A DNA stretch of 39,823 bases from a virus, in the IMG/VR virus record IMGVR_UViG_3300027736_000096, positions 1 through 39,823 of that record; one strand, 5' to 3'. How positions within the stretch are numbered: the stretch's first letter is position 1; every line of letters begins with the position of its first letter. Positions 1-39,823 of this stretch are shown piece by piece. The notes below the pieces were generated by a model. That model ran no database searches, was not told the DNA's origin, and saw nothing but the letters and a program-made list of their open reading frames with translations. Made by a program: the position numbers and the translations under genes.

Positions 1-558
1 AACAAACGTGATGGTGAAACTGTTGGTATCTATACAGAAATTGGAAATCATCTTGGCACATACTATGATAACTTAAATAAATGCATGGCTATCTTTGCAG
101 AAGAAGAACGTAGAAGTAAAGAGGAGTTATATGAAGGTGATGATAGTTTAGGTAAACGTGCGCTACAGCGTGTTCTGATGAAAAAACAATTGGAACAAAT
201 GGGGACCGAATTACGTGAATTGATGGTGTATCAAAGCCCACCTGAGTTAGGTGCTTTGTATACTGAAGTAGAAGAGATGATGAAAGTTATGGGTAAAGAA
301 CAAAAAATACTTATGACAATTAAGATGAGAGCAGAAGAAGTGCAATCAAAAAGAAGAGCCGCACAGATAAAACAGTTAAGGCAAGATGCTATAATAGGTC
401 TGGTTATTTTAATAGTAATATTTACTATGGGCGCAATGTTTATGTGGGTTGCATACGATAGACAACAAAAATATCCTCAATACGGTGATGAGTTATTTCC
501 TAAGAGTGAACGTCAACGACAGCGAGAAAGAGAACCACAGGTATATATAGGTAGATAA
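1..558 (+). CDS. Membrane-anchored coiled-coil protein, 5' end outside window
   Basis: The reading frame is open to the left edge of the window, so the gene is cut at its 5' end; the first in-window ATG at 85 is probably internal because the codons before it read as ordinary protein. About 185 residues are visible. The middle is charged and helical (Glu/Lys/Arg-rich, coiled-coil-like), followed by a single transmembrane segment (AIIGLVILIVIF and neighbours) near residues 137-158 and a short Arg/Gln/Glu-rich tail. This looks like a single-span protein with a large coiled-coil domain. No family recognised. It is one of only two plus-strand genes here and is followed after 22 bp by the next gene, so they are probably cotranscribed. 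Confidence 0.75.
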   Translation, partial: NKRDGETVGIYTEIGNHLGTYYDNLNKCMAIFAEEERRSKEELYEGDDSLGKRALQRVLMKKQLEQMGTELRELMVYQSPPELGALYTEVEEMMKVMGKEQKILMTIKMRAEEVQSKRRAAQIKQLRQDAIIGLVILIVIFTMGAMFMWVAYDRQQKYPQYGDELFPKSERQRQREREPQVYIGR

Positions 559-580
559 TAATAAAAGGGGAGATATAATT

Positions 581-1312
581 ATGGCAGGCGAAGCGGCAGA
601 AAGACAAGAATCTGGAGTAGTTAAGGCTATTAAAGATGCTGTTAAAAAAAATAAAAATAATCCAATAACTATAGTTGCGGGCAAAACAACAATCGCTGGA
701 GTTATTAATGCGGAAAAATTTACTGGTCGACAAGAAAGTGGATCCGAACCATATACGGATGTACAACTTTTCATTTACAATAAAAAAGAACCAATTAATC
801 TTTCGCTAAAAGGGGAATCAGCACCATCACTTGCTGGTGGTGGTTTACGTGGACTTGAATTGGCCGTTCCAGGAATAGCAAAAAAATTTATGAAAGCCGC
901 ATTTGAACATTTAACAAAAAAAGTTAAGTTGAAACCCGGAGATAAAGTTCCTGATGTATTTGGTAAAATTGGAGGACCCGCAAAATTGAAAATTGTTGTT
1001 GGTAATAAAGCCATGGGGGGACCAATTGATTATATGTACATTGGACCCATGAATGTTGTTGCGCCATATGATATGAAAAAAAACATAGTAAAATTTAATG
1101 GTGCATTAACTGGTGCAGTTGAGTATGCAAAAACTCATGATTTGTATTTTAGATTTAGGGCTAGAAGAGAAGATCAAAGATTTGATCCAACCGCAAAAGA
1201 TGCAGACGGAACTCCAAAGATATATGGAAAATCTCCCTCTAGGGGAGATTCAGCAGGAAGAATAGTTGTCACCGATAAAGTTTCAGGCAAAGGTGAATTA
1301 GTCAATATATAA
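581..1312 (+). CDS. Conserved T4-like phage protein of unknown function
   Basis: A 243-residue soluble protein starting at an ATG with a good upstream AGGGGAG ribosome site. It contains a Ser/Gly-rich stretch (SLKGESAPSLAGGG, about residues 75-88) and the segments GNKAMGGPIDYMYIGP and GKSPSRGDSAGRIVVTDK. From memory similar segments occur in hypothetical proteins of marine T4-like phages, but I cannot name a function. No membrane segment or signal peptide. It ends 8 bp before the convergent minus-strand gene; the junction holds only an AT-only inverted repeat. Confidence 0.75.
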   Translation: MAGEAAERQESGVVKAIKDAVKKNKNNPITIVAGKTTIAGVINAEKFTGRQESGSEPYTDVQLFIYNKKEPINLSLKGESAPSLAGGGLRGLELAVPGIAKKFMKAAFEHLTKKVKLKPGDKVPDVFGKIGGPAKLKIVVGNKAMGGPIDYMYIGPMNVVAPYDMKKNIVKFNGALTGAVEYAKTHDLYFRFRARREDQRFDPTAKDADGTPKIYGKSPSRGDSAGRIVVTDKVSGKGELVNI

Positions 1313-1320
1313 CTAATATA

Positions 1321-1524
1321 TTACTTTACAGGCTTCTTTTTTGAGTAATTTCTAGCCGCAGGTTTTTTGACAGGACTTGCTGGAACTGGTTTAGGTTCTT
1401 CAATCTTTGCAACAACTGGCTCTGGAGCCTTCGGCACTTCAACAACTGGCTCTGGATGTGGCCAATTTGTTGATTGTTCAACAGGTTTAGTTCCTAGAAC
1501 CCAATCTTTAATTTTCTTAAACAT
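1321..1524 (-). CDS. Small Pro/Lys/Val-rich protein
   Basis: A 67-residue protein with a short N-terminal amphipathic segment (MFKKIKDWVLG), a central Pro/Glu/Val-rich part containing two PEPVV units, and a basic C-terminal tail. The start is supported by an AAGGAAAG ribosome site. At the DNA level a 17-bp unit is repeated with a 30-bp period (1410-1426 and 1440-1456), matching the two PEPVV units. Low-complexity proteins of this type are often linkers or membrane-associated accessory proteins. It follows the endolysin gene by 10 bp and probably shares its transcript; a role in lysis is only inferred from position. Confidence 0.65.
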   Translation of the reverse strand: MFKKIKDWVLGTKPVEQSTNWPHPEPVVEVPKAPEPVVAKIEEPKPVPASPVKKPAARNYSKKKPVK

Positions 1525-1534
1525 AAACTTTCCT

Positions 1535-2155
1535 TCAAGTTAAAATTTCAATCGCATGATTGTAATGATTGATACGATCTTCAAGTCCAATGTAACCGCC
1601 ATTAATGCGTTTAGTCATCAACTTCAAGTCTCCGATATCTGCTAAATCATTTAACTTAGCGGCAGTCCAAAACCAACCTGCTGAGTGAATTGCATATTCT
1701 GGATCAAGCAACATGTCTGGATTCTGTACTAAAGAATCATCTTCAAACATATTCTGCGACACTTTTATATAGTTATTTTTTCCTGTGATTTGAACAATTC
1801 CTCGACCACGATAAGTCCATCCATCATTACTACGTTCATCACCATTGCCCATACGATTTGCATAAACTCTATTTGCAATCTTTTGAGGTTGTCTTTCGTA
1901 TTGCTTTGCAATCTCATCTGTTGGGAAGTATTTACCAAACGTTCCTCTGAGTCCCTTTGCACTATAGTTTAGGTTCTCTTGCATGAGAGTAAATCCACCC
2001 GATTCATGTCCACATTGTGCCATGAATGCCGCAACTCTTTGGGGCGTGTCGATATCGTAATCAGGTAAAATTGTGCTTAACAATTCATACCATTGATCAA
2101 AATTCTTTACTTTCGGCATCAATTGTTTTGCCGCTTCTGGTGTAAAAAAGTCCAT
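1535..2155 (-). CDS. Endolysin, glycoside hydrolase family 19 (chitinase-like)
   Basis: A 206-residue single-domain enzyme expected to cleave the glycan strands of host peptidoglycan at the end of infection. The GH19 signature is clear: HESGGF at residues 50-55 carrying the first catalytic Glu (E51), and NGDERSNDGWTYRGRG (residues 104-119) carrying the second Glu (E107), followed by IVQITGKNNY. No signal peptide is visible, so a holin would be needed for release. The ATG at 2155 has an ideal TAGGAG ribosome site 6 nt upstream. The spanin and small membrane genes lie 15 kb away, so the lysis genes are split. A T4-type late promoter and a hairpin covering the ribosome site lie directly upstream. 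Confidence 0.93.
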   Translation of the reverse strand: MDFFTPEAAKQLMPKVKNFDQWYELLSTILPDYDIDTPQRVAAFMAQCGHESGGFTLMQENLNYSAKGLRGTFGKYFPTDEIAKQYERQPQKIANRVYANRMGNGDERSNDGWTYRGRGIVQITGKNNYIKVSQNMFEDDSLVQNPDMLLDPEYAIHSAGWFWTAAKLNDLADIGDLKLMTKRINGGYIGLEDRINHYNHAIEILT

Positions 2156-2161
2156 TGCTGT

Positions 2162-2184
2162 CTCCTATTTTATAATCATAGGAG
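2162..2184 (-). promoter_or_regulatory. Hairpin covering the endolysin ribosome binding site
   Basis: On the minus strand CTCCTA (2184-2179) is followed by an 11-nt loop and TAGGAG (2167-2162), a perfect 6-bp stem. The 3' arm is the Shine-Dalgarno sequence of the endolysin, 6 nt before its ATG. The 5' arm lies immediately after the late box and, by T4 spacing, upstream of the late start point, so only read-through RNA would contain the whole hairpin. The pairing is seen; the regulatory effect is inferred from the known T4 gene e case. Confidence 0.6.
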
Positions 2185-2192
2185 TATTTATA
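2185..2192 (-). promoter_or_regulatory. T4-type late promoter for endolysin
   Basis: The minus strand carries an exact TATAAATA box followed by CTCCT, 30 bp before the endolysin start. TATAAATA is the established late promoter element of T4-like phages, read by host polymerase with the phage late sigma factor. Using T4 spacing, transcription would start near 2179. Confidence 0.8.
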
Positions 2193-2193
2193 T

Positions 2194-2865
2194 TCAATCC
2201 CAAAGTGCTTGATAGTATTTTCCGAACAAACGAAATCCGTTCTTGATTCGTTCCTCAACAATTGCCATGCCGTCATAGTCACATTTGTATGTGTGTTTGG
2301 GACCTTCTTCCAATCTAAACATTTTTGGCTTACCATTTTCATCCCACTCACAAGCAACCGACTTATGATCAAATTCACCTGACCGATATCCTTCTTCCCA
2401 CTCTTTATTGATGTGGTGATCGAATGCAAAAATCATTTCATCCATGACCCAATCCCAACGCTTGAAATGGTTGTCATCGGTGTCCCATTCATTTTCTTTT
2501 GCTGGCGCTGAAGTAGACTTCAATTCTTCTGGCACATCTTCATCATCAACAAAAGGCGCACCATGCTTTTTATCTTTCAACTGTTTCAACATAGGCAAAG
2601 CAATTTGACCAAGAGTATGATCCATAGACCAAGTATCCCAATAGTCAATCTTCACATAGTCAATCTTAGGGTGAATTACATCCAAGACTTTTGCAATCAC
2701 TTTGCAGATAGGGTCTAAAAAATTAACCCACTTCTCGTATGGTGCGTTAGGCTTGTCTTCGAGATTATAGAACACATCATTAGTTTTTTCCCAAAAGCAA
2801 ACAAACTCTAAGATGTGATATGGACTTAGCCAGTGATTACGATATCCGCTGATGTAGACTTTCAT
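2194..2865 (-). CDS. Conserved phage protein of unknown function, coupled to halogenase
   Basis: A 223-residue soluble protein, acidic and aromatic-rich (many Trp and Tyr), beginning MKVYISGYRNHW. A conserved-looking N-terminal block (SPYHILEFVCFW) is followed by a segment with several Trp/Asp/His (YWDTWSMDHTLGQIALPML, about residues 75-93) and a later DDNHFKRWDWVMDEMIFAFD block. I do not recognise a named domain; from memory similar proteins occur in many tailed phages. Its ATG overlaps the halogenase stop by 4 bp (ATGA), so the two are translationally coupled. Confidence 0.75.
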   Translation of the reverse strand: MKVYISGYRNHWLSPYHILEFVCFWEKTNDVFYNLEDKPNAPYEKWVNFLDPICKVIAKVLDVIHPKIDYVKIDYWDTWSMDHTLGQIALPMLKQLKDKKHGAPFVDDEDVPEELKSTSAPAKENEWDTDDNHFKRWDWVMDEMIFAFDHHINKEWEEGYRSGEFDHKSVACEWDENGKPKMFRLEEGPKHTYKCDYDGMAIVEERIKNGFRLFGKYYQALWD

Positions 2866-4337
2866 ATTGGTTGGTATTCGTTGATTTGTTTAAGGAATTC
2901 TTTATGATCTAATGCTTGAGTTGCAGTCAAAGCATCAATTATTTCTCTATACTCTTGTGGTGATGGACGAACATTCTCAAAGCCCTTAATATTGATAGGC
3001 TTTTCAAATATTTCAAGTCCATAACCAACTTGAAGATAACTATACAAAGCAAAGTATACATTGATACGCATGTTTGGAATGTTATAGGGACGTAGATTTC
3101 CATCTTTAAGAAATGGAATCAAATTTCTAATATATTCTGGTGGAGGATTTTTCTCCACAAACTCAGTCCAAAATGGGCTATCTTTTCGTTTTGTGAGATA
3201 GTGAAAGTATACAAACCCCATAGTGTCATCCATGTTGTTTCTTGCAATATCGTTAAACACTTTGATACTATTCTCATCGGGATTGTCAATCTCATTAATG
3301 AATTGACGGAAAGTATCTAACTCACCGACAGACAAAAAGATAGACGTTGATTCTAATGGTTCAATAAAACTAGAAGACAATCCAACTGCAAGACAGTTTT
3401 TGATCCAATAGTTTTCAAAGCGACCTGGATTCAGATCAATAACTTTACGCACCTTGATTTCTTGCCCTAAGTATTCTTCAACTTCAGCCTTTGCTTGTTC
3501 TACTGTGATATAATCGGAATCGAAAACATAACCTGCACCTGTACGATGTTGCAGAGGAATTTGCCACATCCATCCATACTTCATTGCAATTGCAGAAGTG
3601 TATGGTTTGAGTTCAGTCTCTTGAATCCAAAATGGAATCGCTTTCTTCATTGGCAGATATTTTGAATACGATACCCATTCGTCTTTATACACTCCACCAA
3701 TCAACAGTCTAGCCATGCCAGAACAATCAAAAACAAAGTCTACGGGAACACTACGCCCATCTTCAAGATTCAATGCTTTAATATACTCACGTTCATCTTG
3801 TGTTGCGTGAGTATACACACCTTCAACAATTTCAATACCACGTTCAACACCTTTTTCGGATAAATATTTTGAAAATTCATTCGTATCGAAATGAATTGCC
3901 CATTCCGTTCTATGCAAATCAATTTTATTATCGTATGCTAGATGAATTTGATAATTGTAATCTTCTAAACTCAAACCTTCAGCAATACATTTCTTCAAAA
4001 AGAAATCTTGCCCGTCTACACCAAATGTAGGTTGAACTGAGAAGTCTGTGACTTTATCACAAAATCCATGCATGTAACGTTTCTCATCGCCATTCCAATT
4101 TTCAAAATTAATTCCACTCTTAATCGTGCCTTTAGTGCTTCGAATCAAATCGATGATATCAATATTAATTTGCGAAAGAAACGCAACGATGTTTGGTGTT
4201 GTCGCTTCACCAACACCAATGATACCAATTTCTTTGCTTTGAACGACAGTAATTTTATCATTTGGAAAAACTGTATGTGCATACAATGCAGTCAACCAAC
4301 CAGCGGTACCGCCACCCAATACTACGATATTTCTCAT
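2862..4337 (-). CDS. Flavin-dependent (tryptophan-type) halogenase
   Basis: A 491-residue protein of the flavin-dependent halogenase family, which uses FADH2, oxygen and halide to halogenate an aromatic or other electron-rich substrate. Visible are the FAD-binding GGGTAGW (residues 8-14), GVGEAT (41-46), the lysine of TIKSG (K73) at the place of the catalytic lysine, the signature WMWQIP with W256 and W258, and EPLESTSI (326-333) holding the catalytic Glu/Ser pair (E329, S330). All key residues are present, so it is probably active; the substrate is unknown. A flavin reductase is not seen nearby and may come from the host. ATGA overlaps couple it to genes on both sides; GGAG precedes the start. 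Confidence 0.9.
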   Translation of the reverse strand: MRNIVVLGGGTAGWLTALYAHTVFPNDKITVVQSKEIGIIGVGEATTPNIVAFLSQINIDIIDLIRSTKGTIKSGINFENWNGDEKRYMHGFCDKVTDFSVQPTFGVDGQDFFLKKCIAEGLSLEDYNYQIHLAYDNKIDLHRTEWAIHFDTNEFSKYLSEKGVERGIEIVEGVYTHATQDEREYIKALNLEDGRSVPVDFVFDCSGMARLLIGGVYKDEWVSYSKYLPMKKAIPFWIQETELKPYTSAIAMKYGWMWQIPLQHRTGAGYVFDSDYITVEQAKAEVEEYLGQEIKVRKVIDLNPGRFENYWIKNCLAVGLSSSFIEPLESTSIFLSVGELDTFRQFINEIDNPDENSIKVFNDIARNNMDDTMGFVYFHYLTKRKDSPFWTEFVEKNPPPEYIRNLIPFLKDGNLRPYNIPNMRINVYFALYSYLQVGYGLEIFEKPINIKGFENVRPSPQEYREIIDALTATQALDHKEFLKQINEYQPI

Positions 4338-4498
4338 GCTAACTCCATTTTTTTATTTCGTTTTTCTATTTCTATAATATTTAATAGTCTTTTCGCTTCT
4401 TTATGAACTTCGCTAGTAACTGCCCACCCGAATCCTTCTGGATGCAATAAGTTTTCTAAAAAATGCACAACCTCATCATACGTCTTTTGATTCATCAT
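4334..4498 (-). CDS. Small protein of unknown function
   Basis: A 54-residue helical, charged protein (starting MMNQKTYDEVVHFL). A longer reading frame begins at 4528, but the ATG at 4498 has an AAGGA ribosome site at the right distance, so I chose it (4495 is also possible). Its stop overlaps the halogenase ATG (ATGA), and its start lies inside the end of the upstream BPSL0761-like gene, so this is a translationally coupled chain. No domain recognised. Confidence 0.6.
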   Translation of the reverse strand: MMNQKTYDEVVHFLENLLHPEGFGWAVTSEVHKEAKRLLNIIEIEKRNKKMELA

Positions 4499-4712
4499 AT
4501 ATCCTTGTAAATGGACTGTTAACAACAAAATCTTCAGGCAATGCTTCTACAATCTTTGTGAAATGATATGGATCCGGATAGTGCCTTAGAATACTTCTCG
4601 CACGTTCACGCACGTATTTAGGCACTTTTGGTGTTACTTTGGGATTCAATAAATCTAAAAGTAATTGTTGTCCGCATCTCAACGAACGATATCTTTCATC
4701 GGGTAGAGTCAT
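4476..4712 (-). CDS. BPSL0761-family small protein
   Basis: A 78-residue protein that begins MTLPDERYRSLRCGQQLLLD and continues with DLLNPKVTPKVPKYVRERARSILRHYP split around residues 20-46. This matches, from memory, the BPSL0761 family, common in betaproteobacteria and of unknown function. It may reflect gene exchange with a betaproteobacterial host. It overlaps the AbrB-like gene upstream by 17 bp and the next small gene downstream by 23 bp, so it belongs to the early operon driven from the promoter at 5210-5238. Confidence 0.75.
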   Translation of the reverse strand: MTLPDERYRSLRCGQQLLLDLLNPKVTPKVPKYVRERARSILRHYPDPYHFTKIVEALPEDFVVNSPFTRIYDESKDV

Positions 4713-5184
4713 AATTATCTTTCCGAATGTGTTCGTCCATTGTGGTAAAAAATGTTTTCTTTTTCAACTCATCATTCCATACTTTTGCGTAATCATTGTC
4801 TTTGTCGCACAATGCAAGTGCTTCTTCTTCAGTCACAATACGATGTGACATAATAGTTTCACCCAAATGTTCTTGTGAAAATTCTTTTGCTTCACTTAGA
4901 GTAACAGTATCAAGTGCCCACTCCGATTTATCTTTACCATAGCGATCTGTGCCAATAGGAACTTCTACCATGTAGCGTTCACGGAACATAGAAACGGCTT
5001 CAACAAGAACCCATTGTGTTTCTTTCTTTCTCATAGTCCAACTCCCATCACCATTGTCAATCCAATCTAAAGTGTCGCCAGTTTGCCAACCAGTTCCTGC
5101 AAGTATTTCATCATTCAATGGAAGAATCAAGTCACCAGTTTCGGCGTCTTTTTCCAACGTTATAATCCAAGATTTGTTTTCCAT
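4696..5184 (-). CDS. AbrB/SpoVT-like N-terminal domain protein
   Basis: A 162-residue protein. The first 50 residues (WIITLEKDAETGDLILPLND, then LAGTGWQTGDTLDWIDNGDG) have the pattern of a swapped-hairpin AbrB/SpoVT DNA-binding domain. The rest is acidic with no recognised domain. Such proteins are usually small transcription regulators, but here the function is inferred only from the N-terminus. The start has a strong AAGGAG site and a consensus sigma70 promoter sits just upstream, so this is the first gene of an early operon leading to the halogenase. Confidence 0.6.
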   Translation of the reverse strand: MENKSWIITLEKDAETGDLILPLNDEILAGTGWQTGDTLDWIDNGDGSWTMRKKETQWVLVEAVSMFRERYMVEVPIGTDRYGKDKSEWALDTVTLSEAKEFSQEHLGETIMSHRIVTEEEALALCDKDNDYAKVWNDELKKKTFFTTMDEHIRKDNYDSTR

Positions 5185-5209
5185 AGGTACTCCTTAAGCG
5201 AATACATTC

Positions 5210-5238
5210 ATTATAACTTAACAACTGTGGAATGTCAA
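5210..5238 (-). promoter_or_regulatory. Sigma70-type early promoter
   Basis: On the minus strand TTGACA (5238-5233), a 17-bp spacer and TATAAT (5215-5210), a perfect consensus. It lies 26 bp before the AbrB-like gene and overlaps only the last codons of the upstream membrane-protein gene. Confidence 0.85.
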
Positions 5239-5528
5239 GCCATGAGCATTCGTGCTAAACCAATGCTATCGATTGTCGTTAGCAATATGTAGTTAGCAAG
5301 CATCCCAAATGATTTCCGAGTATAACTAGCCCAAGCATAGATACCACAGCCGATGATCCAAATAGGGTACAAAGTAAGTAGGGGCGGATTTGGGACTGTG
5401 ACAGCCATGGTAATTGAACAGCCAATAGAAATAGCCCAAGCAAGACACTCAGCAACAAAACGAATACGATTACTATACCAGTCATCTTTAATCCAATCTA
5501 CAGTAGGTCTAAACAAATCAATAATCAT
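5235..5528 (-). CDS. Small three-segment membrane protein
   Basis: A 97-residue hydrophobic protein with about three membrane segments (residues 25-45, 48-68 and 75-95). It resembles the protein at 28559-28852 in length and pattern: an FxE..W segment early, a PPL..(F/P)IW block in the middle, and a (S/N)...SIGLA/SIVLA block at the end, so they look like distant paralogs. Function unknown; a transporter-like or superinfection role is possible but not supported. It starts 1 bp after the stop of the upstream gene. Confidence 0.75.
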   Translation of the reverse strand: MIIDLFRPTVDWIKDDWYSNRIRFVAECLAWAISIGCSITMAVTVPNPPLLTLYPIWIIGCGIYAWASYTRKSFGMLANYILLTTIDSIGLARMLMA

Positions 5529-5529
5529 A

Positions 5530-6345
5530 TCAATCTAAATGAAAAAGTTGTGGATGATGTTTCATAAAATGTTCACGCAATACTGCCCAATACTGATACA
5601 TTTGCGGTGAATCCATTTTGAGTGAAAGTTCTTTAATCTCATTCAATACAACAAGCGGTTTTTCAAACTCACCAGTATTGTAAACACTAAAATCAACTGG
5701 TTGACTATAAACTTTGTATTCGGGATGTAAATGTAGAAACGTAGAGAACAATCTTTCAACAATGAAAGGAAACATGCTGAGATTTTTATCTCTGCTGTAG
5801 TTTGCGCTACCATGATAAATCTCTGCATTCTCTCCAGTCAATGCTTCAAGTCTATCATAAATGTCTCTAACAAAATCTAAGTAATCTCGCCAAAAAACTT
5901 TTGTTGCAACAAAGTAACTTGAGTAACACACGTTCTTTGTCATAATAACATCTAGAATTTTTTCATTGTAACCTGCGGCTTTCAATGCGGCCGCAGTTAC
6001 TTGTTTAATTCCTTTGTGAAATATTTCACCATGTTCCCAAACGTTATATGTAAATGCGCTAACAACCCTTGCATGATTGAATACGTACACATCATGTCCT
6101 GGATTATCATCAATTGAATTCATAATCACTTCAGATGAGTATCTAAGTTTTTGTTGCCAACGTGGACCGAAAACGCCCCATGCATCTAGACCATCTGCAA
6201 CGTTTTCTTTTTCAATTCTATCAAAAGAATGAAACTCACGCAACTCAGGTCTTTCATTTGATGTATTATCAAATGGCTTAAGTAAAGGATCAACTTTAGA
6301 GATTTGATCCTTGTCGAAACAAATTTGAAAAATTTCGTATTTCAA
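5530..6345 (-). CDS. Conserved protein, possibly glycosyltransferase-like
   Basis: A 271-residue soluble protein starting MKYEIFQICFDKDQI and containing DPLLKPFDNT, WGVFGPRWQQK, and NPGHDVYVFNHAR. From memory these segments resemble a family of proteins found in capsule and glycan clusters and in phages, annotated vaguely as glycosyltransferase-like. No clear DxD motif or catalytic signature could be fixed. Its stop lies 1 bp from the next gene and its ATG overlaps the upstream gene stop (ATGA). Expected to work with the neighbouring 256-residue protein; substrate unknown. Confidence 0.55.
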   Translation of the reverse strand: MKYEIFQICFDKDQISKVDPLLKPFDNTSNERPELREFHSFDRIEKENVADGLDAWGVFGPRWQQKLRYSSEVIMNSIDDNPGHDVYVFNHARVVSAFTYNVWEHGEIFHKGIKQVTAAALKAAGYNEKILDVIMTKNVCYSSYFVATKVFWRDYLDFVRDIYDRLEALTGENAEIYHGSANYSRDKNLSMFPFIVERLFSTFLHLHPEYKVYSQPVDFSVYNTGEFEKPLVVLNEIKELSLKMDSPQMYQYWAVLREHFMKHHPQLFHLD

Positions 6346-7112
6346 TCTGACACCTGTGTACCGTTAGGCGCAATACCACCTTCAATTCCGATCTTATCAG
6401 GAACACGAATTTGTGTGGGATTTAAATAGTTAAAAAGCAAATGTTCAATGTCAATGTATCCGCCATTGTTAATTCGTGTTACCATGTGTGCATACATTGC
6501 TTGATAGCATTCTGTAATGTAGTTTATAAGACTAGTATCAAAACTCCATAAACGGCTCATATACTGTCTTGTAATTCCTCCAGTTGTTTCTGGTGGGAAT
6601 TGACTTGTATACGGACCACGTATCACAATGCCATGTTTGGTTTTATTGTGAAAATCAAAATCGAAATTATCATTCAGAATATATCTACCGCTTACTTTAA
6701 AAACTCTTGAATATTCTTTTTTAATTTGTTCTGCATTTTGTGTAAAGAACGTTCCATACATCAAAATTTCAATTGCATTTTTTACGATATCTTGACTCGG
6801 TACTGCTTGAATGCCTTTAACCTCTGTCTCATCTGTATACGAAATGAAACGGCTCATGCTACCCCTGAGAATATCTTTTTCACTATCAGATAGGTGTTTA
6901 TATCCACCATCTAAAATAATAATGTCGGAATTAGGAACCTTTGTTTTAATTGAATCGCAAGTTGCAATCGTTTGATTCAATCTTTCTTCCGCACTATAGA
7001 TTCCGTGTTTAGCGTGTATTGCTGAAGATATGAGAAATAGTGACTTACTCTTTAGTTGCTCGTTTTGCTGGAGTTCGTTTTGTTGGGGGTTTTGTTGATT
7101 TTGATTTTGCAT
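6342..7112 (-). CDS. Conserved protein, possibly glycosyltransferase-like, Asn/Gln-rich start
   Basis: A 256-residue protein. The first 22 residues are almost only Asn, Gln and Glu; after them a globular part starts at SLFLISSAIHAKHG and includes NSDIIILDGGYKHL and RVFKVSGRYILNDNFD, which read like a sugar-processing or glycosyltransferase-like fold. The ATG at 7112 has an AAGGTG site. The start lies 68 bp inside the end of the ClpP gene, so the Asn/Gln-rich head and the basic ClpP tail are encoded by the same DNA in two frames. No other ATG is available near the globular start. Confidence 0.6.
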   Translation of the reverse strand: MQNQNQQNPQQNELQQNEQLKSKSLFLISSAIHAKHGIYSAEERLNQTIATCDSIKTKVPNSDIIILDGGYKHLSDSEKDILRGSMSRFISYTDETEVKGIQAVPSQDIVKNAIEILMYGTFFTQNAEQIKKEYSRVFKVSGRYILNDNFDFDFHNKTKHGIVIRGPYTSQFPPETTGGITRQYMSRLWSFDTSLINYITECYQAMYAHMVTRINNGGYIDIEHLLFNYLNPTQIRVPDKIGIEGGIAPNGTQVSD

Positions 7113-7695
7113 TTTTCACCTTATCAATTGCATCATTCTTTTTGCCGAGTCGTTTGACAACATCGTCTGCACTCATCCAAATGTCTTTATTATCTAGTAT
7201 AGATTTAATTTCATCTTCTGTCAAAAAGTCTGCATAAACATTACGCATCATTTTATCTGACCATTTACGTTCATATACTAATTCATCATACATCTCACCA
7301 CCCTTACCGATGGTACCACCAGAGTAGTTGTGAAACATAAACATAGCATGTTCTGAGATTTCATATGCGCCAGCACTTAAGAAAATCATTGTTGCGGCTG
7401 ACATACAAGCACCTTCAACCGATGCAACGATTGTAGCAGGAGTTTCTGCCATCACTCGCATAAACTGTACTGCTGTGAATAGATCACCACCAGGAGAATT
7501 GATATGTAGTCTAACAACATCACTTTCTGATGTATTACGCATAGTCTCAAATATTTCAATATAATCTTCTGCTTCAGTAATTGCACCAGACAAATAGATT
7601 GAGTATACATGTCCAATCGGTTTAGGTTGTCTAGGTTTTTTACTGTCGTTTAAATTAAATAATTGTGACGTTACCTGTTCTTCTTCCATTTTCAT
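7045..7695 (-). CDS. clpP: ClpP-like serine protease
   Basis: A 216-residue protein of the S14 (ClpP) family. Visible are the oxyanion segment NSPGG (residues 66-70), the serine region GACMSAAT with S99 as likely nucleophile, MFHNYSGG with H122 as catalytic histidine, and DIWMSADDVV with D171 as third residue. After residue 190 comes a basic Lys/Thr/Pro/Arg tail not found in cellular ClpP. Phage ClpP-like enzymes may act in host protein turnover or in head maturation; no prohead protease gene is seen in this window, so either is possible. A consensus sigma70 promoter directly upstream suggests early expression, which argues against head maturation. Confidence 0.88.
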   Translation of the reverse strand: MKMEEEQVTSQLFNLNDSKKPRQPKPIGHVYSIYLSGAITEAEDYIEIFETMRNTSESDVVRLHINSPGGDLFTAVQFMRVMAETPATIVASVEGACMSAATMIFLSAGAYEISEHAMFMFHNYSGGTIGKGGEMYDELVYERKWSDKMMRNVYADFLTEDEIKSILDNKDIWMSADDVVKRLGKKNDAIDKVKNAKSKSTKPPTKRTPAKRATKE

Positions 7696-7722
7696 AAATT
7701 CTCACTTTCTGCTAGAATATCT

Positions 7723-7751
7723 ATTATACTCTATTGGGTTTCAGTTGTCAA
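7723..7751 (-). promoter_or_regulatory. Sigma70-type early promoter for clpP
   Basis: Minus strand TTGACA (7751-7746), 17 bp, TATAAT (7728-7723), a perfect consensus, 28 bp before the ClpP start and overlapping the end of the RuvC-like gene. Confidence 0.85.
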
Positions 7752-8294
7752 CTTATCTACTCCATACTTACATATCCAGTAAGCATCAATCAAATCGGAA
7801 GACGGATTCCATTGCTTCTCTGTCATATGTAGTTCTTCTTTAAGCCGAATGTTTGTGTTCTCTTCAAAAACTTCTTGCATTCTTGCCTTATCTGCATTAC
7901 CTTTACCAGTGGCAAACTTCTTAATCACGGTAGGTGGTATAGTTTCAAATGTGACATGAAAGTTCCATAATCTATATTTAAACACGCCTGTGTTTTCGGC
8001 TATATGAAAAACTCTGCCCTTTGAACCCATTGAATAATCTTCAATGAAAACTTTAACTTCATCGTCTAGTTCTAAGATTCTATCGATAAAAAAACTAGAG
8101 ATGATATCGTATCTTTGCATCTCATTTGTATATTCAAAAAAATAACCTTTTACATTTTTAAATTTAACATCATATTTTTTGCTTTGCGTCATGTAGTGCA
8201 AATCACAATTTTCAAATTTAAAATCATTACTCTCAATATTGTATAAACATATTGCAGGTGAAGTCATTGAATAGTCAACGCCAGCAACATACAT
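7731..8294 (-). CDS. RuvC-like Holliday junction resolvase
   Basis: A 187-residue protein with an RNase H-like fold pattern: GVDYS with D7 at the first strand, FIEDYS with E85, the basic KKFATGKGNADK segment (residues 125-136), and a C-terminal SSDLIDAYW with D167 and D170. These four acidic residues match the RuvC catalytic set. It probably cuts branched replication and recombination DNA before packaging. I place the start at the ATG at 8294, which overlaps the stop of the upstream gene (TAATG) and has a GGAAAG site; the frame is open to a TTG at 8306. Confidence 0.75.
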   Translation of the reverse strand: MYVAGVDYSMTSPAICLYNIESNDFKFENCDLHYMTQSKKYDVKFKNVKGYFFEYTNEMQRYDIISSFFIDRILELDDEVKVFIEDYSMGSKGRVFHIAENTGVFKYRLWNFHVTFETIPPTVIKKFATGKGNADKARMQEVFEENTNIRLKEELHMTEKQWNPSSDLIDAYWICKYGVDKLTTETQ

Positions 8295-8503
8295 TATTCT
8301 TTCCAATCATCAACATCGTCTAAGCCTTCTTCGGATAACTTATCCCAATCATTCTCATCTTCATCGTATTCTTTTATCAAATCATCGTTTAATGTTTCAC
8401 CACAATATGCACAATGTGCTGGTGGATCAATATTGATTCCATCCAATGACGTTACTGAGTATTCAGCGTCACACGATTCACAAACTACTTCGTATGTTGG
8501 CAT
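8294..8503 (-). CDS. Small zinc-ribbon protein
   Basis: A 69-residue protein with CESC (C8, C11) and CAYC (C31, C34), a four-cysteine zinc ribbon of FmdB-like type, followed by a very acidic tail (Asp/Glu-rich from residue 41). Such proteins bind nucleic acid or protein partners. AAGGAG precedes the ATG. It is coupled by a TAATG overlap to the RuvC-like gene, suggesting joint function in recombination or transcription, which is inference. Confidence 0.8.
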   Translation of the reverse strand: MPTYEVVCESCDAEYSVTSLDGINIDPPAHCAYCGETLNDDLIKEYDEDENDWDKLSEEGLDDVDDWKE

Positions 8504-8513
8504 TTTTTTCTCC

Positions 8514-9146
8514 TTATTCGTACATTATTGTATCTGCATCACCAATCGCCCATTTTGGATTTTGCTCTACAATGTATTTTTTTGTGCAGACTTTAAAGTC
8601 CGGAAATAGCATCTCTTTCGGATTGCTTGCGGCATCAAGAAATATGCAACGATTGTTCGGCTGTGCCGCATACTGTCCGTTGTCTAGTTCAAGAAAGTTA
8701 TATGATTTATGATCTTCTGGATTCTCGCTATCACCCATATCTAGATGTTCATCTGATGCACAATTGTCAACAGTAAACATATAATTACCTTGATACCATT
8801 GTTTATCTTTAGCATAAAATTTGCCACTTAGATTTAATAGAAATGATTTTTGTATTACAGTAAGGTCATACGATAAACAATCCCATATCTGTAAATGATC
8901 TAGAGGCAGAAATTTATCTCTATCTAAATCGTGATTTCTACTCACATACGCTTCTAATGGAAGTTTATCATACAATGCTCCATACTCAGGCAAATACGAT
9001 TCGATGAAGAATGCCCTACGGCTCATTGATTTGATTGATATCCAAATACAAGGTACGTATTCACCAAAGCCTTTTTCAAAATTATAAAGAAATTCTTTTC
9101 TTATATAACATCTAACTCTTGGTGTGTTTGCAACTAAAAAACTCAT
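8514..9146 (-). CDS. Conserved phage protein of unknown function
   Basis: A 210-residue soluble protein starting MSFLVANTPRVRCYIRKEFL. It contains FGEYVPCIWISIKSMSRRAF and a middle segment PLDHLQIWDCLSYDLTVIQK that look conserved and structured. From memory it resembles hypothetical proteins shared by marine T4-like phages. No motif allows a function. It lies between the zinc-ribbon gene (10 bp gap) and a 49-residue membrane protein gene. Confidence 0.7.
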   Translation of the reverse strand: MSFLVANTPRVRCYIRKEFLYNFEKGFGEYVPCIWISIKSMSRRAFFIESYLPEYGALYDKLPLEAYVSRNHDLDRDKFLPLDHLQIWDCLSYDLTVIQKSFLLNLSGKFYAKDKQWYQGNYMFTVDNCASDEHLDMGDSENPEDHKSYNFLELDNGQYAAQPNNRCIFLDAASNPKEMLFPDFKVCTKKYIVEQNPKWAIGDADTIMYE

Positions 9147-9152
9147 ATATTT

Positions 9153-9302
9153 TTACCAATGCCTTATAACGCCTGCTACAATAAACAGATTCGTTATTAT
9201 ATAGCAAAGTACAATAGTTGTTCTAATAATTGCAACTTTATCCGATTCTTTATCACACTCACTAGATTTGTGTCCTAGTGCTTTTGCCCACAGTCGCCAC
9301 AT
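9153..9302 (-). CDS. Small single-span membrane protein (49 aa)
   Basis: A 49-residue gene filling the only gap here. It starts MWRLWAKALGHK, has a short polar charged part (residues 12-23), and then one hydrophobic span (about residues 29-46). From memory, small phage proteins starting MWRLWAKALG occur in other marine T4-like phages, which supports it being real. The ATG is 2 bp after the stop of the upstream gene. Function unknown. Confidence 0.7.
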   Translation of the reverse strand: MWRLWAKALGHKSSECDKESDKVAIIRTTIVLCYIITNLFIVAGVIRHW

Positions 9303-9304
9303 GG

Positions 9305-9604
9305 TTATTGAGTGCAAGTTCTTTCACGATAGATTCTTCCATCGGATTGCTGAATTTCTTTCCAATCAGTACACACTTGAGGTGACTGTTGAATTATAAC
9401 GGGCTGTTGTTGTACATATATTGGTTGCGGTTGAACATATATGGGTTGTTGTCTTGCAATTTCATATCCAATGACACCGCCGATGATTGTAGGTCCAATC
9501 CAACTGTATGGTCTAATTCCATAGCCGTGATGACGGCCGTGATGATGTTGTGCAAATGCTGAAGCAGACACCATCAACAAAAATATAGTTAATAGTTTTT
9601 TCAT
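9305..9604 (-). CDS. Secreted or periplasmic His/Gln/Pro-rich protein
   Basis: A 99-residue protein with a clear signal peptide (MKKLLTIFLLMVSASAFA, cut after AFA near residue 18). Then comes a His-rich stretch (QHHHGRHHGYG), a Gly-rich hydrophobic part, PIYVQ/Gln-rich repeats (residues 50-77), and a C-terminal part with two cysteines that may form a disulfide. The ATG at 9604 is chosen over an upstream in-frame ATG at 9646 because it begins the signal peptide exactly. It is 1 bp from the secreted nuclease gene, so both are exported from the same message. Confidence 0.75.
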   Translation of the reverse strand: MKKLLTIFLLMVSASAFAQHHHGRHHGYGIRPYSWIGPTIIGGVIGYEIARQQPIYVQPQPIYVQQQPVIIQQSPQVCTDWKEIQQSDGRIYRERTCTQ

Positions 9605-9605
9605 G

Positions 9606-10076
9606 TTATTCACACCAAGAAGTTTTTGCTTCGCCGTAGTATTCACGGGCTAGCCCGTTTGCAATCAATGCTTGGCGTAAACTTTTTCCGTCTAAGATAA
9701 CATCACCAAGAAGACGGCCACCATACTTGTCCCAATCCATTACAATGACTTGGCGTTTCTTTGCAGAAGTAACTGCTTTTTTTGTGAATTCAGTAGCCTT
9801 TTGTCCCATCACATCTTCTTTTGGGCATTGCGCTCTGAATCCTTTTTCTGGTGTGTCAACACCAAAGACACGGATGCTCAATTCTTTTTTGAGTGGGTCT
9901 GGAAGCCAAGGCGCTTCAACCGCAACAGTATCCCCGTCAATCACTCTAGTGATCACAGCGTCATACAAAACTCCTGGTTTTTGTTTTCCTGTTTGTGCGT
10001 GTGCATTCAATGCAGAAAATGTAAATCCTGCAACAATCAATGCAAGAGCAAAAAATACATATGTTAATTGTTTCAT
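9606..10076 (-). CDS. Secreted staphylococcal-type nuclease (thermonuclease)
   Basis: A 156-residue protein with a signal peptide (cut near residue 27, after AHA) and a complete SNase domain. Catalytic and calcium residues line up: DGDT (D49), R69, VDTPE (D74, T75, E77), and GGR (R121). It should cleave DNA or RNA in the periplasm or outside the cell. A phage could use it to destroy competing incoming DNA or to scavenge nucleotides; this is inference. Its ATG overlaps the nrdB stop by 4 bp, placing it in the nucleotide-metabolism operon, which fits scavenging. Confidence 0.9.
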   Translation of the reverse strand: MKQLTYVFFALALIVAGFTFSALNAHAQTGKQKPGVLYDAVITRVIDGDTVAVEAPWLPDPLKKELSIRVFGVDTPEKGFRAQCPKEDVMGQKATEFTKKAVTSAKKRQVIVMDWDKYGGRLLGDVILDGKSLRQALIANGLAREYYGEAKTSWCE

Positions 10077-11065
10077 GCCGCTTTACCCCATACGTCTGCC
10101 CAATCACCTTTTGTAGCACCCTTTGCATAATCGGTTGCTCTGTTCTCAAAGAAATTAGTATGCGTTGGCGCATTAATCATTTCTTCAACCCAAGGTAATG
10201 GATTTCTTTTAACTTTAAAAATGCCTTTTAGTCCAAGACTGATAAGGCGCCTGTCTGCAATATAACGAATGTACTTCTTAACTTCTTCTGAGGTGAGTCC
10301 TTCCATCTCATTGATGCCGAATGCCAAGTCAATAAACTTATCTTCAAGTTCAACCATTCTTTCTGCAATAGTATATATCTTTGATTTAAGTTCATCATTC
10401 CAAATTTCAGGGTTTTCTTCTATGTATGTACGAAATAGTTTAATCATACCTTCGCAATGTTGAGTTTCATCAACGATTGACCAAGTTACAATTTGCCCCA
10501 TGCCTTTCATCTTACCTGTGCGTGGAAAATTCAAAAGCATAATGAATGAAGAGAACAACTGCATACCTTCCGTGAATGCTGAAAATACTGCAATATGTGT
10601 AGCAGTAGATTGCAAGTCACCATTCTTATCTGAAATGTCTAACACATAATCGTGTTTGTCTTTCATTTCTTGATATGCTAAGAATTCGTTATATGTTGTA
10701 TCTGGCAGACCCAATGTTTCAATAAGGTGTGAGTATGCGGCAACGTGCAATGCTTCTCTAGCGGCAAAGCCAAGCAACATCATACGTACTTCTGGTTGCT
10801 TGAAGTATGGCAGATAGTTTTTTACATAACCACCAGCAACGTCAATGTCACCTTGAGTAAAGAATCTAAAGATGTTTGTGAGAAAATGTTTCTCTTCTGC
10901 ACTAAGTTTTTTCTTCCAATCTTTTACGTCTTCAGCCATAGGCACTTCAGTATGCAACCAATGTGATTGTTCATGCTTAAGCCAAGCATCATAAGCCCAA
11001 GGATAGTTAAATGGTTTGAAACTATTTCTGTCTTCTAACAAACTACTATTCTTCTTTTTAACCAT
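10073..11065 (-). CDS. nrdB: Ribonucleotide reductase class I, small (beta) subunit
   Basis: A 330-residue radical-generating subunit. The metal ligands and radical tyrosine are visible with normal spacing: D73 in TQGDIDV, AREALHVAAY with E104, H107 and Y111, E166 in FTEGM, and VDETQH with E200 and H203. The enzyme reduces ribonucleotides to deoxyribonucleotides together with NrdA. It overlaps the thioredoxin gene by 8 bp and the nuclease gene by 4 bp. Presence of Y111 points to a tyrosyl-radical enzyme rather than a tyrosine-free type. Confidence 0.96.
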   Translation of the reverse strand: MVKKKNSSLLEDRNSFKPFNYPWAYDAWLKHEQSHWLHTEVPMAEDVKDWKKKLSAEEKHFLTNIFRFFTQGDIDVAGGYVKNYLPYFKQPEVRMMLLGFAAREALHVAAYSHLIETLGLPDTTYNEFLAYQEMKDKHDYVLDISDKNGDLQSTATHIAVFSAFTEGMQLFSSFIMLLNFPRTGKMKGMGQIVTWSIVDETQHCEGMIKLFRTYIEENPEIWNDELKSKIYTIAERMVELEDKFIDLAFGINEMEGLTSEEVKKYIRYIADRRLISLGLKGIFKVKRNPLPWVEEMINAPTHTNFFENRATDYAKGATKGDWADVWGKAA

Positions 11066-11303
11066 TTAAAAACTCCGTTAATTTTTCTTTTGTTTGCATA
11101 CCAATAAGTCTTCCAACTTCAGTATTATTTTCGTCTAACTTGATCAGCGTTGGAACACCACGCACACCATAAAACATTGGTATGTCAGTAGATTGATCGA
11201 TATCAATCACTTCAATTGGAATATTTGTTTCGATATCAGCAAGTGTCATTGCTAATCCTTTGCATGGTTGACACCATGATGCTGTAAATCTAAGTACTTT
11301 CAT
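11058..11303 (-). CDS. Thioredoxin-like protein
   Basis: An 81-residue mini-thioredoxin with ASWCQPC (C11 and C14) and the cis-proline region GVRGVPTL. It most likely supplies electrons to ribonucleotide reductase, since it directly precedes nrdB and overlaps it by 8 bp. The start has AAGGG. It is shorter than a full bacterial thioredoxin (about 105) and lacks part of the N-terminal helix and strand, as is common for phage thioredoxins and glutaredoxins. Confidence 0.9.
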   Translation of the reverse strand: MKVLRFTASWCQPCKGLAMTLADIETNIPIEVIDIDQSTDIPMFYGVRGVPTLIKLDENNTEVGRLIGMQTKEKLTEFLNG

Positions 11304-11317
11304 TTTTTACCCTTAAG

Positions 11318-12037
11318 TTATTTCCAGTATTTTGAATAATCAATATTATTCCAATACTTTTCATTATTACGATTCCAAAAATTCTTAATAAGATACCAAG
11401 TCATACCTGTATATCCCATTATTTCAAATCTTCTACTATCTTGACCAAAATGATGATTCATTAATTTAAATTTTTTCGGATCATATTTTTTCGATAGAAA
11501 AAAATCTTCGCTTACTTTATACTTCTCAGAAAATCCATCAAATTCTCTAAATTTATCTGTTCTAGTTAACATGAAAGCACCAACAGCAAAAGGAACTTTA
11601 TATTTCATAATACTGTTGATTGTGTTAAACAATGTAAATCCAATTTGTGTTCTAACATTTCCATCATAGCATTTAATTTTTAATCCTATAAGATCCAAAT
11701 TTTTTGATTCAATTGTATTGACAGCATCTCGTATTGCATTATTCTTAAAGAAACGAACATCCGCATCGAGAAATAGTATATATGGTGTCGTAACTAACTT
11801 GGCACCACTATTCTTAGCAAATGAAACTGTACCACCGTCAATAATTTCAACGTTCAACTCACCTTTCATCATTTGAATAACCCATCGTGTATTGTCCGTG
11901 GAACAATCGGCAATAATGATTCTTGTATTTCCAATTTCTTGTAGACGCAAAGATTCTAATAAATGATGAATATAATTTTCTTCATTTTTACAAGGAACAA
12001 CTATTGTAATTTTTTCTTCTACGATACTTCTTGACAT
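11318..12037 (-). CDS. Glycosyltransferase family 2
   Basis: A 239-residue GT-A glycosyltransferase: TIVVPCKNEE at residues 11-20, DADV (91-94) as metal/nucleotide-sugar motif, and SEDFF (176-180) as the acceptor-side acidic motif. It should transfer a sugar from a nucleotide donor to a lipid or surface glycan. A hydrophobic C-terminal part could touch the membrane. The ATG at 12037 is chosen; the frame is open further upstream. It overlaps the LpxH-like phosphoesterase by 19 bp, so the two probably act on the same lipid or LPS pathway. Confidence 0.88.
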   Translation of the reverse strand: MSRSIVEEKITIVVPCKNEENYIHHLLESLRLQEIGNTRIIIADCSTDNTRWVIQMMKGELNVEIIDGGTVSFAKNSGAKLVTTPYILFLDADVRFFKNNAIRDAVNTIESKNLDLIGLKIKCYDGNVRTQIGFTLFNTINSIMKYKVPFAVGAFMLTRTDKFREFDGFSEKYKVSEDFFLSKKYDPKKFKLMNHHFGQDSRRFEIMGYTGMTWYLIKNFWNRNNEKYWNNIDYSKYWK

Positions 12038-12798
12038 TTTGTTTGATCTTCTACAGTTACTATTTTTTCCCAATGAATAATTTCCCACGTACCATTCATG
12101 TTTTCAACCAATGCTGTACAAGATTCTACCCAATCACCATCATTCATATAAATGATTCCGTCTATTTCTTTTATTTCTGCATGATGTATATGTCCACATA
12201 TAACACCATCATAACCACGCTTCTTACAGTAGCCCGCTAAATTCTTTTCGAACTGAAATATAAAATCTACTGCTTTTTTGACTTTGTGCTTAAGGAATTT
12301 ACTAAGACTAAAGTACCCAAAACCAAAACGATGACGTATCCAATTGAACTTACTATTGAGCGATAAAATGAAATCATATGCTTTATCTCCTAAAAATGCT
12401 AGCCACGGTGCTAATCTTGTTATACCATCAAACAAGTCACCGTGAGTAACAAGATAATGTTTACCATCAATACCAATGTGTTCTATTTGATTGTGTATTT
12501 CTACTAAACCAAAACTAAAACCATATGGTATCATCGGTCTTAGAAATTCATCATGGTTGCCCGCAATGTAAAGAACTCTAGTACCACGTTTAGCATGACC
12601 TAATACTCTACGAACAACATTCGTATGACTTTGTTTCCATCGCCATTTGTTCTGTTGAATTCGCCACGCATCTATTATATCACCGACAAGATAAAGTGTA
12701 TCACACTTATTATGTTTCAAAAAATTATTTAAAAAATCCGCTTTACAGTCATTCGTACCCAAATGCACATCACTAATGAATATGCTTTTGTATTTCAT
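12019..12798 (-). CDS. LpxH-like metallophosphoesterase (UDP-2,3-diacylglucosamine diphosphatase family)
   Basis: A 259-residue calcineurin-like phosphoesterase with all metal motifs: DVH (D10, H12), GD (D40), GNHDE (N81, H82), THGD (118-121) and GHIHHAE (202-208). The overall pattern, including the long insertion between THGD and GHIH, resembles the LpxH-like family that cleaves UDP-diacylglucosamine in lipid A synthesis. Whether it has that activity or another pyrophosphatase activity cannot be told. It starts right after nrdA (GAAGGT site) and overlaps the glycosyltransferase. Phage-coded lipid A or LPS modification is a reasonable inference. Confidence 0.85.
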   Translation of the reverse strand: MKYKSIFISDVHLGTNDCKADFLNNFLKHNKCDTLYLVGDIIDAWRIQQNKWRWKQSHTNVVRRVLGHAKRGTRVLYIAGNHDEFLRPMIPYGFSFGLVEIHNQIEHIGIDGKHYLVTHGDLFDGITRLAPWLAFLGDKAYDFILSLNSKFNWIRHRFGFGYFSLSKFLKHKVKKAVDFIFQFEKNLAGYCKKRGYDGVICGHIHHAEIKEIDGIIYMNDGDWVESCTALVENMNGTWEIIHWEKIVTVEDQTKCQEVS

Positions 12799-12800
12799 TT

Positions 12801-14582
12801 TTAACCTTCACATGCAAGACACGCATCGCCATCAATAAGTGCTTTCATATCTAATTCTTTAATTACTTCACGTTCAATGCGTTTTGATACTTTGTCTGCT
12901 TTACCAATCTTTTCTGAACGGCAATAGTACAATGTCTTCAAGCCTTGTTTCCACGCTTGAAAGTGTACTGCATGTAAATATTTAATGTTTACATCAGGAC
13001 GAAAAAACAAATTCAATGATTGTGCTTGGTCAATATACTCTTGTCTATCTGCGGCATGATTGACTAACCAACGTTGGTCAATCTCCATAGATGTTTTGAA
13101 TACATCTTTCTGCCAATCATCTAAAATATCTAAGTGCTGTACGCTACCATCATTTGCGATAATACTAGACCAGACTGTTTGATATTCATCATCTGATTTT
13201 ACTACACTCTTGATGATTCTGTCAAGCCACTTGTTCTTGGCTAATGATGACCCCGATAAAGTGTCCTGACGATAAGCATTAGCACGATAAGGTTCGATAC
13301 TAGGGCTAGTATTTCCCATGATGATAGACGAAGAAGCATTTGGAGCAACAGCCATAAGATGACTGAAACGTTGACCAGTGCCAACAGCATCAAGAGCCTC
13401 GCCTCGCTCTTTACCCAATTTAAGATTCGCATCATTGAGTTGTTCCCTTATGTGTTTGAAGATTTGTTTGTTTCTTCCGACTGCAAGTGCGGATTCGAAC
13501 GGCACGTTATTTCGTTGTAGATAAGCATGAAACCCAAGAGCGCCGATGCCAATACTGCGCTCACGTATGGCAGAGAACCTTGCACGTTCAACGGCGGCAG
13601 GAGCATTATCGATAAAATACTGAAGAACATTATCAAGCATTTCTGCAATATCAGCAAGGAATAGAGGATCATTTTTCCACTCATCATAGTACTCCAAGTT
13701 AACTGAAGACAAACAACATACTGCTGTTCTATCTTTATCTGTAGGCAAAATAATTTCAGAACAAAGATTACTTTGCTTAATACTTAGTCCCAAGTCTTTT
13801 TGAAACTGTGGCATAGCACGATTGCTTGCGTCAATGAAGTGTAGATATGGTTCACCAGTCTGCATACGAATGTCAAGTATACGTTGCCACAAATCTTTAG
13901 CAGAAACAACTTCACGCAATTCATTACTGTGTGGGTCTCTTAATTCCCAAGAATCATCTGCGTCTTTATCTTGCATACAATTCTCAACGATTTGCATGAA
14001 TGAATCTGGAATGTTGATGCCGTGATGCAAGTTCAATGTACGTAAATTGGGATCGCCCGTAGGCTTTCTCATTTCAAGAAATAGAAGAATGTCTGGATGA
14101 GAAATATCAAGATAAGTAGCATAGGAACCACGGCGAGTCCTACCTTGTCTATAAGCGAGAGATGATGCGTCATATGTGCGAAGGTGCGGCATGACTCCAA
14201 CCGATTTATCATCCGAACTGCGAATGCCGACACCGATGCCGACACCACCACCCAACATCGATAACCAATTGACTTCAGCGAGGCAATTGACAAGCCCTTC
14301 TGCACTATCGTGTAGATATGGAAGAAAACATGAAATAGGGAGCCCACGACTACTGCGACCAAAAGAAAGAATGGGAGTAGAATAAGACAACCAATGCCTA
14401 CTGCTGTATTCGTATAATCGCTGTGCGTGTTCTGGATTGGAACCAAACGCTTTTGATACATGTGCAAATCTTTCTTGTGGAGAAGTTTCATCTTCTCTCA
14501 TATAACTTTCTTTTAATCGTTTAATTCCTAATTCATCAAACAATGAATCTCTACTATAATCGATTACGATTTCTTTTGTCAT
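12801..14582 (-). CDS. nrdA: Ribonucleotide reductase class I, large (alpha) subunit
   Basis: A 593-residue catalytic subunit. Active-site residues are present: C85 (LPISCF), the N272/C274/E276 triad in QSNLCSE, C289 in AVCCLSS, the radical-transfer pair Y552/Y553 (TLYYCRS), and the C-terminal redox pair CLAC (C588, C591). It is shorter than cellular NrdA (about 760) and lacks an N-terminal ATP cone, so overall dATP inhibition is probably lost, as in many phage enzymes. The ATG directly follows the thyX stop (TGAATG) with a GAAGGA site. Confidence 0.96.
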   Translation of the reverse strand: MTKEIVIDYSRDSLFDELGIKRLKESYMREDETSPQERFAHVSKAFGSNPEHAQRLYEYSSRHWLSYSTPILSFGRSSRGLPISCFLPYLHDSAEGLVNCLAEVNWLSMLGGGVGIGVGIRSSDDKSVGVMPHLRTYDASSLAYRQGRTRRGSYATYLDISHPDILLFLEMRKPTGDPNLRTLNLHHGINIPDSFMQIVENCMQDKDADDSWELRDPHSNELREVVSAKDLWQRILDIRMQTGEPYLHFIDASNRAMPQFQKDLGLSIKQSNLCSEIILPTDKDRTAVCCLSSVNLEYYDEWKNDPLFLADIAEMLDNVLQYFIDNAPAAVERARFSAIRERSIGIGALGFHAYLQRNNVPFESALAVGRNKQIFKHIREQLNDANLKLGKERGEALDAVGTGQRFSHLMAVAPNASSSIIMGNTSPSIEPYRANAYRQDTLSGSSLAKNKWLDRIIKSVVKSDDEYQTVWSSIIANDGSVQHLDILDDWQKDVFKTSMEIDQRWLVNHAADRQEYIDQAQSLNLFFRPDVNIKYLHAVHFQAWKQGLKTLYYCRSEKIGKADKVSKRIEREVIKELDMKALIDGDACLACEG

Positions 14583-15290
14583 TCAATTTCCTTCTCTTAT
14601 ACTTTTAATTATTGGAAATACATTTGCAATTACTTCTGCACATGCTCTTGCAATCTCTGCGTGTTCTTTTTGTGTTCCATTACCATCTCTCAAATCAATG
14701 TAGTGAATCCATGATCTAAGTGTACCATTCACATACAATCTTGATACAGTAAGTCCTTCTGGCAATACTGCTCTTGCTTGTTCTTTTGCAATACCATTCT
14801 TAATCGCCCACTCATATTCTTTTTTAACTGCGTATAGCACTCGCTTTTGAGAACGTTCCCAGTCATATGCTAATAGTCTTTGCTTTTCATCAGACATATC
14901 AAGTTCTACAGAATTCTGACGATTCTTTGTATCCTGCATTCTCGCTTCACGCAAAACAAATGCGTTATCTAACTCTGCTGTTGGATCTGCGTATCGTTGA
15001 CTAAATTCTTGAAACGAAAAACTTCTATGTCTCAAGAGTTGTCTTGCAATGTCTCTTGTTGTCTCAACTTCAATACATGCGGAGACCATTTCCAGTGGAC
15101 TCCAATGCTTGTGTTTGATGAGGTATTTGATGAGTCTTTCTGAAGTTTCAGAATTGACTTGATTGGAGGGATTAGAGACTCTTGCACAATATGCAACGAG
15201 GTCTTGTAAGTTTGGTAGTTCGAATTCAAATTCATCTTGTTTACTCGGATCGATTGCTTGTTGTGAATAACTTATTAATTTTACGCTCAT
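14583..15290 (-). CDS. thyX: Flavin-dependent thymidylate synthase
   Basis: A 235-residue ThyX, which methylates dUMP to dTMP with FAD and methylene-tetrahydrofolate. The RHRX7S motif is present (RHRSFSFQEFSQR, residues 87-99). The start at 15290 is preferred to an in-frame ATG at 15302 because it overlaps the primase stop (ATGA) and has a GGAAG site. It links the primase and nrd genes in one operon and completes the dTTP branch. Confidence 0.96.
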   Translation of the reverse strand: MSVKLISYSQQAIDPSKQDEFEFELPNLQDLVAYCARVSNPSNQVNSETSERLIKYLIKHKHWSPLEMVSACIEVETTRDIARQLLRHRSFSFQEFSQRYADPTAELDNAFVLREARMQDTKNRQNSVELDMSDEKQRLLAYDWERSQKRVLYAVKKEYEWAIKNGIAKEQARAVLPEGLTVSRLYVNGTLRSWIHYIDLRDGNGTQKEHAEIARACAEVIANVFPIIKSIREGN

Positions 15291-16309
15291 CTTAACTTCC
15301 ATATGTTGAATTCGAGTAATGCTTTGGGACCAGAAAAAGTATTTTTATTTATTGTCTCAATGATTTCATCTTGAGTTTTATCTGCAAGAATCATCTCATT
15401 AATATCTTTTTCTTTGTATGATTTAGGCCAAATACAGACGCTTGCGCCTGCATCAATTGCATCTCCAATTTCTTTTACGATTTCTTTATTTCTAGGTTCA
15501 TTGTCATAGATAAGAACTAACTTATCTTTAGGCAAATGATTTAATGCATACTTTAAATTAGAGTTTCCAACTGCGACTGCATTTGGAAGAAACAAACTAT
15601 CAATAGGTCCTTCAGTAACAAAAATAGTCTGTGATCTATCTATCCCATTCATATTGTAAATCATAGGCAAATCATCTTTTATTTTCACTACAAGATATCT
15701 TTGTTTCTCACCACGCAATGCACGGCACGAAAGTCCAACTAGTTCGTTTTCACTATCATAAAAAGGCAATACAAGTCTAGGCTCATTCGTTACAATTTTA
15801 TCATCATAGTTTGGTGAAAATAACTTTAACTTTTGAACATCTTCAACATAGTATAAAGTCTTTAATTTATCATTTGGGATTTTTCTAGAACGTGCGTAAA
15901 CAAGGGATTCATGATTCTCATTAAATTTAATTATCGCAGTCAATACGCCTTTGAAGTTATCAGACTTATTACTACCGAATACGACAGGCTTAAAAATGAA
16001 TCCGTGTTCTTTGTGTGCTTTGCGACCCGTGTCACCTTCTTTGTATCGTTCTAAACAATACTCTTTATATAAGTTGGGATCAATGGCTTTGATAAGATTT
16101 CCGAGTGACATACTAGCCGAACAATTGTGGCACTTGTAAAATAGCCCACCTTTTTTGGCAAAAATATAACCCCTCGCTTTGTTACGATTCGTTTGAGAAT
16201 CTCCACAAATGGGGCATCGGAAATTGTAAGTGTAATCGTCCTTACGAACGAATTTGTCCAGACGGACAGAGAGTGTACCAACGTACTTTTGATCAACCCA
16301 AATACTCAT
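15287..16309 (-). CDS. 61: DNA primase, T4 gp61-like
   Basis: A 340-residue primase that makes RNA primers for the lagging strand. It has an N-terminal zinc ribbon (C32, C35, C60, C63) and a TOPRIM domain with VTEGPIDSL and LIYDNEP, typical for T4 gp61 and DnaG-like primases. The partner helicase gp41 is at 28939-30345. A strong sigma70 promoter with an operator-like dyad lies directly upstream, so this gene heads the operon primase, thyX, nrdA, LpxH-like, GT2, trx, nrdB. Confidence 0.92.
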   Translation of the reverse strand: MSIWVDQKYVGTLSVRLDKFVRKDDYTYNFRCPICGDSQTNRNKARGYIFAKKGGLFYKCHNCSASMSLGNLIKAIDPNLYKEYCLERYKEGDTGRKAHKEHGFIFKPVVFGSNKSDNFKGVLTAIIKFNENHESLVYARSRKIPNDKLKTLYYVEDVQKLKLFSPNYDDKIVTNEPRLVLPFYDSENELVGLSCRALRGEKQRYLVVKIKDDLPMIYNMNGIDRSQTIFVTEGPIDSLFLPNAVAVGNSNLKYALNHLPKDKLVLIYDNEPRNKEIVKEIGDAIDAGASVCIWPKSYKEKDINEMILADKTQDEIIETINKNTFSGPKALLEFNIWKLR

Positions 16310-16336
16310 AAATGTTTCTCATAATATACAAATTTT

Positions 16337-16366
16337 ACGTAATGTACATTATAACGTACATTACGT
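16337..16366 (-). repeat. Perfect 11-bp inverted repeat overlapping primase promoter
   Basis: ACGTAATGTAC and GTACATTACGT are separated by 8 bp. The centre of the dyad contains the -10 box of the primase promoter and its right arm covers most of the spacer. This is the normal place for a repressor operator. On neither strand is it followed by a T-run, so a terminator is unlikely. Confidence 0.75.
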
Positions 16367-16376
16367 GAGAAGTCAA
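16348..16376 (-). promoter_or_regulatory. Sigma70-type early promoter for primase operon
   Basis: Minus strand TTGACT (16376-16371), 17 bp, TATAAT (16353-16348), about 38 bp before the primase ATG. It is the only intergenic space in this part of the operon chain and is overlapped by the perfect dyad at 16337-16366. Confidence 0.85.
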
Positions 16377-16377
16377 G

Positions 16378-16806
16378 TTAACCGAAAATCTTTGATATAT
16401 GTTCGATTTTAATATTGGATAGTACCCATGCAAGAACTACGATGCCACCAGCGGCCATCCATTTCCATTCCATAATTTTACGCAATTCGTTATCTTCTTT
16501 ACGATTGTGTTCCTGAATTTCTTCACGTAATGCTTTAATCTCATCCATAATTCTACGTTCTGTCAATTCGACTTTATCTGACACATCACGACTGATTGTA
16601 GTAATTCTAGAATGTAATTCTTTGATATCTGCGTTTGTATCCGATTTTCTTTTTTCCATATCGTTGTAAATTTGATTGACCATACGGTCGTGGTTATCTA
16701 CCAGTTTTTCGATAACTGAGTCCATTTTACCACATAACTGTGTGAGTGTCAAGATTTGATTCTTTAACACTTCAACATCTACTTTTATTTCTACCAGGTC
16801 ACTCAT
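16378..16806 (-). CDS. Coiled-coil protein with C-terminal membrane anchor, XhlA-like
   Basis: A 142-residue protein: a long heptad-like coiled coil (residues 10-115) followed by one membrane segment (WMAAGGIVVLAWVLSNI) and a short tail. This layout resembles XhlA-type lysis accessory proteins and some holins. The ATG at 16806 is chosen because it overlaps the o-spanin stop by 4 bp; the frame is open further upstream. It ends the lysis cassette, 2 bp from the primase promoter -35 box. Confidence 0.6.
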   Translation of the reverse strand: MSDLVEIKVDVEVLKNQILTLTQLCGKMDSVIEKLVDNHDRMVNQIYNDMEKRKSDTNADIKELHSRITTISRDVSDKVELTERRIMDEIKALREEIQEHNRKEDNELRKIMEWKWMAAGGIVVLAWVLSNIKIEHISKIFG

Positions 16807-17075
16807 TTCTTTAATGTCTCGAAAATTATTTTTTGAGTTTCGTACCATTCTATCCAAGCATCGTTTCTAACTGCACATTCGTAATACGTTGTATAGTTTT
16901 CGGTTATTATCTTGGCCATGTCGGACAATTTAGCCTCTTCGTTTAAAGTTTTTAACTGAGGGCATCTGACTTTTATTCTGTCTGGCGCATCAGGAAATTT
17001 TACTGTTACGGGAACGACAGTTGAACACCCTGTTACTAATATAAGCAATAAAGGTGCAAGGTATTTATTTAACAT
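16803..17075 (-). CDS. Outer-membrane spanin-like lipoprotein (Rz1-like)
   Basis: A 90-residue lipoprotein: N-terminal hydrophobic signal and a lipobox LVTGC (Cys near residue 17), so the mature protein is anchored in the outer membrane. Its start at 17075 has a strong AAGGAG site and lies 11 bp inside the end of the inner-membrane partner gene, the usual layout for overlapping spanin pairs. Together the pair should fuse inner and outer membranes at the last step of lysis. Sequence identity to known Rz1 is not evident; the call rests on layout and lipobox. Confidence 0.7.
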   Translation of the reverse strand: MLNKYLAPLLLILVTGCSTVVPVTVKFPDAPDRIKVRCPQLKTLNEEAKLSDMAKIITENYTTYYECAVRNDAWIEWYETQKIIFETLKK

Positions 17076-17520
17076 CTCTACGCTCCTTTGCCGCATCATT
17101 ATGTGCTATGAAAAATTCTTTAGGTAACTCACATATACCACCTGGTGCAAATTTAGCGTCATACTTTACAACTTCTCTGTCAACATACTTTATGACTTCG
17201 TTACCTTGCACTCTAACGATTTCAAGTTTCTTAACTACTTTTTCAACAATCTTTATATTTTCTTTGGCAGACTGCACTTGAACTTCTGCAACTTTTGCTT
17301 CAACATCTTTTACTTTAGCAAGCCATGCGTTATTGTCTGCTATAGCACCAAGCATGTATGTACCAAAACATAATGCAATAACAGATAACAACTGAATTGG
17401 GATTCTATACGTTGATAGAAATGGAATAAATTTTAAAGCATATGTCGCAAGCAGTCCGAGAAATCCTCCAAAGAAGATTACACCGAAAACCCAATTAGGC
17501 AACCACTCTAAAATCCACAT
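17065..17520 (-). CDS. Inner-membrane spanin-like protein (Rz-like)
   Basis: A 151-residue protein with two hydrophobic segments near the N-terminus (about residues 10-31 and 41-61) and then a periplasmic-type coiled coil (Lys/Glu/Val-rich, residues 66-110). It overlaps the lipoprotein gene by 11 bp. Classical Rz has one membrane span; two spans here are unusual but occur in phage spanin candidates. Function inferred from the cassette. Confidence 0.62.
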   Translation of the reverse strand: MWILEWLPNWVFGVIFFGGFLGLLATYALKFIPFLSTYRIPIQLLSVIALCFGTYMLGAIADNNAWLAKVKDVEAKVAEVQVQSAKENIKIVEKVVKKLEIVRVQGNEVIKYVDREVVKYDAKFAPGGICELPKEFFIAHNDAAKERRDVK

Positions 17521-17525
17521 AGTGA

Positions 17526-17645
17526 TTACTCTTTACTTGCGAATAGAGAACGTACTTTGTCTTCTATTGTTTTAGCCCATGCTGGTTGTGGAAAGTGCCA
17601 ACCAACAAATGCACCGATTAAAATCCAAAAAATTGTTTCTAACAT
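17526..17645 (-). CDS. Very small membrane protein, holin candidate (39 aa)
   Basis: A 39-residue gene: MLETIFWILIGAFVGW forms one membrane span, followed by HFPQPAWAK and a charged amphipathic tail. It has AAGGAA at the right distance from the ATG and lies 1 bp after the upstream stop. Small proteins with the FPQPAWAK-like segment occur, from memory, in other marine phages. Position directly before the spanin pair makes it the best holin candidate in the window, but the size is at the lower limit (pinholin range). Confidence 0.6.
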   Translation of the reverse strand: MLETIFWILIGAFVGWHFPQPAWAKTIEDKVRSLFASKE

Positions 17646-17646
17646 T

Positions 17647-18339
17647 TCATTTCCTTTCGAATTGTTCTGTAAACATTCCGCTACGCCCATAGCGTAAGAA
17701 TGTCATAGCACCAGTCTTATCGTCTTGAAGAATGATTGGACGCTTTGGATACTTTCTTCCGTATTGTCTAATTGCATCACCAACTTCATCCGATCCAACA
17801 TATTTCTCATACTTAAGATATTTCTTCTTACCTAATCGTGCTTTGTTGATTCGTTCTGTATCAACAACAAACACATGATTCTTTCCAAATCTTCTTAAGA
17901 ATGCGGCTTGTGCGCCTTTACCCATTGGGGGATCACCAGTGGTGCCTGCAATGTTTCCACCACCAACAGCATTTGCTGGTGCATCTTCTTCAACCTTTGC
18001 TTCAGTCAAATAACTTTGATTGTAGTATGCAACAAAGCCTTCTTCAAGTGTCTCTTCAGTTATATTCTTTTCTTCTTTAACAAGATACAATGCGGCCGCA
18101 TAGTTTGCAAGTCTAGTTTTACCAAATGGTAATTTTTCTAAAACTTTTTTCAGTTTCAAAATTAATAGGTCAAATTTAGTGAACGAATTGTCTTGATCAA
18201 TTGATCTCTTCTCTTGTGGAACGACAACATTACCCTCTGCATCAATGACACCAGTAGTGTATGCATCCCATTCAGTATATGGTGTAGTGAATAGTCTAAG
18301 TATTCTATACACCAAATATAAATCTACTAAATTTGCCAT
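17647..18339 (-). CDS. Conserved virion-associated-type protein of unknown function
   Basis: A 230-residue protein. The N-terminus (LVDLYLVYRILRLFTTPYTEWDAY split around residues 4-27, then GVIDAEGNVV) resembles a phage protein family usually found among structural genes. A Gly/Pro-rich linker (GGGNIAGTTGDPPMG, about residues 126-140) precedes a basic C-terminal domain containing VFVVDTERINKARLGKKKY. Its start overlaps the upstream stop by 1 bp (TAATG). Structural or assembly role inferred from neighbours only. Confidence 0.65.
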   Translation of the reverse strand: MANLVDLYLVYRILRLFTTPYTEWDAYTTGVIDAEGNVVVPQEKRSIDQDNSFTKFDLLILKLKKVLEKLPFGKTRLANYAAALYLVKEEKNITEETLEEGFVAYYNQSYLTEAKVEEDAPANAVGGGNIAGTTGDPPMGKGAQAAFLRRFGKNHVFVVDTERINKARLGKKKYLKYEKYVGSDEVGDAIRQYGRKYPKRPIILQDDKTGAMTFLRYGRSGMFTEQFERK

Positions 18340-18698
18340 TAAATCTTCTTCTTTAATTCGTTATACAAGCCTAAATCTAGATAGTCTAAATTTTCGGCAT
18401 CGATATATTTTAGAAAGAGTAAAAATGCATTTAATATATCGTGATTGTGTTCATCAACTTTATACTGTAGCATGTTGACAGTTGCCTCTACTCCAAAAAC
18501 ATTTGAAAGAGAGATGATGTGATTAAGTATCAATCGCTCTTTCAGTTCTTTCTTATCTGCGTATTTGTTTATAAGTCTCTTAATGTACTTGATTGTTTTT
18601 AGATCATCAAGAAACTCTAGAACAGATATGCAATTTGGATTAAAATAATGACTTACTGCATACTCATCAAAATTGTCATCATTTAATAATATAGACAT
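18339..18698 (-). CDS. Conserved small phage protein (DUF7207-like)
   Basis: A 119-residue helical protein. The pattern HYFNPNC..VLEFLDDLKTIKYIKRL, then ERLILNHIISLSNVFG, resembles from memory a domain of unknown function shared by T4-like phages, usually next to structural genes. No catalytic motif. It sits between a fibre-like protein (2 bp gap) and the 230-residue protein (1-bp overlap). Confidence 0.7.
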   Translation of the reverse strand: MSILLNDDNFDEYAVSHYFNPNCISVLEFLDDLKTIKYIKRLINKYADKKELKERLILNHIISLSNVFGVEATVNMLQYKVDEHNHDILNAFLLFLKYIDAENLDYLDLGLYNELKKKI

Positions 18699-18700
18699 TT

Positions 18701-19237
18701 TTAGAAGGTACTCAACGATACTCTCTTAATGTGTGTTGCGTTAGCGGCAATGTAAAGATAGTTTGCATCCCACGTAATTGTACCTACACCCCAACCGACA
18801 GCAGTATTGTTACTGCTTGCTGGTGTTTGAGTTGTGCGAATACGAATTGCATCAGAATTGATATCAAGTGCTTCTGTTGGAGCATTTGTCATAATACCGA
18901 TTGCATCAGCAGATGCATCAACATAAAACATGTTTGTTTGATTATCTGACGCAATCTTAGTGTCGGAATCTGCACCAGTACTATTAATGCTAACGCCTTT
19001 AGTGATCGTTACATTATTTGATGTAGTGAGGGTGAAGTTGTTTGCTGTTAACGATGTATCGGCAGTTGACGTTAGGTTAATAGTAGTTACACTTAGACCT
19101 GATGTTTTACCGAATAAATCTTCAACTGTGATTTTTTTACTGATTGGTGAACCTGATGGATCATCGATGATTAGAAGTAAATCATTATTTGCTGGTGCAG
19201 TCAATGCTGTTAACTGCGTGACTTTTTTATCTGCCAT
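18701..19237 (-). CDS. Fibre-like structural protein
   Basis: A 178-residue Ser/Thr/Asn-rich protein. It begins MADKKVTQLTALTAPANNDL, with LLIIDDPSGSPISKKITVEDLF, a start often seen on phage fibre or whisker-like proteins, then a repetitive beta-type middle (TSLTANNFTLTTSNNVTITK). It probably forms a trimeric fibre or capsid/neck decoration. AAGGAAG precedes the start. It lies downstream of a strong terminator, so its promoter may be within the intergenic part at 19238-19294, where I see no clear box. Confidence 0.7.
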   Translation of the reverse strand: MADKKVTQLTALTAPANNDLLLIIDDPSGSPISKKITVEDLFGKTSGLSVTTINLTSTADTSLTANNFTLTTSNNVTITKGVSINSTGADSDTKIASDNQTNMFYVDASADAIGIMTNAPTEALDINSDAIRIRTTQTPASSNNTAVGWGVGTITWDANYLYIAANATHIKRVSLSTF

Positions 19238-19294
19238 TTTTCTTCCTTAATGTAAACCCAATTGAATGGGAATGCTAATTCCGGGACTCGGACC

Positions 19295-19324
19295 AAAAGG
19301 GGCGATGGTTTTATCCATCACCCC
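19295..19324 (-). terminator. Rho-independent terminator
   Basis: On the minus strand GGGGTGATGG, a 6-nt loop ATAAAA, and CCATCGCCCC (9 of 10 pairs plus one G-T) followed by TTTT. It lies 9 bp after the stop of the 267-residue structural gene and would end that late transcript. It also covers the start of a doubtful 23-codon frame, which I do not annotate. Confidence 0.85.
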
Positions 19325-19332
19325 ATATAAGA

Positions 19333-20136
19333 TTAAACTGTTGTCAATGTTGCGTTTGAAGTTACAACGTTCGCTGAAATACTTGGGCCAGACATTGTGC
19401 AACGGAATATTGCGTTGGAAAGTCCACCGCCACCAGCCGCAATCGTATTGTTTGCAATATTCAATGTTGCTGTATTTGAATTTGTGTATGTGCCAGTGTC
19501 TGTCAAGTTTACAAATGCTGAACTTGTGTTTGCGGCACGTTGCCATCTGTAATTCAAAGTATTTGCGGCTGGATAGATTATTGCACTAACCGTAAATGTA
19601 ACAGCACTATTATTAGCGGCGCTACTATTACTTGGTTGTGTCAATATTCTAATAACGCTATCGCCAAATACTGTATCTTCAGCATCACCAGTAATGCTGT
19701 TCATTGCAATTAAATTTTCAGATTTTCTACGGGCATTGCCGTGCATGTCTGTGTATGTGTATGCTAGTGTCCAACCTGCTTCACCTTGTGCGCCAGGACC
19801 CGCTTCGTTAGCATCAACACCAAAAAGTAATGTTGTGTTTGCTTGCTGTGAACTTTGAACAGTTGCACTATTAGCGGCTAACCACTTTGGTGTGTCTTGT
19901 CCTGTAACACTTCCTGCAACGTTAGCCGCAGTCCATGCTGGTTCAAAAGTCAATACTGTATTGCTTGTGATTCCAACAATTTTGCGTCTTGTTCCAGCAA
20001 GAACAAATGTGTCACCAACTTCAACTTCTGTTGTAAAAACAGTTGATGTGCCTGTTAGTGTTGTAGTATTAACAGTACTGTTTGCAAATGCAGTTCCTGT
20101 TAGGTTAAATGTATCTCTGCTTCCCCATAGTGCCAT
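19333..20136 (-). CDS. Structural protein with Ig-like domain
   Basis: A 267-residue protein. The N-terminal half starts MALWGSRDTFNLTG and has a beta-barrel-like pattern (VEVGDTFVLAGTRRKIVGI). The C-terminal half (about 165-267) looks like an Ig-like domain: ILTQPSNSSAANNSAVTFTV, NYRWQRA, and NATLNIANNTIAAGGG. Ig-like domains decorate phage capsids, necks and fibres and bind carbohydrates weakly. It has its own late promoter at 20189-20196, an AAAGGAG site, and a terminator right after the stop, so it forms a one-gene late unit, consistent with an abundant virion protein. Confidence 0.8.
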   Translation of the reverse strand: MALWGSRDTFNLTGTAFANSTVNTTTLTGTSTVFTTEVEVGDTFVLAGTRRKIVGITSNTVLTFEPAWTAANVAGSVTGQDTPKWLAANSATVQSSQQANTTLLFGVDANEAGPGAQGEAGWTLAYTYTDMHGNARRKSENLIAMNSITGDAEDTVFGDSVIRILTQPSNSSAANNSAVTFTVSAIIYPAANTLNYRWQRAANTSSAFVNLTDTGTYTNSNTATLNIANNTIAAGGGGLSNAIFRCTMSGPSISANVVTSNATLTTV

Positions 20137-20147
20137 GGTGTTCTCCT

Positions 20148-20639
20148 TTAATATCCTAGTTTTCTTAATTGTGAAATAGTGTTCATACTATTTATATGTC
20201 TTATTCCAATTCCTCCTGCTGAAACCCATTCTTTGATGTTTTTTTCGTAATCATCAATCAAAAGATTTGGTTTTCCTTCATTTGTGACTGCAAATTTTCG
20301 CTTATCTTCCCTAGGAACAAGGTAAATATGCTCAACTGTGCCCAAATGTTTTCTGACCCATTCAATCTTTTCGGGTTTGCATGAAGCCATGCGTTTTGAT
20401 GGTGTAGATAATATATATGGATTATAAGATTTTATATATCTCCACAACATCATAGCATCAGGCATCGGTTCTAGATTAGCCCAAAATTTTGGCACCTTAC
20501 TGAGTGCTTCCCATTTTAAATCTTTTTCTGTGTGCTGAAAAGTCTCTAGTCCTTGTGCGGTTAGTACTTTGTTAGCACCACCCATAAAGTTGACTAGAAC
20601 CTGATCCATGTCACAATAGATTTGCGGTAGTTCGTTCAT
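20148..20639 (-). CDS. HAD-type 5'(3')-deoxyribonucleotidase-like phosphatase
   Basis: A 163-residue HAD-fold protein with DMDQVL (nucleophile D10, D12), PYILSTPS as motif II, and LLIDDYEKN as the acidic motif IV. This pattern fits the deoxyribonucleotidase branch that removes phosphate from nucleoside monophosphates, possibly to adjust dNTP pools. Start follows the upstream stop directly (TAAATG). The next gene's late promoter lies inside its 3' end. Confidence 0.8.
   Translation of the reverse strand: MNELPQIYCDMDQVLVNFMGGANKVLTAQGLETFQHTEKDLKWEALSKVPKFWANLEPMPDAMMLWRYIKSYNPYILSTPSKRMASCKPEKIEWVRKHLGTVEHIYLVPREDKRKFAVTNEGKPNLLIDDYEKNIKEWVSAGGIGIRHINSMNTISQLRKLGY
20189..20196 (-). promoter_or_regulatory. 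T4-type late promoter
   Basis: Exact TATAAATA on the minus strand, 53 bp before the Ig-like structural gene. A perfect 7-bp dyad (AAATAGT, 6 bp, ACTATTT; 20174-20193) begins inside the box. It does not cover the ribosome site. Confidence 0.75.
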
Positions 20640-22634
20640 TTATTTTACTTGATTCAATTCTGGATTAATCGTAACTGGTTCTTGTTTACCAGAAAGTTTT
20701 TCGCCTTGCTTGATAGATTTCTTCTTATCATTTGCTGTGGCTTCTTTACTATCTTTCTTTTCTTCGTCAATCTCATTCATTGAAATGTTATTGATTGTTT
20801 TAATCTTAACATTAGATTTAATTCCTAAAGACTTGAATGCTTTGTCAAACTTTTTTGCTAGTTTGTCTCCACCAGTCTTGAACTCAGGAACTTTCTCTTC
20901 TGTTGGTTCACCGAGCCATTTAGCGACACCAGTTTTAGTTGTTTGACCTTTTGTGATTTTCTTTGTCGTGGCATTGATTGAAATATCGTTTGCTTCGTTT
21001 TTAGTAGCCATTGCTTTTCTAGCGGCTAATGCGGCAATCTTTGCACGTTTGGCAGCCGCTTCTTTATCGTGTGGCTTGTCGCTTGGCTTAACATTCTTGT
21101 CGTATGCATCACTTTCTTCCATGTCTTTAGGCTTCTTACCCGCCTTCTTCATAGCAATAGCGATAGCCGCTTGCTGTGCAGGTGAAGATGCTTCATCTAC
21201 AGATTCAATGTACATGTTCAATTCATACTTATGATTGTCCATGTTGTAAACTTGTAAATGCAATTTCTTTTTAGACTCTTTGCCATCTTTCATTAGATTA
21301 ACAGAGAATGAATTTGTCTTACCAGCAGACGGCTTCTTAGGACCAGTAGCAACTTTGTCGTGCCAATCGTCCATGTCTACTTCAAAGCCACGCTTCTCTG
21401 CTTGCTTAATAGCAGTCTGTACTGCACCAGAATAGTCTTTGTGATAAACTTCGTAGTCAGATTTTTCTTGCAAGTCAGTTTCTTCTTTACGCAACTTTGC
21501 TAAATCTGAACCATCAATCTTACCATTCTTGTTCTTGTCTAATTCTTTTTGTTTTGGTGACAATTCTTCAGTCTTCTTACGCAAGTGTGCTAGATCAAAC
21601 CCATCAATCTTGCCGTTCTTGTTTTTATCAATTTCTTTTTGTTTTGGCGACAACTCTTCATTTGTTTTCTTACCATGCATGTCAACTAGTTGTTTAACAT
21701 AGAAATTATAATGACTACGGCGGTCATTGTATTCTCTTTCTCCAAGCACAGTCTTTAGTGCTTGCACAGCGTCTTTTAATTCTGAACCTTGCATTATTTT
21801 TAATGCGTCAGTAATCAATGAATCAACTCTTTGTGAAGCCTCCGACATACCCTGCTTTGCATCATTGTCGAATTGTTTTCTAGTTGCTTTCATAATGCCA
21901 GAGAAACGCTTGTTACCTTTTTTAGTATCGCCTGCTTTGTCTGCTTTAGATGCGTCTTCGCCTGCTTTCTTTTTGTAGTCTCCAAGTTTTTCATTAGACA
22001 ATTCAGCAATTTGAACGTCTTCTTTTTTATATAACTTAGTGTCTACTCTACGATTTTGATTTGCACCTTTTTTGGCTGGTGCTTTATCTTTAGGATGAAT
22101 TTCGGGTTTGTTATCATCGTCATGTCCTGAATATCCAGCGGCCGCAGATTTCTCTGAACCATATGTGCCTTTGTGAACATAACGCCCACCTTTGTCTGAC
22201 ATATATTCTTTAATGCTTCTACCTTCATTTGCAGGCTTACGGCGTGCAACACGATTCTGTGCAAGTTTAGAAACAAATTTAACACCAGCATTTGCAAGTG
22301 CTTCTAATGACTTTGCGTCTAATCTATCAAGCATAGCAATCAACTTCTTGTATGTGTCACTTGATGGATCAATTGTATTGATCTTAGAGTACTCTGCCTT
22401 CAAAGCGGCAATTTGAGATGCGCTAAACGATTCTGTCATATCTGCTTCCTCTTTAACTTTAACTGCGGATTTTTTCTTTTGCAAAGCAATACGTTCTTTT
22501 TCTTGCTTCAACCTTAATTCTGCGGCTTGAAGATTTAACTTCGCACGTTTCTGTTGATCTTGCGTATCTTTAATAGAAGTGCCAGAACCAACTTCTGCTT
22601 CTGTTACACTTTTAAATTTATCTAATAATCTCAT
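20640..22634 (-). CDS. Large charged protein with two EF-hand-like repeats, possible scaffold
   Basis: A 664-residue highly charged (Lys/Glu/Asp/Ala) protein, largely helical or disordered. Near residues 327-384 are two copies of a 28-residue unit, each with an EF-hand or dockerin-like loop DKNKNGKIDG followed by a loop-closing Asp, so it may bind calcium. An N-terminal MRLLDKFKSVTEAE and other VTEAE/ESVDEAS-like segments could be maturation sites, but that is speculative. Length, charge and late-gene neighbours suggest a head-core/scaffold or internal virion protein. The start at 22634 has GGAGA; the frame opens at a TTG at 22646. Confidence 0.7.
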   Translation of the reverse strand: MRLLDKFKSVTEAEVGSGTSIKDTQDQQKRAKLNLQAAELRLKQEKERIALQKKKSAVKVKEEADMTESFSASQIAALKAEYSKINTIDPSSDTYKKLIAMLDRLDAKSLEALANAGVKFVSKLAQNRVARRKPANEGRSIKEYMSDKGGRYVHKGTYGSEKSAAAGYSGHDDDNKPEIHPKDKAPAKKGANQNRRVDTKLYKKEDVQIAELSNEKLGDYKKKAGEDASKADKAGDTKKGNKRFSGIMKATRKQFDNDAKQGMSEASQRVDSLITDALKIMQGSELKDAVQALKTVLGEREYNDRRSHYNFYVKQLVDMHGKKTNEELSPKQKEIDKNKNGKIDGFDLAHLRKKTEELSPKQKELDKNKNGKIDGSDLAKLRKEETDLQEKSDYEVYHKDYSGAVQTAIKQAEKRGFEVDMDDWHDKVATGPKKPSAGKTNSFSVNLMKDGKESKKKLHLQVYNMDNHKYELNMYIESVDEASSPAQQAAIAIAMKKAGKKPKDMEESDAYDKNVKPSDKPHDKEAAAKRAKIAALAARKAMATKNEANDISINATTKKITKGQTTKTGVAKWLGEPTEEKVPEFKTGGDKLAKKFDKAFKSLGIKSNVKIKTINNISMNEIDEEKKDSKEATANDKKKSIKQGEKLSGKQEPVTINPELNQVK
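21483..21656 (-). repeat. Tandem 90-bp coding repeat (EF-hand-like units)
   Basis: Two diverged copies, 21573-21656 and 21483-21566, encode ELSPKQKE.DKNKNGKIDG and ..DLA.LRK in frame. The DNA differs mainly at third positions, so the duplication is old and kept under selection. Confidence 0.85.
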
Positions 22635-22659
22635 TCTTGTCTCCAATTTACTTATATTA

Positions 22660-23256
22660 TTATACGGCTAATGATGATGTTTCGTAAGAACCACTAATAT
22701 CAAAGTGGCTAACGTTTGATGTTGCATTAACTGGCGTAGTTGATTTCCATGCTAAGTCTGTTGTACTGCCAGAATAATAAAGCAACATCGTTGTATTTGA
22801 TACATCATCAATGTCAGTAATTCCAGCAATGTGATATAACGCATTGTTTGCTGGATTAGCAGGTTTACTGTGCAATGTGCCACCACGAATTGTTACTGTT
22901 GATGCAACAGGAAAAGGTAATGTTACTTGATATTGACTAGCATTTCCAAAATCTGATGTATTTGCAAAATTAACATTGACTCTAAAATGAACAATTGCAC
23001 CCTGTTTAACATAAGCGCCAGTTGTTGCGGTACCAGATAACGTATTACCAGATACAGTTTTAAATTGAGGAGAATATGATGTGCTAACAGAAGAAACGCC
23101 AAATGGTATGCCACCAGGAGTTACACCATTGGATAGCCTCATTGCTGATGTGCCGTCTACATCATAGAATACTTCACCAGTTGTACCGATATAAGTATTC
23201 GCCTGTGTGCCGCCCATTTTGTCGGCAAATATTTTGAATGTTGTATTAGTTGACAT
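22660..23256 (-). CDS. Fibre or decoration-type structural protein
   Basis: A 198-residue Ser/Thr/Asn/Val-rich protein. The N-terminal part (FKIFADKMGGTQANTYIGTTG split over residues 7-27, then VFYDVDGTSAMRLSNG) is typical of phage fibre-like or hyaluronidase-like trimer proteins with a repeat ending in an SNG-type turn. The C-terminal half reads as a beta-sandwich (VKQGAIVHFRVNVNF, YQVTLPFP). It follows the 898-residue gene end by 13 bp, within the late block. Start has GGAAA. Confidence 0.72.
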   Translation of the reverse strand: MSTNTTFKIFADKMGGTQANTYIGTTGEVFYDVDGTSAMRLSNGVTPGGIPFGVSSVSTSYSPQFKTVSGNTLSGTATTGAYVKQGAIVHFRVNVNFANTSDFGNASQYQVTLPFPVASTVTIRGGTLHSKPANPANNALYHIAGITDIDDVSNTTMLLYYSGSTTDLAWKSTTPVNATSNVSHFDISGSYETSSLAV

Positions 23257-23269
23257 TTATATTTCCGAC

Positions 23270-25966
23270 TTAATCTAAATCGCTTACGCTTTTGTCTGAA
23301 CGCCACATTTGGCAAGACCAGTAGTTTGCTTTCCATTTTGGTCCAGGATTATCGCAACCGTGTCTAGCACGATAACTCTTTAATCTCTCAGGATCATCAC
23401 GTTTGATTTCCATATTGGGATCACCAAAACGAACAACAACAACTTTACCATTTGGTCCCATAGTGTAGACACCAAACTTCTTTGGACCATCAGGTGTTCT
23501 AAATGGATCATTCATCTTAACGGACTTACCTTGATATTCTGCTTCGTTGACAACTTGTTCCCAATCAACTTCTTCTGCTACTTCTTCGCTAACAGGAACA
23601 CAATTTGGAACACTCTTACCATTTTTCATTTTTGTTCCAACTTGCTTGTATCCATCCCAACATGTACTGCCGTCCGAACCTTCTTCTATGCAATCATCAC
23701 AACATGCATCTTCTTTTTGATGATCTGCAAGTTGAACGTCTGTTGGTTGACCAGGAGTGTCTGCGGCATACTTTTGACGCAATGCATCTGTACCCCACTC
23801 TAATGCTTCAGCAAATTTAGAAAACTGTTCATTTGATCTCACTTTAGATGCTAAGTCGCTATCTGCTTTGCCCCAAGTGCCAGAACCTTTTGTGATAAAT
23901 GAATTGACTCTAGCGAATGCCCATTGTTGTGGTGTTGTTCCAGGACGATGCCCACCTTGCCATGCGGCCATACCACGATCATAAACCTTTTTCAATATAC
24001 CATAAGAAATGCCAGACTTTTCCGATTTCTTTTTAAGCCCTTCAATCTCTTCTAAGAGTGGCTTGAATTCTTCGTAGTATTGACCAAAATCTTCTGCTTC
24101 TATGCCATCAAGATAGTCATCAAGTTCACCGCTATACTCACCATCATCGTCTTCTTCTTCGCCATCATCAGAATATTCGTCTTCAAATTCTAGATAGTCA
24201 TAGACAGTTGAAATGTAATCAGATGCTTTTGTAATTTTAGAGAGAACCCATTGTTCTGGTTCTTCGTCCATCATATCTAATTTTTCAATTAAATCTTCTG
24301 CGTCATCTACAATGTTTGCGAGTTCAATTTGTGCCATTCTGATACCATCTGACTCAGTATCGTCATAGTCTTCTTCATAGTCATCATAGTCTTCGCCAAT
24401 CAATTTCATACCAGTTACATCTTGAATTAACTTCCAAGCGGCAGTTTGATTTTTATCGGCAATCAGTTTTTTAAGTTTTTCTTTTTGATCTTTTGTTGCA
24501 ACTTCAAAGAACTTCATCATTTCCATCATGCCAATGTTGCCTTTGTATGCGGCTTCATAGACAGATTCTCTTTGCAATTGTGTCTTTGTCATTCTAAACA
24601 ATGCGTCACTTGATGTTACCATATCAAGTAATGTTGTCAGCAAATCATTTGTTGCATTACGCTCCGTTGGACTTAGTGTGTCACCAGACTTTAATTTTTC
24701 AACTGAACGTTTGATAACTGTTAGTAATGCTTTGTCTGCTAGACCCATGCGAACCAATTGGTCTAGCCTAGACATTTCTTTTTTATCAACTGCTTCACCA
24801 TACATCTGTTTGAATTTGAGTGTGTGCTTAGATTGTTGCATACCCTTTTCACGGGCTTCTTTATCACCAGGCGCATCTTTGTATGCACTCTTATCGGAAT
24901 CCGATTTAGGTCCATTTACTGCAAAGTGTGATGCTCTAGCATCTTTCGTATTTTTATCTAAGCCTTTGTAATATTTACTTGGCTGTGTTCCTTCTTTATC
25001 TTTAACATCTTTGTCTTGCGGTAGAGTTGGCTTCTCAACAATGAAGTTTGAAAAAACAACATTAACGTCTTCTTTACGCATTGATGCTTGTTGTCTACGT
25101 TGAATTTCCAACTGCCTGACTTGAGGTATTAGTCTTGTTGCAATCTTTTTAATAACTGGCGTGATCTTTTGCAATCGTGTATCGATAGTAATCTTTTCGC
25201 CAGCACTTAAATCTGCATAATGTTTACCGCCAGCAAGTCTATCACGGAACATCTGATAAGCACGATTGATTGCTCTTCGTTGCAATGTTTTAGCATTACC
25301 ACTACGCTTTAATGACATAGCCCTTGCTCTTGCAAGTCTTTTTGACATACGCCTTGCTCTATTCGCTCTACCCATTCTAGCAGAGTAACTCAGTACTGCT
25401 TCGTTTTGTTCTAATTCTTCTTTCAAATTCATCCCCTTTTTAACTGCGTCAAATAATGCTTTGGCATCTTTGTCCGACAATTTTGATGGTACACCTTGTT
25501 TAAAACTATTGAAGTCATTGGATGCAACAAAGCCACGCATCTTAGAACCTGACATACCAGTTACGCCTTCTGCATCAGGATCACGTTCGCCGGCTGAAAT
25601 AACTTCAATAGTTTTAAAGGTAAAATCTTTACCATTGTACTTATTTAATAATGTTTTGAATTCTGGAATTCGATCACTACCTACGACAACAACTAGCGTA
25701 TCATATTTACCAGACAACTCTTTAGCAACTTCAATGATTGTTCTTGCGGCTGAATTCTGAACCATAGGTCCGAATGCTTTCTTTGCGAACTTAACTTTTG
25801 TTGCAAAGTCTAGGGGATCTTTTTTGGGATTTGTACTGTGGGAAAGATACAGTTTAGCATCGGCATTGCGCTTGAATGCTTCGTTCTTGATTTTATCGGC
25901 TAGTTTTTCATGACCGTTTGTCATTGGGTTCATGCGCCCGAATGACGTAACTACTGTTTCTTTCAT
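23270..25966 (-). CDS. 898-aa multidomain virion-type protein with N-terminal nucleotidyltransferase domain
   Basis: Domains in order: residues 1-165, a HIGH-family nucleotidyltransferase (GRMNPMTNGH with N17-H19, GSDR 96-99, SGSKMR 139-144), NMNAT-like; 195-300, a very Arg-rich block (RANRARRMSKRLARARA) common in T4-like phage head proteins; about 525-650, an extremely acidic region (Asp/Glu/Tyr); 652-706, a DUF5824-like block (ISYGILKKVYDRGMAAWQGG then HRPGTTPQQWAFARVNSF); 754-791, a Cys-rich part ending KNGKSVPNCVP; 820-888, a C-terminal domain with GPKKFGVYTMGPNG, FGDPNMEIKRDDPE and a final CQMW. It looks like a polyprotein of head-core or virion modules. A late promoter stands 61 bp upstream. 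Confidence 0.78.
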   Translation of the reverse strand: MKETVVTSFGRMNPMTNGHEKLADKIKNEAFKRNADAKLYLSHSTNPKKDPLDFATKVKFAKKAFGPMVQNSAARTIIEVAKELSGKYDTLVVVVGSDRIPEFKTLLNKYNGKDFTFKTIEVISAGERDPDAEGVTGMSGSKMRGFVASNDFNSFKQGVPSKLSDKDAKALFDAVKKGMNLKEELEQNEAVLSYSARMGRANRARRMSKRLARARAMSLKRSGNAKTLQRRAINRAYQMFRDRLAGGKHYADLSAGEKITIDTRLQKITPVIKKIATRLIPQVRQLEIQRRQQASMRKEDVNVVFSNFIVEKPTLPQDKDVKDKEGTQPSKYYKGLDKNTKDARASHFAVNGPKSDSDKSAYKDAPGDKEAREKGMQQSKHTLKFKQMYGEAVDKKEMSRLDQLVRMGLADKALLTVIKRSVEKLKSGDTLSPTERNATNDLLTTLLDMVTSSDALFRMTKTQLQRESVYEAAYKGNIGMMEMMKFFEVATKDQKEKLKKLIADKNQTAAWKLIQDVTGMKLIGEDYDDYEEDYDDTESDGIRMAQIELANIVDDAEDLIEKLDMMDEEPEQWVLSKITKASDYISTVYDYLEFEDEYSDDGEEEDDDGEYSGELDDYLDGIEAEDFGQYYEEFKPLLEEIEGLKKKSEKSGISYGILKKVYDRGMAAWQGGHRPGTTPQQWAFARVNSFITKGSGTWGKADSDLASKVRSNEQFSKFAEALEWGTDALRQKYAADTPGQPTDVQLADHQKEDACCDDCIEEGSDGSTCWDGYKQVGTKMKNGKSVPNCVPVSEEVAEEVDWEQVVNEAEYQGKSVKMNDPFRTPDGPKKFGVYTMGPNGKVVVVRFGDPNMEIKRDDPERLKSYRARHGCDNPGPKWKANYWSCQMWRSDKSVSDLD

Positions 25967-26026
25967 GGAGTTTTCCTTAGACTTATCCCAAACAGGTTTG
26001 CCTTAGCCTTACTGTTCAATATCATT

Positions 26027-26034
26027 TATTTATA
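26027..26034 (-). promoter_or_regulatory. T4-type late promoter
   Basis: Exact TATAAATA on the minus strand in the 152-bp intergenic region 25967-26118, 61 bp before the 898-residue gene. The remainder of that region shows no gene longer than 15 codons; directly after the upstream stop a small 5-bp hairpin (GGTTT/AAACC) is seen without a T-run. Confidence 0.75.
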
Positions 26035-26118
26035 ATTACCTTTATTTACAGCATATCTGCCTAGTATTTACGTGTCCCGAGTTATACATAAAGGTGTCCG
26101 GTTTCAATTTAAACCTTA

Positions 26119-27345
26119 TTACCTCTGCCAACCTTTAATAACATCAGGCGAGAAATTAGCGTAACTGAACTGCATTCTGTCAACCAGTTTGACTGCATTG
26201 CCTTTAATCTTATCGATTGCTACGTATCCCTCAACACCAGTCACTTCGTAGCCTTTCTTTGTCAACAAGAAAGTATTCAACGTCTTAACTTCATCCATCT
26301 TCTTAATTAGAATCAACTTCGCTTCTGCTAAGAGATTCATCATTGTGAAAATGTCTTCTAAGTGTGTTTTGTTTTTGGCAGAGAAAAACTTCAAAACGTT
26401 TTGTTTCTTTAGCATTTGAGTAGCACGACCTTTTTCGCCTTTGCCTTCTGCTTGCTTTTCATAATATGAATCAACGTAGTCAATCAATTCTGCTACGTGC
26501 GTTTTTACGTTTGTGATTTTTAACTGTTGACGCACTTTAGAGTTGTTGAATGTTTTGATTCTTTCAATCAAATCTGCATCTGAGTTGATGTAGTTTAGAG
26601 TTTTAGCATCCAACTTTTGAAATATTTTACCTGCTTGGGATAGAATTGCTGTTACTTGATTAGTTTCTTCCTGTGTCATTGTTGCTTTACCCGACACATC
26701 ATGATAATCTACGCCTGTCATCCAAACGTTAGGATTTTGTGTGAGTGAGCCGATAACATCCTTACCAAAGACTGCTTTCATTGTTTCAAATGAATTGCCT
26801 TCGTAAATTGTGTGCCATACGACACCAATTTTTGCTCTTTTTATGTTCTTAGCGAGTTCACTTTCTGCTGGAACTGCGTATACAATTGTATTCGGATGAA
26901 ATGTTACATACGATTCGCCATCAATTGTTTCTGTTTTTAAATCGTTTGCAGTAAACAATAAGTCGCCTTGAATGACGCCTTTGATTCCTATCTTAGGCAA
27001 CCACATTAAACATGCTTTGAGTTTTTCTGCTAGATCGCCTGAAGTGTCTGCTTCAATATCAGCAAATGTTTTATAGACTTTTGGATTTTTATTGAAGACA
27101 CCCTTCTTCGCAACAAAGAATTTGCCGTCTGTTGGGTCTTGTCCTGCGAATACTGCTGGCGCACCATCCCATTTGACTGTAACGTCAACTTTCTTTTCGG
27201 AATGACCGGCAAGCATGTCACGTACTGCTCTGAGTGCGTTTATGCTGTCTCTTGTGCCTTGAACACCACCATTTAGAACATCGTCTTCCGCATGTTCCAT
27301 GTGTGTGTTTTTTTGTTCTATAAGATAATCAGTAAATTTTTTCAT
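26119..27345 (-). CDS. DUF6267-like protein with covalent nucleotidyltransferase (ligase-like) motifs
   Basis: A 408-residue protein that resembles, from memory, the DUF6267 family of T4-like phages. It has a set of motifs of ATP-dependent ligases and capping enzymes: VKWDGAPA with K58-D60-G61 as motif I, AKKGVFNK (79-86), VIQGDLLF (124-131) as motif III-like, VEGYVAIDK as motif IV-like near residue 370, and a final AVKLVDR as motif V-like. An RNA or DNA ligase-type adenylation of K58 is therefore likely, with unknown target. It is late-expressed: a TATAAATA box and an RBS-covering hairpin are directly upstream. It ends 152 bp before the 898-residue gene. Confidence 0.78.
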   Translation of the reverse strand: MKKFTDYLIEQKNTHMEHAEDDVLNGGVQGTRDSINALRAVRDMLAGHSEKKVDVTVKWDGAPAVFAGQDPTDGKFFVAKKGVFNKNPKVYKTFADIEADTSGDLAEKLKACLMWLPKIGIKGVIQGDLLFTANDLKTETIDGESYVTFHPNTIVYAVPAESELAKNIKRAKIGVVWHTIYEGNSFETMKAVFGKDVIGSLTQNPNVWMTGVDYHDVSGKATMTQEETNQVTAILSQAGKIFQKLDAKTLNYINSDADLIERIKTFNNSKVRQQLKITNVKTHVAELIDYVDSYYEKQAEGKGEKGRATQMLKKQNVLKFFSAKNKTHLEDIFTMMNLLAEAKLILIKKMDEVKTLNTFLLTKKGYEVTGVEGYVAIDKIKGNAVKLVDRMQFSYANFSPDVIKGWQR

Positions 27346-27349
27346 TAGA

Positions 27350-27368
27350 GTCCACCGTTGCGATGGAC
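27350..27368 (-). promoter_or_regulatory. Hairpin covering the ribosome site of the ligase-like gene
   Basis: Minus strand GTCCATCG, loop CAA, CGGTGGAC: eight pairs including one G-T. The 3' arm holds the probable ribosome site GGTGG, 6 nt before the ATG. By T4 spacing a late transcript starts near 27363 and lacks the first five bases of the 5' arm. Confidence 0.6.
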
Positions 27369-27376
27369 TATTTATA
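27369..27376 (-). promoter_or_regulatory. T4-type late promoter
   Basis: Exact TATAAATA on the minus strand, 24 bp before the ligase-like gene and immediately after the stop of the 112-residue gene. Confidence 0.8.
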
Positions 27377-27377
27377 A

Positions 27378-27716
27378 TTATCTACGCATTAACGCTTGGT
27401 CTTTTGCATCATCATCGGAGAAGATGGGTACTGCATTAGATTTATGTAACGTGCCAATCCCAATCATCTTGTCGCCAGTGTAAACTTTGCCATAAACAGG
27501 CTTAGTGCAATTGTCACCGAATGTTGCTAAACTAGGATGACGTACAGTTTCACGTACATATGGTTTTGGAGGTTTGTATGCTTCTACCTCTTTAGGTTTT
27601 TTAAACCCTTTAGAGAATGAAGTTGTCGGCAAGGAATCTTTCCACTTCTGATATTCCGCCATCTTCTTTGCGGGAACTTTTTTCTTTTTTGATTTTTGAT
27701 ATGTGTATATTAGCAT
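27378..27716 (-). CDS. Conserved small phage protein of unknown function
   Basis: A 112-residue basic protein starting MLIYTYQKSKKKKVPAK, with a Pro-rich middle (AYKPPKPYVRETVRHPSL) and a C-terminal block VYTGDKMIGIGTLHKSNAVP followed by FSDDDAKD. This combination is, from memory, conserved in marine T4-like phages. The ATG at 27716 is chosen (the frame opens at a TTG at 27725). Its first 107 bp overlap the end of the GATase-like gene in another frame. Function unknown. Confidence 0.72.
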   Translation of the reverse strand: MLIYTYQKSKKKKVPAKKMAEYQKWKDSLPTTSFSKGFKKPKEVEAYKPPKPYVRETVRHPSLATFGDNCTKPVYGKVYTGDKMIGIGTLHKSNAVPIFSDDDAKDQALMRR

Positions 27717-28362
27717 CGTTTTCAATCAATGTGTTTACAAAATCTAACAATAATTTATGGTTTCTTTCTTCATGCCAATGTTTTGATAAGTATGCTCTAG
27801 GGTTTTCATACCAATACTTTTGACTCTCTGGATGACAACCTATTATACCTACTCTGTTTTGAATGATTGCCATAGCATCACCATTTGCATAAGTAGATAC
27901 TATTTTAGCACGTTCTAGATCACCTGTCAATGCACATCCATCATAGAAGAAAATCGTTTCAGGTTTGCCGTTCCATGTTACATTTGCTACGGTAGAATAT
28001 GATCTGCGAATGTCTGCTGTTTTTTGTTTAATATATTGAACAGGTTCAATGCCGTCTAATATATCAAAATACTCACTTCCAGCCCAATACGCACCCATGC
28101 ATATTCCTAGATAATATCCTTTAGACTCTACAAAATCTGCTATCATGTTAGCACGTTTGCGTCTAAAGAATTTATCATAAGAACTTACATCACCGATACC
28201 TCCAGGAAATGCAACAATATCTGTAGTGTTTAAAACTGTGGATAAATCATCATCGATATTGAATAAATTAATATTGTAATTTGGCAACAAAGCCTTAATC
28301 ATACCCTCACAACAATCCTGAGAACATTCTGGATGATTGATGAAAATTGATATAGTTTTCAT
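27610..28362 (-). CDS. Class I glutamine amidotransferase-like protein (BPL_N type)
   Basis: A 250-residue protein with a complete GATase-like triad: LGICMGAYWAG with C88, and GCHPESQKYW with H177 and E179. The sequence FPGGIGD (52-58) and the pattern around the cysteine resemble the biotin-protein-ligase N-terminal (BPL_N) branch rather than true glutaminases. The natural substrate of this branch is not established. The last 36 residues are basic and overlap the next gene by 107 bp. Start overlaps the upstream stop by 1 bp (TAATG). Confidence 0.78.
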   Translation of the reverse strand: MKTISIFINHPECSQDCCEGMIKALLPNYNINLFNIDDDLSTVLNTTDIVAFPGGIGDVSSYDKFFRRKRANMIADFVESKGYYLGICMGAYWAGSEYFDILDGIEPVQYIKQKTADIRRSYSTVANVTWNGKPETIFFYDGCALTGDLERAKIVSTYANGDAMAIIQNRVGIIGCHPESQKYWYENPRAYLSKHWHEERNHKLLLDFVNTLIENDANIHISKIKKEKSSRKEDGGISEVERFLADNFIL

Positions 28363-28562
28363 TAAGCCATTTTATCTACATTCTGTCCATTACGATTCAT
28401 CATACGATTATTTTCAATTCGTGCTTGTTCTGCCACTTCACGTATTTGTTTATTTCTACGTTCTTCTAGTCTTAATTCGTCAAGTCTGCGTTCTGCATTT
28501 TTAATTTGCATGTTACGATATATCTCAGCATTGTATTCTGCAATTCGATTAATAGTTGTCAT
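28362..28562 (-). CDS. Small coiled-coil protein
   Basis: A 66-residue protein, almost entirely a charged helix (Arg/Glu/Asn, with repeated Ile/Leu spacing), starting MTTINRIAEYNAEIYRNMQ. It is coupled on both sides: ATGA with the membrane protein upstream and TAATG with the GATase-like gene downstream. No function known; a nucleic-acid or protein-binding helix is possible. Confidence 0.65.
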   Translation of the reverse strand: MTTINRIAEYNAEIYRNMQIKNAERRLDELRLEERRNKQIREVAEQARIENNRMMNRNGQNVDKMA

Positions 28563-28852
28563 TTGAATACCAGTAGTGCTAATACAATTGATTGTAAGAA
28601 AAATCCTAAACCATTACTTACCATATACAGCCGATCTTTAACGATAGCAGAACGAATAAAGAATAAGAGTAATCCAGACCAGATAAAAAGTACCATGCTT
28701 AATGGAGGCAATGCAACCGCATCACCCATAATAGCACCATACGTGATTGGCAAAGTAGAACCGTGAATTAACACAAGTCCTAGCCAACCACATATCTCAC
28801 CAAAGTTTAAAACGATTTTTTGCCAAATTTCTGAGAATTTAATATTGTACAT
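28559..28852 (-). CDS. Small three-segment membrane protein, paralog of 5235-5528
   Basis: A 97-residue hydrophobic protein with about three spans (residues 20-38, 48-68, 76-95). The frame runs up to an ATG at 28942 that overlaps the helicase stop, but a sigma70-type promoter (28877-28905) lies inside that extension and the ATG at 28852 has an AAAAGGG site, so the shorter start is likely for the promoter-driven form. Length, the FxE.(C/..)W segment, the PPL...IW block and the final SI(G/V)LA block match the protein at 5235-5528. Function unknown. Confidence 0.68.
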   Translation of the reverse strand: MYNIKFSEIWQKIVLNFGEICGWLGLVLIHGSTLPITYGAIMGDAVALPPLSMVLFIWSGLLLFFIRSAIVKDRLYMVSNGLGFFLQSIVLALLVFK

Positions 28853-28876
28853 TATTGAAGCCCTTTTCATTATTAC

Positions 28877-28905
28877 ATCATAACTCATCTTGGGTGGTAA
28901 GTCAA
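28877..28905 (-). promoter_or_regulatory. Sigma70-type early promoter
   Basis: Minus strand TTGACT (28905-28900), 17 bp, TATGAT (28882-28877), one mismatch in each box. It would start transcription near 28870, upstream of the membrane-protein ATG at 28852. Confidence 0.7.
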
Positions 28906-28938
28906 GTTCTTTCTCAGAAGTGTTGTTTTTATGCAACA

Positions 28939-30345
28939 TCATACTTTAAACCCCTGAAAGTTTCTCGACCTCTCACGTTTACCAAAATCAGTCTTATCAA
29001 ACGCTGGACCAGTATCAACTTGTCCACTATCTGAGATATCAGATTGTGCGCTTTGCTCAACATCATAAAGTTTCATTTTTGCTCTATCAACACCGATAAC
29101 AAATCTTTTATTAGTGGTTGGATCATTGTATCGATTCTTTAATTGCTTGACCATGATTTGATTCATTGCTTCAAGTTCTTCAGTACTAATCAAAGCAAAC
29201 ATCAAGTCAGCAGTAGCAGGCAGACCAAATGATTCTGAAGTATCTTCAAGTCCAACGTCTGAGTTTGTGAAACCACTTCTCGTTGTTTGTGTAGCAGAAA
29301 CAACTGGCACTTTATGTTCAACTGCAAGCCCACGCAATTCTTCTGCAATTGCTTTAATGTATGTGTAAGAGTTTACACTATTACCTTGCTTGACACGGGA
29401 AGATGAACAGATATTCAAGTAATCGATGTAGATGATATCGGGAATGAATTGTCGTTTCAATTTCAACTCATTCAACAAGTGCTTGAAGTGCGTTACGTTT
29501 GCACTAGCAGTTGGATATTCTTTAATGATCAACTTACCATCTGTCTTCTCACGAATACGATCAACTTTACTAATGTAAGTTTCTTTTGCAACACCAATCA
29601 GTCTGTCAACTTCAACGTTCATTAAGTTAGCATCGATACGTTCTGCAATACGTTCTTCAGCCATTTCAAGTGTAATGTACAAAACGTTTTTGCCGATTGT
29701 AAGATTGGCTGCCGCACAATGACACATGAACAATGACTTACCAACACCAGTGCCAGCAAGAACAATGTTTAAAGATTTTTGTGGGAGTCCACCTTTAGTG
29801 ATTCGATTTAAGTAATCTAAGTCAAAGGGAATACGTTGTTCGACTCTATGGTAAAAGTCATAGCGGTCTTCAGCATCATCAATAAAATCATGCCCAACAT
29901 GATTATCAAATGATACCGATAAAGCATCGGCGAGGATTGACGGGATCGCACCTTTGTCGAGTTTCTCTTTTGTATCAATCTTGTTATCCAAGATTTGAAT
30001 CGATTGCATAATGCCATTGTAGATTGCTTTCTCTTGACAAAAACCTTCTGTTGCATCTACTAACCAATTTGTATCACCGATATCTTCGTGAACACAAACT
30101 TCATCAACTAACGAAATTGTTTTCTTATGTTGTTCGTCTGTTAGATTAACTTTCTTGTCAATCTCAATTACTAATGCTTCTTTTGTTGGCATCGTATTGT
30201 ACTTAAGAACATAACCATTGATTTGTTCGTACAACATTTTTTCTGAAGATTCGGAAAAATATTCTGCTTTGATAAAAGGCAGAACCTTGCGTGTATACTT
30301 ATCGTCCAATATCAGATGCTTTAGAATCTTCTTCTCTAAGTTCAT
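28939..30345 (-). CDS. 41: Replicative DNA helicase, T4 gp41 (DnaB-like)
   Basis: A 468-residue hexameric helicase that unwinds the fork and works with primase gp61. The RecA-like core has Walker A GTGVGKS (198-204), LYITLEMAEERIAERIDANL as the conserved post-Walker segment, and DIIYIDYLNI as Walker B; QLKNRYNDP-like residues near the end fit the DnaB H4 loop region. The ATG at 30345 is chosen with AAAGG upstream; it overlaps the upstream gene by 47 bp. It ends with an overlap to the extended membrane-protein frame. Confidence 0.93.
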   Translation of the reverse strand: MNLEKKILKHLILDDKYTRKVLPFIKAEYFSESSEKMLYEQINGYVLKYNTMPTKEALVIEIDKKVNLTDEQHKKTISLVDEVCVHEDIGDTNWLVDATEGFCQEKAIYNGIMQSIQILDNKIDTKEKLDKGAIPSILADALSVSFDNHVGHDFIDDAEDRYDFYHRVEQRIPFDLDYLNRITKGGLPQKSLNIVLAGTGVGKSLFMCHCAAANLTIGKNVLYITLEMAEERIAERIDANLMNVEVDRLIGVAKETYISKVDRIREKTDGKLIIKEYPTASANVTHFKHLLNELKLKRQFIPDIIYIDYLNICSSSRVKQGNSVNSYTYIKAIAEELRGLAVEHKVPVVSATQTTRSGFTNSDVGLEDTSESFGLPATADLMFALISTEELEAMNQIMVKQLKNRYNDPTTNKRFVIGVDRAKMKLYDVEQSAQSDISDSGQVDTGPAFDKTDFGKRERSRNFQGFKV

Positions 30346-30646
30346 TTTTATACCTTTTCTCTGCTTCAACTAGGGACACTCTAAGAATGTCATTGAGAAT
30401 GACACCTAAGACTTTTTCAAACTCTTCATTGCCATGAAGATTTTTACTCTCTTCATTCATTATATCATAGTTGAAACTAATTGAATACGTCCCATCAGGA
30501 TTTTCTTCTTCGGCAAATGTAATTTCGCCAAAATGAAATTCGGTATCTTTAAATTCGCCAGTGGTAATCTTAATCGTTGCGATAACATCTTGTTCTCGGT
30601 ATCGAACATCTGTCTCTGTAATAATATAATCTTCATCAATTTTCAT
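30299..30646 (-). CDS. Small acidic protein of unknown function
   Basis: A 115-residue acidic, beta-rich protein starting MKIDEDYIITETDVRYREQD. No known domain. It lies between the oxygenase (2 bp gap) and the helicase (47-bp overlap), so its last 15 codons share DNA with the helicase start. A helicase-associated role is possible from position only. Confidence 0.7.
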   Translation of the reverse strand: MKIDEDYIITETDVRYREQDVIATIKITTGEFKDTEFHFGEITFAEEENPDGTYSISFNYDIMNEESKNLHGNEEFEKVLGVILNDILRVSLVEAEKRYKNELREEDSKASDIGR

Positions 30647-30648
30647 TT

Positions 30649-31263
30649 TTAAAGTCCGCTAACATTCACATTAACTGTTATACGATTTTTATGATTCACT
30701 GGACTATTAGATGCGTGATATAAATCTCCATTAAAAACAACCAAACGTCCTGCTTTAGGTTCAATAGTTTTCTTTACTGTCCAAGGCGCACTCTTCTCAT
30801 TAAAAATAATTGTATCGCCATCAGAATCATTTGCGAAATAAAGAAAAACTGAATGTTTTTTATTATCATCTTTATGTGGAGTGTGATATGATTTCTTTTC
30901 AGAATCTTTAATAGTTGGATACAAATTTGTCTTGCATCGCAAAATATTTACGCCACCCTCAAATGCATGTTCATTGCGTAGTTTGTGAACGCCAATATTA
31001 ACAATAAATTTACAAATTTCAAACCAGTCAGATTGAGTTCCATCTGGATGAAGAAGCCAATGCGTAAAGAATGGTGCTTCATATGAATGATCATCATTCA
31101 ATTTAACATATTCATATTGAGGTGGATGTGTTGTATCTTGTGAGTGCCAACTGAAGTTTGAATTCAATACCTCATTTTGAATTTTTTCAATATCTTCTTC
31201 ATTAAGAAAATTGTCAATAACAATGATCTCATTGTCACCCGTTAAAAAGTCATTAATCTTCAT
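30649..31263 (-). CDS. 2-oxoglutarate/Fe(II)-dependent oxygenase
   Basis: A 204-residue prolyl-4-hydroxylase-like oxygenase. The iron ligands are HKD (H130, D132) and H183 (LYHAS), and R194 ([10 protein letters not shown]) is the 2-oxoglutarate-binding arginine. The substrate is unknown; phage members might hydroxylate proteins or nucleic acids. It overlaps uvsX by 11 bp, so it is made with recombination genes. All key residues are present, so it should be active. Confidence 0.9.
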
Positions 31264-32320
31264 TTGTCAACTCCACTTCGTTATCTTCGACACTACCAAC
31301 ACTATCTTGTCCATATAAGAATTCTTTCTTACATGCTTCATCAATTTGATCCAAGATATCTTTAGTGAAATACTTTTCTGGTTCTTCGTTGATGTTCTTA
31401 CCAAACACTTTTACGCCATTAGACAATTCATAACGTGTAGATACTTTCTTGATGATGCCATACTTCTCTGCGATATCAAGCAAACCATAATAACGATCTA
31501 AGCCTGTGCTGTACGTAATCTTAATCTCAACTTGAGAGTTCTCTTTAGTCAAACGTGATTTCTGCAACTTACAACGAACGATATTACCAACAACTTCAGT
31601 ACCATCTTTGTCTTTACGCTTAGACAAGAAAACGATTGTTGATGCTGTGTACTTCAAGCCAGAACCACCAGACATTTCTTTCATTGGCACATATGAACCA
31701 ACAACATCATAAACGTGATTTGTTACAATCAAAGGCACACCAATCTTAGCAAGTTTTAAATTCAATACACGAAATGTTGCTTTGAGAATTGCACTCTTAG
31801 TCATGTCTTTTGTTTCTTTACCTTCAGCAGTATCTTCCATTTCTTTCGTAGAAGACAACTGCCCAAGTGAATCAAGAACCATCATCATTGGTTTACGTTT
31901 TGCTTCTGGTTGCGTAGAATACTTCTCAATGATTTGCAATGCAGTATGACGAAACTTTTGAATTGTATCTGGTTCAGAGATAACGACACGTTTAGTATCT
32001 ACGCCTCTTGTTTCCATCATAGACTTTGTAACTGCGGCTTCAGTATCAAAATAGATAACACCACCATCAGGATTTGCATCAAGAAATTGTTTGACAATGC
32101 CAAGCACAAAAAAAGTCTTACCTGTTGAAGACTCGCCAGCAAATGCTGTTACTTTGTTGTTTGGTACGCCACCATAGATACTGCCTGATAGCAATGCGTT
32201 AAGAGCATATGAACCAGTGTCAATACTTCCGCTAAACTCTGCTGATGCATCACCATCTGCAAGAATCTTTGTGTCCTCATCTTTTAATTGGTCAACCAAA
32301 TCTGTAAAAAAATTACTCAT
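31253..32320 (-). CDS. uvsX: UvsX recombinase (RecA-like)
   Basis: A 355-residue strand-exchange protein for recombination-dependent replication. Walker A GESSTGKT (62-69), VIYFDTEAA, Walker B-like [13 protein letters not shown] and a later [20 protein letters not shown] segment fit the RecA/UvsX family. The C-terminal tail is acidic as in other UvsX. Own sigma70 promoter at 32342-32370; GGAGATG before the ATG. Confidence 0.95.
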
Positions 32321-32341
32321 AAATCATCTCCATAAAAACAT

Positions 32342-32370
32342 AGTATAACATAAAATCATCCTCTAGTCAA
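32342..32370 (-). promoter_or_regulatory. Sigma70-type early promoter for uvsX
   Basis: Minus strand TTGACT (32370-32365), 17 bp, TATACT (32347-32342), 22 bp before the uvsX ATG; one mismatch in each box. The -35 overlaps the end of the upstream gene. Confidence 0.75.
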
Positions 32371-32763
32371 TAAAAGCACTCTATCTATTTGTTCTTGAAT
32401 CTTTGCGGTACGATTAGGCCAATAGATATATTCCTTCTCAGGATTTTTCATTAGGTTAACTAATAGTGGCATAATTAACTGCTCAAGTGATTTTAAATTT
32501 GCGGTTACTTCAGCCTTCATTGCATCACGCTCTGCATCCAATCCAAGTTTACCCGAATTGTATAGTGAAAGCATTTCATTCAATTTATCTTCGATACGTT
32601 GAATTGATTCTGAAGACTGTGTAATTGTTTCCCTAACAACAATAGTATCTTCTAAAGTGTTTGGGTCTGTTGTACGATTAACATCCGACTCATCGATTGC
32701 GCTGAATCCAAAATCATCTTGTTGTCTGAATGCTAGATATTCTGCTGGTATTTTAGTTGTCAT
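32356..32763 (-). CDS. Helical protein of unknown function next to gp43
   Basis: A 135-residue protein starting MTTKIPAEYLAFRQQDDFGF, then a long helical charged part with coiled-coil-like heptads (residues 45-115). The ATG at 32763 overlaps the polymerase stop (ATGA); an in-frame ATG further upstream (32805) is less likely. Conserved position after gp43 in marine T4-like phages is remembered but unchecked. Function unknown. Confidence 0.72.
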   Translation of the reverse strand: MTTKIPAEYLAFRQQDDFGFSAIDESDVNRTTDPNTLEDTIVVRETITQSSESIQRIEDKLNEMLSLYNSGKLGLDAERDAMKAEVTANLKSLEQLIMPLLVNLMKNPEKEYIYWPNRTAKIQEQIDRVLLLTRG

Positions 32764-35258
32764 GTGAAGAAACTCTCCAATGTTGATTTCTTTTCTGTAC
32801 TCCAATTCATTGTGGAAACAATCACTCGCAATGGTTCGAGATATGCTTTCATAAATTGCGTATCATAATCAATAAACTTTTCAAGATCAAATTCTTTTGG
32901 TAATACAGTCAGAATAGAAAATACATTTTCCTGTACAGGATTAGGTACTTTCATGTAGCAGAATTTTGTCTTGTCGCCATCTTTAATAGATTGGTACTTC
33001 TTTGTTAGTTTGTTTTTTTCTAGCAAAGAATTAAATAAGATTGCACCACGCACATGAATTGGTGTGCCTTTTGTGTATATTTCTAATGCACTCTTATATT
33101 TAGACAATTCGCTCACGCCTCTAGGAAATGCAATATCTTCAAACGGAAGAGTTTTAAATTCTTTTTTGAATGCATCCACAAAAGATTGAAAGTCTTGTTC
33201 ATTGCCATTCATCACAATCTTTAAAGATTCTTTAATCTTATCACGGCATGACATTGGTGTAGAAGACTTGACCGCTTCAATGCCCATCATCTTTAATTTA
33301 GGCTCAGCAAATCGAACACCCTCAGAATCATAGACGTTTAGAATATAACGCTTCTTTGCGGTCCAGATGCCTTTGTTCGCAATCACTTCACGTTTCATCT
33401 GCATCTTCTGATCAAATGCATTCATGTAGTCTGCTAGTTCCTGATACGCCTTATCTATGAATGGCTCGATTTTTTCTTTGCAGGCCTTGTCGATAAAGTC
33501 AACGATCTTTTCAGTTTGCGCTTGATTCTTCGATCCGTAGACCATATCAACAAGCGGACCAAGATTAACGTATACAGAGTCCGTATCCGAGGCGATAACA
33601 TAATCAACACCCTCACTTTTCAATAATTTGTTTAGATAACTATTCAACTTCATTTCAATCCATCGAATAGCAAGTTGACCAGACAGAGTGATTGCCTCTG
33701 CTTGTCGAATGTCAAAGAACCTAAAATATTGATTACCGAGTGCGCCATAAGCAGAATTCAATTGTACTTTCTTTGCAAGTTGCAAGTTCTTGTACTTTGA
33801 AATCTGATTTGTTATTTCACGTTTACGTTCTTTATCAGTTTCTTTTTCGTAAGCCTTTTGAGCCTCAATCATTTTCTTTTTATATAGTGACCGATCATCA
33901 TACATGCGTTGCATCATAGCAGGCAAGAAGCCTTGTTTGTCACGCTTGAAGTAATGTCCGTTAGCGGCCATGCAATACTCTCCTTGCGGCTGATATTCAC
34001 CATCTAGCAAGTTATCAATAGAGATGCTTGTATGTTTGCCTTCAACAATTGTTTCAGGTGAAACATTGTACTGCATAATCAAGTGTGGATACAATGAGTT
34101 CAAGTCAAACGATACAACCCATTGATGCATACCGACTTTTGGATCTTTCACGTAAGCGCCAGCATACTGTTCATCTTTTGGTGTGCGAACATTCTGTGGC
34201 ACAACAATCTTTTGTTCAATCAATTCATTATGTATCAAAGTATCCCACATGCGTACTTGCGTGAACACATCGGTGTAATTAACTTTAGCATCATACGCAA
34301 GCGCAAGTGCCATGTCAATCAATTGCATCTTAGCGTCAATACGATCCACAAGTTCAACGTCATGGATGTTGTACTCAATAAACTTTTGAAAGTTTGTTCG
34401 ATACAACTGATGAAGACTTTCAACTTCAGAGTAGTCTAACTTCTTCTCACCAAGTTCTAGGTATGAAATGTGATTAAGACTAAAACTTTCTTGCTGTGAG
34501 TAAGTAAACTTTTTGTACAGTTCAATGTAATCAAGGATAGCAATACCCACCAAGTCGAATGCTACTTGCTGTTTGTTGTGGATCGTAGTTGTACGTTCAC
34601 CAATTCTACGAAATGGAGATAAACGTTTTGCTGTATTGTCGCCCATGAGTCTTGTGATACGATTGTTCAGATATGGAATATCAAAAAATTGAATATTCCA
34701 ACCAGTCACAATGTCTGGTGATGTTTCTTCCCACATGTCGAGAAAACGCATAATGAGATTGTTTTCATCATTGCATTTGAAATACGTTACGTCATCACGA
34801 TTGTTATCATAGTCACCACAACCAAACACATAGAAGTGTTCAGATATCTTAAACGTGATTGCAGTAATTGGCTCACTTGCAGATGCAGGTTCGGGAAAGC
34901 CATTCTCAGAACCAACCTCTATATCAATGTTTGCAATTTTGATTTGAGATGGATCGTAATCCACTTTGCCGGGAAACGCTTCATTGATATACACATAAGG
35001 AAAGTTTGTTGAGCCATAGATTTTAAAATTGTCAACGTCTTCATAACGTTTTACAAAATCCATAGCATCACGCATTGTGCCTTGTTGTACAGGCGCAAGT
35101 GCGTGTCCGTCTAGTGTTTGATATCCTGCGCCTCGATTGCCAGCAGTCAAATACAATACTGGATTGTATTCAACCTTATCGCTGAACCTCTTGCCGTTGT
35201 TATATCCACGTACAAGAATATTGTTACCGAGTTTGGAAAAGTGTGTATAGAATTTCAT
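32760..35258 (-). CDS. 43: DNA polymerase, family B, T4 gp43
   Basis: An 832-residue replicative polymerase. 3'-5' exonuclease motifs: NIDIE (D112, E114), GWNIQFFD (186-193) and YNIHD (296-300). Polymerase motifs: SFDLNSLYP (D385), KVQLNSAYGALGNQYF (motif B, about 497-512) and SDTDS (D558, D560). It is slightly shorter than T4 gp43 (898). No intron or intein is visible. It begins with a TAATG overlap to the Sm-like gene. RegA, encoded upstream, is known in T4 to repress translation of early genes. Confidence 0.97.
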   Translation of the reverse strand: MKFYTHFSKLGNNILVRGYNNGKRFSDKVEYNPVLYLTAGNRGAGYQTLDGHALAPVQQGTMRDAMDFVKRYEDVDNFKIYGSTNFPYVYINEAFPGKVDYDPSQIKIANIDIEVGSENGFPEPASASEPITAITFKISEHFYVFGCGDYDNNRDDVTYFKCNDENNLIMRFLDMWEETSPDIVTGWNIQFFDIPYLNNRITRLMGDNTAKRLSPFRRIGERTTTIHNKQQVAFDLVGIAILDYIELYKKFTYSQQESFSLNHISYLELGEKKLDYSEVESLHQLYRTNFQKFIEYNIHDVELVDRIDAKMQLIDMALALAYDAKVNYTDVFTQVRMWDTLIHNELIEQKIVVPQNVRTPKDEQYAGAYVKDPKVGMHQWVVSFDLNSLYPHLIMQYNVSPETIVEGKHTSISIDNLLDGEYQPQGEYCMAANGHYFKRDKQGFLPAMMQRMYDDRSLYKKKMIEAQKAYEKETDKERKREITNQISKYKNLQLAKKVQLNSAYGALGNQYFRFFDIRQAEAITLSGQLAIRWIEMKLNSYLNKLLKSEGVDYVIASDTDSVYVNLGPLVDMVYGSKNQAQTEKIVDFIDKACKEKIEPFIDKAYQELADYMNAFDQKMQMKREVIANKGIWTAKKRYILNVYDSEGVRFAEPKLKMMGIEAVKSSTPMSCRDKIKESLKIVMNGNEQDFQSFVDAFKKEFKTLPFEDIAFPRGVSELSKYKSALEIYTKGTPIHVRGAILFNSLLEKNKLTKKYQSIKDGDKTKFCYMKVPNPVQENVFSILTVLPKEFDLEKFIDYDTQFMKAYLEPLRVIVSTMNWSTEKKSTLESFFT

Positions 35259-35557
35259 TAAATAATAATAGATTGTTTCTTAGGCATGACGATACCTGAG
35301 CCGTAAATCTCATTATACTTGTTTTGAATCTCTTGTGCAACTGATACGTTGTAAATAACATGGCTAAGTTGCAACTCTACCACCTTCTGTTCGGAGAAGA
35401 TTAACATTGGTTGCATTTGCAATGTTGCTTTGCCATTTGGACCCATTCCGATTCCAATAACGCATGGGTTCTCAATTCGAACATTGTTGTCGCTGATAGT
35501 AATATCGCCAACAACTTCTTCACCACTAATCAATTTTAAAATTCTCAAGTTTGCCAT
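35258..35557 (-). CDS. Small beta-rich phage protein, possibly Sm/LSm-like
   Basis: A 99-residue protein starting MANLRILKLISGEEVVGDIT, with IENPCVIGIG and a hydrophobic LIFSEQKVVELQLSHVIYN later. The strand pattern and the ISGEE(V/I)xG start recall small Sm/SH3-like proteins found next to replication genes in T4-like phages. RNA binding is possible but unproved. The ATG at 35557 is chosen over one at 35596 because the latter would lie inside the terminator hairpin. It has AGGA before the start and a 1-bp overlap with gp43. Confidence 0.7.
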   Translation of the reverse strand: MANLRILKLISGEEVVGDITISDNNVRIENPCVIGIGMGPNGKATLQMQPMLIFSEQKVVELQLSHVIYNVSVAQEIQNKYNEIYGSGIVMPKKQSIII

Positions 35558-35567
35558 TTTATATCCT

Positions 35568-35596
35568 ATAATAAAATGGGGGCATTGCGCCCCCAT
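35568..35596 (-). terminator. Rho-independent terminator
   Basis: On the minus strand ATGGGGGC, 5-nt loop, GCCCCCAT (perfect 8-bp stem, 35576-35596) followed by TTTTATTATA. It lies 3 bp after the 27-residue gene and before the Sm-like/gp43 genes, separating the hsp20 late-type unit from the polymerase unit. Confidence 0.88.
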
Positions 35597-35599
35597 GTG

Positions 35600-35683
35600 T
35601 CATTTAAAACGTTCTGCTTTATGTTTTTTTATTTCTTGAATAGATTCAAGAATAGATGCAAAAAATGCTTTGATCACTTTCAT
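35600..35683 (-). CDS. Micro-protein (27 aa), basic amphipathic helix
   Basis: A 27-residue gene starting MKVIKAFFASILESI and ending in a Lys/Arg-rich part. Its ATG overlaps the hsp20 stop (ATGA) and its TGA is 3 bp before the terminator, so it fills the space between them exactly, which supports it being real. It resembles other very short phage and bacterial peptides with an MKxxKA start. Function unknown. Confidence 0.6.
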   Translation of the reverse strand: MKVIKAFFASILESIQEIKKHKAERFK

Positions 35684-36189
35684 AGATCATCCTCAGTCAA
35701 GAATTGCTTAGTTGATTTCTTAGTTTTAGGTTCAGCATCAACTGTATCCTTAACTTCAATCTTCTTAGGCTTCTTGTGTTCTGGAATGATTCGCTCCAAA
35801 GCAATCTTCAACATACCGTTAATCAAAGCGGCATCTTGAATTTCGATTTGGTCATCAAGTGCAAATGTGCGAGTGAATGCACGATTAGCAATTCCTTTGA
35901 ACAAGAAATTATCGCTATCATCTTTTGTGGCACCAGCAACAATAAGTTTATTGTCTTCTAGTGTGATATCGATTTCTTGCTTACCGAAACCAGCAACAGC
36001 AAGTTCAATGACATAGGTATTGTCACCAGTCTTGCGAATGTTGTATGGTGGATAGTTAGGAATGTTTTTAGTTAGATCATCGTGAATCTTTGCAAGTTTG
36101 TTGAATTGATCATCAAAGCCTACAAAAAATTTATCAAAGTCTTTAAAACCTTGTGCGCCAAAAATAGCCGGAATTGGTGTGTGATTCAT
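35680..36189 (-). CDS. Small heat shock protein, Hsp20/IbpA-like
   Basis: A 169-residue protein with an alpha-crystallin domain (about residues 45-140): YVIELAVAGFGKQEIDITLE, RAFTRTFALDDQIEIQDA and the closing GMLKIALER. It should hold unfolded proteins as an ATP-independent chaperone. Hsp20 is common in marine T4-like phages. The ATG at 36189 is chosen because of the strong GAGGAGAT site; the frame is open further upstream. It is coupled to the 27-residue gene. Confidence 0.93.
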   Translation of the reverse strand: MNHTPIPAIFGAQGFKDFDKFFVGFDDQFNKLAKIHDDLTKNIPNYPPYNIRKTGDNTYVIELAVAGFGKQEIDITLEDNKLIVAGATKDDSDNFLFKGIANRAFTRTFALDDQIEIQDAALINGMLKIALERIIPEHKKPKKIEVKDTVDAEPKTKKSTKQFLTEDDL

Positions 36190-36202
36190 ATTATATCTCC
36201 TC

Positions 36203-36430
36203 TTACTTAGATGTTGAAAATGCTTTCTTAGCATCAAAAGTGTATGCAGATAAACCAAGAGTTGTATAAAACTTATTGACTTCTTCTGCTACTGCTTTTG
36301 CGTAAGATGTTTGTGCATCAACAAAAGTATTGAGGGGTTTTGCAAGTTCTTCATTCTTAACGAATGTTTTGACGAATTGCTTTTTTGCGCCTTGAAATGT
36401 ATCAATGGCTGTGTTTATGTTTTGTAACAT
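36203..36430 (-). CDS. Small helical protein, phasin-like pattern
   Basis: A 75-residue all-helical protein (FQGAKKQFVKTFVKNEELAK, AKAVAEEVNKFYTTLG) that weakly resembles phasins, granule-surface proteins of PHA-storing bacteria. The resemblance is only in pattern. AGGAG precedes the ATG. It stands just before hsp20 (13 bp gap) and after a structured late-promoter region. Confidence 0.6.
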   Translation of the reverse strand: MLQNINTAIDTFQGAKKQFVKTFVKNEELAKPLNTFVDAQTSYAKAVAEEVNKFYTTLGLSAYTFDAKKAFSTSK

Positions 36431-36462
36431 AGTTTTCTCCTATTAAGCGAGTTTAGAAAATT

Positions 36463-36481
36463 GATACCCCGAAGGCGTATC
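36463..36481 (-). terminator. UUCG-loop hairpin, possible terminator
   Basis: Minus strand GATAC, one bulged G, CC, loop TTCG, GG, GTATC, then AATTTTCT. A very stable tetraloop stem. The T-run is short, so it may be an RNA 3' end, an attenuator, or a processing/stability element for the genes downstream. Confidence 0.5.
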
Positions 36482-36585
36482 ATTAAAATCCTGCTTACTG
36501 AATACAGGGGTACCATAACGTTGTACCAGCGTTAGACGCTCCTAAGGTAGAAGAGCCATTAACGTTCCCATCCCTGAGATACGTT

Positions 36586-36593
36586 TATTTATA
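36586..36593 (-). promoter_or_regulatory. T4-type late promoter
   Basis: Exact TATAAATA on the minus strand 156 bp before the phasin-like gene and right after the stop of the winged-helix gene. Expected transcript start near 36580. Would drive the structured region and possibly the phasin-like gene and hsp20. Confidence 0.75.
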
Positions 36594-36598
36594 ACAGA

Positions 36599-36826
36599 TT
36601 AAGCCTGTCCAACCATTCTGCGTGAAACAAAATAAGTTGTGTTACCTTCTGTGTTCATATCTTTACGAACCTTGTAGCCGCTTTGGCGCAAGTCGCTGAT
36701 ACGGGCACGAAGGTTTTTAATGCCAAACAAAGACCTTGCTTGGGGTGCAGAGATTCCACGACCAGTACCACGCAAGTACGATACCAAGAGTTCTGTCTGT
36801 GTTTTGCTAGAATTTACAAATGCCAT
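36599..36826 (-). CDS. Winged-helix/HTH phage protein
   Basis: A 75-residue basic protein. ELLVSYLRGTGRGISAPQAR then FGIKNLRARISDLRQSGYKV and TTYFVSRR form the helix-turn-helix and wing of a small DNA-binding domain that I remember from many tailed phages (annotated as helix-turn-helix). It may regulate early or late transcription or bind DNA structurally. It lies alone between two intergenic regions (5 bp before a late promoter box; 41 bp gap upstream). Confidence 0.8.
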   Translation of the reverse strand: MAFVNSSKTQTELLVSYLRGTGRGISAPQARSLFGIKNLRARISDLRQSGYKVRKDMNTEGNTTYFVSRRMVGQA

Positions 36827-36867
36827 TTTAAATACCTCATCAATTAATGATAAAAAATTACTAAGAA

Positions 36868-37089
36868 TTATTTCTTAGCGGGTTCTCCAGCGTCTTTCTT
36901 AGCCGCTTTGTCCTTAGGAGTCATTGCTTTCTTCTTAGGAGCCTCGGCTGGCTTTTCTGCTGGTGCTGTTGTTGCTGTTGCCGCTGGTTTTGCTTCAGCA
37001 GGTTTTTTCTCTGCTGGCTTGTCAGCCGCAACTGCAATTAGGGAAAGAGTTGTTAGTGATACTGCAACTAATGCTTTAAGTGATTTCAT
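36868..37089 (-). CDS. Secreted Lys/Ala/Pro-rich peptide
   Basis: A 73-residue protein with a signal peptide (MKSLKALVAVSLTTLSLIAVA, cut near residue 21; shown in two parts MKSLKALVAV and SLTTLSLIAVA). The mature part is low complexity: PAEKKPAEAKPA, then KAMTPKDKAAKKDAGEPAKK, strongly basic. It resembles small bacterial exported Lys/Ala/Pro-rich proteins of unknown role, so host origin is possible. It has its own sigma70 promoter with an operator-like dyad, which means early, regulated expression. Function unknown. Confidence 0.72.
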   Translation of the reverse strand: MKSLKALVAVSLTTLSLIAVAADKPAEKKPAEAKPAATATTAPAEKPAEAPKKKAMTPKDKAAKKDAGEPAKK

Positions 37090-37108
37090 GGGTGTTCCCT
37101 TTTGTTTA

Positions 37109-37124
37109 GAGATAACATTATCTC
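37109..37124 (-). repeat. Perfect dyad over the -10 box of the secreted-peptide promoter
   Basis: GAGATAA, 2 bp, TTATCTC: perfect 7-bp arms. The -10 box GATAAT lies within the dyad, as expected for a repressor operator. Confidence 0.65.
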
Positions 37125-37145
37125 ATAATATACAACGTTTGTCAA
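37117..37145 (-). promoter_or_regulatory. Sigma70-type early promoter
   Basis: Minus strand TTGACA (37145-37140), 17 bp, GATAAT (37122-37117), 28 bp before the secreted Lys/Ala/Pro-rich peptide gene. One mismatch in the -10. Confidence 0.78.
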
Positions 37146-37179
37146 GTGCTTTTCGTTTACATATTATGGTAATGATGAA

Positions 37180-37617
37180 TTACTTTCTCAATGTCGCCTT
37201 AAGCATCCATGCGTGTTTACCAAATGCATCTTGACGTTCAGCCATAAAATTACTTAAATGATGTGCGTGGACTTGTTCAGCAAGTTCGTATACACGTTCA
37301 ACACTTGCAAGCATAACTGGAATATCATCCAATAAATTTTGCAACATTATCTCTGCTGGCGGCACACTTTCATCACCTTGAATCTGTGACAATTGAATAA
37401 ATCGATTGAAACTTCCTGGTGCGTATGCATCCAATACACGAATTTCTTCTGCAATCTTATCAACTACGCCATACACTTCTGTATAGATATTTTCTAGAAA
37501 TTCATGATACTGTGGAAAGTTTGGACCAGTTACGTTCCAATGGTAGTAGTGCGTCTTCAAATAAAACGCATAGTGGTTTGCTAAAACCACTTTAAGTGAT
37601 TGTACTAGTTCTTCCAT
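37180..37617 (-). CDS. dps: Dps-like ferritin family protein
   Basis: A 145-residue four-helix protein with the Dps ferroxidase set: THYYHWNV (H26), QYHEF (H38), and VVDKIAEE (D53, E57), all in the right spacing. Dps forms a 12-subunit shell that oxidises and stores iron and can coat DNA. In a phage it might protect DNA from oxidative damage or control iron. Its ATG directly follows the regA stop (TAAATG), so it is part of the replication operon gp44-62-regA. It is shorter than typical Dps (about 160) with no basic N-terminal tail, so DNA binding by a tail is unlikely. Confidence 0.9.
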   Translation of the reverse strand: MEELVQSLKVVLANHYAFYLKTHYYHWNVTGPNFPQYHEFLENIYTEVYGVVDKIAEEIRVLDAYAPGSFNRFIQLSQIQGDESVPPAEIMLQNLLDDIPVMLASVERVYELAEQVHAHHLSNFMAERQDAFGKHAWMLKATLRK

Positions 37618-38025
37618 TTAATTTGCTTCCCTCTTTTTACCTATATTGTATTTAGCGGTAAGTTCCCATTCGTTTTTCTCTTTGTAAGAGATAATCTTGA
37701 TCTGCGACAAAGGTGCTACAGGTGAACTTGATTTATCTTTGTTTACGACTTCTACTAGTCCCCATTCAGATAAAAGATTTGCAATTGCATTTCTTCTTCC
37801 TAAATCATTATCTTCAAAATCAGTATTCTTTCCATCTAGTGCAAACAGTTCTTTAAAGTGTACAATGTAATACTTGCCCCTCTTATGTAAGATGTGACAG
37901 GATTGATACAATGTTTTGTCTTTACGTGATGCTACACCTATGCGTGTGAGTGTCTCTTTTACTTTAAGAAAGTCATCTTCATTTTTTAATTTGACCTCAA
38001 GTAAATCTTCAATTTCTATTGCCAT
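37618..38025 (-). CDS. regA: RegA translational repressor
   Basis: A 135-residue protein closely matching T4 RegA by eye: EDDFLKVKETLTRIGVASRK, DKTLYQSCHILHKRGKYYIV, and HFKELFALDG, then LLSEWGLVEVV and EWELTAKYNIG. In T4, RegA binds the start region of many early messages and blocks translation, including gp44 and its own. Its last part is extended by a short basic tail. It overlaps gp62 by 17 bp. Confidence 0.95.
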   Translation of the reverse strand: MAIEIEDLLEVKLKNEDDFLKVKETLTRIGVASRKDKTLYQSCHILHKRGKYYIVHFKELFALDGKNTDFEDNDLGRRNAIANLLSEWGLVEVVNKDKSSSPVAPLSQIKIISYKEKNEWELTAKYNIGKKREAN

Positions 38026-38428
38026 TCTTTTTCTCCTTAGTTTTCAAACCACCTTTTTCTAGTTTTTCTCGCATAATTTGAAGTTGATCGGGAGATATTA
38101 AGTGTGATATTTGTTTAGCCTTTGAATTATTATACCCAAAGAATTCCGAAATAATACGAATGTCCTCGCCCAACTCATTTTTCAGCCACTTGCTATAGCG
38201 TTTTCTAGGCCTGAGACTATTTAGTAAATAGGCAAACTGAGGTTTGTTGTCGAGAATGTTGTGAAAATTCATCTCATTAGCGTATAGAACGCTATCGGGA
38301 AATAAAGAAAGTCCACGATTTACAATAAAAGCATTATAAGTTTTTTCTGCTAGTTCATCGTTTTCTGTTCCGTTCATCATATCAGTCTTTGTGTGACTGA
38401 CTGCATTAATGTAATCAAATGGGCTCAT
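38009..38428 (-). CDS. 62: Sliding clamp loader small subunit, T4 gp62
   Basis: A 139-residue protein with SPFDYINAVSHTK, NRGLSLFPDSVLYANEMN, and LLNSLRPRKRYSKW, fitting T4 gp62. With four gp44 subunits it loads the gp45 clamp. In T4, gp44 and gp62 are adjacent; here they are separated by two nuclease-like genes. Its ATG lies 1 bp after the upstream stop; 17-bp overlap with regA. Confidence 0.93.
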   Translation of the reverse strand: MSPFDYINAVSHTKTDMMNGTENDELAEKTYNAFIVNRGLSLFPDSVLYANEMNFHNILDNKPQFAYLLNSLRPRKRYSKWLKNELGEDIRIISEFFGYNNSKAKQISHLISPDQLQIMREKLEKGGLKTKEKKNGNRN

Positions 38429-38429
38429 A

Positions 38430-39095
38430 TCAAAAAAACTCTATAAGGTTGTTTGACGGTTCGTATATTTTTTTGGTATCGAATGGCGTCAGTTTCATTG
38501 CTTCAACTATATCATTTAAATAACTATTTTGCAAGTTTTCTAAGTTTTCAACATAATTAGATAAATTAACACGATGAATTTTTGTAAAATCTGATGGTGC
38601 TGTTATAAACACCACTTCGGACATTGGAATATTCTTAGCAGAAATTCCATCACCATAATACTGAATGTAATTATTTAAAATGTTTTTATCAATCACGGCA
38701 GAAGATTGTTCGTCAACTATCATAATAAATTCAGAATAAGTTAACGGCAAAGTCAAATGTTTATTTGTGCTTCTACTGTTGAGTAAAATTATTTCACTAA
38801 TCTTTTCTTTTTTATTTCCAGTTTTTGTGTGAAGTCCATGTGATACATATTTCATTTCAACATGTATATTATATTTTGGATAGAAGAAGTCTCTACCCAC
38901 ATCATCGAGATATTGTAATTTGCCTGCGCTAAATTTCTCTACTGCCTTTTCAAACAAATCACTTTTATGAAATCTCATCTTTCGACTATTCAATGAAGTT
39001 CCAATTGAATTAACCAAAACATTCATTGCAGTCCATGAAATGTCTTCTCTCAAAGATTTTGCAATATCACTTGAATTCACAATTGGCAAACTCAT
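38430..39095 (-). CDS. PD-(D/E)XK-like protein, candidate restriction or homing endonuclease
   Basis: A 221-residue protein. LDDVGRDFFYPKYNIHVEMK (around residues 63-82) looks like a PD-(D/E)XK core: acidic residue D65 or D69 followed by the E80-x-K82 pair on a strand, with an upstream helical Glu (E49). This is how many type II restriction enzymes and phage nucleases look. No methyltransferase is present. It overlaps the endonuclease VII/HNH-type gene by 4 bp (ATGA) and lies between gp44 and gp62, so it is probably part of an inserted mobile nuclease cassette. Function is inferred from motif and position only. Confidence 0.6.
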   Translation of the reverse strand: MSLPIVNSSDIAKSLREDISWTAMNVLVNSIGTSLNSRKMRFHKSDLFEKAVEKFSAGKLQYLDDVGRDFFYPKYNIHVEMKYVSHGLHTKTGNKKEKISEIILLNSRSTNKHLTLPLTYSEFIMIVDEQSSAVIDKNILNNYIQYYGDGISAKNIPMSEVVFITAPSDFTKIHRVNLSNYVENLENLQNSYLNDIVEAMKLTPFDTKKIYEPSNNLIEFF

Positions 39096-39511
39096 AATGT
39101 AGTTCTCTTTAAGTATTCAACTGCTTTCATAAGGCCTTCAAGTGTATCGCCCAATGCACCAATGGCACGATTGCATGGACCACAAAGCCAGCCTCTAAAC
39201 TTTATATTAACAGGATCGTGGTCTAAATTCAAGCCATATTGTCTTCGACTTAGATCAGCATTGCTTCCTAAGTTGGGTGGTAATCCACAACAATCACAAA
39301 CCAATGGAACAGGTGGTGCAGATTTTCGTATTTCTTCAATCTGATTTTTACGCACCTTTATACATGGTGTGCAACGTGTGTCTAAATTATCCCACTTCTG
39401 ATAATGCGGTGCAAATTCAGTTGTTGGTTTTTCTTCTTTACAGTAAATACATCTCTTCATTTTTTGTTGAAGAGGTATGCCTAAGAATTCATGTAACGTG
39501 CCATTGCTCAT
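39092..39511 (-). CDS. Endonuclease VII/HNH-like zinc nuclease
   Basis: A 139-residue protein with two zinc sites. The first is an N-terminal ribbon (C21, C24, C47, C50). The second surrounds the nuclease core: C72/C75, NLDHDP (D97, H98, D99), FRGWLCGPCNRAIGALGD with C110, C113 and N114. This matches the recombination endonuclease VII/HNH fold (beta-beta-alpha metal). It could cut branched DNA or act as a homing endonuclease. The ATG overlaps the gp44 stop by 4 bp; an internal ATG at 39460 is a less likely start. Confidence 0.85.
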   Translation of the reverse strand: MSNGTLHEFLGIPLQQKMKRCIYCKEEKPTTEFAPHYQKWDNLDTRCTPCIKVRKNQIEEIRKSAPPVPLVCDCCGLPPNLGSNADLSRRQYGLNLDHDPVNIKFRGWLCGPCNRAIGALGDTLEGLMKAVEYLKRTTL

Positions 39512-39823
39512 TTGAATTCACAACTAGCCATCACTTCGGTTAGAAACGCAACAAAGTTGATTTCTTGATCAACAACAAATGCAGATTTGTATTGATAGTC
39601 TGCTAAAAACAAAACCATTTGTGGTACTGAATTGGGTGCAAGATAGTCATTGCAACCATCAAAGATTCTACGGAACATAACTGATGGTTCATTATCTAAG
39701 TTCTCAGATACCCACTTACGCATTCCTGCAAAGTCTTTATCTTTCAATTTAGTAATGAGAGTTTTGATGTTGTCTTCAGATACACTAGACAAAAGTCCTG
39801 CATCAATTTTACCTGTAGCAGAG
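39508..39823 (-). CDS. 44: Sliding clamp loader large subunit, T4 gp44, C-terminal part
   Basis: The frame is open to the right edge of the window, so the N-terminal AAA+ part lies outside. The visible 104 residues include TGKIDAGLL, DKDFAGMRKWVSENLDN and PQMVLFLADYQYKSAFVVDQ, matching the C-terminal collar of T4 gp44. A TTG at 39792 is not a real start. The stop overlaps the endonuclease gene ATG (ATGA). Confidence 0.92.
   Translation of the reverse strand, partial: SATGKIDAGLLSSVSEDNIKTLITKLKDKDFAGMRKWVSENLDNEPSVMFRRIFDGCNDYLAPNSVPQMVLFLADYQYKSAFVVDQEINFVAFLTEVMASCEFK

Follow-up and report, generated by a model that had tools for sequence, protein, structure and literature searches.

A late promoter nested in a ribosome-site hairpin as a probable temporal lock on a GH19 phage endolysin

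The GH19 endolysin gene of a 39,823-base virus record (the window, that is, the whole stretch of DNA analysed) very probably carries a temporal lock working as in T4 gene e, in which a late promoter is nested in a hairpin that hides the Shine-Dalgarno sequence (SD). Early in infection, host sigma-70 polymerase would start near 5200 and read through the operon into the endolysin gene, giving an RNA that would hold the full 7-bp hairpin with the SD paired and the endolysin hardly translated. Late in infection, a gp55-type polymerase would start at about 2179, inside the 5' arm of the hairpin, so that five of the seven pairs could not form and the SD would be open. We infer the late start site, the early read-through, the repression and its timing from the sequences of the window and its relatives. 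The gene e logic had been proposed in a preliminary description of this DNA, and the proposal gains support from covariation of the hairpin arms, from SD opening predicted to be cheaper in every late leader compared, from an early-type promoter upstream and from recurrence of the layout in the Vibrio phages pv27 and Va1. The record encodes a family B polymerase, UvsX, a DnaB-like helicase and a primase, together with thymidylate synthase and ribonucleotide reductase, and 15 named phage records match positions 4400-1400 by DNA, the best covered being Pelagibacter phage HTVC008M (14%, in the halogenase).

The endolysin leader and its conservation

The endolysin gene (1535..2155, minus strand; 206 aa) belongs to phrog_181 (endolysin) and matches only GH19 in Pfam (PF00182, E 1.7e-7), which places it outside the T4 lysozyme family and bears out its description as an unrelated GH19 enzyme. 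The minus-strand leader is laid out exactly as first described, with a T4-type late promoter box TATAAATA (2192-2185) followed by CTCCTA (2184-2179), 11 nt, TAGGAG (2167-2162), the 6 nt ACAGCA and the ATG (2155-2153). TAGGAG and CTCCTA do pair perfectly, but the stem is 7 bp long and not 6, with a 5' arm CTCCTAT (2178..2184) and a 3' arm ATAGGAG (2162..2168, containing the SD), both supported by the fold and by relatives, on either side of a 9-nt loop, GATTATAAA (2169..2177). This perfect stem begins directly after the box and pairs the whole SD. Folded locally (36 nt), the hairpin reaches -8.5 kcal/mol, a value matched by 0 of 200 dinucleotide shuffles (z -3.55), and for the leader fold 0 of 500 shuffles were as good; within 111 nt of context the total energy is unremarkable (z -0.16; 81/200 shuffles as good) and the stem is still present in the minimum-energy and centroid structures. 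The box sequence is not rare in the window (five copies observed, 3.7 expected), all five copies lying on the minus strand and four of them outside long ORFs. An Rfam scan of the window at gathering scores gave no matches and a tRNA scan found nothing.

A scan of the viral_contigs collection for endolysin relatives found 156, of which the best 80 were taken for comparison; one locus (L051) was left out because it begins inside the gene, without the gene's 5' end. Among these best 80, box, hairpin and SD are in register in all 48 loci with endolysins 71-100% identical to that of the window (L003-L050), and the element is absent, by eye, from 31 loci at 52-55% identity (L052-L082). Together with the window, the 48 relatives form 49 rows and 24 distinct leaders, every one of which has a predicted hairpin behind the box (-3.1 to -12.0 kcal/mol); once the first five bases are removed, -2.5 kcal/mol or weaker remains. 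The stem base is the first nucleotide after the box in 22 of the 24, and in every leader group the stem covers the SD wholly or for the most part. The element is kept where an extra ORF (L021, L024) or extra sequence (L048) lies between the gene upstream and the leader. A search of plasmids returned 153 matching records, all less than 60% identical.

Paired changes in related phages had been named as a check on the hairpin, and predicted pairs do vary in both partners at several places along the stem (e.g., A-T/T-A/C-G, T-A/G-C and G-C/T-A/A-T), as counted on predicted folds, which favours pairing, because the MAFFT alignment (A1) shifts the 3' arm between groups. An arm change lacking its partner, which had been named as refuting the proposal, does turn up, though seldom: L021 has a single mismatch from an unpaired change in the anti-SD arm, and the stems of L047 and L049 are weak. 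Own 3' arms pair better on average than swapped ones (-10.2 vs -8.2). Foreign 3' arms paired as well as the leader's own in 0/23 cases for L046, 1/23 for L048 and 0/23 for L050, as against 22/23 for L047 and 5/23 for L049. For L047 the fold is weak (-3.1 kcal/mol; 176/500 shuffles as good), with 35/500 shuffles as good for L049 and 16/500 for the L005 type.

The cost of opening the SD 4-mer at 37 C was computed for the 24 leaders as 3.9-12.6 kcal/mol (median 6.95) in the read-through RNA and 0.3-3.8 kcal/mol (median 1.3) in the predicted late RNA, the late form being the cheaper to open in 24 of 24. In the predicted late RNA the SD has only a modest mean unpaired probability (0.05-0.85, median 0.47). 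Three leaders (L005, L007 and L026, together 17 loci) leave the last SD bases outside the stem, and there the mean unpaired probability is higher in the read-through than in the late RNA, though the late opening cost is lower.

Early read-through and the late promoter

On the minus strand the main ORFs begin with the primase (16309), continue with thymidylate synthase and ribonucleotide reductase and end at the endolysin; that strand has no exact TATAAATA between 20189 and 2192. The proposed early start is a sigma-70 promoter found by consensus scan that fits the consensus at 12 of 12 positions (TTGACA-17-TATAAT, 5210..5238, minus), followed by a 162-aa gene (4696..5184, minus), a tryptophan halogenase (2862..4337, minus; PF04820, E 5.9e-107) and, directly upstream of the endolysin, a 223-aa gene (2194..2865, minus; phrog_11543), whose TGA stop (2196-2194) ends one base before the late box. 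The window has nine sigma-70 sites of at least 11/12, every one on the minus strand, where 20 crude shuffles gave a mean of 2.05; two of the sites are 12/12, and such sites occurred in 2 of the 20 shuffles. The other 12/12 promoter, also TTGACA-17-TATAAT, lies at 7751 (minus), on the gene strand.

A site of at least 11/12 stands at -1.9 to -3.1 kb from the endolysin in 32 of the 48 relatives, 6 of the 48 holding less than 1.7 kb upstream. In L042-L045 a 10/12 site stands about -1.95 kb away, which in the two inspected (L042, L045) precedes the same gene as the promoter of the window, and in L047, L049 and L050 a tRNA-Met gene occupies the promoter's place, with nothing better than 10/12 sites upstream of it. 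The halogenase operon had been put forward as the source of read-through RNA, and the promoter upstream of it agrees with this; the halogenase itself does not hold as a conserved feeder, being absent within 2.6 kb upstream in several relatives (e.g., L004, L034, L020), and the conserved upstream neighbour of the endolysin is the 223-aa gene. The consensus scan listed no terminator in the 38-nt gap before the endolysin, and between the promoter at 5238-5210 and the endolysin it gave three weak terminator-like sites on the minus strand (five on both strands vs 2.3 expected). A sigma-70-like site at 2203-2175 (9/12), which overlaps the hairpin, was rejected as an endolysin promoter: 13 such sites were found vs 14.3 expected, and its spacing is lost, by eye, in the relatives with the variant box described below.

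T4 late boxes are 8 bp long and lie about one helical turn upstream of the start, with the first base at -13 (PMC2988020). Because they thus span -13 to -6, the box of the window predicts a late start at an A at 2179 (minus), the sixth nucleotide after the box, as had been estimated before. The intervening CTCCT (2180..2184, minus), the anti-SD arm, would occupy -5 to -1; with a start at A2179 it would therefore not be transcribed and the stem would be lost, and an RNA begun at 2179 has no endolysin stem in its predicted fold. Counted from nucleotide 5 after the box, the first purine is nucleotide 6 in 19 and nucleotide 7 in 5 of the 24 distinct leaders. By T4 spacing, then, the late start is predicted to fall inside the helix, which the late RNA could not form.

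The late box originally described, TATAAATA, is present in the window and in 7 of the 48 relatives, but the other 41 (L005-L045) read GCTAAATA instead. In phage Aeh1, a/gC replaces TA at -13/-12 of the late box (PMC2988020), a consensus that GCTAAATA fits. In the genomes examined, GCTAAATA is not enriched between genes. The other late-box leaders listed for G001, a 150-kb relative, have TATAAATA or CATAAATA, and among its ten [AG]CTAAATA sites the sole one before an SD-started ORF is that of the endolysin; the endolysin promoter there therefore deviates from its own genome and may be weaker. The idea that GCTAAATA or ACTAAATA serves the whole genome as another late box was rejected, only 3 of 28 sites in G001-G004 preceding an SD-started ORF (the endolysin in G001, the endolysin in G004 and a 168-aa ORF in G004). 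At the last of these (G004:12544, minus), GCTAAATA is followed by 5 nt and then an 8-bp hairpin before the ORF. The late sigma gp55 (phrog_234) was found in 6 of 16 records searched (T4, pv27, Va1, G001, G002 and G005), the six including two 150-kb relatives. It was not found in the other ten, among them the 39.8-kb record of the window and the 88-kb G003, which has an identical endolysin; all ten may be fragments.

Other roles for the hairpin

Were the hairpin a terminator of the early operon, the late promoter would only restart transcription past it and the pairing of the SD would be secondary. The five most divergent endolysin leaders (L046-L050) have 6 T in the 8 nt after the stem, and a sister element before a DUF6267 gene, described below, is terminator-like in 15 of 28 distinct leaders. 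Against this, at least 5 T in those 8 nt occur in 0 of the 19 other endolysin leaders, the window reading ACAGCAAT, and the stem takes in the SD, wholly or for the most part, in each group; a terminator seems very improbable here. It is also very improbable that the hairpin instead tunes the translation of every endolysin RNA, through stability or as a thermosensor or protein site, with a late start upstream and no promoter-linked switch. Such a role would sit well with the non-canonical GCTAAATA in 41 of the 48 relatives, where the promoter is putative, but GCTAAATA agrees with the Aeh1 late consensus (PMC2988020), and a hairpin independent of the box need not have its stem base locked to the first nucleotide after it, as in 22 of 24 leaders.

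Pyrimidines predominate among the 5-6 nt that follow the box of the endolysin leaders, as might be expected if CTCCT were merely a preferred downstream sequence of late promoters, pairing by chance with any GGAG SD. Yet CTCCT directly follows the box in none of 47 listed late-box leaders (21 from T4, 13 from G001 and 13 from G002), paired changes extend to stem positions 6-8, beyond the SD, and a control pattern in IMG/VR joining the box and CCCTT with AGGAG matched 0 stretches vs 58 for CTCCT, making this reading extremely improbable. Of these readings, the temporal lock has the most support.

The same design in other phages and genes

Section 29 of PMC3014915 describes inhibitory leader structures for T4 e, soc, 49 and I-TevI, with similar e leaders in close T4 relatives and gene e of Aeh1, 44RR, 25, 31 and FelixO1 lacking apparent structure, and section 12 of PMC2988022 adds I-TevII, I-TevIII, segB and mobE. 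The logic of the endolysin lock is thus already published for T4 e, soc, 49, I-TevI and segB and for mobE; what is added here is another enzyme family, evidence from covariation, an early-type promoter that recurs in relatives, and the DUF6267 sister element. Neither a GH19 case nor a promoter-in-terminator case was found in the portions of the open-licence literature searched.

The endolysin of the window, like T4 e, is a lysis enzyme behind the genes of an upstream unit (PMC3014915, section 29). Both have late box(es) beside the SD, a stem directly after the box and a late start, predicted for the window, that removes the 5' arm, and the gap from the upstream stop to the ATG is 37 nt in T4 e and 38 nt in the window. 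T4 e differs in having two late boxes, the second inside the stem-loop, where the window has one, and in encoding a lysozyme of another family, which we take to be GH24. In the leaders of T4 segB and I-TevI and of Aeh1 mobE, too, a late promoter is nested with a helix that hides the SD (PMC2988022, section 12), but these leaders guard homing endonucleases rather than a lysis enzyme. The initiation regions of T4 soc and gene 49 likewise form an inhibitory structure (PMC3014915, section 29), though these are capsid and recombination genes and the soc stem starts at nucleotide 3 after the box; Soc homologues and one endonuclease VII gene in IMG/VR carry the CTCCT/AGGAG version.

A screen of 21 T4 late leaders recovered e, segB (CATAAATA-ctcttagaaataggag) and soc with stems; I-TevII was found without a stem, and I-TevI, I-TevIII and gene 49 were not listed. 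The largest losses of folding energy from read-through to late RNA were 5.1 for e and 4.9 for segB in that screen, and 3.0, for the endolysin, among 13 late-box leaders of G002. The cultured Vibrio phages pv27 and Va1 encode endolysins 48.5% and 48.8% identical to that of the window (GH19 by Pfam in pv27), with the leader TATAAATACTCTAAAAT(A/T)ATTTGGAGTATTTT-ATG, in which TATAAATA is overlapped by a hairpin over the endolysin SD. This stem takes in the last box bases and folds at -10.5 kcal/mol in the read-through RNA and 0.0 in the late RNA, and four further Vibrio records match the leader stretch at 94.7% or above. Among the GH19 endolysin genes of named phages six were read, and four of these (Cr30, PhiW-14, Mel-JY01 and XacN1) lack the element.

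In IMG/VR, the pattern box-CTCCT-N6-16-AGGAG-N4-9-ATG gave 59 matches in 58 stretches, with 45 distinct downstream ORFs, 42 of which were scanned (a 37-aa cut copy and two of <20 aa were left out). The ORFs matched NUMOD3 (10), GIY-YIG (5), Soc (4), HNH (2), GH19 (2), endonuclease VII (1), GH108 (1), M15 peptidase (1) and others, one protein possibly matching several families, and many are therefore published kinds of target; terminase, tail tube and several ORFs without a match also occur. Genes for an M15-peptidase endolysin (L118:5588-6076) and a GH108 endolysin (L126:3680-4297) lie behind such leaders, on contigs that had no gp55 match. A reversed-box control was not clean, with 8 stretches vs 58: in seven the match is CATAAATA-T, which is a variant of the late box in its own right, and in the remaining one (L145, AATAAATA) the ORF that follows resembles T4 lysozyme by eye. 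Another reversed-motif control had the same overlap with late-box variants and was excluded.

A second late box with an 8-bp hairpin (27346..27376, minus), supported by the fold and by relatives, precedes a 408-aa DUF6267 gene in the window (26119..27345, minus; phrog_455). The box (27376-27369) is followed by GTCCATCG-CAA-CGGTGGAC (27368-27350), 4 nt and the ATG, and the leader folds at -11.1 kcal/mol in the read-through RNA vs -0.2 in the late RNA. Of 344 related stretches, the best 80 (L196-L275) were compared: 73 have [TC]ATAAATA no more than 70 nt upstream, which makes 28 distinct leaders, and 7 do not. Stems start at nucleotide 1 after the box in 27 of the 28, with very different stem sequences, and a T-rich tail like that of an intrinsic terminator follows in 15, the leader of the window not among them; in L248 and L265 an SD-like AGGA lies beyond the tail. 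On the contigs of L201 and L223, two of the 7 in which DUF6267 has no box, a late-box terminator stands about 0.4 kb further up before a 125-aa ORF (L299, L289), as though a gene had been inserted behind the switch. A scan for promoters in terminators gave 36 stretches, and its scrambled-box control 8. DUF6267 genes make up 14 of the 36 by eye, another 3 precede a 125-aa gene of the same lineage, and the scan is therefore not general evidence. The late leader of an 898-aa cytidyltransferase-like gene of the window (26034, minus) has ggctaaggcaaacctg...ggataagtctaaggaaaactcca in common with that at G002:63356, and its predicted fold of about -8 kcal/mol is kept in the late RNA.

We tentatively consider, at somewhat less than even confidence, that late promoters whose -5 to -1 stretch doubles as a hairpin's 5' arm are a portable switch, one arising repeatedly, with promoter-in-terminator as one of its forms. 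On endolysins it would free a hidden SD, in the presumed GH24 enzyme of T4, the GH19 enzymes of the window and the Vibrio phages, the M15 enzyme of L118 and the GH108 enzyme of L126; at DUF6267, in many members of the lineage, early RNA would stop at the terminator and late RNA, born inside the stem, would escape it. The DUF6267 element suggests that a nested late promoter may also control termination, which, if true, would be a new variant. Among lysis genes, section 29 of the 2010 review (PMC3014915) lists the design only for e of T4 and its close relatives, and the same leader design sits on unrelated lysis enzymes. The cultured Vibrio phages with this leader make the lock testable. T4-type phages may delay lysis through a late promoter nested in an SD-hiding hairpin, with paired changes in that hairpin found outside the T4 group.
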